From Chlorobiaceae bacterium (lineage in GTDB: Bacteria; Bacteroidota; Ignavibacteria; Ignavibacteriales; Ignavibacteriaceae): DNA of 55,881 nt. A program made the position numbers and the translations under genes. Below are positions 1 through 55,881 of the stretch, piece after piece (positions within the stretch are counted from its first letter, which is position 1; every line of letters begins with the position of its first letter). The stretch covers positions 1 through 55,881 of the forward strand of contig PNNF01000015.1 in assembly GCA_013824085.1 (NCBI GenBank), written 5' to 3'. The notes under the pieces were generated by a model, which made no database searches, was not told the DNA's origin, and saw only the letters and a program-made list of their open reading frames with translations.

Positions 1-135
1 TTTTTGTATGAAAATGGTTTCCAAGATGATGTTAATTATTGTGCAAAGATGGATCTTACTGAGATAATTCCAAGTTTCAATTCAAATTCGATAAAGATAT
101 TAAATGTGAAACCGAGTAATTCAGAGATGAATTAA
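1..135 (+). CDS. C-terminal end of an unidentified protein (5' truncated by window edge)
   Basis: Reading frame 1 is open from the first base to a TAA at 133-135 and gives the last 44 residues of a protein ending KPSNSEMN. Its stop lies immediately before the ftsK ATG at 136, so the two genes are probably co-transcribed and translationally coupled. I do not recognise the family from this short, polar tail, which contains no membrane segment or diagnostic motif. The frame is believable because of the tight junction with ftsK, but the function cannot be assigned. Confidence 0.55.
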   Translation, partial: FLYENGFQDDVNYCAKMDLTEIIPSFNSNSIKILNVKPSNSEMN

Positions 136-2631
136 ATGGCGAAAAGGACAATAAGACAAAATAAAAGTGAAGAAAAAAAAACCTCATTCATTGAGATTTC
201 TTCAGAGAAGAAGAAAAAAATTATTGGTTTCGTTTTAGTAATCTTCTCGCTCTTACTTTTTTTAAGTATTGTTTCATATGCACGTTCAGATAAAGCACTA
301 TTAACTTATTCTTTAGGCGATCTTTTTGGATTTGGCTCAAGCGACAACATAAGCAAAGAGCTAAATAAAACGACAAACTGGCTTGGAATTATTGGCGCTT
401 ATGTTTCAGATTTTTTTATCAATTCAACTTTCGGATTCTTCTCTCTAATCTTTCCATTTATTATTGGAATGTGGGGATACAATTTCTTTCATAAGTTTGA
501 GACAAAAAAACTCCTTCAGCTAACTAATTTTTTAATTATTTCTGCACTTCTTCTCTCTGCTTTTTTAGGATTGTTACGACTCGAATATAATCTCTTCTAC
601 TCAAGTTATGAATTATCAGGTGCAATTGGAGATTTAATTTCCGAAAGCATTAGTCTGCTGATAGGCAGATTAGGTGCTTTAATACTGCTTCTAAGCTTGA
701 TATTAATAACACTTGTTATTGCATTTGATTTAAAGATCGAAAAAATATTTCAACTATTTCAAAAATTATTTTCTAGCTCAGTTGAGTTTGCGAAAGAAAA
801 AGTTGATGCAACTAAAGAAAAAATTGATGAAACAAAATCTTCTAATCTTGATAAAATAAGAAAACTTCGACAAGAAAATATCAAAGAAGCACCAGCCAAA
901 GTTGATAATTCTGAGAATGAAATAAAAAATAAAGACACAAAGATTCAGATTATTCGTAAGGATGAAATTTCAGCTAACAAAAAGAAGAATCAAAAATCAG
1001 CGTTGTCTGATTCTGAACTAAATGATGCTGAACAAAAGTTAGATGGAAATGAAAATTCAGAGGATGCTGCAAGCAAGGATGAAGTATCTGTGAATAGAGA
1101 ATTAGAAGTTGATAAACCCGAACAGTGGCAGGAAAATATTGCTTACAAAATGCCGCCGATTGATTTATTAACTGATCCCGAAATTGAAGATGTTAAAGTA
1201 GCCGATGAAGAGTTAAAGCGAAACGCAGAGTTGTTAAAAGATAAATTAAAACTTTTTGATATTGATATTAATGATATAAAAGTTACGCCCGGCCCTGTTC
1301 TTACTCTCTATGAAATTGTTCCTGCGCCTGGAGTAAAAATAAGTCAAATTGTTTCGCTTGAGAACGACATAGCTTTAGCACTTGCAGCAAGAGGGATTAG
1401 AATCATAGCTCCAATTCCGGGTAAAAGTGCAATTGGTGTCGAGATACCTAACTCTCATGCATCTACTGTTGTTGCAAAATCAATAATTGAAAATTCTATA
1501 AAATCTGAATACGAACTTCCTTTAGCACTTGGAAAAGATATTTCAGGAGAATCATACGTAACAGATTTAGCAAAGATGCCGCATCTCTTAATTGCAGGCT
1601 CAACTGGTTCCGGAAAAAGCGTTGGCATTAATATGATAATCGCATCTCTGCTCTACGCTAAAAAACCTTCTGAAGTAAAATTTGCTCTTATCGATCCAAA
1701 AAAAATTGAACTCTCTTTTTATAACGACCTCAGAAAGCACTATTTGTGCGTCTCTCCTGATATCTTAGAAGAAATTGTTACTATCCCAACTAATGCTGTC
1801 TTGTTGTTAAAGTCGGTTGAAATGGAGATGGAAAACAGATATGATAAATTTGTAAAAGCCGGAGTGCGACACATTGTTGATTATAATCTTAAAATAAAAG
1901 ATCCGATTAAGAAACCGAAAGAGACTCCGGGAATGAGACATCATCATCTCCCTTACATAGTTGTAATAATTGATGAGCTTGCTGATTTGATGATCACTGC
2001 GGGTAAAGAAGTTGAAGAGCCAATAGCAAGACTCGCGCAGCTTGCACGTGCAGTTGGAATACATCTTGTGCTTGCAACTCAAAGACCATCGGTGAATGTT
2101 ATAACGGGCGTTATCAAAGCAAACTTTAGTGCAAGAATGGCTTATCAAGTTGCTACAAAGATTGACTCAAGAACAATATTAGATATGAACGGAGCTGAAC
2201 AATTACTCGGAAGGGGAGATATGCTTTTTCTTCCAAGTGGATTGCCTAAGCCGATAAGAATTCAAAATGCTTTTATCTCGACAGATGAAGTTGAAAAATT
2301 AACAAGGTATGTTTTTGATCAACCTTCTTTCTCAAAACCTTATTATCTTCCATCGATTTATGATAAGAAAAAAGAAACGAGCCAAACTTCTTATTCTGAT
2401 TTTGATCCGCTCTTTGAAGATGCAGCAAGAGTTGTAGTTCGTCACCAACAAGGAAGCGTTTCTTTATTGCAACGCAGACTAAAGCTTGGTTATTCAAGAG
2501 CTGCAAGAATTGTTGATCAGCTTGAGGAAGCTGGTATTGTTGGTCCAAACGATGGTAGCAAAGCACGCGAAGTAATTATTGATAGTGAAGAACAATTAGA
2601 AACAGTATTGAGGGCGTTACGAGGAAGTTAA
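136..2631 (+). CDS. ftsK: DNA translocase FtsK/SpoIIIE
   Basis: Septum-anchored, ATP-driven double-strand DNA pump that clears and aligns chromosome termini at division. The 831-residue product has four N-terminal membrane segments (about 28-48, 94-115, 126-147, 176-197), then a charged Lys/Glu-rich linker to about 330. The RecA-like motor follows, with Walker A GSTGSGKS near 487-495 and Walker B VVIIDELADL near 609. The C-terminal winged-helix gamma domain (about 770-831), containing RHQQGSVSLLQRR, is the part that in known FtsK reads polar DNA motifs. Length and domain order are normal. The ATG directly follows the stop of the upstream gene, and the next gene (lolA) begins at or inside its 3' end. 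Confidence 0.97.
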   Translation: MAKRTIRQNKSEEKKTSFIEISSEKKKKIIGFVLVIFSLLLFLSIVSYARSDKALLTYSLGDLFGFGSSDNISKELNKTTNWLGIIGAYVSDFFINSTFGFFSLIFPFIIGMWGYNFFHKFETKKLLQLTNFLIISALLLSAFLGLLRLEYNLFYSSYELSGAIGDLISESISLLIGRLGALILLLSLILITLVIAFDLKIEKIFQLFQKLFSSSVEFAKEKVDATKEKIDETKSSNLDKIRKLRQENIKEAPAKVDNSENEIKNKDTKIQIIRKDEISANKKKNQKSALSDSELNDAEQKLDGNENSEDAASKDEVSVNRELEVDKPEQWQENIAYKMPPIDLLTDPEIEDVKVADEELKRNAELLKDKLKLFDIDINDIKVTPGPVLTLYEIVPAPGVKISQIVSLENDIALALAARGIRIIAPIPGKSAIGVEIPNSHASTVVAKSIIENSIKSEYELPLALGKDISGESYVTDLAKMPHLLIAGSTGSGKSVGINMIIASLLYAKKPSEVKFALIDPKKIELSFYNDLRKHYLCVSPDILEEIVTIPTNAVLLLKSVEMEMENRYDKFVKAGVRHIVDYNLKIKDPIKKPKETPGMRHHHLPYIVVIIDELADLMITAGKEVEEPIARLAQLARAVGIHLVLATQRPSVNVITGVIKANFSARMAYQVATKIDSRTILDMNGAEQLLGRGDMLFLPSGLPKPIRIQNAFISTDEVEKLTRYVFDQPSFSKPYYLPSIYDKKKETSQTSYSDFDPLFEDAARVVVRHQQGSVSLLQRRLKLGYSRAARIVDQLEEAGIVGPNDGSKAREVIIDSEEQLETVLRALRGS

Positions 2632-2663
2632 AACTATATTATCTTTTTATTTTTGTTTTTTTT

Positions 2664-3212
2664 GTGAGTCAGAATTTATTTTCACAAAATTCTTTATTGA
2701 CATCACTACAAAATAAATTTTCTCAACTCGAGGATTTGTCAGCCGATTTTAAACAAATGACAAATGGAAAAACTAATCTTGCAGGGAAATTTTTTTTCAA
2801 GCAACCAAATAACTTGAGAATAGAACTTAAGAATTTAGTTATCATTTCTGATGGCGTAACTGTTTGGAATTATAACAAACGACAGAAGCAAGTAATCATT
2901 AGCAATTATGACGAAAACGATCAGTCGATGATTTCATTTAGAAGATTGATATTTGATTATCCAAAAAAATGTGAAGTTACTGAAAAAAGTGGCAACGAAA
3001 TTTTATTAGTACCTAAAGAAAACGAATTAAATTTTAAGTCTGCTGTGTTGAATTTGAACGATGAGAATCTTCTTCGGAAAATAACGATTACAGATAACAA
3101 CAATACAATTATAACTTTTGAATTTTCTAACTATAAATTGAATCAAAAAATTCCTAAATCTCGATTTAATTTTTTAGCACCTGAAGGAACAAAAACGATT
3201 GACCTCCGCTGA
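2664..3212 (+). CDS. lolA: Outer-membrane lipoprotein carrier protein LolA
   Basis: Periplasmic chaperone that carries lipoproteins from the LolCDE exporter to the outer membrane. The product shows LolA-family features: an early LQNKFSQLEDLSADFKQ-type helix, then alternating strands with GKFFFKQPNNLRIE and a C-terminal PEGTKTIDLR. The first conventional start (GTG 2664) gives MSQNLFSQ and no export signal. In the same frame, codons 2607-2663 encode a basic then strongly hydrophobic stretch (RKLKLYYLFIFVFF) that would form a proper signal peptide cleaved after LFSQ. That extension has no ATG, GTG or TTG; ATT codons at 2595 and 2607 are the only near-start candidates. The true start therefore probably lies upstream, overlapping ftsK. 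Confidence 0.85.
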   Translation: MSQNLFSQNSLLTSLQNKFSQLEDLSADFKQMTNGKTNLAGKFFFKQPNNLRIELKNLVIISDGVTVWNYNKRQKQVIISNYDENDQSMISFRRLIFDYPKKCEVTEKSGNEILLVPKENELNFKSAVLNLNDENLLRKITITDNNNTIITFEFSNYKLNQKIPKSRFNFLAPEGTKTIDLR

Positions 3213-4242
3213 TAAAAAAAAATCCCGAATCCGAGAAATTGTAAGTTTTAATCTTTCAATAATATTGAGTTTGGGTTTGTTGTATTATGCTTTCACTGGT
3301 GTCGATTTGACAAACCTTTGGGAAATAATTTCGTCCGCTTCAATCTTTTGGGTGATTGTCTTTGCGTTCTTAACTGTCTTTGCTCACTACTTGCGTGCTT
3401 TAAGATGGAAGTTTATTTTATCAAGTGTAAAGCCGGAAGTAAAAGTCAAAAATCTTTTTTCGTCGGTTATGATTGGCTATGGTGTAAATAATATTATTCC
3501 AAGACTCGGTGAAATTGCTCGTGCAGTATTAATTGGACAAACAGAAAAAATTTCACGTTCATCTGCTTTGGGTACAATTGTAATTGAACGTGTGATTGAT
3601 ATTATCTTCTTTGGTTTAGCAGTAATTCTAAGTGCATTTATTTTTTCGGGAGATCTTTATACAGAAATTCCTTGGCTGCAAGCAACAATAATTTTTGGTG
3701 CAATTCTAATTTTTATTGGAATAATATTTTTAGTATTCACAATAAAGTTTAAAGAAAAATTTTATTTAGTGATAACCAAAATAATTAGTAAACTCTCTGA
3801 AAAATTAGCAGCAAAACTTGGAAGCATTTTTGAAAAACTTATTTTAGGATTTTCAAGCTTAAAAGGAAGCAGAAATTATTTTTTGACGCTACTCTTTAGT
3901 GTTTTAATTATGCTCACTTATGCAGCAACATCGTATGTAGGATTTCTAACTCTAAATATGCAGTCGGTAAAAGAAATTAATTTCGGAACTGCGTGGATTG
4001 TGATGAGCATTAGTGCTATTGGTGTTATGATTCCAACTCCCGGTGGAATTGGTTCGTATCACACAATTACAAAATCTATTTTAATTACACTCTTCGGCTT
4101 TGCTCCTGAATTAAGTTTAGCTTTTGCTACACTTGCACATGGAATTTCATATTTTACACATTTAATAATTGCGGCTGGATTCTTTTTGGCATACAGGAAA
4201 CAAATCACAAAAGAAAATCTTTTTAAGATTGAAGAAAATTAA
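3199..4242 (+). CDS. Flippase-like integral membrane protein (LPG synthase transmembrane / UPF0104 family)
   Basis: Polytopic inner-membrane protein of 347 residues with about eight hydrophobic helices. It carries the family landmarks ALRWKFIL (about residues 67-74) and PRLGEIARA (about 101-109) and a late PTPGGIGSYH loop. The family includes the membrane half of lysyl-phosphatidylglycerol synthase and the AglD/YbhN proteins; the soluble lysyl-transferase half is absent, so lysyl-lipid synthesis should not be assumed. The start is TTG at 3199, overlapping the end of lolA by 14 bases, with GAAGGA at 3183-3188 as a well-spaced ribosome site. The substrate is unknown, plausibly a lipid or lipid-linked precursor given the envelope neighbours. 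Confidence 0.85.
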   Translation: MTSADKKKSRIREIVSFNLSIILSLGLLYYAFTGVDLTNLWEIISSASIFWVIVFAFLTVFAHYLRALRWKFILSSVKPEVKVKNLFSSVMIGYGVNNIIPRLGEIARAVLIGQTEKISRSSALGTIVIERVIDIIFFGLAVILSAFIFSGDLYTEIPWLQATIIFGAILIFIGIIFLVFTIKFKEKFYLVITKIISKLSEKLAAKLGSIFEKLILGFSSLKGSRNYFLTLLFSVLIMLTYAATSYVGFLTLNMQSVKEINFGTAWIVMSISAIGVMIPTPGGIGSYHTITKSILITLFGFAPELSLAFATLAHGISYFTHLIIAAGFFLAYRKQITKENLFKIEEN

Positions 4243-4244
4243 TT

Positions 4245-4889
4245 ATGAAAAAAATCTTGTTAGTAATTTTTTTGTTGACCGTTCCTAACCTTTATTCACA
4301 GTGGTTTGCGAGAAGTGGAATGGGTTTAAATGTTACAAATATCTCTTCACTTAGAGATTATCTGAATGACAATGTTGCTCCTTCGAATAACCAAGTTGCG
4401 GCATTTAACTCTGCGATAGAATTTTCTGGCGAAATTGGATATGAGGTAAAAGAAAATTTACAAATCGCTCTTGATCTCTCTTATGAAATTTCATCATTCA
4501 ATTATTTTTTGACTGCAAATTATTTTGAATTAACTTATGAATTTTTAATGCCGTCAATAATGGCATATCATTTAGTAAAAGGCGAAGGATATATATTTCG
4601 ATTCGGTGGTGGAGTTGGTCCGCGATTTACTTCAGTCGATGAAAAAGGTTTGGTTTCAAATCGTGTGATAAATTATAAATCAAGTGGTGTTGGAATTTTA
4701 TTGAGAGCTGATGGAAGCACAAAACTTAGCCAATTTTTTTACGCTAACATTGGTGGAGATATTCGTTACAACAATAATGGCAATCCGAAAAATGATGGCG
4801 TAGAAAAAAATATTAACGCACGTGGAGACAATCTTAATATGAATTCCTTGTCGGTTGGTTTGCGATTAGGAATCACTTATCTTTTTTAG
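4245..4889 (+). CDS. Secreted outer-membrane beta-barrel protein
   Basis: The 214-residue product begins with a signal peptide (KKILLVIFLLTVPNLYSQ, cleavage likely after YSQ). It continues with alternating amphipathic strands such as LQIALDLSYEI, FRFGGGVGPRFTS and FFYANIGGDIRYN, and ends in LSVGLRLGITYLF, with a terminal aromatic as in many outer-membrane barrels. This looks like a small eight- to ten-strand OmpA/OmpW-type barrel. Its ATG lies two bases after the preceding stop and uppP starts eight bases after its own, so it is inside an operon. No specific function can be read from the sequence. Confidence 0.75.
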   Translation: MKKILLVIFLLTVPNLYSQWFARSGMGLNVTNISSLRDYLNDNVAPSNNQVAAFNSAIEFSGEIGYEVKENLQIALDLSYEISSFNYFLTANYFELTYEFLMPSIMAYHLVKGEGYIFRFGGGVGPRFTSVDEKGLVSNRVINYKSSGVGILLRADGSTKLSQFFYANIGGDIRYNNNGNPKNDGVEKNINARGDNLNMNSLSVGLRLGITYLF

Positions 4890-4897
4890 GGAATTGA

Positions 4898-5746
4898 ATG
4901 AACATATTTGAAGCTATAATTTTAGGAATAATTCAAGGTATAACGGAGTTTCTACCTATTAGCAGTACCGGGCATTTGACTCTTGCAGGGAGATTGATGA
5001 ATCTAATTTCCGATTCTAATCCCGAACAATGGACTGCATTTATTGCGGTGATACAATTGGGAACATTGATCGCAATTATAATTTATTTTTGGGAAGACCT
5101 AACTAATATTATTCTCGCTTTTTTTAAAGAGAACTTAGGAGAAAGAAAAAACTATAAAGATCAGAGCACAAATTCTCGTCTCGGTTGGCTTGTAATAATT
5201 GGAACTCTTCCTGTTGTGATTATCGGGCTTGGCTTTAAAGATTTTATTGAAGGAGCATTTACAAAAAATCTTTATGTCATTTCAGCCAGTCTAATTGTGC
5301 TTGCAATAATACTTGCAATTGCGGAAAAAACTGCAAAGTTCAAGAAAGAGATTAAGGACGTAACAATAGTAGATGCATTGATTGTGGGTTTGGCGCAAGC
5401 AGTTGCATTGATTCCCGGTTCTTCAAGATCTGGAACTACATTGACAGCGGGTTTATTTTTGGGATTAAATAGAGAAGCAGCTGCACGATTTTCTTTTCTA
5501 CTTAGTGCTCCAGCTATCTTTGCAAGTGGAATGCTTCAGCTCTATCAAGCACTTGATTTTCTAAACAACCAAATGATTTTTGTTCTGACTATATCAACTA
5601 TTGTCTCTGCGGTCTCTGGTTATTTTACAATCGATTTTTTATTGAAATATCTGAGAAAAAATTCTACATTTATTTTTGTCTATTATAGAATTGCGTTAGG
5701 AATAATAATTTTAATTCTGATTTCATTCAATGTTATTAAACCTTAA
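4898..5746 (+). CDS. uppP: Undecaprenyl-diphosphatase UppP (BacA)
   Basis: Integral membrane phosphatase that converts undecaprenyl diphosphate to the monophosphate, recycling the lipid carrier of peptidoglycan and O-antigen synthesis. At 282 residues it has the usual length. Both signature motifs are present: EFLPISSTGHL at residues 17-27 and PGSSRSG near 172-178, which together make the active site in known UppP. Eight or so hydrophobic helices follow the family pattern. It lies eight bases after the barrel gene, apparently last in the ftsK-lolA run. Confidence 0.96.
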   Translation: MNIFEAIILGIIQGITEFLPISSTGHLTLAGRLMNLISDSNPEQWTAFIAVIQLGTLIAIIIYFWEDLTNIILAFFKENLGERKNYKDQSTNSRLGWLVIIGTLPVVIIGLGFKDFIEGAFTKNLYVISASLIVLAIILAIAEKTAKFKKEIKDVTIVDALIVGLAQAVALIPGSSRSGTTLTAGLFLGLNREAAARFSFLLSAPAIFASGMLQLYQALDFLNNQMIFVLTISTIVSAVSGYFTIDFLLKYLRKNSTFIFVYYRIALGIIILILISFNVIKP

Positions 5747-5876
5747 AATCTTTTTTTAATCTTTGCGAATTGTTATTGAATTAGAAGTAGAAAATTTTTT
5801 AGAGTGAAATAAATTTTCAGCAGGGCTATTTTTCGCTGGAAAAAATTAATCAAAAAAAATATTTTATTACAATTAA

Positions 5877-6503
5877 ATGAAAGGAGAAAAAGTGAAAAAC
5901 ATTATAATGTTCTTATTTACATTTTTTATTTTTTTAGGCTGCGGTGATGCCAAAAATCAAGATTCAACAAAAATAGAAAGATCAACAATGGAAAAACTTC
6001 TTTATGAAAATGACTCGGTTACTGTAGCAGTAGTCAAAACCAATATGGGAACAATTGAAATTGGTTTGTATGATAAACTCACTCCTAAAACTGTAGAAAA
6101 TTTTGTAGGACTTGCGAAAAAAAATTATTACAACGGAATAATTTTTCACAGAGTCATTGCTAATTTTATGGTTCAAGGTGGCGACCCAACAGGAACTGGA
6201 CGCGGTGGCGAAAGTTTGTGGGGCGGAAAATTTAATGACGAAATACATAAAGACTTAGTGCACGAGCCCGGCGTTCTCTCAATGGCTAATGCTGGTCCGA
6301 ACACAAATGGATCGCAATTTTTTCTAACTCTCGTGCCTTGTCCTTGGTTAGATGGCAAACACACTGTGTTTGGAAAAGTTATTGCGGGACTTGATACTCT
6401 TCAAGCAATTGGAAATGTAAAAGTTGGGCCAATGGATAAGCCAGTAGAAAAAGTTGAAATGCAATCAGTTACAATTGAAGTAAGACCTTCACCAAAAGAT
6501 TAA
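5877..6503 (+). CDS. Cyclophilin-type peptidyl-prolyl isomerase, lipoprotein
   Basis: Peptidyl-prolyl cis-trans isomerase for protein folding, here predicted to be a lipid-anchored envelope protein because the N-terminus ends in a lipobox (FLGC). Cyclophilin core motifs are clear: [33 protein letters not shown] (from about residue 89) and NTNGSQFF with the [12 protein letters not shown] end. Two starts compete. ATG 5877 gives MKGEKVKN, but the bases AAGGAG at 5881-5886 look like a ribosome site for the in-frame GTG at 5892, which would give the cleaner signal [10 protein letters not shown] favour GTG 5892. It appears to be transcribed separately from uppP (130-base gap). Confidence 0.93.
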
Positions 6504-6550
6504 TATTTAGAGCATAATTTTTCATCTGGAAAGTTAATGGAAAGTAAAGA

Positions 6551-7588
6551 ATGGCGAAACAATCTTTTAAGTCAATTTCGGAAATCGACAAACAACTAAA
6601 GAAAAAAATATTTCTTCCTGTCTATTTTTTGTTTGGCGAAGATAGTTTTGGTGTTTCTGAAACTGCCGAAAAAATTGATAAAGAATTTCAACCTTTTCTT
6701 TCCTCAGAGTTTGACAAATATTATTTTCACGGAAGCAGCAGCACACTTGAAGAAATTGTATCTGCTGCTTCTACATTTCCCTTTGGTTCAGAAAAAAAAA
6801 TAATTGTCGTTAAAGCGTTTGATGAACTGGATGATAAATCAAAAGACGAAAAATTTTTTCTGAATTATCTTGAATCACCTTCCGATTTCACTCTACTCTT
6901 GTTAATCAACAATTCAGCACTATCAAAACTTGATAAAAAATATTTAAAACTTCTAAACTCAAAAGCGTATTTATTTGAGGCAAAAATTTTAAAAGATGAT
7001 TATCTAATAAGTTGGGTTGCTGATTATGTTAAAGAAAAGCAAAAAAATATTAGCTTCGAGAATGCCAGACATCTTGCTGAGCTTGTGGGTAGTGATCGAA
7101 ATCTAATAGAGTCGCAGTTAGAAAAAATATTTAATTTTCTTGGTGAAAAAAACGAAATCACTTTTAAGATTATTAATGAACAAGTCGTAAGCACAAAAGA
7201 GTATTCAACATTTGATTTGCGAGAAGCACTATCACACAAGCGGAGAGAATTGGCTTTTAAGATTGCATTTAGTCTTCTTGAAACAGAAAAAATAATTCCA
7301 ATCATCGCTTCGCTAAATCAATATTTTTTCGCTTTATCACAACTACCAGAATTGAAAACACTTCAAGAAAAAGAACGTCAAAATTATTCTGATGAATTTA
7401 TCGGACAAAAATTAGGCACGCACGCTTATTTCTTAAATCGCGATTACAAACCCGCATTAAAACTCTACGGCAGCAATAAAATGTTTGAAATCGCAAACGC
7501 ACTCTTAGAAGCAGATCTTTCGGTTAAAACTACATCAATCGATGAGAAAACTGTAATCACAACTCTATTAGCAAAAATATTGAAGTAA
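6551..7588 (+). CDS. holA: DNA polymerase III delta subunit
   Basis: Clamp-loader subunit that opens the beta sliding clamp during replication. The 345-residue protein matches HolA in length and overall features. It has an N-terminal AAA-like domain starting with VYFLFGEDSFGV (about residues 24-35), the KIIVVKAFDEL strand, then the SDRNLIESQLEKI helix region and a C-terminal helical collar with LLEADLSVKT near 317-326. As expected for delta, there is no usable Walker A motif. It begins 47 bases after the cyclophilin stop, possibly on the same transcript. Confidence 0.9.
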   Translation: MAKQSFKSISEIDKQLKKKIFLPVYFLFGEDSFGVSETAEKIDKEFQPFLSSEFDKYYFHGSSSTLEEIVSAASTFPFGSEKKIIVVKAFDELDDKSKDEKFFLNYLESPSDFTLLLLINNSALSKLDKKYLKLLNSKAYLFEAKILKDDYLISWVADYVKEKQKNISFENARHLAELVGSDRNLIESQLEKIFNFLGEKNEITFKIINEQVVSTKEYSTFDLREALSHKRRELAFKIAFSLLETEKIIPIIASLNQYFFALSQLPELKTLQEKERQNYSDEFIGQKLGTHAYFLNRDYKPALKLYGSNKMFEIANALLEADLSVKTTSIDEKTVITTLLAKILK

Positions 7589-7660
7589 AATAATTCATTC
7601 TTTTTTAAACTTTGCGTAAATTTCTTGAAACAAATTCAAAATTAAAAAGTATAACGAACG

Positions 7661-8248
7661 TTGAAGAACCGAAGACTTGAAGAATTTACCGATGAAGAGT
7701 TGATTTTAGAGTTTCAACAAAACGACACTCTGAACGCTTTTGAAATTTTAGTTCAAAGATATAAAAATCCTTTGATGAATTTTGTTTTTCGCTTTCTCGG
7801 AAATTATGCTGCTACTTCAGATGTTGTGCAAGAGACGATGATAAAAGTTTATAAAAATAAAAATTCATACAAAACAATTGCAAAGTTTTCTACTTGGATT
7901 TATACGATTGCTGGAAATCTTGCAAGGACTGAACTTAAAAAAATAAAAAGACGAAATCTATTTTCGATAAATTCTTTTGGCGAAGAGAATAAAAATTTTG
8001 ATATCAAAGATGACGCACATGGACCTGATGAACTTACAGATAGTAATTTAAAAGAAAAAATAATTCAGGACGCACTTTTGAAAGTAAATCCAATTTATAG
8101 AGAGATGGTTATCATGAGGGATATTCAAGAATTGACTTATGAGGAGATTTCTCAAATTACGGGAAAAGAGATCGGGACTGTGAAGTCAAGAATAAACAGA
8201 GGGAGAGCACAGCTAAGAGAATTATTAAAAGATATTTATAAAGATTAG
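7661..8248 (+). CDS. ECF-family RNA polymerase sigma factor
   Basis: Alternative sigma factor of the extracytoplasmic-function class (195 residues). Sigma region 2 spans about residues 27-95 (AFEILVQRYKNPLMNFVFRF, then DVVQETMIKVYKN and FSTWIYTIAGNLAR). Region 4 is at about 145-192 (YREMVIMRDIQELTYEEI, then GTVKSRINRGRAQLREL). The start is TTG at 7661, since no ATG or GTG precedes the conserved EELILEFQQ segment. The partner gene follows after only two bases. A TAAACTTTG element at 7606-7614 is a candidate promoter core. The regulon cannot be inferred. Confidence 0.92.
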   Translation: MKNRRLEEFTDEELILEFQQNDTLNAFEILVQRYKNPLMNFVFRFLGNYAATSDVVQETMIKVYKNKNSYKTIAKFSTWIYTIAGNLARTELKKIKRRNLFSINSFGEENKNFDIKDDAHGPDELTDSNLKEKIIQDALLKVNPIYREMVIMRDIQELTYEEISQITGKEIGTVKSRINRGRAQLRELLKDIYKD

Positions 8249-8250
8249 AT

Positions 8251-8826
8251 ATGAATGCTGAAGACCAAAAATATAATGACTTAATAAAAGATCTGAAAGG
8301 ATTGAAAAAAATATCTACTCCACCAAATTTTGAGTCGGATCTTTTAAGGAAAATAAATTCTGAAAAATTTGAAACTAAAAAAGAAAGCTTTTGGAAAAAA
8401 TTATTTTTACCAAAATTTTTAATTCCATCAACGGCAGGAGCTGCAGCAGTAACAATTCTATTAGTGTTTATGACTATTGGGAAAAAAGATCAGATTAAAG
8501 AACAGTTGGTATCTCCTTACTCAAAAACGTTAGTAATTTATTATCCTGTGAACAATCATACAAAAGAAGAAATTATTTATTCTCCTCAAGCGGGTGTTTC
8601 AGAAATACCGACAGCCACTAAAACAAATTACGATGCAACAACAAATGATGAGACTGAAGCTACTCAATTCAGAACTAATGAAATAAATGGTTCTGAAAAT
8701 AAAATAATGGGGAGTGAAGGAAAAGTTGATCAAGTAGAACAAGGAGTTTCTCGTTCTACTCAATCAATGAAAAAAAGTGATACGTTACAAAAAAGAGCAG
8801 ATAGCGTAAAAATAAAATTTGATTAA
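8251..8826 (+). CDS. Putative membrane anti-sigma factor / sigma-operon partner
   Basis: The 191-residue protein starts two bases after the ECF sigma stop, the usual place for an anti-sigma factor. It has a cytoplasmic N-terminus of about 56 residues (NFESDLLRKINSE), one transmembrane helix at about 57-77 (STAGAAAVTILLVFMTIG) and a polar, Thr/Glu-rich periplasmic tail. There is no HxxxCxxC zinc signature, so it is not a standard ZAS anti-sigma protein. Function is inferred from topology and neighbourhood only. Confidence 0.6.
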   Translation: MNAEDQKYNDLIKDLKGLKKISTPPNFESDLLRKINSEKFETKKESFWKKLFLPKFLIPSTAGAAAVTILLVFMTIGKKDQIKEQLVSPYSKTLVIYYPVNNHTKEEIIYSPQAGVSEIPTATKTNYDATTNDETEATQFRTNEINGSENKIMGSEGKVDQVEQGVSRSTQSMKKSDTLQKRADSVKIKFD

Positions 8827-8841
8827 TGCAAAAATTATTTT

Positions 8842-10632
8842 TTAATCTGTAGTTTCAAATCTCGTTTGAATTGCTTCCAGTTCCTGATACAATTCAGAAG
8901 GAATATTTTTTCCGAACAAACTAAAATATTCAAGCGTCTCAGAAATTTCTTTCAAGCCTTCTTCTTTATCAATATAAAAAAGTTTTTCAAAATTTTCTTT
9001 TGAGATATTTAATCCATCAATGTTAAGTGAATTAGGAATTGGTTCAAGACCAATTGGAGTTGTCATAAAATTATTTTCATTATTTAAGCGGTCGAAAATC
9101 CAACTTAATACTCTAATATTTTCTCCATATCCAGGCCAAATAAATTTTCCTTCTTCATCTTTTCGAAACCAATTTACAGAAAATATTTTTGGTAGCATTT
9201 CAGGATTAGGAGCGTTCTTCCCAATGTTTACCCAGTGCTTAAAGTAATCGCCCATATTGTAACCACAGAAAGGTAACATTGCAAAAGGGTCGTGACGAAG
9301 TTTTCCAACTTCACCTTTTGCTGCTGCAGTAGTTTCAGAAGAGACGACAGCCCCAATAAAGACGCCGTGTTGCCAATTGTAAGATTCATAAACTAAAGGA
9401 ACAAAATTAGATCGTCTTCCGCCAAAAAGAATTGCGGAAATTGGAACTCCACGTGGATCTTGCCATGCGGGATCAATAACAGGGCACTGTTCAGCAGGTG
9501 TGGTAAATCTCGAATTCGGATGCGCTGAATTTTCAGTTGACTCTGGAGTCCACGCTTGTTTTTTCCAACTTGTTAAATTCTTTGGTTTTTCATCTGTCAT
9601 TCCTTCCCACCAAACATCACCATCATCAGTCAATGCAACATTTGTGAAGATTGAATTTTTTGTCATAGATAACATAGCGTTAGGATTTGTTTTCATTGAA
9701 GTTCCGGGAGCGACACCAAAAAAACCATTCTCAGGATTGATAGCATATAATCTTCCATCTTCACCAAATTTCATCCATGCAATATCATCACCAACAGTTT
9801 CAACTTTCCATCCGGGAAGCGCTGAAGTTAACATAGCGAGATTAGTTTTTCCGCACGCAGATGGAAATGCAGCAGCAATATATTTTTTTTCACCTTTTGG
9901 ATTTGTAACTCCAACTATCAACATATGTTCAGCGAGCCAACCTTCTTCTTTAGCCATGATTGATGCGATTCTTAATGCAAAACATTTTTTTCCGAGCAGA
10001 GCGTTTCCACCATAACCACTTCCATAAGACCAGATACTTCTTTCTGCGGGAAAGTGAACGATGTATTTTGTTTTGCTACAAGGCCAAGTAACATCAGCTT
10101 TTCCGTCTGCTAATGGAAACCCAACTGAATGTAAACAAGGGACAAAATTACCATCACCGAGCACGTCAAGAACTTTTTTCCCGATGCGTGTCATTATTCT
10201 CATATTACAAACTACATATGGAGAATCTGTCAACTCTACTCCAATGTGAGCGATCTTAGAGCCAAGCGGACCCATACTGAAAGGAATTACATACATTGTT
10301 CTTCCCTTCATACATCCTTTGAAAAGTCCGTTGAGAAGTTCTTTCATCTCTTTTGGATCTTTCCAATTATTTGTAGGACCAGCATCTTCAGGATTTTCAG
10401 AACAAATAAAAGTTCGATCTTCAACTCTTGCTACATCGTCAGGATCAGAAACAGCGTAATAACTATTTGATCGTTTGGAGGCATTTAATTTTCTAAAGGT
10501 TCCTTTTTCTACAAGCAGTTCAGCCATTTTAGTAAATTCTGCTTCAGAACCATCGCACCAATAAATTGAATCAGGTTGACACAAAGCAGCTACTTCATTC
10601 ACCCAATTGAGAAGTTTTTTATTGCTAGTCAT
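8842..10632 (-). CDS. pckG: Phosphoenolpyruvate carboxykinase (GTP)
   Basis: Cytosolic enzyme interconverting oxaloacetate plus GTP with PEP, CO2 and GDP, the entry step of gluconeogenesis. The 596-residue length and motifs are of the GTP class, not the ATP class. They include the PEPCK-specific P-loop segment [13 protein letters not shown] (around residues 256-268), the hyper-reactive cysteine within it, and the mobile-lid and guanine-pocket segments [15 protein letters not shown] and [17 protein letters not shown] weak AAGGA site precedes the ATG in the minus-strand leader. It is transcribed divergently from the MlaE gene and convergently to the putative anti-sigma gene, 15 bases away. Confidence 0.97.
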
Positions 10633-10796
10633 TTTTGTTCCTTGTAAGTTGTGAGAATTTTGAGAAAGAAGAGAAGGGATATTTTATATTTCTCATCTGT
10701 ATTTTATTTATAAATAATTGATTAATTAAAAATACAATTTACTAATCATTCAGCATTTAAAAAAAATGGTAATGAAAAAAAATGCTGGCTCAAAAA

Positions 10797-10825
10797 TTGG
10801 ATGACAATATTTTTTATCTTATAAT
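10797..10825 (+). promoter_or_regulatory. Predicted promoter of the MlaE permease gene
   Basis: TTGGAT (10797-10802), a 17-base spacer, then a perfect TATAAT (10820-10825), about 50 bases before the ATG at 10876. The -35 box is only partly consensus. The 243-base gap 10633-10875 holds this promoter and presumably the pckG promoter on the other strand; I see no ORF in it. Confidence 0.5.
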
Positions 10826-10875
10826 AATTAATCAAACAACTTATCCCACTTTTTCATAAATTTCAAATATCAATT

Positions 10876-11655
10876 ATGAAATTAATATCAAAAATATTTT
10901 CTAAACTTGGTGGTTCAGCTATCAGGTTTTTTCAAGAATTTGGACAAGTCTCAATTCTCTTTTTTGGTATTATTAAAAGTCTCCCCAAGTTACATAAAAA
11001 TAGGCGTTCACTTTTTTTTCAGATGGAACATATAGGAGTAAACTCACTTCCCCTTGTTACAATAATCGCAATCTTTACAGGAGCAGTTGCAGCTTGGCAA
11101 GCAGCTTATCAACTGCAAGGAATAGCTCCACTATCTTTTCTTGGGGCTTCAACTTCCCGTGCAATTATTACTGAGTTAGGTCCCGTGCTTACTGGAATTG
11201 TAATTGCGGGAAGAGTTGGTGCTTCTATTGCGGCTGAACTTGGTACGATGAAAGTGACTGAACAAATTGATGCGCTTGAAACTATGGCAATCAATCCAAT
11301 TAGATATTTGGCAATGCCACGAGTTGTTGCTTCAATTATTATGATGCCCTTGTTAGTAATTTTCGCAAATGTAATTGCAGTGTTCGGAGCTTATTTTGTT
11401 TCTGATGCTTTCCTCGGTGTCTCGTTTGCTGTTTTTTTTGAATCTGTAAGAAGATATTTTGAAATTTTTGATTTTCTGGGTGGACTAATAAAAGCAGTAT
11501 TTTTCGGCGGCGTAACAGCTTTGTTAGGTTGCCATATCGGATTAAAGACCGAAGGTGGAGCCGAAGGAGTTGGAGCATCTACAATTAGATCATTCGTTTT
11601 ATCCGCAGCATCAATTCTAATTCTCGACTATATTTTATGGATGTTACTTTTCTAA
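10876..11655 (+). CDS. mlaE: MlaE-family lipid ABC transporter permease
   Basis: Inner-membrane permease of the MlaFEDB-type phospholipid transporter, which moves lipids between the inner membrane and the outer-membrane route. The 259 residues match the family length. The conserved cytoplasmic block is intact (about residues 97-145: ELGPVLTGIVIAGRVGASIA, then ELGTMKVTEQIDALETMAI and NPIRYLAMPR), with five to six hydrophobic helices around it. The MlaF ATPase and the MlaD substrate-binding protein, usually adjacent, are not in this neighbourhood, so the partners must be encoded elsewhere. It has its own predicted promoter, and maeB follows after 222 bases. Confidence 0.93.
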   Translation: MKLISKIFSKLGGSAIRFFQEFGQVSILFFGIIKSLPKLHKNRRSLFFQMEHIGVNSLPLVTIIAIFTGAVAAWQAAYQLQGIAPLSFLGASTSRAIITELGPVLTGIVIAGRVGASIAAELGTMKVTEQIDALETMAINPIRYLAMPRVVASIIMMPLLVIFANVIAVFGAYFVSDAFLGVSFAVFFESVRRYFEIFDFLGGLIKAVFFGGVTALLGCHIGLKTEGGAEGVGASTIRSFVLSAASILILDYILWMLLF

Positions 11656-11877
11656 AAAAAATAATCTTTCGTATAACTTTAATTCTTAATTTTGAGTAAT
11701 AATTTTTTTCAAAATAAATGAACGGATTAATTTTTATTTATGATTTTATTTTTTTGCAAGAATTTTTTTCTCCTGAGATTTTCCCACCGTAATCAAAATA
11801 ATTTTATTCCTACTTCCTCTACAAGTTATATCGTAAAAAAAATAACAAATATTATCAATCAATAAACAGATAACATA

Positions 11878-14136
11878 ATGAAAATAACAAAACAAGAAGC
11901 GCTCGATTATCACAGCTCCGGTAGAAAAGGGAAAATTGAAGTAGTCCCAACCAAAGCTTGTCAGACACAAAGAGACTTGTCTCTCGCATATACTCCGGGC
12001 GTTGCGGATCCGTGTCTCGAAATAGAAAAAAATCCCGACCTCGCCTATGAATACACAGCCAAAGGAAATCTTGTAGCTGTTATCAGTAATGGAACTGCAG
12101 TTTTAGGGCTTGGAAACATTGGTGCTCTCGCAGGCAAACCTGTAATGGAGGGGAAAGGTGTTTTGTTCAAACGCTTTGCCGATATAGATGTTTTCGATAT
12201 CGAAATTAATACAGAAAAAGTTGACGAAATTATTAAATGTGTTCAACTTCTCGAACCAACTTTTGGCGGAATTAATCTTGAAGATATAAAAGCGCCTGAA
12301 TGTTTCTACGTTGAAGAAGAATTGAAAAGAACAATGAACATTCCTGTTTTTCATGATGACCAACATGGAACAGCAATTATAAGCGGAGCTGCGTTAATCA
12401 ATGCTTGCGAGTTAGTTGGGAAAAAACTCTCTGACGTAAAAGTTTTGTTCAATGGTGCAGGAGCATCAGCAAATGCTTGTGCTAATTTGTATATCAGACT
12501 TGGAGTAAAAAAAGAAAATATTATTATGTGTGATACTAAAGGCGTTATCTACGAAGGACGCACAAATAATATGAATGAATTTAAAGAAGCATTTAAAATT
12601 CCTACAAATCTCAGAACTTTAGAAGAAGCGTTTGTTGGAGTAGATGTATTTGTTGGCTTGTCCGTTGGAAATTGCGTTACGAAAGAGATGGTAAAGTCGA
12701 TGGCGAAAGATCCAATTGTTTTTGCTATGTCAAATCCAACTCCAGAAATTTCTTATGACGATGCAAAAGCTGCACGAGAAGATGTAATTATGGCTACGGG
12801 CAGATCTGATTTTCCGAATCAAATTAATAACGTGTTGGGATTCCCCTTTATTTTCAGGGGTGCGCTTGATGTTAGAGCAAAAGCAATAAATGAAGAGATG
12901 AAGTTAGCAGCTTCATATGCACTTGCGCAACTTGCGAAAGAAGATGTTCCTGAATTGGTAAAAAGAGCTTATGGTGGAGAAGAAATAATTTTTGGTAAAG
13001 AATATATTGTCCCAAAACCGTTTGATTCAAGAGTGCTAACATATGTCGCACCCGCTGTAGCAAAGGCTGCAATTGAAACTGGAGTTGCAAAAAAAATAAT
13101 TACTGATTGGGATGCATATAAAGAAGAATTGTTGGAACGATTAGGGATGTCAAAAGAAATTATTAGGAAGACAATTGAAAAAGCAAAAAATAATCCACGC
13201 AAAATTGTTTTCCCCGAAGGTAACGAATTAAAAATTCTTAAAGCTGCGGAAATATTAGTTGAAGAAAATATTGCTAAACCAATTCTAATTGGAAACAAAA
13301 AAGAGATTAAAAAAATTATTCAAGACAATAATATTGACGATACTGGCTTTAAGATTGTCGATCCCGATAATTTTTCAGACTTGGAAAAATATATAAATGA
13401 ACTTTATTTGATGCGACAAAGAAAAGGATTAACACTGACCGAAGCAAAAGAGTTAATTAAAAATAGAAATTATTTCGGCTCGATGATGGTTCATTTTAAT
13501 GAAGCTGAAGGACTTATCTCGGGATTAACTTCGCATTATCCCGAAACAATTCGGCCCGCTTTGCAGATAATTAAATTAGCAAGTGATGTAAAAAAAGTTT
13601 GCGGGCTTTATATAGTGCTTGTAAAAAAACATGTTTACTTTTTTGCTGATACTACTGTGAATGTTGACCCAACTGCAGAAGACCTTGCAGAGATTGCAAT
13701 TCAGACTGCAAATACTGTAAAACGTTTCGGTATCACTCCACGAATTGCGATGCTCTCATTCAGCAATTTTGGAAGTGCTGTAACTCCTCAATCTGAAAAA
13801 GTAAAGAGAGCAACTGAACTCGTGAAAAAAGCAAATCCCGAATTAATGATTGATGGCGAGATGCAAGCAGATACTGCAGTTGTTCCTGAAATACTCGCAG
13901 ATGAATATCCATTTTCTCAACTAAAAGGTCGTGCAAATGTTTTAGTGTTTCCAAATCTTGAATCTGGAAATATTGCTTACAAACTTCTTGCAAGAATTGG
14001 TGGCGCAGATGTGATTGGCCCAATATTGATGGGACTTAGTAAACCTGCTCACGTATTGCAAAAAGGAGCTGATATAAATGATATAGTTAATATGGCTGCA
14101 ATTGCAGTTGTAGAAATAAATGAAAAGTTGAAATAA
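11878..14136 (+). CDS. maeB: NADP-dependent malic enzyme with C-terminal phosphotransacetylase-like domain (MaeB type)
   Basis: Oxidative decarboxylation of malate to pyruvate with reduction of NADP (co-factor inferred from the family). The malic N-terminal domain (about 1-160) and NAD(P)-binding domain (about 160-420) include [12 protein letters not shown] near 157-168, [12 protein letters not shown] and [16 protein letters not shown] phosphotransacetylase-like domain follows from about 430 to 752 ([11 protein letters not shown] onward). In characterised MaeB proteins this half is regulatory and lacks Pta activity. The 752-residue length is typical. Upstream, 11656-11877 is AT-rich with no ORF or obvious promoter; the ribosome site is weak. 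A strong terminator follows at 14148. Confidence 0.95.
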
Positions 14137-14147
14137 TGATCAGAACA

Positions 14148-14180
14148 AAATGCCGTCTAAAAAACGGCATTTTATTTTTT
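14148..14180 (+). terminator. Bidirectional rho-independent terminator between maeB and the histidine kinase
   Basis: Perfect 9-bp stem AAATGCCGT (14148-14156) / ACGGCATTT (14164-14172) with a 7-base loop, followed by TTTATTTTTT. A run of A at the 5' flank gives a short U tract on the other strand as well, so it can serve both the + gene ending at 14136 and the - gene ending at 14191. Confidence 0.9.
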
Positions 14181-14190
14181 CGAATAAATT

Positions 14191-17100
14191 TTATTTCTTT
14201 TTTAGTTTTGCGGGTTTGTCAACAATCGGAAAAATGACCGACATAGTAGTTCCTTTTCCAACTTCACTTTCAACAAATATTTTTCCATTCAGTAACTCAA
14301 CAAATCTTTTGGTAATAGTAAGTCCAAGTCCTGTTCCTTCGAAGTGTCTGCTGTAGCCCTCACTCACTTGTCTAAACTCATCAAAAATTACAGATAAGCT
14401 ATCTTGTGGTATTCCAATTCCAGTATCAATTATTTTTATTTCGCAATATTTTTTTGATTCATAAATTATTTTGTCAACTTGAACGGTTATGCCTCCTTCA
14501 TGAGTATATTTTATTGCATTATTAATAAGATTACTAATTATACTCGAAAATATTTTTTCATCAACAGCAATGTAACAATCGTTATTACTTATGACTAAGT
14601 CTAACTTAAGATTTTTAAGTTTTGCAGGAGCATAGAATAAATAAACTTCAGTTTTCAAAATATCATTAACGTGAAAATCATTTATCATTATTTCCATTTT
14701 GTTAGATTCTACACGGGCAAGATCGAGTATCATATTCAAGGTTGTTGATAATCGTTTCCCGCCGTCTAGAATTCGCAAAATCATATTTTTCTGAGAATCA
14801 TGAATAACTTCTTCAGACAAAATTTCAGCATATCCGAGAATACCTATTAACGGAGTTCTTAATTCATGACTCATATTAGACAAGAAATTTGATTTTAAGC
14901 GATTCATCTCTTCCGCTTTTTCTTTGGCTATAAGAAGCTCTTCTTCATATTTTTTCGCTTTTGTAATGTCATCTTTTACTCCCACATAGTGAGTAATTTC
15001 GCCTCTGAGATTTTTTATTGATGAAATTGAAACTAATTCCCAAAACAATTCACCATTTTTCTTTTTGTTTAAAAGTTCTCCACTCCAATTTCCCCCAGCA
15101 GTAATTGTTTCCCAAAGTTCTTTATAGACTTGATCATTTTGAAACTCAGATTTTAATATGCTTGGTTTTCGTCCTATAACTTCATCAAGAGAATAACCTG
15201 TAACTTCTGTAAATGTTAAATTTACATACTCGATGAATCCATTTGGGTCTGTAATGACAACTGAAACAGGGCTCTCTTCAACCGCTCGAGAGAGTTGAGC
15301 AATTTTATCATATGTTCTTTTTTTCTCAAGTGTAATTGAAAGCTTATCGGCAAAATAACTTAATGTTTTTTCATCTTCTGTAGAATAAGAAACTCCTTCG
15401 TCATAAGATTGTACCGCGATGACCCCCTTTAAATTATCACCAATAGAAAATGGAACACCAAGCCACACGAATGACTGAGGGCCGATTAAATCGATCTTCT
15501 TTTCTTCTTCAAGTTTCTGAATCATTTGCTCATTCGCTAATAATGGTTTTTGAGAACGAACAACTAAACTAGTTAATCCATTTCCTAACTCTTCTGGAGG
15601 TGGTGGAGTATCAATTTCATCAACAAAATATGGGAATGAGACTAACTTTTTCGTAGAATCGTATATTGCAATGTAAAGATTTTTTGCTGGTAGTAAATCA
15701 GAGATAATATCATGAATAGATTTATAAAGATTTTGTTCACTCTGTTCAGTGTGAATCACTTCCGAAAGTTTCTGAATAGCGTTATCGAATAATTCTGATT
15801 TTTTTCTTGCAGAAATATTTTTTAGAGTTCCAAAAATTGCACTCCTACCATTGTATTCAATAACAGAGGCAGACATACTAACATAAATATCTCGTCTGTC
15901 TGGCTTTGATATCATTCTAAATTCATATTGACTTGAAATCTCATCACCACCCAACCTTTTAAAATGATTATTCGTAACCACCTCAAGATCTTTTGGAGAA
16001 ACAAATTGGAAGAAGGATTTTCCGAGCACGTCTTCATTGCTGTATCCTAACTGAACCTGGACAGCTTTATTGACAAACACTACCTGAGTATCTTGAATGA
16101 CAAAGACACAATCTTGCATACTCTCTATAAGCGTTCGATGTTTTTTTTCTGATTCAATTAATGAAGCTTCGGCTAATTTCTTAGAATTGATATCTTTGAA
16201 AATTGAGAGGAGAAAAATCTTTCCATCTTTCCCTTCAGTAAATGTAGTAGAAACTTCCACCCAGAGTTTCCGCCCATCCCATAGACTTAATAGTGTTTCA
16301 TAGTTATCTTTTGTTGCTCTTGAATCAAAAAAATTGATGTATTGGATGAGAGAATTATTTTGTTTATAATCTTCATAAATTACACCGAAAGATTGTCCAA
16401 GTAAGTTTTCTTTCTCCATATTCACAAGTTTACAAAAAGCTTTATTAACTTCAATTAATTTTCCTGTTTCATCTGTTAATCTCATCGCATCAAAAGAATT
16501 TTCCCAAACAGACCTGAACTGATATTCATTCGAAATTAATTCTTCATTCATCTCTTTTCGATTTATCGCATTTGCAATTATCTGTCCAATTAGTTTGTAT
16601 AAATGTGTGTCTTCTTCAGTCCAAAAAATTTCTTTGCTTGATGAACCAAAACCAATTATTCCAATTACGTTATCTCCAATAGCTAATGCAATATTTGTTA
16701 ATGATTTTATTTGGAGGTTACTTAGTTCATTTGATAAAAATTCAAAATGAATCGATTTATAAGCATTTGAAATTTGGAAAGTAGAGACGTGAGATTTTTT
16801 AAATTTATTTAAGTCAATTCCTGACTGCTCTATATCAATTTCCGGCTTGATTTTATTGATTGAAGTTAACTCAGGTGAACACCATTCGTGAGATAGGATG
16901 AGTTTTTTCCCATCAGAAGAAATGAGAAAAATAAACCCTCTCTCAACCTTAGTTAACTTTACAGCAAATTCTAAAGTTCTTAATATAGTTTCATCTATTT
17001 CATTGAAAGGTAAATTAATAAAATCAGTTGATGTTCTACTGATGAATTCTATAAATTCATACCTATCGTTTAATAAAACTTTTGATTTTTCTAATTCAAG

Positions 17101-18234
17101 AGTAGCTTTCTTTTTCTTCAAATATAAAGAAGAAACGATTATTAAAAATATTAATACAATCGAAGCAAAAGCTATGAAAATATAAGTCATAGTTTTTGAT
17201 TTTTTTAATAATGCCTCTCTATCTTCCTTTATTTGATCAAGTTCAAATAAAATTTTTAGTTCTTCATAATGTTGTTCAACATATTCCGTATGCCTTCTGT
17301 TATCGACACTATCAGCTAATAAATTATAATTATAAGCTTCTTGATAGTTTCCCGTCTTAACTTTAAGTGTTCCGAGAAAATTAAGAAAATTTCGAACAAG
17401 TCTAAGATTATGAATTGAATCAGCAAGTTCAAGTCCCTCATTTAAGAATTTTTCAGATTTTATAAAATCATTTTTTGCCAAATAAACTGAACCTAAATTC
17501 CCTAAAGTTATAGCAATTTCTTGCTTTGAGCCAGCGGTTCTTTTTATTTCTAATGATTCTAAAAAATATTTAAGAGCAGAATCATAATCTCCTTTTACTT
17601 CATGAATGACACCAATATTATTTAGTGCCCTTCCTAATAAAGCGCTATCATTCATTTCAATAGCTATTTTTCTAGCTTCATTAAAATAATGAAATGAGTA
17701 ATTGTACATTTTTAACCTTAAGTAAGCTCTTCCTAAGTAGTTTAATGTTCGTTCTAACCTTCTTTTGTCATCAATTACTCTTAATTTTTTTTCTACCCCA
17801 TGAAGTAGAACAATCGCTTTATTTATATCGCCTTTTTCATAATAAACTATTCCTATTCTTTTTTGAATACTAACGATAAGGGAATCGTTTTGCAGTTCAT
17901 TAGCAATATTTTGAGAAGCTAGAAATAAACGCATGCTTTCTTGATAGTTTCCCTGAAGTAAATGTGCTTCAGCAAGCACATAATTAGCGAGTAAAGACCC
18001 CAGTTTATCATCAAGTTTATTAGCCAATCTCAATGCTTCGTGAGCGTAGATAAAAGTATTTTTAATATTTTTTCCAAGATTTTCATTTGCCAAATTATAG
18101 AGCAAATATATTCTTTCATTCTCGGGTGTATTAGAAATAGTTTGTTCGATTGATTGAACTTGAGCAATATGCATGGGTGGCAGCACTGCAAAGAAAAATA
18201 ATGCAATAAATATAGTTGATCGGACTCTCATCAT
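14191..18234 (-). CDS. Multi-sensor histidine kinase (TPR - TM - GAF - PAS - PAS - GAF - PAS - HisKA - HATPase)
   Basis: Membrane signal-transduction kinase of 1347 residues. An N-terminal secretion signal or membrane segment (IFIALFFFAVLPP) precedes about seven TPR-like repeats in the periplasm (to about 330). One transmembrane helix lies at about 347-372. Cytoplasmic GAF, two PAS, a second GAF and a third PAS domain fill about 390-1110. The kinase core has MSHELRTPL with His1123 as phosphoacceptor, and an ATPase domain with NLINNAIKYTH, DTGIGIP and GTGLGLTI. No receiver domain is fused and no response-regulator gene is adjacent, so it is an orphan here. Ligands are unknown. Confidence 0.92.
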   Translation of the reverse strand: MMRVRSTIFIALFFFAVLPPMHIAQVQSIEQTISNTPENERIYLLYNLANENLGKNIKNTFIYAHEALRLANKLDDKLGSLLANYVLAEAHLLQGNYQESMRLFLASQNIANELQNDSLIVSIQKRIGIVYYEKGDINKAIVLLHGVEKKLRVIDDKRRLERTLNYLGRAYLRLKMYNYSFHYFNEARKIAIEMNDSALLGRALNNIGVIHEVKGDYDSALKYFLESLEIKRTAGSKQEIAITLGNLGSVYLAKNDFIKSEKFLNEGLELADSIHNLRLVRNFLNFLGTLKVKTGNYQEAYNYNLLADSVDNRRHTEYVEQHYEELKILFELDQIKEDREALLKKSKTMTYIFIAFASIVLIFLIIVSSLYLKKKKATLELEKSKVLLNDRYEFIEFISRTSTDFINLPFNEIDETILRTLEFAVKLTKVERGFIFLISSDGKKLILSHEWCSPELTSINKIKPEIDIEQSGIDLNKFKKSHVSTFQISNAYKSIHFEFLSNELSNLQIKSLTNIALAIGDNVIGIIGFGSSSKEIFWTEEDTHLYKLIGQIIANAINRKEMNEELISNEYQFRSVWENSFDAMRLTDETGKLIEVNKAFCKLVNMEKENLLGQSFGVIYEDYKQNNSLIQYINFFDSRATKDNYETLLSLWDGRKLWVEVSTTFTEGKDGKIFLLSIFKDINSKKLAEASLIESEKKHRTLIESMQDCVFVIQDTQVVFVNKAVQVQLGYSNEDVLGKSFFQFVSPKDLEVVTNNHFKRLGGDEISSQYEFRMISKPDRRDIYVSMSASVIEYNGRSAIFGTLKNISARKKSELFDNAIQKLSEVIHTEQSEQNLYKSIHDIISDLLPAKNLYIAIYDSTKKLVSFPYFVDEIDTPPPPEELGNGLTSLVVRSQKPLLANEQMIQKLEEEKKIDLIGPQSFVWLGVPFSIGDNLKGVIAVQSYDEGVSYSTEDEKTLSYFADKLSITLEKKRTYDKIAQLSRAVEESPVSVVITDPNGFIEYVNLTFTEVTGYSLDEVIGRKPSILKSEFQNDQVYKELWETITAGGNWSGELLNKKKNGELFWELVSISSIKNLRGEITHYVGVKDDITKAKKYEEELLIAKEKAEEMNRLKSNFLSNMSHELRTPLIGILGYAEILSEEVIHDSQKNMILRILDGGKRLSTTLNMILDLARVESNKMEIMINDFHVNDILKTEVYLFYAPAKLKNLKLDLVISNNDCYIAVDEKIFSSIISNLINNAIKYTHEGGITVQVDKIIYESKKYCEIKIIDTGIGIPQDSLSVIFDEFRQVSEGYSRHFEGTGLGLTITKRFVELLNGKIFVESEVGKGTTMSVIFPIVDKPAKLKKK

Positions 18235-18394
18235 TACTAAAAACCTTAACAGTTAATTCGATTAATACCAAATAGAAATATAAATAATAATTCGATTCTT
18301 TTCTGGAAAAATCCCCAAAGAAATTTTTGTGTATAAAGAACAAAGTCTTAAATTGTTGTTAAGTAAAAACAAATATTAATTGAAAAGGGCAAAA

Positions 18395-19651
18395 ATGGGT
18401 AAAGAGAGAAGGATTGTAATTACTGGAATGAGTGCACTAACACCAATTGGGTTGAGTGTTGAAGAATATTGGAACTCGATGATGAATTGTGTAAGTGGCG
18501 CAGCAAACATAACATACTTTGATACCTCAAGAGTAGAAACAAAATTCGCTTGTGAGTTAAAAGGTTTTGATCCAAATAATTACATCGATAAAAAAACTGC
18601 AAGAAGAGTTGATAAGTTTAATCAATATGCTCTTTCTGCTGCTGAGCTTGCATTGAGAGATGCGAATTTAGATCCTGAAAAGATGAGTATTGAGGATAAA
18701 GAAAAAACAGGTGTTATCGTTGGTTCTGGTATTGGAGGAATTCAGACATTTTATCAACAAGCAATTGTAAATCACACCCAAGGACCAGCAAAAATATCGC
18801 CATTTTTTATCCCGATGTTAATACCCGATATGGCTTGCGGACAAATTTCTATTCAATACGGATTCAAAGGACCAAATCATTGCGTCGTGTCAGCTTGTGC
18901 AACTGCTAATAGTAACATGATTGACGCATTCTTGATGATTAAGAATGGGTTAGCTGATATTATAATTTCAGGTGGAAGTGAAGCAAGTATTAGCGAGATA
19001 GGAATAGCGGGATTTAACTCAGCAAGAGCTTTGTCTTTAAGAAATGATTCGCCACAAACTGCATCAAGACCTTTCGACTCAACGAGAGATGGATTTGTTA
19101 TGGGTGAAGGTGGGGCAATTTTAATTCTAGAAGAACTTGAACATGCTAAAACAAGAGGAGCAAAAATTTATGCTGAGTTCGTTGGTGTTGGAATGTCAGC
19201 AGACGCTTATCATATGACTGCACCAGATCCAGATGGAAGAGGAGCAAAACTTGCAATGCTACGAGCACTTGAATCTGCTAATCTGAAACCCGAAGATATC
19301 GATTATATTAATATGCACGGAACATCAACGGGACTTGGAGATATTGCAGAAACAAAATCGATAAAAAGTGTTTTCGGTGAACACGCTTACAAATTAAATC
19401 TCTCATCAACCAAGAGTATGACCGGACACTTACTTGGTGCAGCAGGTGGAGTTGAAGCAATAGCATCAATATTAGCGACAGTTCATGATATAATTCCGCC
19501 TACAATTAATTTTGTGAATGCTGATCCTGATTGTGATTTGAATTATACTTTTAATAAACCTCAGCCAAGAAAAGTTAATTATTCACTAAGCAACGCATTT
19601 GGATTCGGTGGACACAACACGACAGTAATTTTTAAGAAATATGAGAATTGA
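18395..19651 (+). CDS. fabF: Beta-ketoacyl-ACP synthase II
   Basis: Condensing enzyme of fatty-acid elongation, adding malonyl-ACP-derived two-carbon units. The catalytic triad can be seen: Cys168 in VSACATA, the histidine of MHGTSTGLGD, and the histidine of KSMTGHLLGAAGG. The C-terminal NAFGFGGHNTT is typical. I start at ATG 18395, which has AAAAGGG 6-12 bases upstream and gives MGKERRIVITG like other FabF proteins; the in-frame TTG at 18380 is less likely. It is isolated from other fab genes, apart from fabZ fused to lpxC further on. It is transcribed convergently with fumC. Confidence 0.96.
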   Translation: MGKERRIVITGMSALTPIGLSVEEYWNSMMNCVSGAANITYFDTSRVETKFACELKGFDPNNYIDKKTARRVDKFNQYALSAAELALRDANLDPEKMSIEDKEKTGVIVGSGIGGIQTFYQQAIVNHTQGPAKISPFFIPMLIPDMACGQISIQYGFKGPNHCVVSACATANSNMIDAFLMIKNGLADIIISGGSEASISEIGIAGFNSARALSLRNDSPQTASRPFDSTRDGFVMGEGGAILILEELEHAKTRGAKIYAEFVGVGMSADAYHMTAPDPDGRGAKLAMLRALESANLKPEDIDYINMHGTSTGLGDIAETKSIKSVFGEHAYKLNLSSTKSMTGHLLGAAGGVEAIASILATVHDIIPPTINFVNADPDCDLNYTFNKPQPRKVNYSLSNAFGFGGHNTTVIFKKYEN

Positions 19652-19776
19652 TTTTTTGATAAACAAATAAATTCGTGCAACAGAAAATTAGAGTTTAGAA
19701 ATTGTTCTGTTCGGAAATAAAATTAATCTAAAGTCTGGTTGATGAATCACGAAAAAAATCAAGAGATATTTTCTAC

Positions 19777-19814
19777 CACAATCTGACTCAGAAAGCTCTT
19801 AGAGTCAGATTGTG
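19777..19814. terminator. Hairpin between convergent fabF and fumC (possible bidirectional terminator)
   Basis: Perfect 13-bp inverted repeat CACAATCTGACTC (19777-19789) / GAGTCAGATTGTG (19802-19814) with a 12-base loop. There is no immediate T tract, so it may be a factor-dependent terminator or an mRNA 3'-end stabiliser. A second weak repeat, AACAGAA / TTCTGTT, is at 19679-19711. The 271-base gap holds no ORF. Confidence 0.6.
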
Positions 19815-19922
19815 AATAGAGATTTCATTATTAAATTTTTACTAACCTACTGCTCCCCAAAAAACAAAAACCATTTTATTGTGAATGTTTTTTTCTTTTT
19901 CCTTAAAAAATAAACTTAAACT

Positions 19923-21314
19923 TTATCCAGTTGGACCTATCATCTCTTCAGGTTTTACTTTCTTATCAAATTCTTCTGCCGTTAATAATTGTAATTCAAC
20001 GGCTGCCTGTTTTAAGGTAGTATTTTCTTTGTGTGCTTTCTTTGCAACTTTCGCAGCATTGTCATAACCGATATGAGGATTCAAAGCTGTAACTAACATT
20101 AAAGAATTCTCAAGATGCTTTTTAATATTGATTTCATTGGCTACAATTCCCTCCACACAATTTTCAGAAAAACTTTCTGAAGCATCGGCTAATAGTTTTA
20201 TTGATTGAAGCACATTGAAAGCAATCACGGGCATAAAAACATTCAGTTCAAAATTTCCACTTGCACCAGCAAAATTTACAGTTACATCATTTCCGAAAAC
20301 TTGTGCACAGACCATCGTCATTGCTTCTGATTGTGTGGGATTAACTTTACCCGGCATAATTGAACTGCCCGGTTCATTTTCTGGCAAATTCAATTCTCCA
20401 ATTCCACTGCGTGGACCAGAGCCAAGCCAACGAATATCGTTACTTATTTTCATCAATGATGCAGCTATCGTTTTTAACATTCCATGAATTTCTACGAGAG
20501 AATCTTTTCCCGCCATCGCTTCAAATTTATTTGGAGCAGTCTTAAATGGTAGGTTAGTTAGTTCAGAAATTTTTTCTGCAACTTTTACTGCGTAGTCTTT
20601 ATGCGTGTTTAATCCCGTTCCAACTGCAGTTCCTCCGAGAGGAATTTGATACAATCTTTTTAATGAGTCTTCTAATCGTTCAAGTCCATTTGCCAATTGC
20701 TGTTCATAACCCGAAAACTCTTGTCCCAAAGTTAATGGAGTCGCATCCATCAAGTGAGTTCTTCCAATTTTAATTATGTGTGCAAATGAATTTGATTTTT
20801 CACCGAGCGCATTTTTTAATTTCGTTATCATTGGAATTAATCGATGATTAATTTCTTGAGCAGTAGCAATATGAATTGCAGTCGGGAACGCATCATTAGT
20901 AGATTGAGCTTTGTTCACATCATCATTTGGATGAATGGGCTTTTTACTTCCAAGAATTCCTCCCGCAATTTCAATTGCACGATTAGAAATAACTTCGTTC
21001 ACATTCATGTTTGTTTGTGTGCCACTTCCGGTTTGCCAAACTACAAGCGGAAAGTGTGAATCAAGCTTGCCTGCAATCACTTCATCAGCAGCTTGAATAA
21101 TTAAATCTCTTTTATCAGCAGAAAGAATTCCTAATTCGCAATTAACAATAGCAGCTGCTTTTTTTACTATCCCCATCGCTCTAATAAATTCAGTTGGAAA
21201 TCTTTCGCCTCCAATCTTAAAATTCATTAATGATCTGGCAGTCTGAGCACCAAAATATTTATCTGATGGAACATTAATTTCGCCCATACTGTCTGTTTCA
21301 ATTCTGAAATTCAT
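19923..21314 (-). CDS. fumC: Class II fumarate hydratase
   Basis: Iron-independent fumarase of the TCA cycle (fumarate + water to L-malate), cytosolic tetramer in known relatives. The 463-residue protein carries the fumarase/aspartase signature [13 protein letters not shown] (about 318-330), the early [13 protein letters not shown] substrate loop and [16 protein letters not shown]. The [10 protein letters not shown] segment supports fumarase rather than aspartase, although the families are close. AAAGGAG lies a few bases upstream of the ATG. It complements maeB and pckG for C4-acid metabolism. Confidence 0.95.
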
Positions 21315-21337
21315 GAAAACTCCTTTTTTTAATTAAA

Positions 21338-21345
21338 CAAAATTA
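21338..21345 (-). promoter_or_regulatory. Candidate Bacteroidetes-type -7 promoter element of fumC
   Basis: On the minus strand the sequence reads TAATTTTG, matching the TAnnTTTG core described for Bacteroidetes promoters, 24 bases before the fumC ATG. I see no clear TTG at the matching -33 position, so this is tentative. Confidence 0.35.
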
Positions 21346-21554
21346 TAATAATTGGTTTCTTGAAAAAATTATTGAAAGAAAAATTTTTATTTTTATCTCA
21401 TAAAAGCGACGAATGAAAAGAAAAAAGAACAAAATAATTGAGTAAATAAAATACTCAAAGAGGATTGCGATTAATTGGAATTATTAAGCCGTATAGCTAT
21501 TTTTATTGGTTAAAGAAATTAATCTTATTATTTACAAATGGAAAAGTAATATTG

Positions 21555-22961
21555 ATGTTAGAAAAACAACGAACTATAAGAAAATCTGTGAGTTTAACTG
21601 GTGTTGGATTGCATACAGGCACGACCTGTACATTAACTTTTGCTCCTGCTCCTGAAAATCATGGAATAAAATTTATAAGAACTGACCTTGGTGGCAATCC
21701 TGAAATACCAGCTATTTGTGATTATGTAGTAGATATTTCGAGAGGAACAACACTTGCTATTGGCGAAGCTAAAGTTCATACGGTTGAGCATGTTTTGGCT
21801 GCAGCTTATGGATTGCAAATAGATAATTTAAGAATTGAGCTTAATGGAATTGAGCCTCCAGTTGGTGATGGAAGCTCTCTGCTTTTTGTAGAGGCACTGC
21901 TCAAGGCTGAATTAGTTGAGCAGGATGAACCAAAAGATTATTTGATAATTGATGAAACTGTAATGTATCACGATGAAGAAAAACAGATTGATATCGTCGC
22001 ACTTCCACTTGATGGATACAGAATAAGCGTAATGGTTGATTATCAAAATCCCGCTCTCGGTAGCCAACACACAGGTTTGTTTGATTTGGAAAAAGAATTC
22101 GTTAGTGAGTATGCGTCATCTCGGACTTTTTGTTTTTTAAGTGAAGTGGAGCAACTCTCTAAACTTGGATTAATAAAGGGCGGCGACATTGACAATGCAA
22201 TTGTTATCGTCGATAAACAAATGACAGAAGAGGAACTTCAAGTTCTAAGTTCAAATATTGGTATTACGCAAAAAGTTACTTTAGGCAATAATGGAATTTT
22301 AAATAACAAAGAACTTCGATTTAAGAATGAACCTGCGAGACATAAACTACTTGATCTTATTGGTGATTTAGCACTTATCGGAATTCCTTTTAAAGCTCAA
22401 ATACTTGCTGCTCGTCCGGGACATAAAGCGAATGTCGAGTTTGCAAAGATGATTCGGAAATTATATCAAAAGAAAAAATTAATTAGAAAATATCAGCACG
22501 TAAAAAAAGAGGGAGTTATTTTTGATGTAAACGCAATTCAAAAAATTCTTCCACACAGATATCCATTCTTAATGCTGGATAAAATTATTGCGATTGATAT
22601 CGACAAAAGAGTTACAGGAGTAAAATCAGTTTCAATTGATGAACCATTTTTTCAGGGACACTTTCCAGGGCAACCAATAATGCCGGGCGTTTTAATTATT
22701 GAAGCAATGGCGCAAACAGGTGGTCTCTTATTGTTGAACTCAATTCCAAATCCTGAAACAAAGCTCGTTTATTTTATGCAAATCAATAATGCAAAATTTA
22801 GAAAACCTGTAGTCCCGGGTGACCAATTAGTTATGGAAGTAGAATTAATAAATAAAAAAACAAAAGTAGTTTCAATGCACGGCAAAGCTTATGTTAATGA
22901 CCAGTTAGTTGCAGAAGCTGATTTTACCGCTGCTATTGTAGATAGGGAAAATAGTTTATGA
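21555..22961 (+). CDS. lpxC/fabZ: Bifunctional UDP-3-O-acyl-GlcNAc deacetylase / 3-hydroxyacyl-ACP dehydratase (LpxC-FabZ fusion)
   Basis: Residues 1 to about 305 are LpxC, the zinc deacetylase committing to lipid A synthesis: VEHVLAA and RHKLLDLIGDLALIG carry the metal-binding His and Asp residues, and RPGHKANVEF follows. Residues from about 325 are FabZ, the dehydratase of fatty-acid synthesis: ILPHRYPFLMLD, then GHFPGQPIMPG with His369 and the catalytic Glu383. The fusion is known in Bacteroidetes-related lineages and balances lipid A against phospholipid. I chose ATG 21555 (MLEKQRTIRKSV), which matches LpxC N-termini; an in-frame TTG at 21465 would add an unlikely 30 residues. It overlaps lpxA by four bases. 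Confidence 0.97.
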   Translation: MLEKQRTIRKSVSLTGVGLHTGTTCTLTFAPAPENHGIKFIRTDLGGNPEIPAICDYVVDISRGTTLAIGEAKVHTVEHVLAAAYGLQIDNLRIELNGIEPPVGDGSSLLFVEALLKAELVEQDEPKDYLIIDETVMYHDEEKQIDIVALPLDGYRISVMVDYQNPALGSQHTGLFDLEKEFVSEYASSRTFCFLSEVEQLSKLGLIKGGDIDNAIVIVDKQMTEEELQVLSSNIGITQKVTLGNNGILNNKELRFKNEPARHKLLDLIGDLALIGIPFKAQILAARPGHKANVEFAKMIRKLYQKKKLIRKYQHVKKEGVIFDVNAIQKILPHRYPFLMLDKIIAIDIDKRVTGVKSVSIDEPFFQGHFPGQPIMPGVLIIEAMAQTGGLLLLNSIPNPETKLVYFMQINNAKFRKPVVPGDQLVMEVELINKKTKVVSMHGKAYVNDQLVAEADFTAAIVDRENSL

Positions 22962-23734
22962 CAAATGTGCATCCGTCAGCTATTGTTAGTTCAAAAGCTC
23001 AAATAGGAAATAATGTAACGATTTCTCCTTTAGCAATAATTCAAGATGATGTGCAAATTGGAGACGACTGCTTCATTGGTCCAAACGCTGTTATTTATGA
23101 TGGAGCAAGATTGGGTAAGAATATAAAAGTTTATCAATCCGCTTCTGTTGCTCACGTGCCGCAAGACTTAAAATTTAAGAATGAGCCGAGTCTCTGTTTT
23201 ATTGGCGACAACACAACGATTCATGAATTTACTACGATTCATAGAGGAACAATTGAAACAGGTTTTACAAGAATTGGAAACAATGTTTTATTGATGGCTT
23301 ATACTCACGTTGCTCACGATTGTATCATCGGCAACAATTGTATTCTTGCAAATGTTGTGCAGCTCGGAGGTCACACTCATATCGAAGATTGGGTTATTAT
23401 TGGCGGTGCATCTGTGGTTCATCAATTTTCAAAAGTTGGAAGACACTGCATGATTGGTGGCGGATATAGAGTTGTGCAAGACGTTCCACCATATGTGTTG
23501 GTTGCGGGCGAGCCCTTGAAATATGAAGGCTTAAATGTTATTGGATTGAGAAGAAGAGGATTTAAGACAGAGCAAGTTGAAACTATTAAGAAAATTTATT
23601 CCTACATCTATTCAAAAAATTATAATATTAGTCAGGCAAAAGAAAAAATTCGTGAAGAGTTTGGAGAGAATGAATTTGCTGTTGAGATAATTGGATTTAT
23701 TGAAAAATGTAAAAGAGGTTTAAGCGGTAAGTGA
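22958..23734 (+). CDS. lpxA: UDP-N-acetylglucosamine acyltransferase
   Basis: First enzyme of lipid A synthesis, transferring a 3-hydroxyacyl chain from ACP to UDP-GlcNAc. The 258-residue product begins with left-handed beta-helix hexapeptide repeats (IGNNVTI, IGDDCFIG, LGKNIKV and so on). It carries the catalytic histidine at residue 120 in AHDCIIG and ends in the helical C-terminal domain (LRRRGFKTEQVETIKK). The start overlaps the lpxC-fabZ stop (ATGA), so translation is coupled. The acyl-chain length cannot be judged here. Confidence 0.96.
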   Translation: MTNVHPSAIVSSKAQIGNNVTISPLAIIQDDVQIGDDCFIGPNAVIYDGARLGKNIKVYQSASVAHVPQDLKFKNEPSLCFIGDNTTIHEFTTIHRGTIETGFTRIGNNVLLMAYTHVAHDCIIGNNCILANVVQLGGHTHIEDWVIIGGASVVHQFSKVGRHCMIGGGYRVVQDVPPYVLVAGEPLKYEGLNVIGLRRRGFKTEQVETIKKIYSYIYSKNYNISQAKEKIREEFGENEFAVEIIGFIEKCKRGLSGK

Positions 23735-24489
23735 ATTGGTTTTTTATAAATTCGGGAGCTATGACCGGGCAAGAGAATATGGATTTCGATATTCAACTTG
23801 CGAAAAATTGTAAAGATGGAGAGACCTATTTCCGCCTTTATCGATGGGCTCCTTATTGCATCTCTATTGGTGCTAATCAATCACACGAATTAATAAATGC
23901 AGAAAAAATAATTCACGATAATATTGATTTAGTTACTCGTCCAACTGGTGGCCGTGCAATTTTACATTCAGAAGAGTTGACATACTCTGTTGTAATGAAA
24001 ACAGATTCAGTTGCAACTCCACAAAAAATTTATAAAGAAATTAATAATGCACTTCTTTCTGGTCTGGGAATTTATGATTCAAAACTTGCTAATGCTGACC
24101 TCGAAAAGAACCAACCTGATTTTTTAAAAATTTATCAGAATGAAAATCCTTTTGCTTGTTTCTCAACATCTGCAAAAAGTGAGATTAAGTATTCAAGTAA
24201 AAAATTAATTGGTAGTGCACAGCGAAAACTTGGCAATACTGTTTTGCAACATGGCTCAATATTATGTGGGTCGTATCATCATAACATTGTAAATTATTTA
24301 AATATTTCGAGTAGCGAAAAATTTTCTCTCGCAGAAGAGTTGATGGAAAAGACAATAGAGATTGAAAGCATCTTGAAAACTTCTGTCGATTATTCTAAAT
24401 TAATTATTTCTCTCAAGTCGGGTTTCGAAAAATATTTTGAAACAAAATTTTATGATTTAAACATTGAAAATAAAAAAGAGTTAGTATGA
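23731..24489 (+). CDS. Lipoate/octanoate transferase family protein, LipM-like
   Basis: Member of the biotin/lipoate protein ligase fold (252 residues), with [19 protein letters not shown] at about 70-88. Three features favour a LipM-type octanoyl-ACP:protein transferase over an ATP-using lipoate ligase: a cysteine at 143 in FACF at the position of the LipM nucleophile, [18 protein letters not shown] rather than a ligase-type HHGTLL, and the lack of a C-terminal LplA accessory domain. The GTG start overlaps the lpxA TGA. The enzyme would supply octanoyl groups for pyruvate/2-oxoacid dehydrogenases or the glycine-cleavage system. Amidotransferase (LipL) activity cannot be excluded. Confidence 0.78.
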
Positions 24490-25304
24490 GTTCATCATCA
24501 GGTCAATTTAGAAAAGTTACTACAAAAACCTTCATGTTAATGAAAGAAAAAGGTATTAAAATTTCTGCGCTAACGTCGTATGATTTTTTAACATCTAAAT
24601 TACTCGATCAAGCGGGCATTGATTTAATATTGGTTGGCGATTCACTCGGAAATGTTTTTCAAGGAAACGAAACAACTCTTCCTGTTACGATGGATGAAAT
24701 GATTTATCACACAAAAGCTGTTACTCGTGGAGTTGCACGTGCTATGGTTATTGTCGATATGCCATTTATGTCTTATCAATTAAGCACCGATGAAGCCTTT
24801 AGAAATGCGGGTCGCATAATGAAAGAGACCGCAGCCGGTGGAGTAAAACTCGAAGGTGGAAAAAGAATCGCAGACGCAGTGAAGAAAATTACTGACGCTG
24901 GAATTCCTGTGATGGGACATATCGGATTAATGCCTCAAAGCATTCATCAATACGGAAGTTATAAAGAGCGAGGAACCACTCAAGAAGAAGCCGATGAAAT
25001 TTTGAGCGACGCCTTGATACTTGAACAATCTGGAGCATTTTCTTTAGTGATTGAAAAAGTTCCTTCTCTGCTTGCTAAAAAAGTTTCTGAAGCCGTTAAG
25101 ATTCCAACCATCGGAATTGGTGCAGGTCAAAATTGTGATGGACAAATTTTAGTTAGCAGCGATATGCTTGGATTAAACATCGAATTTAAGCCACGATTTG
25201 TGCGCCATTATCTTAATCTCGCTAAAGATATTGATAATGCTGTGCGGAAATTTATTGTAGATGTAAAAAAGCAAGACTTTCCTTCGGAAAAAGAAAGTTA
25301 CTGA
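24486..25304 (+). CDS. panB: 3-methyl-2-oxobutanoate hydroxymethyltransferase
   Basis: First step of pantothenate (coenzyme A precursor) synthesis: transfers a hydroxymethyl group from methylene-tetrahydrofolate to 2-oxoisovalerate. The 272-residue length is normal. Conserved blocks include [38 protein letters not shown] (metal-binding Asp), [15 protein letters not shown] and [16 protein letters not shown]. The ATG overlaps the preceding stop by four bases, so lpxC-fabZ, lpxA, the LipM-like gene and panB form one tightly coupled operon linked by acyl-carrier and CoA chemistry. Confidence 0.97.
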
Positions 25305-25335
25305 TTTTAAATTTTCCTCCTCTTAAATTCAATCT

Positions 25336-26427
25336 ATGAAGAAATTGTTTTTTTTATCGTTAGTTTTTTTTTATAGCACTTTTTTGTTTCCCGCAGAAAT
25401 AAATTTCAAAGAGCTGTTTCCAAAAACACCTTTCAATGGAATCGCCAATGATGGTAATTCTATTTGGTTCTCATCTTATGGAAAAGGAATTTTTCAATAC
25501 TTAAAAGATGAAGATCGATGGATTATCTACTCGACAGAAAATAAAAATATCGATTCGGATTTTTTTTATTGCATCGCAGCGAGTGATGATTTCGTCTGGG
25601 CTGGTACAAGCGATGGGCTCTTGATTTATGATAGAAAACGTAAACAATGGAAGCGAAGAAAATTTGCTGAAGGTGGAGAATTTGGAAATTGGATTCGTTC
25701 GCTGGCTTATGACAAACATCAAAATAAATTGTATATCGGTCGATTCATTAATCTAACTGTCTTGGATGTAGCGCGACAAAGATTTGACGATTTTAATCTA
25801 ACAGTAAATAATGATTTAAAAACTAACAACATAAAAACAATTGAAATTGAAAATGAAAATTTTATTTGGTTCGGTACAGAAGCTGGAGTTTTTAGATATG
25901 ATAAATCAAAAAGTTTAGATGATAATACTTCACTCGAGTTTTACAACAACAGAAGAAATTCTTTTCGTGCAGAAGGAGACGCAGTATCTGTATCTGCAAT
26001 TGAATTTGAAAAAAAATTCATCTGGTTTGGCACTGATGAATTTATCACTCCCGAAAGACCAAAATTTAATGTAGGCGGAATTTATCGCTACAACCGAAGA
26101 GCGACTTGGCAAAAATTTGATGCTGAAAATGGTTTAGGTGCAAATGGTGTTTATGCGTTGGAGCTTTCTGGAAACTACATTTGGGCAGCTTTGTATCAGT
26201 TCGATAAGAAGAATAAAAAAGAAGTCGGCAAAGGCTTGGTGCTTATCGATAGAAGAGATGGAAAAGTTTTAGAAGTTAATCCAGATAAGATTCGACTGGC
26301 TTCTAACACAATAACAGCATTAAAATTTGACGGAGTTAAAATGTGGATTGCAACTGATAACGGACTTTGGCAAGTTGCTATTACAAATCCGTTTGCACAA
26401 TTTGTCCCAAGAAATACACATAATTAA
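25336..26427 (+). CDS. Secreted beta-propeller protein (two-component-regulator-propeller type)
   Basis: The 363-residue protein has a signal peptide (KKLFFLSLVFFYSTFLFPAE). It then has repeats of the kind GNSIWFSSYGKGIFQY, FVWAGTSDGLLIYDRK, FIWFGTEAGVFRYDK and MWIATDNGLWQVA, about one per 45-60 residues. These resemble the Reg_prop blades found in the sensor parts of hybrid two-component systems, but no kinase, membrane segment or DNA-binding part is fused. It sits 31 bases after panB and 43 bases before rfaE1. Its function is unknown; a periplasmic scaffold or ligand-binding role is only inference. Confidence 0.75.
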   Translation: MKKLFFLSLVFFYSTFLFPAEINFKELFPKTPFNGIANDGNSIWFSSYGKGIFQYLKDEDRWIIYSTENKNIDSDFFYCIAASDDFVWAGTSDGLLIYDRKRKQWKRRKFAEGGEFGNWIRSLAYDKHQNKLYIGRFINLTVLDVARQRFDDFNLTVNNDLKTNNIKTIEIENENFIWFGTEAGVFRYDKSKSLDDNTSLEFYNNRRNSFRAEGDAVSVSAIEFEKKFIWFGTDEFITPERPKFNVGGIYRYNRRATWQKFDAENGLGANGVYALELSGNYIWAALYQFDKKNKKEVGKGLVLIDRRDGKVLEVNPDKIRLASNTITALKFDGVKMWIATDNGLWQVAITNPFAQFVPRNTHN

Positions 26428-26470
26428 TCTCTACTTTATTATTAATTTTTAAACAAAAATATTTTTTAAA

Positions 26471-27466
26471 ATGATAAACATTCCTAAAGCTCGATTACTT
26501 GAATTAAAGAAAAAATTCAAAAATAAAAAAATTGCAGTCATAGGCGATATGATGCTCGATTGTTATTTCTGGGGCGAAGTAAAACGCATCTCACCTGAAG
26601 CTCCCGTTCCGATTGTAGAAATTGATAATGAGTTTTATAGATTTGGTGGCGCTGCTAACGTTGCATACAATATTATCAAGCTCGGAGGTGTGCCGATTCC
26701 AATTGGTGTTATTGGGGATGACTCTTTCGGTAGAATTTTTTCTTCATTGATTGAAGACGCAAAAATAATTTCCAGTGGCTTGTTAGTTGACCCATCAAGA
26801 CCAACTACAACGAAGTCAAGAGTAATTTCAGACAATCAACAAATAGTAAGAATTGACAGAGAAAAAAAAGATTATCTCACTAAGGAAACTCAAACTAGAT
26901 TATTGAACTATATCGAAAAAATAATTGATGAAGTTGATGGAATCATTTTACAAGACTACAACAAAGGTGTCCTAACTCCACAAATAATTCAGAAAGTAAT
27001 TTCACTAGGGAATAAGAGGAAAATTCTAATTACAGTAGATCCGAAGTTCAATAATTTTTTCAAGTATAAAAATGTTACAGTATTTAAACCGAACAGAAAA
27101 GAAGCATCTGATGCACTTGGAATGAAAATTAAATCTCAAGCTGAAATTGAGTTGGCAGGAAAAAAATTATTGAGTAAGCTAAATTCAAAATTTGTCTTAA
27201 TGACACTTGGCGAAGAAGGAATTGCAGTCTTTGAAAAAGGGAAAAAAGAAAAGACGATGCCTACTAAGGCGAGTAAAGTGGCTGATGTATCAGGCGCTGG
27301 CGACACTGTAATATCAACATTAACAATGGCTCTCGCCTCAGATGCAAATATTTATGAAGCGTGTTTCCTCGCTAATTATGCGGGCGGAATTGTGTGTGAA
27401 GAAGCTGGAATTGTTCCAATTGAAATCGATAATTTGTTCAATACTATTTTGAAAGATGGAAAATGA
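26471..27466 (+). CDS. rfaE1: D-glycero-D-manno-heptose 7-phosphate kinase (RfaE1, PfkB family)
   Basis: Kinase that phosphorylates heptose 7-phosphate at C1 in the ADP-heptose pathway for LPS core. The 331-residue PfkB-family protein has the N-terminal KIAVIGDMMLDCYFWGEVKR, the FGGAANVAYNIIKLGG substrate motif and the ATP-site DVSGAGDTV with catalytic Asp near 280. The wording ISPEAPVPI and FGGAANVA is typical of the HldE kinase half. The next gene overlaps by four bases and supplies the adenylyltransferase half, so the HldE function is split into two genes here. Confidence 0.93.
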   Translation: MINIPKARLLELKKKFKNKKIAVIGDMMLDCYFWGEVKRISPEAPVPIVEIDNEFYRFGGAANVAYNIIKLGGVPIPIGVIGDDSFGRIFSSLIEDAKIISSGLLVDPSRPTTTKSRVISDNQQIVRIDREKKDYLTKETQTRLLNYIEKIIDEVDGIILQDYNKGVLTPQIIQKVISLGNKRKILITVDPKFNNFFKYKNVTVFKPNRKEASDALGMKIKSQAEIELAGKKLLSKLNSKFVLMTLGEEGIAVFEKGKKEKTMPTKASKVADVSGAGDTVISTLTMALASDANIYEACFLANYAGGIVCEEAGIVPIEIDNLFNTILKDGK

Positions 27467-27945
27467 GAAGTTATTTCGAGTTGAGTGAAATAATAAAAAT
27501 TAGAAAAACACTTAAAGATGAAAACAGAAAAGTAGTTTTTACAAATGGATGTTTTGATCTGATTCATGCTGGTCACGTTGACTATCTCGCAAAAGCAAAA
27601 GCGTGCGGCGATATTCTTATTGTTGCTTTGAATACAGACAATTCAATGAGAAGAATTAAGGGAGAAAAACGCCCCTTAGTTAATCAAGACGAAAGAGCGT
27701 TTGTAATGTCGAACTTAAAGCCCGTAGATTTTGTTGTACTATTTGATGAAGATACTCCTGCCGAAATTATTAAAGCAATAATTCCTGATGTTCTGATTAA
27801 AGGTGGCGACTGGTCAATAGAAAATATTGTTGGTCGCGAAATAGTTGAATCGAACGGAGGAGAAGTAAAATCAATAGAATTTGTTTCTCAACAATCGACA
27901 TCAAAAATAATACAAACAATTTTAGATCGTTACGGAAGTGATTAA
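27463..27945 (+). CDS. rfaE2: D-glycero-beta-D-manno-heptose 1-phosphate adenylyltransferase (RfaE2)
   Basis: Adenylyltransferase that makes ADP-heptose from heptose 1-phosphate. The 160-residue nucleotidyltransferase fold carries FTNGCFDLIHAGHVDYL (HxGH ATP-binding motif at about residues 36-39) and the GGDWSIENIVGREIVES segment typical of the HldE C-terminal half. ATG overlaps the rfaE1 stop, and the tamB GTG lies inside its last codons. With rfaE1 it implies heptose in the lipopolysaccharide of this organism, although the heptosyltransferase genes are not in the window. Confidence 0.95.
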   Translation: MRSYFELSEIIKIRKTLKDENRKVVFTNGCFDLIHAGHVDYLAKAKACGDILIVALNTDNSMRRIKGEKRPLVNQDERAFVMSNLKPVDFVVLFDEDTPAEIIKAIIPDVLIKGGDWSIENIVGREIVESNGGEVKSIEFVSQQSTSKIIQTILDRYGSD

Positions 27946-30900
27946 CAAAAAAAAAATAGAAGAGAAATTTGAGAAACTTGAAGAAAAAATAGGATCTCAA
28001 ATTAATCATCTCGATAAAGAAATTGACAAAATAAGAAGAAGTCTTTTCCACAAAGTTGTCAATGTCTTTCTCGCTTTTTTTATTTTAATTTTTCTCCTCT
28101 CTCTCATTCTTTTCGGAATTTCTCAAACTTCTACATTCAGAGAATTTTTACGAGAAAATATTATTGCAATTGTAAACGAAGAGATTAATGGAACATTAGC
28201 GATTGAAAAAATTGAAGGAACAATTTTTACTTCATTGCTAATAAAAAATGCAAGTCTAAGTGATAAAACAGATAAAATAATTTCATTTGAAAACTTAAAA
28301 ATTAAATTGTCTCCGTTGCAAATATTTTTAGGAAAAATTTATGTCCGAAATATTGAATTAGAAAATGTCGATATAAATTTTTATAAAGACTCACTCGGGC
28401 AATTAAACATTTCAAAAATTTTTCCTCCAGCAGAAAAAGTTGATACAACCAAAAGTGAATTTCCCTTTGTAATTCAAGTCGTTGACCTAAAACTTAAAAA
28501 TATTAATTTTCTTTTGCAAAGCGACGAGAACAAAGGCAGCAATAGAGATTATGAAGTTTTGAACTTAAATGATTTACGTATCAATAACTTATTTCTTTCG
28601 CTTGGGGCATATGCAGACATTACCAATAATATCTATGAATTAGCGATTGATGATTTTTCATTCTTAATGAATTTGAAAAATTTTCAGTTCAGTTACTTCC
28701 AAACATATCTTCGAGTTGATGAAAATAAAATTGAAATTGATAATTTTAATTTGCTGACGAATAATTCCAATATCAATCTGAACGCTACTATTACTGACTT
28801 AAATCTCTTTGGCGAACTTAACGAAGAAGCACTCGGGAAAAGTAAAATTAATTTTATTCTGAATGCTGAGAATTTTGATTTCAAAGACCTCAATTCTTTT
28901 TTTACTTCTACTAATGTTCTAAAAGGAAATTTTAGTACAAAATTTTCGGCAAGTGGAAGTTTTAACGAGCTTGATATTAATCAATTAGATATTAAGTTGA
29001 ACAACTCCAACATAAATACAACGGGCAAAATTTTTAATCTCACTCATCCAACAGATTTATATATTAGTTCAAAAATTACAAATTCAAAAATTTACTATAA
29101 TGATGTAAAAAATCTTTTTCAAAGTTTGGCTCTTCCTGACTTTCCTAACTTAGATTTTATTCAGTTCGATACTTTGAGCTATGAAGGGCAGCCAACAAAA
29201 TTCACTGTTAATCTGGCTTCAACTATCGAAAACGGAAAATTGAATGCTGTTGCTGACTTTGATATGACTAAAGGAGAGATGGTTTATGATATTGACGTCT
29301 TCACACGTGCATTAAACTTAAACTCAATAATTGAAATTCCTTCTTCGCTTAACCTTGCCTTAAATGTGAAGGGACGCGGAACAAGTGTTGATAAAATTAA
29401 TGCTGATTTATCAACCAAAATTGAAAATTCAAATTTTAATAACATCAACATTAAAAGTTTGGAGTTGTTAGGAAGTTTTAAAAATAAAATTTTACTCTCA
29501 AGCATAATTGGTTCAACAGGAAATGATTCAATTGATATTTCAGCAAAAATAAATTTTGAGGATCCTAATTCCCCTATCTATCAATTGAATTCGTCTTTTC
29601 GAAATATTCAATTCGCTAAATTTGGATTGGAAGCAGAAAACTTCAAGAGTAATTTAAATTTTAATTTCTCCGCAGTTGGAAAAAACTTTGAACTCGATAA
29701 ACTTAATTCAGAAATTTATCTGGATATTTTCGACTCACGCATAAACGATTCAATAATTAATAATCAGAACATTAAACTCATTGTCGCTTCGAATGATTTA
29801 GGTAAGTCAGTACAGTTTAAGAGTGAAGTAATTGATCTGAACATTGATGGAAATTTTTCTTACGTAAGTTTAATAAATTTTGTTCAGGGTGAAATTGCTG
29901 GAATATCAAAGACGTTCATAAAAAAAGCGGATCAATTAATTCCAAGTTTAAATTTAACTATTAATGAAAAAGTAATTCAGAGTTCGCGAAAAATATCTGA
30001 AGAAAAATTTAACCCATTTAATGTCAACTTTAATCTTGTGTTTAAGGATCTAAAACCAGTGATTCAATTTATCCCCAATATTGATGCTACTGTCGAAGGG
30101 AAATTAGTAGGAAAAATTGAAAATCGAAATAACGAGACGATATTTGATATTGAAGCAAATTTTGATTTCTTAAAATTTAGTCAACTCGATGTAGGATATT
30201 TTGCGACTGATTCAAAAATAAAATTTTCCTTAATCTATCCAAGTCAAAATTATGCAATCGAAAATATTAATCTCAATTCAGAAATTAATATCAATCGACT
30301 CTACGCTGGGACTGATGTCGAAAAAATTAATACTAAAATAAAAATTGACGAAGGAAAACTCAGTCTCACATCGTCAGCAGGCTTGAGTAATATTGTTACT
30401 GCAGCTTTCGATTTGAATTCTAATCTAAGCTCAAATGTATTAGAAATAAATTTTGATAAACTAAAAGTTGCTTACAAAGATTATGAGTTTGAAAATCGTA
30501 ATGGAATAAAAATTTCTTATCTAAAACAAAAACTTCTAATAGAAAATTTTAATCTATTTCGGAATGATTCGGAGATTTCAATCAATGGAATTTTTTCACA
30601 ATACGGGAATCAAGATTTAGTACTGGAATTAAAAAAGATAAAAGGATTTGAAGTTGGATTTGAAGTTCTCGAACTTAGTCCTGATAATATTATTGATGGG
30701 GACTTAAATGTAACAGCAAAAATTACCGGGCTGCTGAACGACCCACAATTTTCGGTATTATTAACAGCCGATAATATCGCATATCAAAATAAAAAATTTG
30801 GTTCTTTGAAGTCTGAAATCAATTACAAACAAAAGAGATTAATTTCAAATATTGTTTTTCTCGAAGACTTGGAATCAAAAAATGAGCGACTAAAAATTTA

Positions 30901-32500
30901 TGGAAATATTCCAATTAATTTCGGTCTAAATGTTTCTGGCAATAGATTGGTCAACGGTGAAAAAGTAGATATCACAATACTGGCTGATCAATTCGATCTT
31001 TCTGCTATGGGAAATGTTTTTCCTTTTGTTGATGAGTTGCGAGGAATTTTAAATTCCAATATTTCAATATCAGGAAACATTGGTGAAAAAATAGTACGAA
31101 CTGGAAGCTTAAATATTCGTGAAGCATCATTTTTGCTTGAGCAAAATAATTTAAATTACAACGCTGGCTTAGTCTTGCGGCTCGATGATAATCATATTTT
31201 CGTTGATAGTTTTGTAGTTAAAAATTTGGGTGGTGTAAAAAATGTTGGTTCATTAAGAGGAAGTGGAAAATTAGAGTTCGATGATTTTAATCTTATATCT
31301 ACGCAGTTTTTGGTGAATGGCGATTTGACATTATTGTCTGAAGAGTCGCGTGAAAAAAGTCCAACGGTTTTTGGTGATCTTTTCATCGCTACAAAGGGAG
31401 ATATTATTTTTGCGTCCAATCGCGAACGCTCATACTTAAGAGTTCCAATTTTAGTTCGTGAAGCTCGGCTAACTTTTCCTGCATTAGAAACTTCATTTGC
31501 AGGTGATCAAGAAAATTTTGTTTACAGATTTGTTACTGAAATTCAGGAAATATCCAAACGTGAACTTGAAATACAAGAGCTTATTTCGAAGTCAATTGAA
31601 AAAGATGAAGAAGAAAAATTAGTGCGTCCAAGAGCCTCGACTCTTGATTACGATATTTCTGTTGATGTTGATGAAGAAGCATCATTTACATATATCCTCT
31701 CTAAGGAAGCAAACTTAAGATTGAACGCAATTCTAAAGGGTGATCTTCGGTTCGAAAGTTCCAGTGGCATTCAAAATATTCAAGGAGAATTAATTCTTTT
31801 AGAAGGCTCGAATCTCGAATTTATTAAAACATTAACTGCAATGGGTTCGCTTAAATTTGAGAGCGATGTTACTAATCCTTATCTTGATATTACTGCAACA
31901 TATAAAAATTATTATCTCACTGACACACTCTTAAATCGTGAAGAAGAAGTTGCGGTTAAAATAAGACTTGTTGGACCATTGCAAGAATTAGGAAAAAACT
32001 TTACTCAGATGGATGATAATATTGCTGTCTATAAAGGAGCAGAAGCTATCGCCAATAATCAGCCAAGCGAAGAGTATGATAAGTCCGATGCTGTTTGGTT
32101 TATCTTAACAGGAAAATTTAAAAAAGATTTAACAGCTCAAGATCAATCTGCAGCAGTAGGTGAGTTGAGTGCATTCTCAGGCACAGCTACATCACTTGCG
32201 GGAACAATGATTGGAGGATTCTTAAATCAGTATTTAGGAAATATAGTTAGGAATGTTGAGATACGTGCTGCCGGGGCTCAAACAAAATTTAATCTTTCAG
32301 GTAACATTAGAAATTTTAGATATAACATTGGCGGCTCAACTTCTGTTTTCCAAGATTTGTCAACCGCAAATATTCGTGTTGAATATCCGATTATTAGTAA
32401 TTTTATTATTAGATTAGAAAGAAAAGAATCTTTCAGTGGAGCAACTTATCCCACTGAAATGATAAATGAACTTGCACTTAAATATAGAATTGAGTTTTAA
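27938..32500 (+). CDS. tamB: Translocation and assembly module protein TamB (DUF490)
   Basis: Very long (1520-residue) inner-membrane-anchored periplasmic protein of the AsmA/TamB class, which bridges inner and outer membranes and is linked to outer-membrane protein assembly and phospholipid transport. A charged, probably coiled-coil N-terminus (about 1-38: KKKIEEKFEKLEEKIG) precedes one membrane helix (about 42-66). A repetitive beta-rich region with many N-rich strands follows, and a conserved C-terminal TamB domain lies at about 1170-1520 (RVPILVREARLTFP, ILKGDLRFESSSGIQNIQGE). The cytosolic coiled coil is longer than in Escherichia coli TamB. No tamA (BamA-like) gene is adjacent. GTG start overlaps rfaE2 by eight bases. 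Confidence 0.9.
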   Translation: MINKKKIEEKFEKLEEKIGSQINHLDKEIDKIRRSLFHKVVNVFLAFFILIFLLSLILFGISQTSTFREFLRENIIAIVNEEINGTLAIEKIEGTIFTSLLIKNASLSDKTDKIISFENLKIKLSPLQIFLGKIYVRNIELENVDINFYKDSLGQLNISKIFPPAEKVDTTKSEFPFVIQVVDLKLKNINFLLQSDENKGSNRDYEVLNLNDLRINNLFLSLGAYADITNNIYELAIDDFSFLMNLKNFQFSYFQTYLRVDENKIEIDNFNLLTNNSNINLNATITDLNLFGELNEEALGKSKINFILNAENFDFKDLNSFFTSTNVLKGNFSTKFSASGSFNELDINQLDIKLNNSNINTTGKIFNLTHPTDLYISSKITNSKIYYNDVKNLFQSLALPDFPNLDFIQFDTLSYEGQPTKFTVNLASTIENGKLNAVADFDMTKGEMVYDIDVFTRALNLNSIIEIPSSLNLALNVKGRGTSVDKINADLSTKIENSNFNNINIKSLELLGSFKNKILLSSIIGSTGNDSIDISAKINFEDPNSPIYQLNSSFRNIQFAKFGLEAENFKSNLNFNFSAVGKNFELDKLNSEIYLDIFDSRINDSIINNQNIKLIVASNDLGKSVQFKSEVIDLNIDGNFSYVSLINFVQGEIAGISKTFIKKADQLIPSLNLTINEKVIQSSRKISEEKFNPFNVNFNLVFKDLKPVIQFIPNIDATVEGKLVGKIENRNNETIFDIEANFDFLKFSQLDVGYFATDSKIKFSLIYPSQNYAIENINLNSEININRLYAGTDVEKINTKIKIDEGKLSLTSSAGLSNIVTAAFDLNSNLSSNVLEINFDKLKVAYKDYEFENRNGIKISYLKQKLLIENFNLFRNDSEISINGIFSQYGNQDLVLELKKIKGFEVGFEVLELSPDNIIDGDLNVTAKITGLLNDPQFSVLLTADNIAYQNKKFGSLKSEINYKQKRLISNIVFLEDLESKNERLKIYGNIPINFGLNVSGNRLVNGEKVDITILADQFDLSAMGNVFPFVDELRGILNSNISISGNIGEKIVRTGSLNIREASFLLEQNNLNYNAGLVLRLDDNHIFVDSFVVKNLGGVKNVGSLRGSGKLEFDDFNLISTQFLVNGDLTLLSEESREKSPTVFGDLFIATKGDIIFASNRERSYLRVPILVREARLTFPALETSFAGDQENFVYRFVTEIQEISKRELEIQELISKSIEKDEEEKLVRPRASTLDYDISVDVDEEASFTYILSKEANLRLNAILKGDLRFESSSGIQNIQGELILLEGSNLEFIKTLTAMGSLKFESDVTNPYLDITATYKNYYLTDTLLNREEEVAVKIRLVGPLQELGKNFTQMDDNIAVYKGAEAIANNQPSEEYDKSDAVWFILTGKFKKDLTAQDQSAAVGELSAFSGTATSLAGTMIGGFLNQYLGNIVRNVEIRAAGAQTKFNLSGNIRNFRYNIGGSTSVFQDLSTANIRVEYPIISNFIIRLERKESFSGATYPTEMINELALKYRIEF

Positions 32501-34599
32501 TGAAAAAAGAAATTTTAGCATACTTTAATAAAAACACTGATGGAATAAAATCAAGAGATCTTGCAAAAAAATTACACCTAACAAATGATTTCGAATTTCA
32601 TTCGCTAAAAGCTACGCTTCATAATCTTTGTGCAGAAGGTTTTCTTATTCGCGAAGGAAAAAGATATCGAGTTAATTTGGGAATTGTTCCGAAAACAATC
32701 ACAGGCAAACTTGAAATAAATAGAGCAGGTTATGGATTTGTTTCTTGGGAAGATAAAAAATTAAAAGATATTTTTATCGCTGAACGGAACTTGGGAACTG
32801 CGTTCACGGGCGATACTGTTGAAGTTTCTCTTTTCGCTAAACAAAAAGGGAAAGGAAAAAATTTTGAAGGAGAAGTTGTTAGAATAATTAGTAGAAAGTG
32901 GAAAGAGCTTGCGGGCACTTTACAAAAATCGGATTCACTTTATTTTGTTATTCCTTCTTCACCTGAAATTCATAAAGATATTTATGTCTCGTCAAAAAAC
33001 TTGAATGGAGCAAAAGAAGGCGACAGAGTAATTGTTGGTGAACTGATTTGGCTTAGTCCAAAATTAAATCCCGAAGGAAAAATTCAGAAAGTAATTGATA
33101 AAACAAAACTCTTCGAGTCTGAATTAATTACGATAGCTTCTGAATTTAATCTGCCGCACAAATTCTCCTCTAAAACAATTAGTGAAGCAAAAAAAATTAC
33201 TGAAGAGATTGATGAAAATGAGATTCAAAAACGAATCGACTTCCGTTCAATAACCACAATAACTATTGATCCCGAAGATGCAAAAGATTTTGACGACGCT
33301 CTCTCTTTTGAAGAACTTGAAAATGGAAATTATAGAATCGGAATACACATTGCTGATGTTAGCCATTATGTTAAGCACAATTCGGCACTCGATAAGGAAG
33401 CAGTTGAAAGAGGAAATAGCGTTTATTTAGTTGGACAAGTTATTCCAATGTTGCCCGAAAATTTATCGAACAATATTTGCTCTCTCGTCCCATATAAAGA
33501 TAGACTTACCTATTCAGTGATAATTGAGATTACAAAAAAAGGAAAAATTGTTGATCAAAATATTTCTAAAACAATAATTAATTCTAATCGAAGATTTTCA
33601 TACGAAGAAGTGCAAAAAATTATTGAAACAGGCGAAGGAGATTTTTCTAAAGAAATTTTGATACTAAATAAATTAGCAATACTTCTAAGAAGCAAGAGAA
33701 TGAAAGAGGGAAGCATTAATTTCTTTAGTGTTGAAGTGAAATTTGTCTTGGACTCAAATGGAAAACCAATAGAAATTATTCGAAAAGAATCTTTAGAAAG
33801 TAATAATTTGATTGAAGAATATATGTTGCTTGCCAATCAAATTGTTGCTCAACGAATTGGAAAAGTGAGAAAGAAAAGTGACGTGAAGCCATTTGTTTAT
33901 AGGATTCATGACTTCCCCGACAAAGATAAAATTGCGGAATTTTCTAGATTCGTAAAAACACTCGGTTACAATTATTCGGTTGAAGACTCACTTGACCCAA
34001 GAAAATTAAATCAATTGATGGAGAGTGTAAAAGGAAAAGAAGAAGAAGATGTTGTAAACGAACTTGCGATTCGTTCAATGGCGAAAGCTATCTACTCTCA
34101 TCAAAACATTGGGCACTATGGACTTGGATTTAAGTACTATACACATTTTACGTCACCAATAAGACGTTACGCTGATCTATTAGTTCATCGAATGTTGTTC
34201 GATTACTTAAATTCAAAACAACCCAAATATTCAACTGAATCGCTTGAACAATTATCTGAACATATCTCCTTCTGTGAAAAAAATGCAGTTGATGCTGAAA
34301 GATTTTCTGTAAAACAAAAAAGAATTGAGTATCTTCAAAATCACTTGGGAGATGAGTTTGATGCGATTATATCAGGTGTTATGCACTTCGGAATTTTTGT
34401 AAAAATAAGAGATATACTTGCTGAAGGTTTAATTCACGTGCGAAGTTTAGAGAATGATTTTTATGTTTTTGATGAAAAAAAATATGCGTTAATTGGAAGA
34501 GCGACAAAAAAATCGTTTCGACTTGGAGATAAATTGAGAGTTAAACTTGTTAGAATTGATGAAGAAAAAAATGAAGTCGATTTCATTGTGTCTAATTAA
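32500..34599 (+). CDS. rnr: Ribonuclease R
   Basis: 3'-to-5' processive exoribonuclease able to degrade structured RNA. The 699-residue protein has an N-terminal winged helix (about 1-60), cold-shock/OB domains (about 65-200, GYGFVSWEDKKLKDIFIAE), a catalytic RNB domain with the Asp cluster DPEDAKDFDDAL at about 257-268, and a C-terminal S1 domain (about 615-699, GVMHFGIFVKIRDILAEGLI). The long basic tail of E. coli RNase R is absent. ATG shares the A of the tamB stop codon, so the two are translationally coupled. Confidence 0.96.
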   Translation: MKKEILAYFNKNTDGIKSRDLAKKLHLTNDFEFHSLKATLHNLCAEGFLIREGKRYRVNLGIVPKTITGKLEINRAGYGFVSWEDKKLKDIFIAERNLGTAFTGDTVEVSLFAKQKGKGKNFEGEVVRIISRKWKELAGTLQKSDSLYFVIPSSPEIHKDIYVSSKNLNGAKEGDRVIVGELIWLSPKLNPEGKIQKVIDKTKLFESELITIASEFNLPHKFSSKTISEAKKITEEIDENEIQKRIDFRSITTITIDPEDAKDFDDALSFEELENGNYRIGIHIADVSHYVKHNSALDKEAVERGNSVYLVGQVIPMLPENLSNNICSLVPYKDRLTYSVIIEITKKGKIVDQNISKTIINSNRRFSYEEVQKIIETGEGDFSKEILILNKLAILLRSKRMKEGSINFFSVEVKFVLDSNGKPIEIIRKESLESNNLIEEYMLLANQIVAQRIGKVRKKSDVKPFVYRIHDFPDKDKIAEFSRFVKTLGYNYSVEDSLDPRKLNQLMESVKGKEEEDVVNELAIRSMAKAIYSHQNIGHYGLGFKYYTHFTSPIRRYADLLVHRMLFDYLNSKQPKYSTESLEQLSEHISFCEKNAVDAERFSVKQKRIEYLQNHLGDEFDAIISGVMHFGIFVKIRDILAEGLIHVRSLENDFYVFDEKKYALIGRATKKSFRLGDKLRVKLVRIDEEKNEVDFIVSN

Positions 34600-34617
34600 A
34601 AAAAATTGGTGTAAGAA

Positions 34618-37600
34618 ATGAAAAAATATATTTTAATAATAATCGCTCTAATTATTTCATCGCCTCAATCCGTGTTTAGTCAATTTGGTCAGAACAAATT
34701 ACAGTATAAAACATTTGAATGGTACTTTATTCAGACGAAACATTTTGATATCTATTTCACTGAAGACGGCGGAAAGATTGCCGAGTTTACTGCTCGTGCT
34801 GCAGAGTCTGCATTAAAGCAAATTCAAAGTGTAATAAATTATCAAATAAATAATCGCGTTACAATAATTCTTTACGACTCACAAAATGATTTTCAAGAAA
34901 CAAATGTAACTGATGAATACTTGAGCGAAGGAGTTGGCGGCTTCACTGAATTATTTAAGAATAGAGTAGTGGTTCCTTTCACAGGCTCATACAAAGCATT
35001 TAGACACGTGCTTCATCATGAATTAGTCCACGCAGTCGTCAACGATATGTTCTATGGTGGCTCACTTCAAAATGTTATTGCAAATAATATTTCAATCAGA
35101 ATTCCACTCTGGTTTAACGAAGGATTAGCAGAATATCTTTCATTAGGTTGGGAAACTAACACAGATATGTTTATTCGCGATGCAGCTACGAGTGGATACT
35201 TACCCGATATACAAAATCTTGATGGGTATGTTGCGTATCGAGGCGGACAAGCAGTCTTTTATTACATCGCAAGAAAATATGGTGAAGAAAAAATTGGCGA
35301 AATTGTAAACAAGGTAAAATCTAAAGGTGGAGTAGAGGAAGGTATTAAAGCGTCAATTGGGCTTACGCTCGAAGAACTTAATGAACGATGGAAAAAACAA
35401 ATTAAAAGAGATTTTTGGCCTGACATTACTACACGTAAAGATCCGGATGAATTTTCAAAAAGACTTACTGACCATCGAAAAGATGGAGGTTTTTTTAATA
35501 CGAGTCCCGCCCTTTCTCCACAAGGCGATAAGCTCGCATTCATTTCTAATAGAGATATTTTTTTCGATGTCTTTTTGATGAATGTCTCCGACGGAAAAAT
35601 TATAAAAAAATTAGTAAGAGGAAATAGAACTGCAGACTTTGAAGAATTAAATATTTTAACTCCCGGACTCACTTGGTCTCCCGATGGAAAAAAATTAGCT
35701 CTCTCTGCAAAAAGTGGTGGCTCCGATGTAATCTATATTATTGATGTCGAGACTGAAGATATTGAAATTCTTTCTCTCCGCTTCTATGGAATCACTTCTG
35801 TCAACTGGTCGCCCGACAATAAATATTTAACTTTCGCGGGACAGAATGCATTTCAATCAGATATTTTTACTTACAATTTTGAAACAAAAGCGATAACAAA
35901 TTTAACGAATGATATTTTTTCTGACAGCGATCCGAGTTGGGCTCCAGATATGTCGAAAATATTTTTCTCTTCAGATAGAGATTCAGTAATTGATTCAAAA
36001 TCTCTCCCAATTAATTTTAATATTTATGACCACAACTATTTTCAAAAAGATATTTATACTGTAAACATCGGTGATAAAAAAATTACAAGAATAACCGCGT
36101 TGCCAATGAGTGATGAAGGCTCTATTGTTGTTCTTGCTGATGGTAAAGAGATTCTGTTCACTTCAGACTTGAGTGGAATCAGTAACATCTATAGAAAAAG
36201 AGTTCATCTAACTGAAAAAGATACACTTAGTTCTATTGCAGATCTGCCACAAATTCCAATCACAAATTCATTGAATGGATTGCATCAAATTACAATTTCA
36301 AGTGATGGAAAAAAATTAGCATTCTCATCAATGTATCAAGCCGCGTATAATCTTTTTGTATTGAATAATCCACTTGAGACTGACTTAAATTTAACGAGCT
36401 TGCCACTAACTCTTTTTTTCACCGAACTTCTTCAACTAAGATATCCGAAAGAAGATACAACCGATGCAACAAAGAAAAAATTAGAAGCAGAAGCTCTCTT
36501 AGATGAAGGAGAACAAACTAAAGCGCTTGAGTTTTTTACTGGAACTTTTTTAGATACAGAAGCTAAAGTTGATACTGTAGATAATGATTTTAGTAATTTT
36601 GTTTTTGGACAAAATGATTATTTAAAATTTGATTCGTTAAAAAACGTGAATAATCAAAAATTTGATCTCGTTGATAATTTAGATGACGAAGGAAATTTTA
36701 GATTGAATAGATACAAAATTACTTTCTCTCCTGATATTGTTTATGCAAATGCGGGCTACAGTACAATATTTGGTTTGCTTGGAACAACAGTAATTTCATT
36801 TAGTGATGTGCTTGGCAACCATAGAATCATTGGTCAAACTAGTCTTCAAATAGATTTAAAAAATAGTGACTATGGAGTTGCATATTATTATTTACCTCAA
36901 CGAATGGATCTTGGGTTTGAAGCATTTCACACAGCACGCTTTGTTTTTTTGAATCGTTTCGGATTCGCAAATCTCTATCGATTTAGAAATTATGGATTCG
37001 TAAGTTCAATTAGTAATCCGCTAAATCGATTTTATAGAATTGATGGAGCACTAAGTTTACTAAATGTAACGAAAGATAATTTAGATGACCCACGCGAAAA
37101 ATCAGAAGAGGCGACATATTTAATTACAAGTGCAAGTTTCATTCACGATAATACAATCTTCGGTTATACCGCACCAATAGAGGGCACGCGCTATCGTCTC
37201 GATTTTCTTGCTAATCCATTTGTTCAAGCAAAAAAATATGGCTTCTATACTTTCTTAGCTGACTATCGTTCTTATTTAAGATTTTGGTATGACTATTCTT
37301 TTGCATATCGATTCACTGCAGGATATTCGTGGGGAAATAATCCGCAACGTTTTTTCTTAGGAGGAATTGACAATTGGATAAACAGAAAATTTGCAACAGG
37401 CGATATTCCCATTGAATCGCCATCTGATTTTGCATTTCTTTCCACTGTTCTACCTTTGCGTGGTTTTAATTATGCAGAACAAATCGGAAGCAAATATTCG
37501 CTTATGAATTTAGAACTCCGTTTTCCTTTAATAAGATATTTGTTGACGGGAGCATTGCCAATATTATTTAGAAATGTGCAAGGCGTTGCCTTTGTTGATG

Positions 37601-37812
37601 CTGGTGCAGCTTGGAATGATAATAAAAAATTAAGATTGTTCTCTCAAAATGCGCTGGGAAATTCTGTCTCGGAAGATTTGTTAATGGGAACAGGTGTTGG
37701 TGCAAGATTATTTTTTCTCTATTTCTTGTTACGATTTGATGTTGCTTGGGCTTATAACTTTGATACTTTTTCTAAACCGGTTTTTTATTTTTCAATCGGT
37801 GCAGATTTTTAG
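34618..37812 (+). CDS. Metallopeptidase - TolB-like propeller - outer-membrane beta-barrel fusion protein
   Basis: The 1064-residue product combines three modules after a signal peptide (residues 1-22, cleavage after VFSQ). The first is a gluzincin-like peptidase with HELVH at 134-138 and WFNEGLAEYLS with Glu168 as probable third zinc ligand. The second is a PD40/TolB-type WD propeller at about 300-590 (LSPQGDKLAFISNRD, TWSPDGKKLALSAK and similar). The third, after a linker, is a C-terminal barrel at about 690-1064 (NRYKITFSPDIVYANAGYS, ending PVFYFSIGADF). The mature protein probably sits in the outer membrane with its peptidase on one side. It starts 18 bases after rnr. The substrate is unknown. 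Confidence 0.8.
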   Translation: MKKYILIIIALIISSPQSVFSQFGQNKLQYKTFEWYFIQTKHFDIYFTEDGGKIAEFTARAAESALKQIQSVINYQINNRVTIILYDSQNDFQETNVTDEYLSEGVGGFTELFKNRVVVPFTGSYKAFRHVLHHELVHAVVNDMFYGGSLQNVIANNISIRIPLWFNEGLAEYLSLGWETNTDMFIRDAATSGYLPDIQNLDGYVAYRGGQAVFYYIARKYGEEKIGEIVNKVKSKGGVEEGIKASIGLTLEELNERWKKQIKRDFWPDITTRKDPDEFSKRLTDHRKDGGFFNTSPALSPQGDKLAFISNRDIFFDVFLMNVSDGKIIKKLVRGNRTADFEELNILTPGLTWSPDGKKLALSAKSGGSDVIYIIDVETEDIEILSLRFYGITSVNWSPDNKYLTFAGQNAFQSDIFTYNFETKAITNLTNDIFSDSDPSWAPDMSKIFFSSDRDSVIDSKSLPINFNIYDHNYFQKDIYTVNIGDKKITRITALPMSDEGSIVVLADGKEILFTSDLSGISNIYRKRVHLTEKDTLSSIADLPQIPITNSLNGLHQITISSDGKKLAFSSMYQAAYNLFVLNNPLETDLNLTSLPLTLFFTELLQLRYPKEDTTDATKKKLEAEALLDEGEQTKALEFFTGTFLDTEAKVDTVDNDFSNFVFGQNDYLKFDSLKNVNNQKFDLVDNLDDEGNFRLNRYKITFSPDIVYANAGYSTIFGLLGTTVISFSDVLGNHRIIGQTSLQIDLKNSDYGVAYYYLPQRMDLGFEAFHTARFVFLNRFGFANLYRFRNYGFVSSISNPLNRFYRIDGALSLLNVTKDNLDDPREKSEEATYLITSASFIHDNTIFGYTAPIEGTRYRLDFLANPFVQAKKYGFYTFLADYRSYLRFWYDYSFAYRFTAGYSWGNNPQRFFLGGIDNWINRKFATGDIPIESPSDFAFLSTVLPLRGFNYAEQIGSKYSLMNLELRFPLIRYLLTGALPILFRNVQGVAFVDAGAAWNDNKKLRLFSQNALGNSVSEDLLMGTGVGARLFFLYFLLRFDVAWAYNFDTFSKPVFYFSIGADF

Positions 37813-37909
37813 TTTTATTAAAAATATTTAATTTGGATTATCTCGTCAAGGAAATTGAAATTTTTTTCTATAACTTTGACTTTCAAAATTTTACTTTTAG
37901 GCAGAGTCA

Positions 37910-38578
37910 GTGTATAAATCATCTGTTTCAATTTTACTTTTACTATTATTAGTTTTACCCGGTTGTTTGAACTACGAACAAGAGGTTAGTCTCTATCCCG
38001 ATGGTTCAGGTGATATGAAAATAAAATATTGGATGGAGTTTACAAATAGAGATAATATTGAACTCCTTTCAAAAGTTGGAATATTTAATTCCGATTCAAT
38101 CCGAAGTCAGTTCACTCATGAAGATGTAAGAATAAAAGATATTGTCGTAGTTACTGACACAGTAGATAGTTTACTTCGAGCAGAAATACATATTCAATTT
38201 GAGCATATCGATTCTCTTAATCATCTAAGACTTTTTTACGAATCAAATTTTTCATTGAAAGAAGGAGCTGCAGGTCAGCTAACATTTTCGCAATTTATTC
38301 CTCCAATCGCAATCGGTTTTGGAATTGATGCTTCTGATTTTAAAGTAAAATATATTTATGAATTCCCTGGGGAGATTGTAACACACAATGCAACGCAGGT
38401 AACAAAGAAGCAACTCATCTGGGAGTATTCGTTACCCGAGATCGGAAAAGGGAAAACAATTTCGGCGACTTACAGACCATTTAAACTGAAAGAAACTCCT
38501 TATTGGATTTATATTTTGTCGGGTGTTGTTTTGTTTATAGTTATTGTCTTTCTTTTCAGAAAAAAAAGAACTTGGTAA
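37910..38578 (+). CDS. Predicted lipoprotein with C-terminal membrane helix
   Basis: The 222-residue protein begins at GTG 37910 with a lipoprotein signal (SILLLLLLVLPGC, lipidation Cys at residue 19). It contains EVSLYPDGSGDMKIKYWMEF and two DUF-like beta stretches, and ends in a single transmembrane segment (IYILSGVVLFIVIVFLF) followed by RKKRTW. A lipid anchor plus a C-terminal helix is consistent with a protein attached to the inner membrane with a large periplasmic part. I do not recognise the family. A TAACTTTG element at 37871-37878 is a possible promoter core. Nothing nearby fixes a role. Confidence 0.7.
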   Translation: MYKSSVSILLLLLLVLPGCLNYEQEVSLYPDGSGDMKIKYWMEFTNRDNIELLSKVGIFNSDSIRSQFTHEDVRIKDIVVVTDTVDSLLRAEIHIQFEHIDSLNHLRLFYESNFSLKEGAAGQLTFSQFIPPIAIGFGIDASDFKVKYIYEFPGEIVTHNATQVTKKQLIWEYSLPEIGKGKTISATYRPFKLKETPYWIYILSGVVLFIVIVFLFRKKRTW

Positions 38579-38592
38579 TTATTTCAAATTTA

Positions 38593-38622
38593 TTGACAAA
38601 AGAGAAAGTTTTTCCTTATATT
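38593..38622 (+). promoter_or_regulatory. Predicted promoter of prs
   Basis: Perfect -35 box TTGACA (38593-38598), an 18-base spacer, then TATATT (38617-38622), about 32 bases before the prs ATG. This is the best sigma-70-like promoter in the window. Confidence 0.65.
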
Positions 38623-38654
38623 TCCAAACTATTTTTATCCAAAATAATATTTTG

Positions 38655-39599
38655 ATGCATTATAACTTTAAATTATTTACCGGAAGCTCCAATAAACAAC
38701 TTTCTCAGAAGGTTGCAAAGAAAATTGGAATCGAGTTAGGTGAAGTAGAGCTTAAGCGATTTAAAGATGGTGAGATTTGGGTAAAGTTTAAAGAGAACAT
38801 TCGAGGAAGCGATATCTTCATTATTCAATCAACAAATCCTCCTGCTGAAAACATTATGGAGTTGTTGATTATGATTGATGCTGCTAAAAGAGCTTCTGCA
38901 AAAAAAATTACTGCTGTTATTCCTTACTTTGGATATTCAAGACAAGATAGGAAAGATCAGCCGAGAGTTTCGATTACTGCAAAACTACTCGCTAATCTCT
39001 TAACAGTAGCTGGTGCTGATCGTGTAATGACAATGGATTTACACGCTGCTCAGATTCAAGGATTCTTTGACATTCCGTTCGACCATTTATATGGTTCGCC
39101 GATATTCAATAATGAATTGGCAAAAATTACAGGAAATCTTTCCGTAGTTTCGCCCGATGTGGGTGGAATAAAAATGGCAAGATCTTATGCAAGAAGGTTG
39201 AACGCTGGCTTGGTTGTTATTGATAAAAGAAGACCTACGCAAAATTTAGCTGAGATTATGAATATCATTGGTGAAGTAGATGGAAAAGATGTTTTGCTTG
39301 TTGATGACATTATTGATACTGCTGGAACTTTCGTAAATGCAGTGGAAGCACTAAAAAATAAAGGTGCCGTAAATGTTTATGGAGCTGTTACTCATCCTTT
39401 GTTCTCGGGACAAGCAATTGAACGGATTCATAATTCTGATATAAAAAAATTATTCGTGACTGACTCTATTGATAGTCAACACGATTTTCATTCTGAAAAA
39501 ATTATTACAATTACTGCCAGCGATTTGTTCGCTGAAGCAATTATTAGAACTTATAAGAACGAATCGATAAGTTCTTTGTTTGAAATAGACAAAGGTTAA
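38655..39599 (+). CDS. prs: Ribose-phosphate pyrophosphokinase
   Basis: Makes PRPP from ribose 5-phosphate and ATP, feeding nucleotide, histidine, tryptophan and NAD synthesis. Diagnostic motifs are the MTMDLHAAQIQGFFDIPFD segment, the flexible loop YSRQDRKDQPR, and the PRPP-binding DVLLVDDIIDTAGT. ATG 38655 gives MHYNFKLFTGSSNK and 314 residues, the normal length; a more distant in-frame start at 38544 would overlap the preceding gene and lie upstream of the promoter at 38593-38622. Followed by rplY and pth in an arrangement common in bacteria. Confidence 0.96.
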   Translation: MHYNFKLFTGSSNKQLSQKVAKKIGIELGEVELKRFKDGEIWVKFKENIRGSDIFIIQSTNPPAENIMELLIMIDAAKRASAKKITAVIPYFGYSRQDRKDQPRVSITAKLLANLLTVAGADRVMTMDLHAAQIQGFFDIPFDHLYGSPIFNNELAKITGNLSVVSPDVGGIKMARSYARRLNAGLVVIDKRRPTQNLAEIMNIIGEVDGKDVLLVDDIIDTAGTFVNAVEALKNKGAVNVYGAVTHPLFSGQAIERIHNSDIKKLFVTDSIDSQHDFHSEKIITITASDLFAEAIIRTYKNESISSLFEIDKG

Positions 39600-39620
39600 A
39601 AAGTTTATTAAGGAGATCGT

Positions 39621-40259
39621 ATGGAAACTATACAATTAAATGCCAACTTAAGAGAAAAAGGCAAAAAATCAATTCTAACTGAACTTAGACGAAATGGAAA
39701 AGTTCCGGGAGTTTTTTATTCTAAAACTGTTGAACCAATTAACATTTTTTTAGAAGAAAATTCTATTAACCCCCTCGTATTTACTTCAGATACACATTTG
39801 ATAAATCTAAAACTAAATGATAATACTGAAAGACAGTGTTTTCTAAAAACAGTACAGTTTGATCCTGTTTCTGATAAAGTTATTCATTTTGATTTGCAAG
39901 GTATTGTGCAAGGTGAAAAAATTCAAATCGAAATTCCTGTAGTTCTTGAAGGAACTGCCATCGGTGTTCGTGATGGAGGCTTGCTCGTACAATTTTTACA
40001 CAAGATCGAAATTGAATGCTTACCGAATGAAATTCCAGAAAATATCGAAATTAATGTTGCTGAACTTAAAATTGGTAACTCAGTTCACGTTGAAGATTTA
40101 AAATTTGAACAATTCGAAATTCTTACTCCTGCTGACCGTGTAATTGTTGCTGTTACTCCTCCTAAAGGAATAAAAGAAGCAGACGGAACAGTCCTTGACG
40201 AAAAACGAACTGAACCAGAAGTAATTTCTAAAGGCAAAGATAAAAATACTGAAGAGTAA
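39621..40259 (+). CDS. rplY: Ribosomal protein L25 (Ctc-type, with C-terminal domain)
   Basis: 50S protein that binds 5S rRNA. The 212 residues contain the L25 N-terminal domain (about 1-92, LREKGKKSILTELRRNGKVPGVFY) and the Ctc/TL5 C-terminal beta domain (about 98-185, VPVVLEGTAIGV-type sequence), with an acidic tail. A good AAGGAG site precedes the ATG. The pth gene starts two bases later. Confidence 0.93.
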   Translation: METIQLNANLREKGKKSILTELRRNGKVPGVFYSKTVEPINIFLEENSINPLVFTSDTHLINLKLNDNTERQCFLKTVQFDPVSDKVIHFDLQGIVQGEKIQIEIPVVLEGTAIGVRDGGLLVQFLHKIEIECLPNEIPENIEINVAELKIGNSVHVEDLKFEQFEILTPADRVIVAVTPPKGIKEADGTVLDEKRTEPEVISKGKDKNTEE

Positions 40260-40261
40260 GA

Positions 40262-40858
40262 TTGAAGGTCATTTTCGGACTGGGCAATCCGGGCTCTGAT
40301 TATTCTTCAACTCGACACAATGTTGGTTTTCTTTTTCTTGACTATCTATTCGAGAAGTTAAATTTTCATAAATGGTCAAGAAAAGAAAATTATTTTTTCG
40401 CAGAAAAAAATATTCAAGATCAATTAATTATTCTTATTAAGCCGCTTACCTTTATGAATTTAAGTGGCGAAGTCGTTTCTGAATTTGTAGAAAATAATAA
40501 TTTACCGTTGAACGATATGTTAGTTATTCATGATGAATTAAATATCGAACTCGGTGAGTTTAAAATAAAAAATGGGGGAAGCGCGGGCGGACATAATGGA
40601 ATTGGGTCGATTATTTATCATATTAATTCTAATCAATTCACTCGCTTAAGAATTGGTGTCGGTAATCAATTTAAGTCGGGCGAAATGGTGAATTACGTGC
40701 TAGCTAAATTTTCTGAATCTGAATTCCTAAAACTTAAAATTATTTTTGATAATATTCTTCCACTTATAGATGCATTTCTTATTGGTGGAAAAAAAACATT
40801 GTTAGACGAAAATAGCAAATTAATAAAATCTATTAATGAACAAAGAAAGCAAAATTAA
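40262..40858 (+). CDS. pth: Peptidyl-tRNA hydrolase
   Basis: Releases tRNA from prematurely dropped peptidyl-tRNA. The 198-residue protein begins at TTG 40262, directly after the rplY stop. It has the family motifs FGLGNPGSDYSSTRHNVGF with catalytic histidine about residue 20, KPLTFMNLSGE, and the HDELNIELGEFKIKNGGSAGGHNG segment. The next gene (hppA) starts with no gap, so rplY-pth-hppA read as one transcript. Confidence 0.95.
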   Translation: MKVIFGLGNPGSDYSSTRHNVGFLFLDYLFEKLNFHKWSRKENYFFAEKNIQDQLIILIKPLTFMNLSGEVVSEFVENNNLPLNDMLVIHDELNIELGEFKIKNGGSAGGHNGIGSIIYHINSNQFTRLRIGVGNQFKSGEMVNYVLAKFSESEFLKLKIIFDNILPLIDAFLIGGKKTLLDENSKLIKSINEQRKQN

Positions 40859-43054
40859 ATGGAAACATTGATTTATCTAATCCCACTGTTTGGCGTTATT
40901 GCCTTAATCTATACTTTTTTTAAAGCCTCTTGGATTTCAAAACAAGATCCTGGCACAGAGAAGATGCAAAAAATTGCACAACACATCTCTGAAGGTGCAA
41001 TGGCATTTTTAAAAGCAGAATATAAAATATTATTCTTCTTTGTTTTGGCAGTTACTGGGCTTTTACTTGCTAAAGGATTTTTAGATGAAAGTTCTCATCC
41101 ATTAATTGCTTTCTCTTTTGTCGCTGGCGCGTTTTGTTCAGCATTGGCGGGCTACATCGGAATGAGGGTTGCGACCAAAGCAAACGTTAGAACTGCTAAC
41201 GCCGCTCGAACTGGACTCGACAAAGCTTTATTCATCGCCTTCTCTGGTGGATCAGTAATGGGAATGGCAGTTGTTGGACTTGGCGTTGTTGGATTAGGTA
41301 CACTTTTCATTTTCTATATTAATTTCTTTGATTCATCTACTGCAGAAGGTTTATCCAAAATTACATCCGTTATTACAGGCTTCTCTTTTGGTGCTTCTTC
41401 AATCGCATTGTTTGCAAGAGTTGGCGGGGGCATCTATACAAAAGCTGCTGATGTTGGAGCAGATTTGGTTGGTAAAGTTGAAGCGGGAATTCCAGAAGAT
41501 CATCCATTAAATCCAGCAACTATAGCTGATAATGTTGGCGACAACGTGGGTGATGTTGCAGGAATGGGTGCAGATCTTTTTGAGTCTTATGTCGGCGCTA
41601 TTGTAAGTACTATGGTTCTTGGAATTGCATTTTTTGGGATTGCAGAATTTTCAAATGGTTTGGCAGCAATTACTCTTCCTCTTGTAATTGCAGGTGTTGG
41701 TATTATTGCTTCTATTATTGGAACGTATTTTGTAAAAGTTAAAGAAGGTGGAGATCCGCAGAAAGCATTAAACAATGGAAGTTTAATAGCCACTGTAATC
41801 ATGATTATCGCTTCTTGGTTTATTATTAAAGGACTCCTACCAGAATCTTGGTGGTTTCAAGATCCACTTTATGCCTGGGATGATCCGGAAAAAGGAAATT
41901 TCTATACTTCCACAGGAATTTTTATTGCAACAATAATTGGTATGCTTTCAGGTGCAGCAATTGGTTACATCACTGAATATTTTACAGGCAGCGGATCCAA
42001 GCCAGTTACAATGATAGCAAAACAATCAGTTACTGGTTCAGCAACAAATATCATAACTGGACTAAGTGTAGGTATGATGTCAACTGCATTACCAATAATT
42101 GTTCTTGCATTTGCAATTATTGTCGCTTTTCATTTTGGTGGTCTTTACGGAATTGCAATTTCAGCTGTAGGTATGTTATCAATTCTCGGAATTCAACTTG
42201 CTGTTGATGCTTATGGACCTATTTCAGACAATGCTGGTGGTATTGCAGAGATGGCTAATTTACCCAAAGAAGTTAGAATGAGAACAGATAAATTAGATGC
42301 AGTTGGCAACACTACTGCTGCTATTGGAAAAGGTTTTGCAATTGGTTCCGCTGCATTAACTGCATTAGCGCTCTTCGGTGCTTTTATGACTGCCGCTGAA
42401 ATTAAATCTATTGATATATCAAAAGCATCTGTTATGGCTGGTTTATTAGTAGGTTCAATGATTCCTTTCTTGTTTTCAGCTTTAGCAATGCAAGCCGTCG
42501 GTAAAGCAGCTATGGATATGATTCAGGAAGTAAGACGACAATTTACTACAATTCCAAAATTAAAAGCTGCGCTTGAAGTCATGAAAAAAAATGACCAGAA
42601 AAATTTTGAAGAGTGGTCAGCAGAAGATAAACAAATTTTTGATGATGCTGATGGAACGCCTGAGTATGGCAAGTGTGTAGAGATTTCAACAAAATCTGCC
42701 ATCAGACAGATGGTGTTGCCAGGACTGCTTGCAGTAATTGTTCCAGTGATTGCAGGATTTTTTGGTGGCAAAGAATTACTTGGTGGACTAATTGCGGGAG
42801 TAACTGTTACAGGTGTACTTATGGCAATTTTTCAATCTAATGCTGGTGGAGCTTGGGACAATGCTAAGAAGATGTTTGAAGAAGGCGTTGAACTTGACGG
42901 AAAAAAATATTACAAAGGTTCTGATGCACACAAAGCAGCAATCGTTGGTGATACAGTAGGCGATCCATTTAAAGATACATCAGGTCCGTCACTAAACATT
43001 TTGTTGAAATTAATGTCGGTTGTTTCGCTTGTAATTGCACCGATTATTAAGTAA
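40859..43054 (+). CDS. hppA: Membrane-bound (vacuolar-type) ion-pumping pyrophosphatase
   Basis: Integral membrane enzyme that hydrolyses pyrophosphate and pumps H+ or Na+ outward. The 731-residue protein has about 16 hydrophobic helices. The substrate motifs are [19 protein letters not shown] and [17 protein letters not shown], and a late [14 protein letters not shown]. Residue ~487 in GNTTAA is Ala. In characterised homologues this position distinguishes the K+-dependent subfamily (Ala) from the K+-independent one (Lys), so this is probably K+-dependent; whether it pumps Na+, H+ or both is not decided by that alone. It begins immediately after the pth stop. Confidence 0.96.
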
Positions 43055-43084
43055 CTTAGAAAGTTATAATTAATTATTTATTAA

Positions 43085-43136
43085 CCCTGCTCTCACAAAA
43101 TTCACAGTGAGGGCCTTGAAGTCCAAAGGGAGGTGA
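43085..43136 (+). promoter_or_regulatory. Structured leader upstream of rpsF
   Basis: Two potential hairpins precede the start: CTCTCAC (43090-43096) / GTGAGGG (43107-43113) with a 10-base loop, and CCTT (43114-43117) / AAGG (43126-43129). The second would partly bury the strong ribosome site GGGAGGTGA at 43128-43136. S6:S18 feedback leaders are known ahead of rpsF in other bacteria, but I do not see their CCG loop here, so the role is only inferred. Confidence 0.45.
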
Positions 43137-43140
43137 ATCC

Positions 43141-43563
43141 TTGAGACGAAATCAATATGAATCAGCATTGTTAATTAATGCTGTATTGGAAGACCAGCAG
43201 ATTGAATCAGTAATTCAAAAAGTTAAAGATACAATCGAAGCTAATGGTGGCACAATTAAGAACATCCAAAAATGGGGTAGAAAAAGACTAGCCTATATGA
43301 TCAACAAAAATAAGGTTGGTTACTACACATTTTTCCGATTTGAAGCCCAATCAGACATTGTAGCTAAACTAGAGAGAATCTACAAGCTAGAAGAGTCAAT
43401 AATCCGTTTTTTAAATATTAAACTCGGTAAAGATGCTATCGAATATTTGGAAGCGCATAGCACAGATTACGTAGATGATAAAGTTGAGGTAATAGAAGCT
43501 CAACCAGAAGAACTCCTTCCTGAAGAAGTTTTACCTGAAGAAAAAAATGGAAATGAGAATTAA
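43141..43563 (+). CDS. rpsF: Ribosomal protein S6
   Basis: 30S protein that pairs with S18. The 140 residues start at TTG 43141 behind the strongest ribosome site in the window (GGGAGGTGA). The core has YESALLINAVLEDQQIESV and the KWGRKRLAYMINKNKVGYY segment typical of S6. The tail is a Glu-rich extension (DKVEVIEAQPEELLPEEVLP). It leads the classical rpsF-ssb-rpsR-rplI cluster. Confidence 0.96.
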   Translation: MRRNQYESALLINAVLEDQQIESVIQKVKDTIEANGGTIKNIQKWGRKRLAYMINKNKVGYYTFFRFEAQSDIVAKLERIYKLEESIIRFLNIKLGKDAIEYLEAHSTDYVDDKVEVIEAQPEELLPEEVLPEEKNGNEN

Positions 43564-43598
43564 TATTTTAAACTACAGAGATAATTTGGAGGTAAATA

Positions 43599-44087
43599 AT
43601 GGCTGATTTGAAAATGCCCGAAATTAATTATGTTATTATTGCTGGAAACCTAACTAAAGATCCTATTTATAGGACCACTACAAATAATACGCCTGTTGTA
43701 AATTTTTCTATTGCGTCTAATCGCAAATTTAAAGATAGTAATAATAGCTGGCAGGAAGATGTTTGTTATGTCGGTGTGGTTGCTTGGAATAAATTAGCTG
43801 AAAGCTGCAAAGACAGATTAAAAAAAGGTTCCGCAGTTTTGATTGATGGCGAATTGCAAAGCCGCACTTGGAAAAATGATGACGGCAACAGCAGAAGCAT
43901 AGTTGAAATTAAAGCTAGAAGAATTCAGTTCTTAAATAAAAGATTAAAGGCAACCGATTCTCAAAATGGCGAAATCGAAGGAAGCGATGTCTTTGTGGAT
44001 GAAACTGATATTGATTATACCACAGATACATTTGATAAATTCTTATCAAAAGATGAATCAGCTTTAATTAATAATGATCAAAAGTAA
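43599..44087 (+). CDS. ssb: Single-stranded DNA-binding protein
   Basis: Coats single-stranded DNA in replication, recombination and repair. The OB fold is clear (about residues 8-110): INYVIIAGNLTKDPIYR, VVNFSIASNRKFKD, DVCYVGVVAWNKLAE and LKKGSAVLIDGELQSRTW. The 162-residue protein sits in its usual place between rpsF and rpsR, behind a GGAGGT site. The C-terminal tail is acidic but ends in ESALINNDQK and lacks the conserved DDIPF-type tip that recruits partner enzymes in other bacteria. A shift into another frame does not restore it. Confidence 0.93.
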   Translation: MADLKMPEINYVIIAGNLTKDPIYRTTTNNTPVVNFSIASNRKFKDSNNSWQEDVCYVGVVAWNKLAESCKDRLKKGSAVLIDGELQSRTWKNDDGNSRSIVEIKARRIQFLNKRLKATDSQNGEIEGSDVFVDETDIDYTTDTFDKFLSKDESALINNDQK

Positions 44088-44105
44088 TAATTTTGAGTTG
44101 GAAAA

Positions 44106-44324
44106 ATGAAAACAAAAAAAATATGTAGATTCACTGAAGGAAAAGTTAAATACATCGATTATAAAGATGTGAAAACTATTCAACGGTATGTGACTGAACA
44201 AGGAAAAATTATTCCTAAAAGAATAACAGGTACTTGTGCAAAGAAACATAAAGAGCTTGCACTTGCAATTAAAAGAGCAAGACACTTGGCAATCCTGCCT
44301 TTCGTATCTGATACTGTGAAATAA
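44106..44324 (+). CDS. rpsR: Ribosomal protein S18
   Basis: 30S protein binding next to S6. The 72-residue protein contains the S18 signature [18 protein letters not shown] followed by [30 protein letters not shown] (quoted in part), with the usual basic C-terminal helix. Only 18 bases separate it from ssb and 12 from rplI. Confidence 0.96.
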
Positions 44325-44336
44325 GGAGATTTAAAG

Positions 44337-44780
44337 ATGAAAGTAATTCTAAGAAAAAATATCGAATCTTTAGGTCAAATCGGAGATCTAGTTGACGTAA
44401 AAGAAGGTTACGGATTAAATTATCTTATTCCAAGAAAATATGCTTACATTGCCTCACCAGGCAACGTTAAAGCTTTGGAAGAAGAAAAACAACACATAGA
44501 ACGTAAAAAAGTTAAAGAAGTTAAATCTGCTCAGAACATCGGAACAGAGCTGGATAAAGTTACACTTAGTATTTTAGTTCAAGTTGGTGAAGAAGATAAA
44601 ATATTTGGTACTGTAACTTCGCAGATGATAGCAGACGCATTGAAGGAAAAAGGATTTGACATTGACAAAAGAAAAATAGAAATGCCAGAACATATTAACG
44701 CTCTTGGTATTTATAATGTCACTGTTAAACTACATTCACAAGTAAATGCAGCTATTAAAGTTAATGTTGTAAAAGAGTAG
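44337..44780 (+). CDS. rplI: Ribosomal protein L9
   Basis: 50S protein with two globular domains joined by a long helix. The N-terminal domain has VILRKNIESLGQIGDLVDVK and GYGLNYLIPRKYA; the middle is a charged helix (about 45-75, EEEKQHIERKKVKEVK); the C-terminal domain has KIFGTVTSQMIADALKEKG. Length is 147 residues, as expected. An AAGGAG site lies upstream and a strong terminator downstream, closing the rpsF cluster. Confidence 0.96.
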   Translation: MKVILRKNIESLGQIGDLVDVKEGYGLNYLIPRKYAYIASPGNVKALEEEKQHIERKKVKEVKSAQNIGTELDKVTLSILVQVGEEDKIFGTVTSQMIADALKEKGFDIDKRKIEMPEHINALGIYNVTVKLHSQVNAAIKVNVVKE

Positions 44781-44800
44781 AAGAGATTTGTAGCAACAAA

Positions 44801-44831
44801 AAAAGGGAAGTATAACTTCCCTTTTTTATTT
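44801..44831 (+). terminator. Bidirectional rho-independent terminator between rplI and rpmB
   Basis: Perfect 10-bp stem AAAAGGGAAG (44801-44810) / CTTCCCTTTT (44816-44825) with a 5-base loop, then TTATTTT. The A tract before it gives a U tract on the minus strand, so it can end both rplI (+) and rpmB (-). Confidence 0.93.
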
Positions 44832-44841
44832 TAAAAATATT

Positions 44842-45081
44842 TTATTGAGCGACGATTTTATTTCCGCTTACCATTTGGGCTAACCGAGCAGTACCATTCT
44901 TTGCAATAGTCTTTATTGCTCTTGCGCTTAGTTTAACTGTAATGAAGCGATTTAACTCTTGAACCCAAATTCTTTTCTTTTGTAAATTCGGTAAAAATCT
45001 TCTCTTGGTTCTATTATTTGCATGAGAAACGTTATTCCCAGACATCGGTTTTTTACCTGACAATTGGCATTTTCTCGCCAT
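44842..45081 (-). CDS. rpmB: Ribosomal protein L28
   Basis: 50S protein of 79 residues. [20 protein letters not shown] is the standard L28 opening, followed by [19 protein letters not shown] and a C-terminal [14 protein letters not shown] helix. An AAAGGAGC ribosome site precedes the ATG. rpmG (L33), often next to it, is not in the window. Confidence 0.95.
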
Positions 45082-45118
45082 CTTAAAGCTCCTTTTCTAA
45101 ACATTCTATTTAAGTTTA

Positions 45119-45132
45119 CAAATATAGTAGAA
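45119..45132 (-). promoter_or_regulatory. Predicted promoter core of rpmB
   Basis: Minus strand reads TTCTACTATATTTG, containing the TAnnTTTG core, about 39 bases before the rpmB ATG. The same 13 bases TTCTACTATATTT occur at the same distance before the gene starting at 48374. Confidence 0.5.
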
Positions 45133-45200
45133 TCCTTCATAAAATAAAAAAAAATCGTCAACTCTTTTAATAATTATTTTTTACAAAATTTCAATTTTAG

Positions 45201-45228
45201 TTGACTCATATCAATATAATTCTATTTT
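45201..45228 (+). promoter_or_regulatory. Possible promoter of tsaC
   Basis: TTGACT (45201-45206), 16-base spacer, TATTTT (45223-45228). A transcript starting just after this would place ATG 45287 in a leader with its ribosome site; it would make ATG 45236 nearly leaderless. Weak consensus. Confidence 0.3.
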
Positions 45229-45286
45229 TACAATTATGATTTCAAACAATGTTGCATCTTCTAATAATTTAATTTATGGAGAATTT

Positions 45287-45901
45287 ATGGAATATTACGA
45301 TCTTCATCCCGATAATCCGCAAAGTAGATATATCAACAAAGCTGTAGAGGTTCTGAAAAGTGGTGGGCTTGTTATTTATCCTACTGATACTATTTATGGA
45401 ATTGGCTGTGACATTTTTAATAAAGAGGCGCTTGAAAAACTTTTTTATATTAAGCAAGATGCCAGTACAAAATTATTTAGTTTTATCTGTGCAGACTTAA
45501 AAGATATTTCTAAGTATGCAAAGGTTTCAGACTTCGCTTACCGATCTATGAAAAAATTTCTTCCCGGTCCTTACACTTTTGTTTTACCCGCAGCAAAAGA
45601 AATCCCAAAAAAATTATGGAGCAAAAGACATACTGTTGGAATTAGGGTTCCCAATAATAATGTAACTTTGTCTTTAGTTAGAGAGCTTGGTAATCCTATC
45701 ATCAGCACAAGCGTTACGAATAGACTTGGCGATATCTTGAATGATCCGACAGAAATTAAATTGATATTTAATTCGCAAGTCGATTTGATGTTAGCGTCCG
45801 GAATATTGACAAATAAGCCTTCGAGTGTTATTGACTTGAGCGGAGATGAACCGGAAGTCATTAGAGTCGGGGCAGGAGATGTTAGCGCCTTTGCAATTTA
45901 A
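45287..45901 (+). CDS. tsaC: L-threonylcarbamoyladenylate synthase (TsaC/Sua5/YrdC)
   Basis: Makes threonylcarbamoyl-AMP for the universal t6A37 modification of ANN-decoding tRNAs. The 204-residue YrdC-type protein has GGLVIYPTDTIYGIGCD, KLFSFICADLKDISKYA, PGPYTFVLPA and the late PIISTSVTNRLGD and PSSVIDLSGDEPEVIR. The C-terminal Sua5 domain is absent. I prefer ATG 45287, which has GGAGA at 45278-45282, over the in-frame ATG at 45236. Its stop shares a TTAA palindrome with the stop of the convergent HAD gene. Confidence 0.93.
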   Translation: MEYYDLHPDNPQSRYINKAVEVLKSGGLVIYPTDTIYGIGCDIFNKEALEKLFYIKQDASTKLFSFICADLKDISKYAKVSDFAYRSMKKFLPGPYTFVLPAAKEIPKKLWSKRHTVGIRVPNNNVTLSLVRELGNPIISTSVTNRLGDILNDPTEIKLIFNSQVDLMLASGILTNKPSSVIDLSGDEPEVIRVGAGDVSAFAI

Positions 45902-46545
45902 TTAAGGCAATGTTCTAAAAATATTTTTAACTCTTCTACTGAGTTGAATATAAAATCACTCTTCATAGTTAGAACTGTTTCTTTAGCGTAGCTATCCCAA
46001 ACAACGGAAGCGACTTTTACACCGGCGGCTCTTGCTGCTTTAATATCAGCAGGAGCATCGCCTATCATTAAAATATTTTTTGGCTCCAAATTATATTGGT
46101 TAATAAATTTAAGTATTCCTTCAGCCGATGGCTTATGCTCAACAACATCATCTCCCGTTACAATCATGTCAAAGTAATTCATTAGATTTAATTTGTTCAG
46201 TGTGATAAAAGCAGAATTGCGTCCTTTGCCCGTATAGATTGAAAGCAAAATATTTTTTGATTTGATATACTTAATCACTTCTTCAATTCCTGAGTAAGCT
46301 TCAGCCATTGTATGATTATCAGAATAAAATTTGTAATAATCTTCCTTCACACTTTCTGAAGAATCACCAAACCAAGTATCAATAATCTGATCTTCGGTTG
46401 GACCGAATAAAGAAATAATTTCTGAAGTTGTTAATTTTTTATTTAAGTATTTTTCTGTTACGAAATTGAATGATGCGAAAATTAATTCATTCGACGAAAC
46501 TATTGTTCCATCAATGTCGAAAATTATGCCGTCAATTTTTTTCAT
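45898..46545 (-). CDS. HAD-family phosphatase, phosphoglycolate-phosphatase-like
   Basis: Cytosolic haloacid-dehalogenase hydrolase of 215 residues. All four HAD motifs are seen: DIDGTIVS (nucleophile Asp about residue 9), the IYTGKGRNS Thr, HKPSAEGI (Lys), and MIGDAPADIKAARAAG (acidic pair). The helical cap between motifs I and II (LFGPTEDQIIDTW) is of the Gph/PpaX type, so phosphoglycolate or pyrophosphate phosphatase activity is plausible. Its ATG is two bases downstream of the stop of the phosphoesterase gene, so the pair form an operon. Confidence 0.88.
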   Translation of the reverse strand: MKKIDGIIFDIDGTIVSSNELIFASFNFVTEKYLNKKLTTSEIISLFGPTEDQIIDTWFGDSSESVKEDYYKFYSDNHTMAEAYSGIEEVIKYIKSKNILLSIYTGKGRNSAFITLNKLNLMNYFDMIVTGDDVVEHKPSAEGILKFINQYNLEPKNILMIGDAPADIKAARAAGVKVASVVWDSYAKETVLTMKSDFIFNSVEELKIFLEHCLN

Positions 46546-46547
46546 AG

Positions 46548-48374
46548 TTATTTCTTTAGTGAAAATACAATTAGCAGTCCGTCCATATTGGTTGCTGCAA
46601 AAAGATTATCATTTATTTTAGTTAATGAATTTACACGCGAGCTTCCGAGGAAAAGACCATCTTGCAAAATCTTCTTTTCATCTATAAAATTTATCCAACC
46701 ATTTTTTTGTGAAATAAAAATATTATTTCCGCTTTCAATTATCTCAGTTGGATTTGTATCGATATTAGTTTTTAAGTCAAACTTCTTTATCATTTTTCCA
46801 GATTTAGATTCAACAATGAAAAAATTATTTTCATGACTTTTGATAAAAATATTTTTCTTATCCTGACTTATACCGATTGATTCCCAAGCAGAAAAATCAT
46901 CTTTACGCCAAACAGTTTTTCCGAGGAAAATGTCTATTGCTGAAACAAATTTGTCGGGTGTTGTGACATAAATATTTTCTTCATCAAAAACAGGAATTGA
47001 AGCTGCAGGAGAAAAATAAAAATTTCTATTTTCAGACCAACGCCAATTTAATTTTCCATCTTCAATACTCAAGCAATAAAGAAATCCATCCCAGCTACCA
47101 AATATCACGCGATTCTTCACAATGATTGGACGAGATTCAATCATAGCAGTAGCCGAGTTGTTTTCCCAAATCTGAAAAAAATAAAAAATATCATAACAAT
47201 AAACTTTGCCCGAAGCAGTTCCGAATATTACTGCTGTTGTTTGCTCACCTCTAAATCGTATCGGAGCGAAAGAAATTTGAGATGTGATAGGTTCGCCAAT
47301 TCCAATCGATTGTTCAATGCTTCCATCTGCAATATCCAAAGAGAGCAACTCGCCTTCGACAGTTCCATAAATTAAAAGTCCGCTTGTTACGTTTGGGCGA
47401 CTAATAATTGTTGACTCGGAATGATGTCGCCACAATAAATTACCACTTAGATCATAGCAATAAATAAAGCCGCGCTTCGTTGTTACAAAAATTTTATTAT
47501 CGTAAGTTATTGGTGAATGAAGCAGAGTAGTTTTGTGCTCTTTCAGAAAATGAACGTCAAATTTTTTATTTATAAATTGTAGTGAATCAACTTTTGGAAT
47601 TAGTAAAGTATCAGTTAGAGAAATCTTTAGCCAGCTTCCCAATTTATTTTCTGGATTCACTTCAGTAAAAAAAGCTGAATCATTTCTAAGTTGAACAAAA
47701 TTATATCCCCAAAATTTTTCTTTGCTCAGAGTTGAGCGTCCCATAATTCCGGGAATACCATTAAAACTGAATTGCTTGTTTGCGTGTCCGTGCCCAACGA
47801 GAACAAATTCAATTTGAGCTTTACGAAGAATGTTTGTAACCTTAAACCAATTATCCGTTTCAGAATGAAGTTGATGATGTTGAACGTAAATTATTTTTTT
47901 ATTTTTTGGAGTATGAGTAACAATCGAGTCGAGCCAAAGTAAATCTTCAGGAGCAATATGTCCACCACCTCCACGCCAAGTAATGCCGCTATTTAAACCA
48001 ATGAATTTGAAATTATTTTTTTCAAAAACAAATTTATCATCTTTCCAAAGTTCAGAAAATTTGGTTGTTCCACTCTCACTCCACTTTGAATCGTGGTTGC
48101 CGGGAACAATGTAATATGGAATTTTAAGTCTGTCTAAAATCTCTTTTGTTTTTATGAGTTCAGAGTTTCTTCCTTTTTCAGTAATGTCACCCGAAATTAT
48201 TACAAACTCAAATTGTTGCTTTAGATTAATATCATTCACGACTGCGGCTAAGTCAGTTTCACTCGTCGTAGCTCCAATGTGAAGATCAGATAGCCAAGCA
48301 AAGTTAATAGTTTGACTAAATGAAGTTGTTGTTAAGAATAAAATGTAGAATAAAAAGAGTTTCAAAATCTTCAT
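46548..48374 (-). CDS. Secreted metallophosphoesterase with C-terminal PQQ-like propeller
   Basis: The 608-residue protein has a signal peptide (LKLFLFYILFLTTTSFSQ) and a calcineurin-like phosphoesterase domain (about 20-230). The dimetal motifs are DLHIG, ISGDITEKG, VPGNHDSKW and VGHGHANKQ. The rest (about 270-608) is a propeller of PQQ/quinoprotein-like blades, for example FVTTKRGFIYCYDLSGNLLW and IFGSWDGFLYCLSIEDGKLNW, without obvious PQQ-binding residues. It is probably periplasmic or exported. The substrate is unknown; a phosphodiester or phosphomonoester is implied by the fold. It forms an operon with the HAD gene and is divergent from the glycosidase-like gene. Confidence 0.85.
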   Translation of the reverse strand: MKILKLFLFYILFLTTTSFSQTINFAWLSDLHIGATTSETDLAAVVNDINLKQQFEFVIISGDITEKGRNSELIKTKEILDRLKIPYYIVPGNHDSKWSESGTTKFSELWKDDKFVFEKNNFKFIGLNSGITWRGGGGHIAPEDLLWLDSIVTHTPKNKKIIYVQHHQLHSETDNWFKVTNILRKAQIEFVLVGHGHANKQFSFNGIPGIMGRSTLSKEKFWGYNFVQLRNDSAFFTEVNPENKLGSWLKISLTDTLLIPKVDSLQFINKKFDVHFLKEHKTTLLHSPITYDNKIFVTTKRGFIYCYDLSGNLLWRHHSESTIISRPNVTSGLLIYGTVEGELLSLDIADGSIEQSIGIGEPITSQISFAPIRFRGEQTTAVIFGTASGKVYCYDIFYFFQIWENNSATAMIESRPIIVKNRVIFGSWDGFLYCLSIEDGKLNWRWSENRNFYFSPAASIPVFDEENIYVTTPDKFVSAIDIFLGKTVWRKDDFSAWESIGISQDKKNIFIKSHENNFFIVESKSGKMIKKFDLKTNIDTNPTEIIESGNNIFISQKNGWINFIDEKKILQDGLFLGSSRVNSLTKINDNLFAATNMDGLLIVFSLKK

Positions 48375-48410
48375 AGCTTTATTAGTTTTCCAATTGCGAA
48401 TATTAAAAAT

Positions 48411-48423
48411 AAATATAGTAGAA
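48411..48423 (-). promoter_or_regulatory. Predicted promoter core of the phosphoesterase gene
   Basis: Minus strand reads TTCTACTATATTT, about 37 bases before the ATG at 48374. It is identical over 13 bases, and equally spaced, to the element before rpmB. It lies in the 55-base divergent gap with the glycosidase-like gene. Confidence 0.45.
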
Positions 48424-48429
48424 CTTCTT

Positions 48430-51102
48430 ATGAAATATCTTTCAATTATTTTTTCGTTTCTGTTTCTTTCCCAAATTATTTATCCACAACAGTTGCTTTA
48501 CAACTCCGAACATTTTTCGATTGATGCTGCAAAAGTTCAACAAGGAGTTTTTGAAGCGTATGCAAAAAACAGAGAAGAAATTATTTCTACATATAAGAGT
48601 GATAGAAAAAAAATAATTAAAAATAATATCGACATTAAATTTAGTATTAATGGTGATGATAACGAAAGAGGTTTTGCACAAAATCATTCTTTAATAATTG
48701 TTCCGATTGATGGAAAATATGTTTCACCAATTTATAAATTCGGAGAAGCAGATGATTTTATGCAGCAAAGCGAAGATGAGATTTTTCTAAGTCAACCTGT
48801 TGAAGTTACAATTCGAGTTGATTGTAATAATGTTTTATCATCGTTTCGTAAGAAAGGCTATTATGAAACATTTAAAGGAGAGAAAATTTTATTTAAAGAT
48901 TTCAAGGGCTTCTTTGTTGCGGGTGGCACTTATCCATTGAATTGGGATTTTCAATCACTCGGGAAAAATGAAAAACTTAAATTGACTGATCCCGATAGTA
49001 ATGGAGTTTATGAAATCAAATTGATTTTTGGTAAGAGTGAAAAAAATAAAATTAGTGAATCACAAATCTGGAGACTTGAGAAAGAGATTTCTAATTTCCC
49101 GCAATATTCTTCGCCACACATTTTAATTGATGCGCTCTACAATAAAGCGTTGGAGGAGATGCTGTTAAATGTTCGTGATGATGGTGCGTTTATGGCGGGT
49201 AAAGAATGGCCCGGAGTTTGGACGCGAGATATAGCGTATAGCATTTTACTTTCGTTTGCGATTATTAATCCCGACGCTGCAAGAGTAAGTTTGATGGCGA
49301 AAGTTAAAGATGGAAAAATAATTCAAGACACTGGCACAGGTGGCTCGTGGCCTATCTCTTCAGACAGAATGATTTGGGCAGCTGCTGCTTATGAAATTTA
49401 TAAAGTTACAGGTGACAAAAAATGGTTGAGAAATATTTTCTCGATAATTAAAAAATCAGTTGAGGCAGATTTAAAAACTTTGTATGATGAGTCAACAGGA
49501 TTGTTTGGTGGCGAATCGTCTTTCCTTGATTGGCGAGAACAAACTTATCCGAGATGGATGGATCCAAAAGATATTTTTGTATCGAAATGCTTAGGAACAA
49601 ACGCTGTGCATTTTAGAACTTACGAAATACTTGCTGAAATAGCTGCTCTCTTGGGAGAAGATGAAAAAGAATTTTTAGCGATCAGTGAAAAAATAAAATC
49701 AGGAATGAATAATTATTTATGGCGCGATGAGAAAAAATATTTCGGGCAATTTTTATACGGGAGAAATTATTTGTCTCTCTCAGATAAATCTGAAACTTTA
49801 GGTGCAGCACTTTCAATTCTCTTTGGAATTTCAGATAGTTTACGTTCAATAGAGATGGTTGAAAATTTACCGACAACAAATTTTGGAACAACCTGCATTT
49901 ATCCGCAGATTCCCAATATACCGCCATACCATAACGATGCGGTTTGGCCCTTTGTTGAAGCTTACTGGGCTTGGGCTGCAGCAAAAACTGGTAATGAAAA
50001 ATCTGTTGAAAAATCATTCGCTTCAATTTATAGAGCAGCAGCATTGTTTCTAACTAACAAAGAAAATTTTGTTGCAGGAAGTGGCGATTATTTTGGAACT
50101 CAAATTAATTCTGACCGACAATTGTGGAGTGTGGCTGGAAATCTTGCCCTGATTTACAGAATAATTTTTGGAATGGAATTTCAGAATGATGCTCTTATTC
50201 TAAAACCGTTTGTTCCAAAAAAATATTCAGGACATCGCTCATTAAAAAATTTCAAGTATCGAAACGCAACGATAGATATTTATCTTCACGGAGATGGAAA
50301 CAAAGTAACCTCCGCAGTTCTTAACGGAAAGCAAATTGGGAGTGTGATTATTCCGGAAAACTTAAGCGGAAAAAATGTTTTAGTTATTAAACTTTCAAAC
50401 AATGAAATTGAATCAAAAATAAATTTGGTAGAAAATATTTTCTCTCCTGAAACACCAAAAGTAACATTGCTAAAAAATGGAATTATGTGGAACAAAATAG
50501 ACGATGCTGTGATGTATCAAATTTTTGTGAACGCTGAACTTATCGATTCGACTGAAAACAATTTGTATCTAACAGACTTTGGGAATTATAATTATGCAGA
50601 AATACAAGTTAGAAGCGTTGATAAAAATAGCAACACCTCATTCAAAAGCGAACCCGTTCTATTTTCAAAAACAAATTCAATTATTGTTGAAGCTGAGCAA
50701 AATAGAGTTGATGTAGAAACTGAATATAAAAATTATTCGGGAACTGGTTACATAAAAATTAAAAAAAATGAGAATAAGATTTTAAGTTTCAATGTTTTAT
50801 CAAATGACTCAGCGCTCTATGCGATTGATTTTAGCTATTCAAACAATAATGGGCCAATCAACACTGACAACCGTTGTGGCATACGCAGTTTGTTCTTGAA
50901 TGATAAATACATTGGAGTAATTGTATTCCCACAACAAGGTGATCAAAAATGGAATGGTTGGGGAATGAGCAACAGTATTAAAGTAAAATTAAATATTGGT
51001 GAAAATATTTTTCAGTTAAAATATTTAGACCACAATGAAAATATGAATGGAGAAATTAATTCTGCTCTCGTTGATTTTATGAGAGTCGTAAAAATTAATT
51101 AA
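48430..51102 (+). CDS. Secreted six-hairpin glycosidase-like protein with C-terminal beta domains
   Basis: The 890-residue protein starts best at ATG 48430 with a signal peptide (MKYLSIIFSFLFLSQ, cleaved near YPQ). An N-terminal beta domain (to about 230) precedes an (alpha/alpha)6-barrel region. That region holds GVWTRDIAYSILLSFAIINP (from about 262), GTGGSWPISSDRMIWAAAAYE, SFLDWREQTYPRW and PPYHNDAVWPFVEAYWAWAA, which resemble glucosidase/mannosidase or debranching-type barrels. The last third has a fibronectin-like stretch and a carbohydrate-binding-like domain (from about 755). Candidate acidic residues are in TRD and FLDWRE. The exact glycoside-hydrolase family is not certain. Confidence 0.75.
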   Translation: MKYLSIIFSFLFLSQIIYPQQLLYNSEHFSIDAAKVQQGVFEAYAKNREEIISTYKSDRKKIIKNNIDIKFSINGDDNERGFAQNHSLIIVPIDGKYVSPIYKFGEADDFMQQSEDEIFLSQPVEVTIRVDCNNVLSSFRKKGYYETFKGEKILFKDFKGFFVAGGTYPLNWDFQSLGKNEKLKLTDPDSNGVYEIKLIFGKSEKNKISESQIWRLEKEISNFPQYSSPHILIDALYNKALEEMLLNVRDDGAFMAGKEWPGVWTRDIAYSILLSFAIINPDAARVSLMAKVKDGKIIQDTGTGGSWPISSDRMIWAAAAYEIYKVTGDKKWLRNIFSIIKKSVEADLKTLYDESTGLFGGESSFLDWREQTYPRWMDPKDIFVSKCLGTNAVHFRTYEILAEIAALLGEDEKEFLAISEKIKSGMNNYLWRDEKKYFGQFLYGRNYLSLSDKSETLGAALSILFGISDSLRSIEMVENLPTTNFGTTCIYPQIPNIPPYHNDAVWPFVEAYWAWAAAKTGNEKSVEKSFASIYRAAALFLTNKENFVAGSGDYFGTQINSDRQLWSVAGNLALIYRIIFGMEFQNDALILKPFVPKKYSGHRSLKNFKYRNATIDIYLHGDGNKVTSAVLNGKQIGSVIIPENLSGKNVLVIKLSNNEIESKINLVENIFSPETPKVTLLKNGIMWNKIDDAVMYQIFVNAELIDSTENNLYLTDFGNYNYAEIQVRSVDKNSNTSFKSEPVLFSKTNSIIVEAEQNRVDVETEYKNYSGTGYIKIKKNENKILSFNVLSNDSALYAIDFSYSNNNGPINTDNRCGIRSLFLNDKYIGVIVFPQQGDQKWNGWGMSNSIKVKLNIGENIFQLKYLDHNENMNGEINSALVDFMRVVKIN

Positions 51103-51124
51103 ATATTTTTTGATGTGCATTAAA

Positions 51125-51158
51125 TTTAACTCGAAGGTCAATTGACCCTCGAGTTAAA
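51125..51158. terminator. Hairpin between convergent genes (possible bidirectional terminator)
   Basis: Inverted repeat TTTAACTCGA (51125-51134) / TCGAGTTAAA (51149-51158) enclosing the palindrome GGTCAATTGACC (51136-51147), with one A/C mismatch. It lies in the 63-base gap between two converging stop codons. The T tract is on the wrong side for a classic terminator. Confidence 0.55.
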
Positions 51159-51165
51159 AAAAATC

Positions 51166-54051
51166 TTATTGCATCAATATCATTTTTTTAGTTTCAGAAA
51201 ATTTCCCTGCGGTTCCACCACCAGTTTGATTTACAATTATTCGATAAAAATAAATCCCGCTTGTTAAATTTGTTGCATCAAATTCAACTTTATAACTTCC
51301 TGATTTCCGTTCTTGATTAACCAAAGTTGCAATTTCATTTCCAAGAATATCGTAAACTTTTAATGAAACGAAACCATCAAATGGTTGATTCCAATTAATA
51401 AGAGTGCTTGGATTAAAAGGGTTTGGATAATTTTGTGAAAGTGAAAAAGTATTCAGATCAACAAAATCATCTTTAACAGAAGTTGAAATTGAATCACCAA
51501 AAATTATCAAAGCCCATCTTGAGAGTGTCCCAACAACGCCAGAATTTCTGTCAAGAATATTTATGACCCAATTTCCTTTAGCATTTTGATTTACGAACGA
51601 ATTAAAATTTACCCTTGCTGTATCAGGTTGGAATTCACCTTCAGCTTTAGTAGAATCCAAAAGTTCTATTTGTGAAATGTTAAAGAAAGCGTTTCGATTA
51701 AAAAATAATTTTGGATTAACAGCATTTGAGAAACGAGTGCTCAATCCAAATCGTTCAAACAAGATTGCCAAATTTGGATTGTAAGGTGTAATCATTCTCG
51801 CATTTAAATCACTTGCACGAGCGTGATTTATTTCGAGATAAAGATTTACGTCGTTTATATTAAGATCAAACGGAACAACAATTGTATCACGCAGACCAAG
51901 TGGCGCAAGGTCAGGAACGGTTCTGTTCGGATTATTTTGGAAGACAAATGCTTTTTCAACATCCAAAGAATTAAAACCAGATTGCGGCACGCTTGTTCTA
52001 TTTCTACTTGGCGAATTATCAATTGCAGTAAAACGATAATGAATTCGATCACTCACATTTACATTCTGTGATTCATACGGAAGTTTTACATAATAGATAT
52101 CATCTCTATATCGAATTAAATTTTGTTTCGTTAGTGTTGTGTTGTTCAATCTGTATTCAACAAAAACTGAATCTAGAGCCATATTATCAGCCACTCGCGC
52201 AAAAAGTGTTATAGGAAATTGAAACTGCGAGACTTTGTTTGAATAGCTAAAAGAGATTGTTGGTCGAGTTGTATCAGGTCCAACAAAAAAAGCAAAAATA
52301 CTTGTAGGTGCATCTGAAGGGAAATAATGATAATTTCTCAGTGTATCATAAACGCTAAAGAAATAATTGATGCGACTATTTAACGGAATATTATTTATTG
52401 TAAAAGAAAATTCATTCGGAATTAATGTTGGTGTCATCCTAAACGAATTAAAATTTCCAGTTCCAATTCTATAATGAATTTTCAGCGAATCCCTTACAAT
52501 AATATTTTGTGGTGTTTGTATTTGTAATTTTATTTCAATCGGAGTGTTTGCTGTTACATCTCGCTGCGGTGTATGAGCAAATGTTATCGGGAAAAATGGA
52601 GTCATTCGATATGAAAAATTTCCCGAAACTGCAGTGGTAGAAGTAAAAACCGGAATGAGAACTACGTAATCAATTTCACTAATTCGTCGAGTAATAAATC
52701 TTTCAACAGAAGTAAGTTGTGAAATGTTGAATGATAAAATTTCCGAAGTATTATTTTTGTACTTAATTGCTAACTGCACAATTCCCGGACTGTTAATTCT
52801 ATTATCAAAAAATAAACTAATTAAATTATTTAAGTTCGCGCCTCGCAGATAAATAAAATTTGCTGCAGGTGTAGTTACATTGCATCCGCCGGAACTATCA
52901 GGAATTACAACATTTTTACATTCAGTTGAAATTGGATAATTCGCTGCTTCGATGTATGATCTAAAAAGTGGAGTTGATCTTAAATTTGTAAAATAATTCC
53001 AAGTATGATATTCAGCGAAGCCAATTTGGAAAGTTGAGCCGAACGTTGATAATATTGAGTTAAACGTAGTATAAATATTTTCACCCGGTACAGATCTTCT
53101 TCGTTCCCACAAAAGTCTGTTTGTGTTTACGCCATGTTTTTGAGAGACATAGTGAAGCCAGATACAATCTTCATAACCGCGCCCTTGCGCAAAATTTCTT
53201 TGCGGCGAAACAATCTGAGAAGAGTTAAGATAATTGTAATAATCATTCACAACATTGTATCCAATATCTTCCATCCAAGTTGCGTCCATTTCTAAAAACC
53301 AACCCGGCTCATTCCAACCACTAAAAGCCATTTGCACTGCGTGCTTAAATTCATGAATTGCAGTAACTTTTGCGGCTCCTTTTATTCTCCCTTCAGGATC
53401 ATTGTTTGGTGGAAATCCGACAAAAGTGTGGTGCATAACAATTCTAGTTAGTCTGCCTCCAATCGATTGGCAATAACCATAGAATTCCATGTTTTCAAAG
53501 CCGATTTGATATCGCCCTGTGCCTATTGGCGGCGCAGCGTGTCCCAAAGTGTCAATTGTAAATCGCCAAGAATAATCGAAGTAATCAGCAACCCACTCAA
53601 CAAAATCAGGCACCGAGTTTGAGTTCCCATCAGTAGGATTTACAGCATGCGTTCCCGTAGTTTCATAAGTTAATTCAAATTTTCCGGAAGGAGAGATGAA
53701 AGTTCTAGCAGTTATTGATTCTTGAAAGGGACGACTTAAGAATGAATTGATTTCATCAATTGTTGCTTGAGTAAGGAGTGATTGGTTATCATAAAATTCA
53801 TCAATCAAATGTGTAGCACATTTAATTTTTGTTTGTTCAGATTTTGGAATCGAAAAATCTGAAGATAATTTAGGCGAATTAAAACCGTAGTAAAATTTTT
53901 GCAGTAGTGATTCTTCATAATCAATAACGCCATTTTTAAAAGCAGTTTCAATTAAGTCAATTGCTTTGTTGTGGCGATGTTCTTGAGAAAATGTATAAGT
54001 AGTAACAAAAAAAAGTAAGAGAGAGAAAAATAATTTCAAATTAAACTCCAA
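51166..54051 (-). CDS. T9SS-exported metalloprotease-like protein (MXAN_6640-type) with P-like domain
   Basis: The 961-residue protein has a signal peptide (LFFSLLLFFVTTYTFSQ). Its N-terminal third contains HEFKH at 233-237 in AIHEFKHAVQMAFSGW, then WFLEMDATWMEDIGYN, as in the putative metalloproteases called MXAN_6640 family. Several beta-sandwich stretches follow, and a proprotein-convertase-like P domain lies at about 700-845 (NLAPNPN-type loops and GNWVINILDRNSGVVGTLSRW). The final 90 residues (from LSQNYPNPFNPST to FSETKKMILMQ) are a type A T9SS sorting domain, so it is predicted to be secreted or surface-attached. Catalysis is not proven by the motif. Confidence 0.85.
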   Translation of the reverse strand: MEFNLKLFFSLLLFFVTTYTFSQEHRHNKAIDLIETAFKNGVIDYEESLLQKFYYGFNSPKLSSDFSIPKSEQTKIKCATHLIDEFYDNQSLLTQATIDEINSFLSRPFQESITARTFISPSGKFELTYETTGTHAVNPTDGNSNSVPDFVEWVADYFDYSWRFTIDTLGHAAPPIGTGRYQIGFENMEFYGYCQSIGGRLTRIVMHHTFVGFPPNNDPEGRIKGAAKVTAIHEFKHAVQMAFSGWNEPGWFLEMDATWMEDIGYNVVNDYYNYLNSSQIVSPQRNFAQGRGYEDCIWLHYVSQKHGVNTNRLLWERRRSVPGENIYTTFNSILSTFGSTFQIGFAEYHTWNYFTNLRSTPLFRSYIEAANYPISTECKNVVIPDSSGGCNVTTPAANFIYLRGANLNNLISLFFDNRINSPGIVQLAIKYKNNTSEILSFNISQLTSVERFITRRISEIDYVVLIPVFTSTTAVSGNFSYRMTPFFPITFAHTPQRDVTANTPIEIKLQIQTPQNIIVRDSLKIHYRIGTGNFNSFRMTPTLIPNEFSFTINNIPLNSRINYFFSVYDTLRNYHYFPSDAPTSIFAFFVGPDTTRPTISFSYSNKVSQFQFPITLFARVADNMALDSVFVEYRLNNTTLTKQNLIRYRDDIYYVKLPYESQNVNVSDRIHYRFTAIDNSPSRNRTSVPQSGFNSLDVEKAFVFQNNPNRTVPDLAPLGLRDTIVVPFDLNINDVNLYLEINHARASDLNARMITPYNPNLAILFERFGLSTRFSNAVNPKLFFNRNAFFNISQIELLDSTKAEGEFQPDTARVNFNSFVNQNAKGNWVINILDRNSGVVGTLSRWALIIFGDSISTSVKDDFVDLNTFSLSQNYPNPFNPSTLINWNQPFDGFVSLKVYDILGNEIATLVNQERKSGSYKVEFDATNLTSGIYFYRIIVNQTGGGTAGKFSETKKMILMQ

Positions 54052-54083
54052 AAAAAAATTTATGATTAGTTTCTTAAAAGCAG

Positions 54084-54572
54084 TTACTTTTTCCTTGCTG
54101 AGGAATAACTTTCGAGATTATAGTTGATGACATTTTCAGGTATCGCTATTCTACGGATTGCAACGTTTGCTTTTGCAAAAAATTCTTCTGCGAATGTATC
54201 ATGATAATCTGAAAAAATCACTACCTCTTTTATACCTGCAGCAATTAATGCCTTTGAACAATTAGTGCAAGGCATATTTGTAACATAAGCGGTAGCACCA
54301 TTCGTACTAATTCCATGTGAAGAGCATTGAAGAATTGCATTCATCTCGGCGTGAATAGTTCTGATGCAATGATTATCAACAATCAGACAACCAATATCTT
54401 CGCAATGTTCATCGCCTGGAATAGAGCCATTGTAACCTGTCGATAAAATTTGTTTATCTCTAACGAGCACACAACCGCAGTGCATTCTGGGACAAGTAGC
54501 TCTCTCAGAAACGAGCATTGCAAGTTTGAGGAAATAATTATCCCAACTAGGTCGTTTGGTTTTTTTATCCAT
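54084..54572 (-). CDS. dCMP deaminase (ComEB-like cytidine/deoxycytidylate deaminase)
   Basis: Zinc enzyme that converts dCMP to dUMP on the route to dTTP. The 162-residue protein has the catalytic HAEMNAIL motif with proton-shuttle Glu and the PCTNCSKALI zinc-cysteine pair. It also has CVLVRDKQILSTGYNGSIPG and the CEDIGCLIVDNHC insert typical of dCMP deaminases. It is 32 bases upstream of the metalloprotease-like gene on the same strand, which may be fortuitous since the roles differ. Confidence 0.92.
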   Translation of the reverse strand: MDKKTKRPSWDNYFLKLAMLVSERATCPRMHCGCVLVRDKQILSTGYNGSIPGDEHCEDIGCLIVDNHCIRTIHAEMNAILQCSSHGISTNGATAYVTNMPCTNCSKALIAAGIKEVVIFSDYHDTFAEEFFAKANVAIRRIAIPENVINYNLESYSSARKK

Positions 54573-54650
54573 AAAATATTTTTATTTAATGTAACTTATT
54601 TTAAAAAAATTCTGTTTACTTAAGAAATAAAACACAACAAAGGAATCCAA

Positions 54651-54965
54651 ATGAAACTTCATCAAATTATGCAAGTTAATGCACTAATATTATTAATCGT
54701 GGGACTAATTTCATATTTGTCATCAAGCGCATTAACGGCTTTGATTGCACCATTTTTTGGTGTGCTAATACTTTTCTTTTCTTTCAGAGTAGCTGATGGG
54801 AACTCAAAAGCATTGACCATTGTAATAGTATTAACAGCGTTAATTTCACTTGCCTTACTTATGCCGATAATAAGAGCTCAAAGCACTGAAGCAGTAATAA
54901 TGTTTGTAACTTCAATCGTCTGTTTGATATACTACATTGTTGTAACAATCAAAAACAAAAAATAA
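54651..54965 (+). CDS. Small membrane protein of unknown function
   Basis: The 104-residue protein is almost entirely hydrophobic, with about four helices (about 8-28, 30-48, 55-74, 80-99), a short HQIMQVN N-terminus and a KNKK C-terminus. An AAAGGAA site lies upstream of ATG 54651. It stands alone between a minus-strand deaminase and a terminator. I do not recognise a family and nothing around it suggests a role. Confidence 0.65.
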   Translation: MKLHQIMQVNALILLIVGLISYLSSSALTALIAPFFGVLILFFSFRVADGNSKALTIVIVLTALISLALLMPIIRAQSTEAVIMFVTSIVCLIYYIVVTIKNKK

Positions 54966-54974
54966 TAATATTTC

Positions 54975-55026
54975 GTTCTGAAGATCTGCTAAAAATTTTA
55001 CTTAGAGATCTTCAGAACATTTTTTA
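54975..55026 (+). terminator. Bidirectional rho-independent terminator between the small membrane gene and dinB-like gene
   Basis: Perfect 13-bp stem GTTCTGAAGATCT (54975-54987) / AGATCTTCAGAAC (55006-55018), extended inside by CTAA/TTAG, then ATTTTTTATT on the plus strand. It sits between stops at 54965 and 55024. Confidence 0.88.
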
Positions 55027-55524
55027 TTCTTGCGGAGGCATTTCGATCTCTGCCCACTCTTCTAATGTAGGGCCATAAGTTCCTTGCACTATCAAATCTG
55101 CTTGTCTCATTAATACTGTTAGTTGTGCTCGATGATGAATTTGATGAAACAATAAGACTTGAAGGACAAATCCTCTTTCCCATTTTTCTCCGTAAAGGGT
55201 AATCACATCAAATAAGTTTTCATCTTTCCAAGCAGCCAAGATTTTTTCAAGCATCTCATCAGAAGCAGATTTATAGATGTCGCAAATATTTTTTACAGAT
55301 TTGGGAATAGGATCATCCTCTTTTACCGCATCAATATTGATTCCAACGTTGTTCATCATCTCTGGAATCGCTTTAACTATGTGCCAAACTAAAACTCCAA
55401 TACTTCTAATTTTTGGATGAATCTTAAAGTCGAGTGACTCATCAGTTAAATTAGAAAAAGTCTTAATGGTTAAGTCGCTTTCGATTTTCCAGTTGATTTC
55501 AAAATCAGAAATTTTATAAAACAT
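55024..55524 (-). CDS. DinB-like family protein
   Basis: Four-helix-bundle protein of 166 residues, of the DinB/YfiT metal-binding class. Conserved histidines are seen in GVLVWHIVKAIPE and LLFHQIHHRAQL, the expected metal triad. Members include thiol transferases and uncharacterised damage-inducible proteins; the reaction is not predictable. Its ATG lies 19 bases after the stop of the OPT gene, so the two are probably in one operon. Confidence 0.85.
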   Translation of the reverse strand: MFYKISDFEINWKIESDLTIKTFSNLTDESLDFKIHPKIRSIGVLVWHIVKAIPEMMNNVGINIDAVKEDDPIPKSVKNICDIYKSASDEMLEKILAAWKDENLFDVITLYGEKWERGFVLQVLLFHQIHHRAQLTVLMRQADLIVQGTYGPTLEEWAEIEMPPQE

Positions 55525-55543
55525 ATTTCACTCAAATAAATTA

Positions 55544-55881
55544 TTAATGATTTTCTTTTGCACGCATTGCGTCCCAAGCCATATAAACAATAAGTAGAAT
55601 GAACATCACTACACCTAATAATTCTGCATTAAGCGTTGCTGCCCATTGAGCATTATAAAAATCTAAACCAAAGAATTTCATGATAGCACCAAAAACTCCA
55701 AACAAAGAACCACCCGCAATAAATCCTGAAGCAATTAAAGTTCCTCTTGCGAAACGTGCATCATTTAATTTTTGATTTTTGCTTCTCGTCGAAACAAAAT
55801 GTGCAACTAATCCGCCCGCCAATAATGGAGTATTTAATTCAAGCGGAATAAACATTCCAAGTGCAAATGCAAGCGGCGGAA
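55544..55881 (-). CDS. OPT-family oligopeptide transporter, C-terminal part (5' truncated by window edge)
   Basis: The frame is open to the end of the window on the minus strand and encodes PPLAFALGMFIPLELNTPLL followed by GGLVAHFVSTRSKN and three hydrophobic helices. The GMFIPLELNTP segment is close to the conserved late motif of the oligopeptide-transporter (OPT) family of proton-coupled permeases. Only the last 112 or so residues lie in the window. Substrate cannot be judged. Confidence 0.8.
   Translation of the reverse strand, partial: PPLAFALGMFIPLELNTPLLAGGLVAHFVSTRSKNQKLNDARFARGTLIASGFIAGGSLFGVFGAIMKFFGLDFYNAQWAATLNAELLGVVMFILLIVYMAWDAMRAKENH

Follow-up and report, generated by a model that had tools for sequence, protein, structure and literature searches.

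The window, a 55,881-nucleotide stretch of DNA from a Chlorobiaceae bacterium (GCA_013824085.1, contig PNNF01000015.1), contains a gene for a chain that joins a zinc-peptidase domain, a TolB-like propeller, and an outer-membrane barrel, and this raises the question of what a peptidase does on such a barrel and on which side of the membrane it is held. The gene is complete, starts with ATG, has orthologues in the order sample, and occupies positions 34618–37812 of the forward strand, to which all positions given below refer; it encodes 1064 residues followed by a stop. The three-domain composition proposed in an earlier note is agreed upon by Pfam, NCBIfam, and AlphaFold2. We found no experimental study of the protein in the literature, and to our knowledge none of its activity, clients, or interactions has been measured.

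From its N-terminus, the chain is composed of a signal peptide, a gluzincin-fold peptidase, a TolB-like propeller, a disordered linker, and a 16-stranded barrel, and the AlphaFold2 model of the full chain has a pLDDT of 86 and a pTM of 0.83. The signal peptide (residues 1–21, positions 34618–34680), with the cleavage site placed by eye and no lipobox seen by eye, is weakly conserved (21.6% in the 66-sequence alignment). The mature N-terminus (residues 22–30, 34681–34707) is conserved, with the consensus QFGKNKVQY, and reads QFGQNKLQY in the window protein. Phe23 is present in 62 of 66 sequences (Tyr in two), and Gly24 and Asn26 in 64 each, the remaining two rows being gapped; seven of ten paralogues retain all three residues, and the other three are gapped.

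The peptidase domain spans residues ~22–272 (34681–35433). Peptidase_MA_2 (PF13485) matches residues 61–263 of the window protein with an E-value of 1.3e-13, and it matches all 64 members of alignment A4. When residues 22–280 were modelled alone, the prediction had a gluzincin-type fold with a pLDDT of 91.7, and matched a Grimontia (Vibrio) collagenase with a VIA Z of 17.4. Fold search alone succeeded in finding such relatives; the best match of the peptidase profile to sequences of solved structures was an unrelated proteasome chain (E 0.042). By homology, His134 and His138 of the HELVH motif (35017–35031) are zinc ligands and Glu135 is catalytic, and Glu168 of the NEGLAE motif (35116–35133) is the third ligand. 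All 30 close orthologues and all 66 wider aligned sequences from FCB bacteria carry these four residues unchanged, the window protein being counted in both sets, so that the gluzincin pattern named in the earlier note holds throughout; the zinc ligands and the catalytic glutamate are also invariant in ten of ten paralogues. HELVH was absent from the search patterns that retrieved the wider sequences and NEGLAE was part of one pattern, whereas the 30/30 count for NEGLAE comes from loci retrieved by a whole-protein search. An HExxH motif and a downstream glutamate ligand in a gluzincin fold, the criterion for clan MA, are found in the residues, the PF13485 match, and the predicted fold. The chain probably carries a zinc-dependent protease. 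The mean identity of 65 aligned sequences to the window protein is 55.9% for the peptidase, 44.5% for the propeller, and 46.2% for the barrel, and because conservation is highest in the peptidase, its activity appears from the sequences to be kept in the family.

The propeller (residues ~278–590, 35449–36387) is recognized by Pfam PD40 in four stretches (E 5.8e-19). The NCBIfam model of TolB (TIGR02800) matches it with an E-value of 1.5e-31, and the score of 109.7 bits is far below the model cut-off of 343.15. The fold is matched with VIA Z of 24–27 by TolB chains and 23–24 by the designed Pizza6 propellers, and since these folds are six-bladed, the modelled propeller is likely to be six-bladed too. 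The propeller is followed by a disordered, poorly conserved linker (residues ~609–690, 36442–36687), in which the pLDDT is below 50 over residues 627–681; the mean identity of residues 600–690 is 16.8% in the 66-sequence alignment.

The barrel (residues 704–1064, 36727–37809) is of the Omp85 type and has both lid-lock motifs. The AlphaFold2 model contains 16 strands of at least six residues between residues 704 and 1060, a count that omits five three-residue strands after residue 900. Structure prediction thus bears out both the barrel and the gluzincin-type domain of the earlier note, and profile databases return the corresponding domains (Peptidase_MA_2 and PD40 from Pfam, TolB and TamL from NCBIfam). 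The barrel fold matches BamA (8xnb, Z 24.9) and TamA (8us1, Z 22.1), with Z ~22–25 across BamA and TamA chains. The Pfam Omp85 model PF01103 scored 40.7 bits against a cut-off of 24 in the genome search, was absent from a single-protein hmmscan of the window chain at E ≤ 1, and was detected by hmmscan in 6 of 23 members of alignment A1 (best 2.1e-16). The best-scoring NCBIfam Omp85 model is TamL (residues 876–1044, E 1.2e-8, far below its cut-off); TIGR03303 (BamA) was not listed at E ≤ 1. The loop L6 (residues 907–958) is located between strands 11 and 12 of the model, and its tip, RGF (residues 948–950, 37459–37467), has the core of the (V/I)RG(Y/F) signature with Arg and Gly in 66 of 66 sequences and relaxed flanks: the first position is Leu in 53 and Val in five, and the variable last position is Phe or Tyr in 39. 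The second signature, (F/G)xDxG, is FVDAG in strand 13 (residues 992–996, 37591–37605), with Phe in 64, Asp in 66, and Gly in 65 of 66 sequences. It has the form FxDxG, reported for TamA and BamA, and not GxDxG, reported for FhaC (PMC4490367). No POTRA domain was matched in the chain at E ≤ 1 or at the locus at E ≤ 10, and the model has the peptidase and propeller where POTRA domains would be.

The three-domain protein appears to be of old origin and widespread in its bacterial group. All 59 order-sample genomes, the completeness of which goes down to 76%, have a match, as do 105 of the 148 phylum-sample genomes at E ≤ 1e-10, where matches to the peptidase–propeller part only are included; further matches span several phyla. 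In a tree of 76 rows (a quick tree with SH-aLRT support alone, in which many MAG labels are mixed), the 66 A-type rows group by FCB group. We rejected a lineage-restricted or recent gene on the basis of the order-wide matches and this clustering. Alignment A3 was entered by 65 of 80 loci. Eleven loci had no homologous ORF longer than 980 residues in ORF picking (L132, L148, L149, L153, L156, L167, L179, L184, L185, L189, L199), L184 being missed owing to an opposite-strand ORF; four were omitted as cut (L126, L130, L163, L201), and L178 and L191, which have no domain start, were skipped in A4. A motif filter served only to pick the rows of A1; it dropped L111, which retains HELVH and reads NEGISE, and L082 is absent from A1 although it carries both motifs.

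We tentatively propose that the protein is an outer-membrane-anchored zinc protease, facing the periplasm from an insertase-type Omp85 barrel, that takes part in the processing or quality control of surface or outer-membrane proteins. The peptidase and propeller would occupy the position that POTRA domains have in BamA and TamA; the propeller would most likely dock clients or partners, and the peptidase may cut outer-membrane or surface-bound proteins passing or stalled at the barrel. Such cutting could serve processing or quality control, as that by BepA beside BamA in Escherichia coli. The domain content, predicted fold, conserved zinc and lid-lock residues, and wide occurrence come from the sequences and models, and the periplasmic side, catalysis, type of client, and link to barrel assembly are inferred. 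A housekeeping role in the envelope is indicated by the presence of the protein in all the genomes of the order sample and by tamB, which in 46 of 79 genomes is upstream of its gene. In Omp85 proteins, clients are known to be bound by the POTRAs, of which none was found here. The genome has three M48 peptidase matches and a BamA, so that a quality-control role is not forced by the absence of either. A precedent for the proposed protease is the zinc peptidase BepA, reported to work at the BAM complex (PMC8423444).

A bolder form of this proposal, which we regard as unlikely, is a single-chain assembly and triage machine, conserved in a large part of the FCB superphylum and frequently encoded alongside tamB, in which the propeller and zinc protease replace the POTRAs, and clients are handled while stalled ones are destroyed or trimmed. 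If it were true, much of a superphylum would have a further type of Omp85 protein, a protease on an insertase-type barrel without POTRA, and the replaceability of POTRAs, outer-membrane quality control outside Proteobacteria, and the role of the WD40-Omp85 subfamily named in 2014 would become testable. The conserved catalytic residues offer a clean single-residue test.

The barrel could also be a mere anchor. As in PlpD, the peptidase–propeller part would then be a periplasmic enzyme of envelope maintenance unrelated to barrel assembly, acting, for example, in the processing of lipoproteins or cell-surface precursors. The enzyme domain of PlpD is reported to stay in the periplasm and is linked by the authors to lipid homeostasis (PMC11116518), the genome studied here encodes a patatin-Omp85 protein itself, and the long disordered linker would suit a tethered enzyme. 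The invariant or nearly invariant lid-lock and FxDxG motifs, in contrast, go beyond what a bare anchor seems to need, and we consider this explanation possible, if somewhat unlikely.

The neighbourhood of the gene brings up a possible TAM-like system, in which the barrel would partner the TamB encoded two genes upstream. As the earlier note stated, the gene directly follows tamB (27938–32500) and rnr (ribonuclease R, 32500–34599; PF00773, 8.3e-111). Recognition of tamB took a family profile: the window copy is missed by PF04357, which matches 2 of 19 members of the tamB profile A2, whereas the search of A2 against solved sequences gave three matches at E ≤ 1, each named TamB (9xdc, 3.7e-17; 23sp, 1.6e-10; 5vtg, 3.6e-6). 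A putative lipoprotein of 222 residues (37910–38578; LPGC seen by eye, weak LppM match, E 0.018) is encoded downstream, a neighbour retained at 19 of 30 loci. Of 58 relatives, 30 were examined for synteny, and in 28 of these rnr and tamB are upstream. Among the 79 phylum-sample genomes with a best match at E ≤ 2.5e-128, a cut of our choosing, tamB is located within 6 kb upstream on the same strand in 46, from 8 of 21 family codes, and the order tamB–rnr–three-domain gene is found in Balneolaceae too. The TamL match of the barrel points in the same direction.

The tamB gene is, however, elsewhere in the other 33 of the 79 genomes, and in family code f18 nearly all the listed genomes have TamB, while the three-domain gene is lacking or marginal (best 7e-12). 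Among 20 chosen genomes in which the neighbours of tamB were read, tamB–rnr has no adjoining three-domain gene in L244, L247, and L254; tamB follows an rfaE2-like gene in L235, L236, L238, L239, L242, and L243, and L251 and L252 have a TamL-like gene next to tamB. The operon logic of tamB, rnr, and the three-domain gene is weakened. The rnr gene stands between the other two without a clear functional tie, and the synteny may therefore be merely an old gene order. Linkage also says little here because TamL and TamB are reported to be unlinked in Bacteroidota though their interaction was suggested (PMC12045153). Of the 59 order-sample genomes, 56 contain a TamL-like match at E ≤ 1e-15, with none above the model cut-off and at least five in ORFs of 890–930 residues that may be patatin-Omp85, which weakens a simple replacement of TamA or TamL by the three-domain protein. 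In hhalign comparisons, the barrel profile matched the single TamL-like sequence weakly (E 3.2e-5), not better than a 441-residue Omp85 protein (5.9e-7); paralogue B alone among the single Omp85 sequences of the genome was close (5.5e-29). We consider a TAM-like partnership unlikely. The genome also has five POTRA-bearing Omp85 proteins that match TIGR03303, and no match above the cut-off of the TolB model. Promoter-like sites (66, compared with 72.0 in shuffles, no excess) and terminator-like sites (14, compared with 8.5, s.d. 3.1, somewhat more) were left out of the argument. We rejected the idea that the C-terminus of TamB varies with linkage to the three-domain gene: in Ignavibacteriales, most TamB sequences finish with a stretch resembling LKYRFEF and a terminal Phe (L050–L079 sampled at every fourth), the linked Balneolaceae copies and L203 have an extra tail, like many unlinked copies, and the unlinked L238 and L240 copies end in Phe.

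In Omp85 proteins, the region N-terminal to the barrel lies in the periplasm, and the lid-lock motifs are here invariant or nearly so, which argues against the export-and-display device of the earlier note, in which the linker would pass through the barrel and the peptidase and propeller would be outside the cell. A disordered linker of ~80 residues favours such a topology, for which autotransporters and PlpD, as it was formerly viewed, are precedents, as does helix H1 of FhaC, which is reported to cross the pore while the lid lock is closed (PMC4490367). Nevertheless, the insertase-form FxDxG is conserved, two folded domains of ~570 residues would have to be exported, and the display claim for PlpD was overturned by experiment, FplA being reported as undetected on the surface (PMC11116518). 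The orientation assumed in export and display is thus probably inverted, and we consider a surface location very unlikely. It is highly improbable that the peptidase fold is a non-proteolytic, peptide-binding docking module, for which the lack of a known activity could be cited, since every zinc-binding and catalytic residue is invariant across several phyla.

The propeller resembles TolB, which is free in the periplasm and has an N-terminal domain of its own. The peptidase shares its gluzincin-type fold with the catalytic domains of clostridial and Vibrio collagenases and M1 aminopeptidases, a match of fold and not of function, at only ~10–18% identity. With BamA, TamA, and TamL the protein shares the 16-stranded barrel, the L6 RG, and FxDxG, and it differs from them in having a peptidase and propeller and no detected POTRA. 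Like the patatin-Omp85 protein PlpD, it has an enzyme domain fused N-terminally to an Omp85 barrel; PlpD is described as having a patatin-like lipase and a POTRA domain (PMC11116518), the three-domain chain a zinc peptidase. BepA is likewise a periplasmic zinc peptidase of outer-membrane protein assembly, described as a separate M48 protein with no Omp85 barrel fused to it (PMC8423444). Another counterpart is the WD40-Omp85 subfamily defined by Heinz and Lithgow in 2014 (PMC4104836), with which the protein shares the Omp85 barrel, the N-terminal propeller of TolB type, and an N-terminus that is not a POTRA, and for which TolB is also given as the nearest structure to the propeller. No zinc peptidase is mentioned for the subfamily in the main text of that paper, where a word starting with "protease" occurs once, beside the "Metallo" group. 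The earlier note was thus only partly right in calling the architecture unusual: the fusion of a propeller to Omp85 had been named, and the protein is matched in most genomes of the phylum sample. The other Omp85 families were described as conserved at the genus level only (PMC4104836), whereas the three-domain protein is present in every genome of the order sample and in several phyla.

The open reading frame at 34618–37812 encodes a protein of 1064 residues, which can be divided into peptidase, propeller, and barrel domains. Pfam profiles identified a Peptidase_MA_2 domain (residues 61–263) and PD40 repeats, while the TolB-like and TamL-like (residues 876–1044) NCBIfam matches lie below their curated cut-offs. 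The Omp85 profile PF01103 scored above its cut-off at the locus in the profile search of the genome, and 6 of 23 sequences in alignment A1 match it; the hmmscan of the window's protein alone did not return it. The full chain, predicted by AlphaFold2 from a 66-row alignment with a mean pLDDT of 86.3 and a pTM of 0.83, contains an N-terminal mixed alpha/beta peptidase domain, followed by the propeller, a disordered segment (residues 627–681, pLDDT under 50), and 16 long strands between residues 704 and 1060. The earlier note's reading of peptidase, PD40 blades, and a C-terminal barrel at 690–1064 in one chain is thus upheld. TolB chains align to residues 278–590, approximately, with Z-scores of 24–27 and rmsds of 2.3–2.8 over about 240–250 residues (VIA-align). 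Chains of BamA, SAM, and TamA align to the predicted barrel, which superimposes on 8xnb with a Z-score of 24.9 (rmsd 3.8 over 313 residues) and on 8us1 with a Z-score of 22.1 (3.7 over 292). The peptidase domain, modelled alone with a pLDDT of 91.7, aligns to collagenases (8jt1, Z 17.4, rmsd 3.3 over 223 residues), an M30 peptidase (7bb8, Z 17.0, 5.8 over 236), and aminopeptidases (6atk, Z 14.8, 4.0 over 227).

The residues of the putative zinc site proposed previously, His134, His138, and Glu168, are invariant together with Glu135 in 30 of 30 close orthologues from the whole-protein search and in all 66 rows of alignment A3, the window's protein included in both. The A3 sequences were collected using two peptide patterns, one of which spans Glu168 and Glu172 (the latter kept in 65 of 66 rows); neither spans HExxH, and the invariance of this motif is therefore independent of the search. 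The peptidase is the best-conserved domain, with a mean identity to the window's protein of 55.9% in A3, compared to 44.5% for the propeller, 46.2% for the barrel, and 16.8% for the linker. In the barrel, Arg948, Gly949, and Asp994 are present in 66 of 66 rows, Gly996 in 65, and Phe992 in 64. By their sequence, Arg948/Gly949 and Phe992/Asp994/Gly996 correspond to the two signature motifs with the lid-lock salt bridge. Directly after the signal peptide (34681–34707) is a near-invariant QFGxNK segment (Phe23 in 62 of 66 rows, Gly24 and Asn26 in 64, two rows gapped), which also occurs in paralogue B wherever its start is present and forms a conserved mature N-terminus.

Every one of the 59 order-sample genomes, that of the window included, contains a match to the three-domain protein, with some gene copies split over contigs. 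By eye count, 49 of the 59 have a second place at E ≤ 1e-45 outside the type A copy, mostly in frames of about 930–990 residues and in a few of 1027–1047. The type B copy of the window's genome (941 residues, L080:7462-10284) has the same kind of domains; it appears by eye to sit behind HPr-like and PTS enzyme I-like genes. Each of the 10 type B sequences examined retains the zinc residues along with the two barrel motifs, and in the tree these sequences branch separately from all 66 type A rows. Within the phylum sample, 105 of 148 genomes (75 of 83 genera) match at E ≤ 1e-10, a count that also covers weaker matches confined to the peptidase and propeller. Family codes f18, f19, f22, and f27 account for the 20 listed genomes that lack a match, and there are 23 more beyond the list. 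Among the top 80 of the 450 confirmed relatives, those with names include Ignavibacteria, Balneolaceae, KSB1, Calditrichota, Neomarinimicrobiota, and Kapaibacteria, as well as one record from Cloacimonadota.

The gene is preceded by rfaE1, rfaE2 (hldE-like; both names assigned by eye), tamB, and rnr, which agrees with the placement after tamB and rnr described earlier. The tamB assignment is based on a 19-sequence family profile that matches solely TamB chains among solved structures at E ≤ 1; the window's copy on its own matched no TamB model in profile searches. Ignavibacteriales TamB (27938–32500 in the window) mostly ends in an LKYRFEF-like sequence with a last Phe, and many other copies have an extra C-terminal tail. 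Among the 30 relatives read, of 58, rnr adjoins the three-domain gene in 29 and tamB lies beyond it in 28; the exceptions are L059, at a contig end, and L063, with none of the window's neighbours. The order tamB, rnr, three-domain gene also occurs in six Balneolaceae loci (L182, L192, L198, L199, L200, and L204), and two others (L178 and L191) start inside the three-domain gene. The 79 phylum genomes with a best match at E ≤ 2.5e-128 were scored for the position of tamB. In 46 of them, from 8 of 21 family codes, it lies within 6 kb of the three-domain gene, upstream and on the same strand; the other 33 have it elsewhere, one of them adjoining the gene but on the opposite strand. A putative lipoprotein of 222 residues (37910–38578, LPGC) is kept downstream in 19 of 30 loci; its sole profile match, to LppM, is weak, and it might act as a partner.

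PF01103 matches seven loci of the window's genome: BamA, a patatin-Omp85 protein, a TamL-like protein with three POTRA matches (one under cut-off), two smaller POTRA proteins of 596 and 441 residues, and the two peptidase-propeller copies. TamL-like matches in 56 of 59 order-sample genomes argue against the three-domain protein being a plain TamA substitute. Elsewhere in the window, the product of 51166–54051 has an HEFKH stretch and is possibly a second, unrelated metallopeptidase; its other features are a Por_Secre_tail domain of type IX secretion and a proprotein-convertase P-domain. The product of 46548–48374 joins a calcineurin-like phosphoesterase and a PQQ/BamB-like propeller in one chain, with a signal peptide recognized by eye. 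At loci L265 and L255 (G000:C5:32454-33550), a TolB-like propeller match in a 682-residue frame lies shortly after an M48 peptidase match and on the same strand, a further pairing of peptidase and propeller, but in separate frames.

The WD40-Omp85 subfamily was defined in 2014 by Heinz and Lithgow, who compared it with a BamA-BamB fusion (PMC4104836). The terms "peptidase", "zinc", and "PF13485" are absent from the main text of that paper, and "protease" begins a word once, beside the "Metallo" group. Section 10 terms this group metalloprotease, but the Pfam domain assigned to it, PF00149, is Metallophos, a model for calcineurin-like phosphoesterases. No other paper using "WD40-Omp85" or four similar phrases was found in the literature searched, no title or abstract start among the listed matches for Omp85 combined with peptidase or propeller words describes this chain, and a paper on the Flavobacterium BAM complex (PMC12611786) does not mention peptidase, propeller, or metallo. 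The architecture, earlier called unusual, is only partly so: propeller-Omp85 fusions are a known class, and this chain has a match in every order-sample genome. To that class, the present analysis adds the conserved zinc peptidase and the deep conservation.

Conservation of the catalytic residues, together with a lid lock of the insertase type and a broad distribution, speaks for an enzyme at the barrel with a housekeeping role in the envelope. In the Omp85 superfamily, the N-terminal part lies in the periplasm. The enzyme domain of PlpD, an enzyme-Omp85 fusion, was found by experiment to be exclusively periplasmic, contrary to the older secretion model (PMC11116518). Because of these two precedents, the peptidase and propeller are probably periplasmic, which argues against the export-and-display device that the earlier note envisaged. 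Past the conserved domains and residues, we infer the whole of the mechanism, in which clients would be docked by the propeller and cut by the peptidase at the barrel. The lid lock is described as a salt bridge between two signature motifs, and the three-domain protein shares the FxDxG form with TamA and BamA, whereas FhaC has GxDxG (PMC4490367). The functional model for the proposed role is BepA, a periplasmic zinc peptidase that, probably at the BAM complex, is reported either to promote the maturation of LptD or to degrade this protein (PMC8423444).
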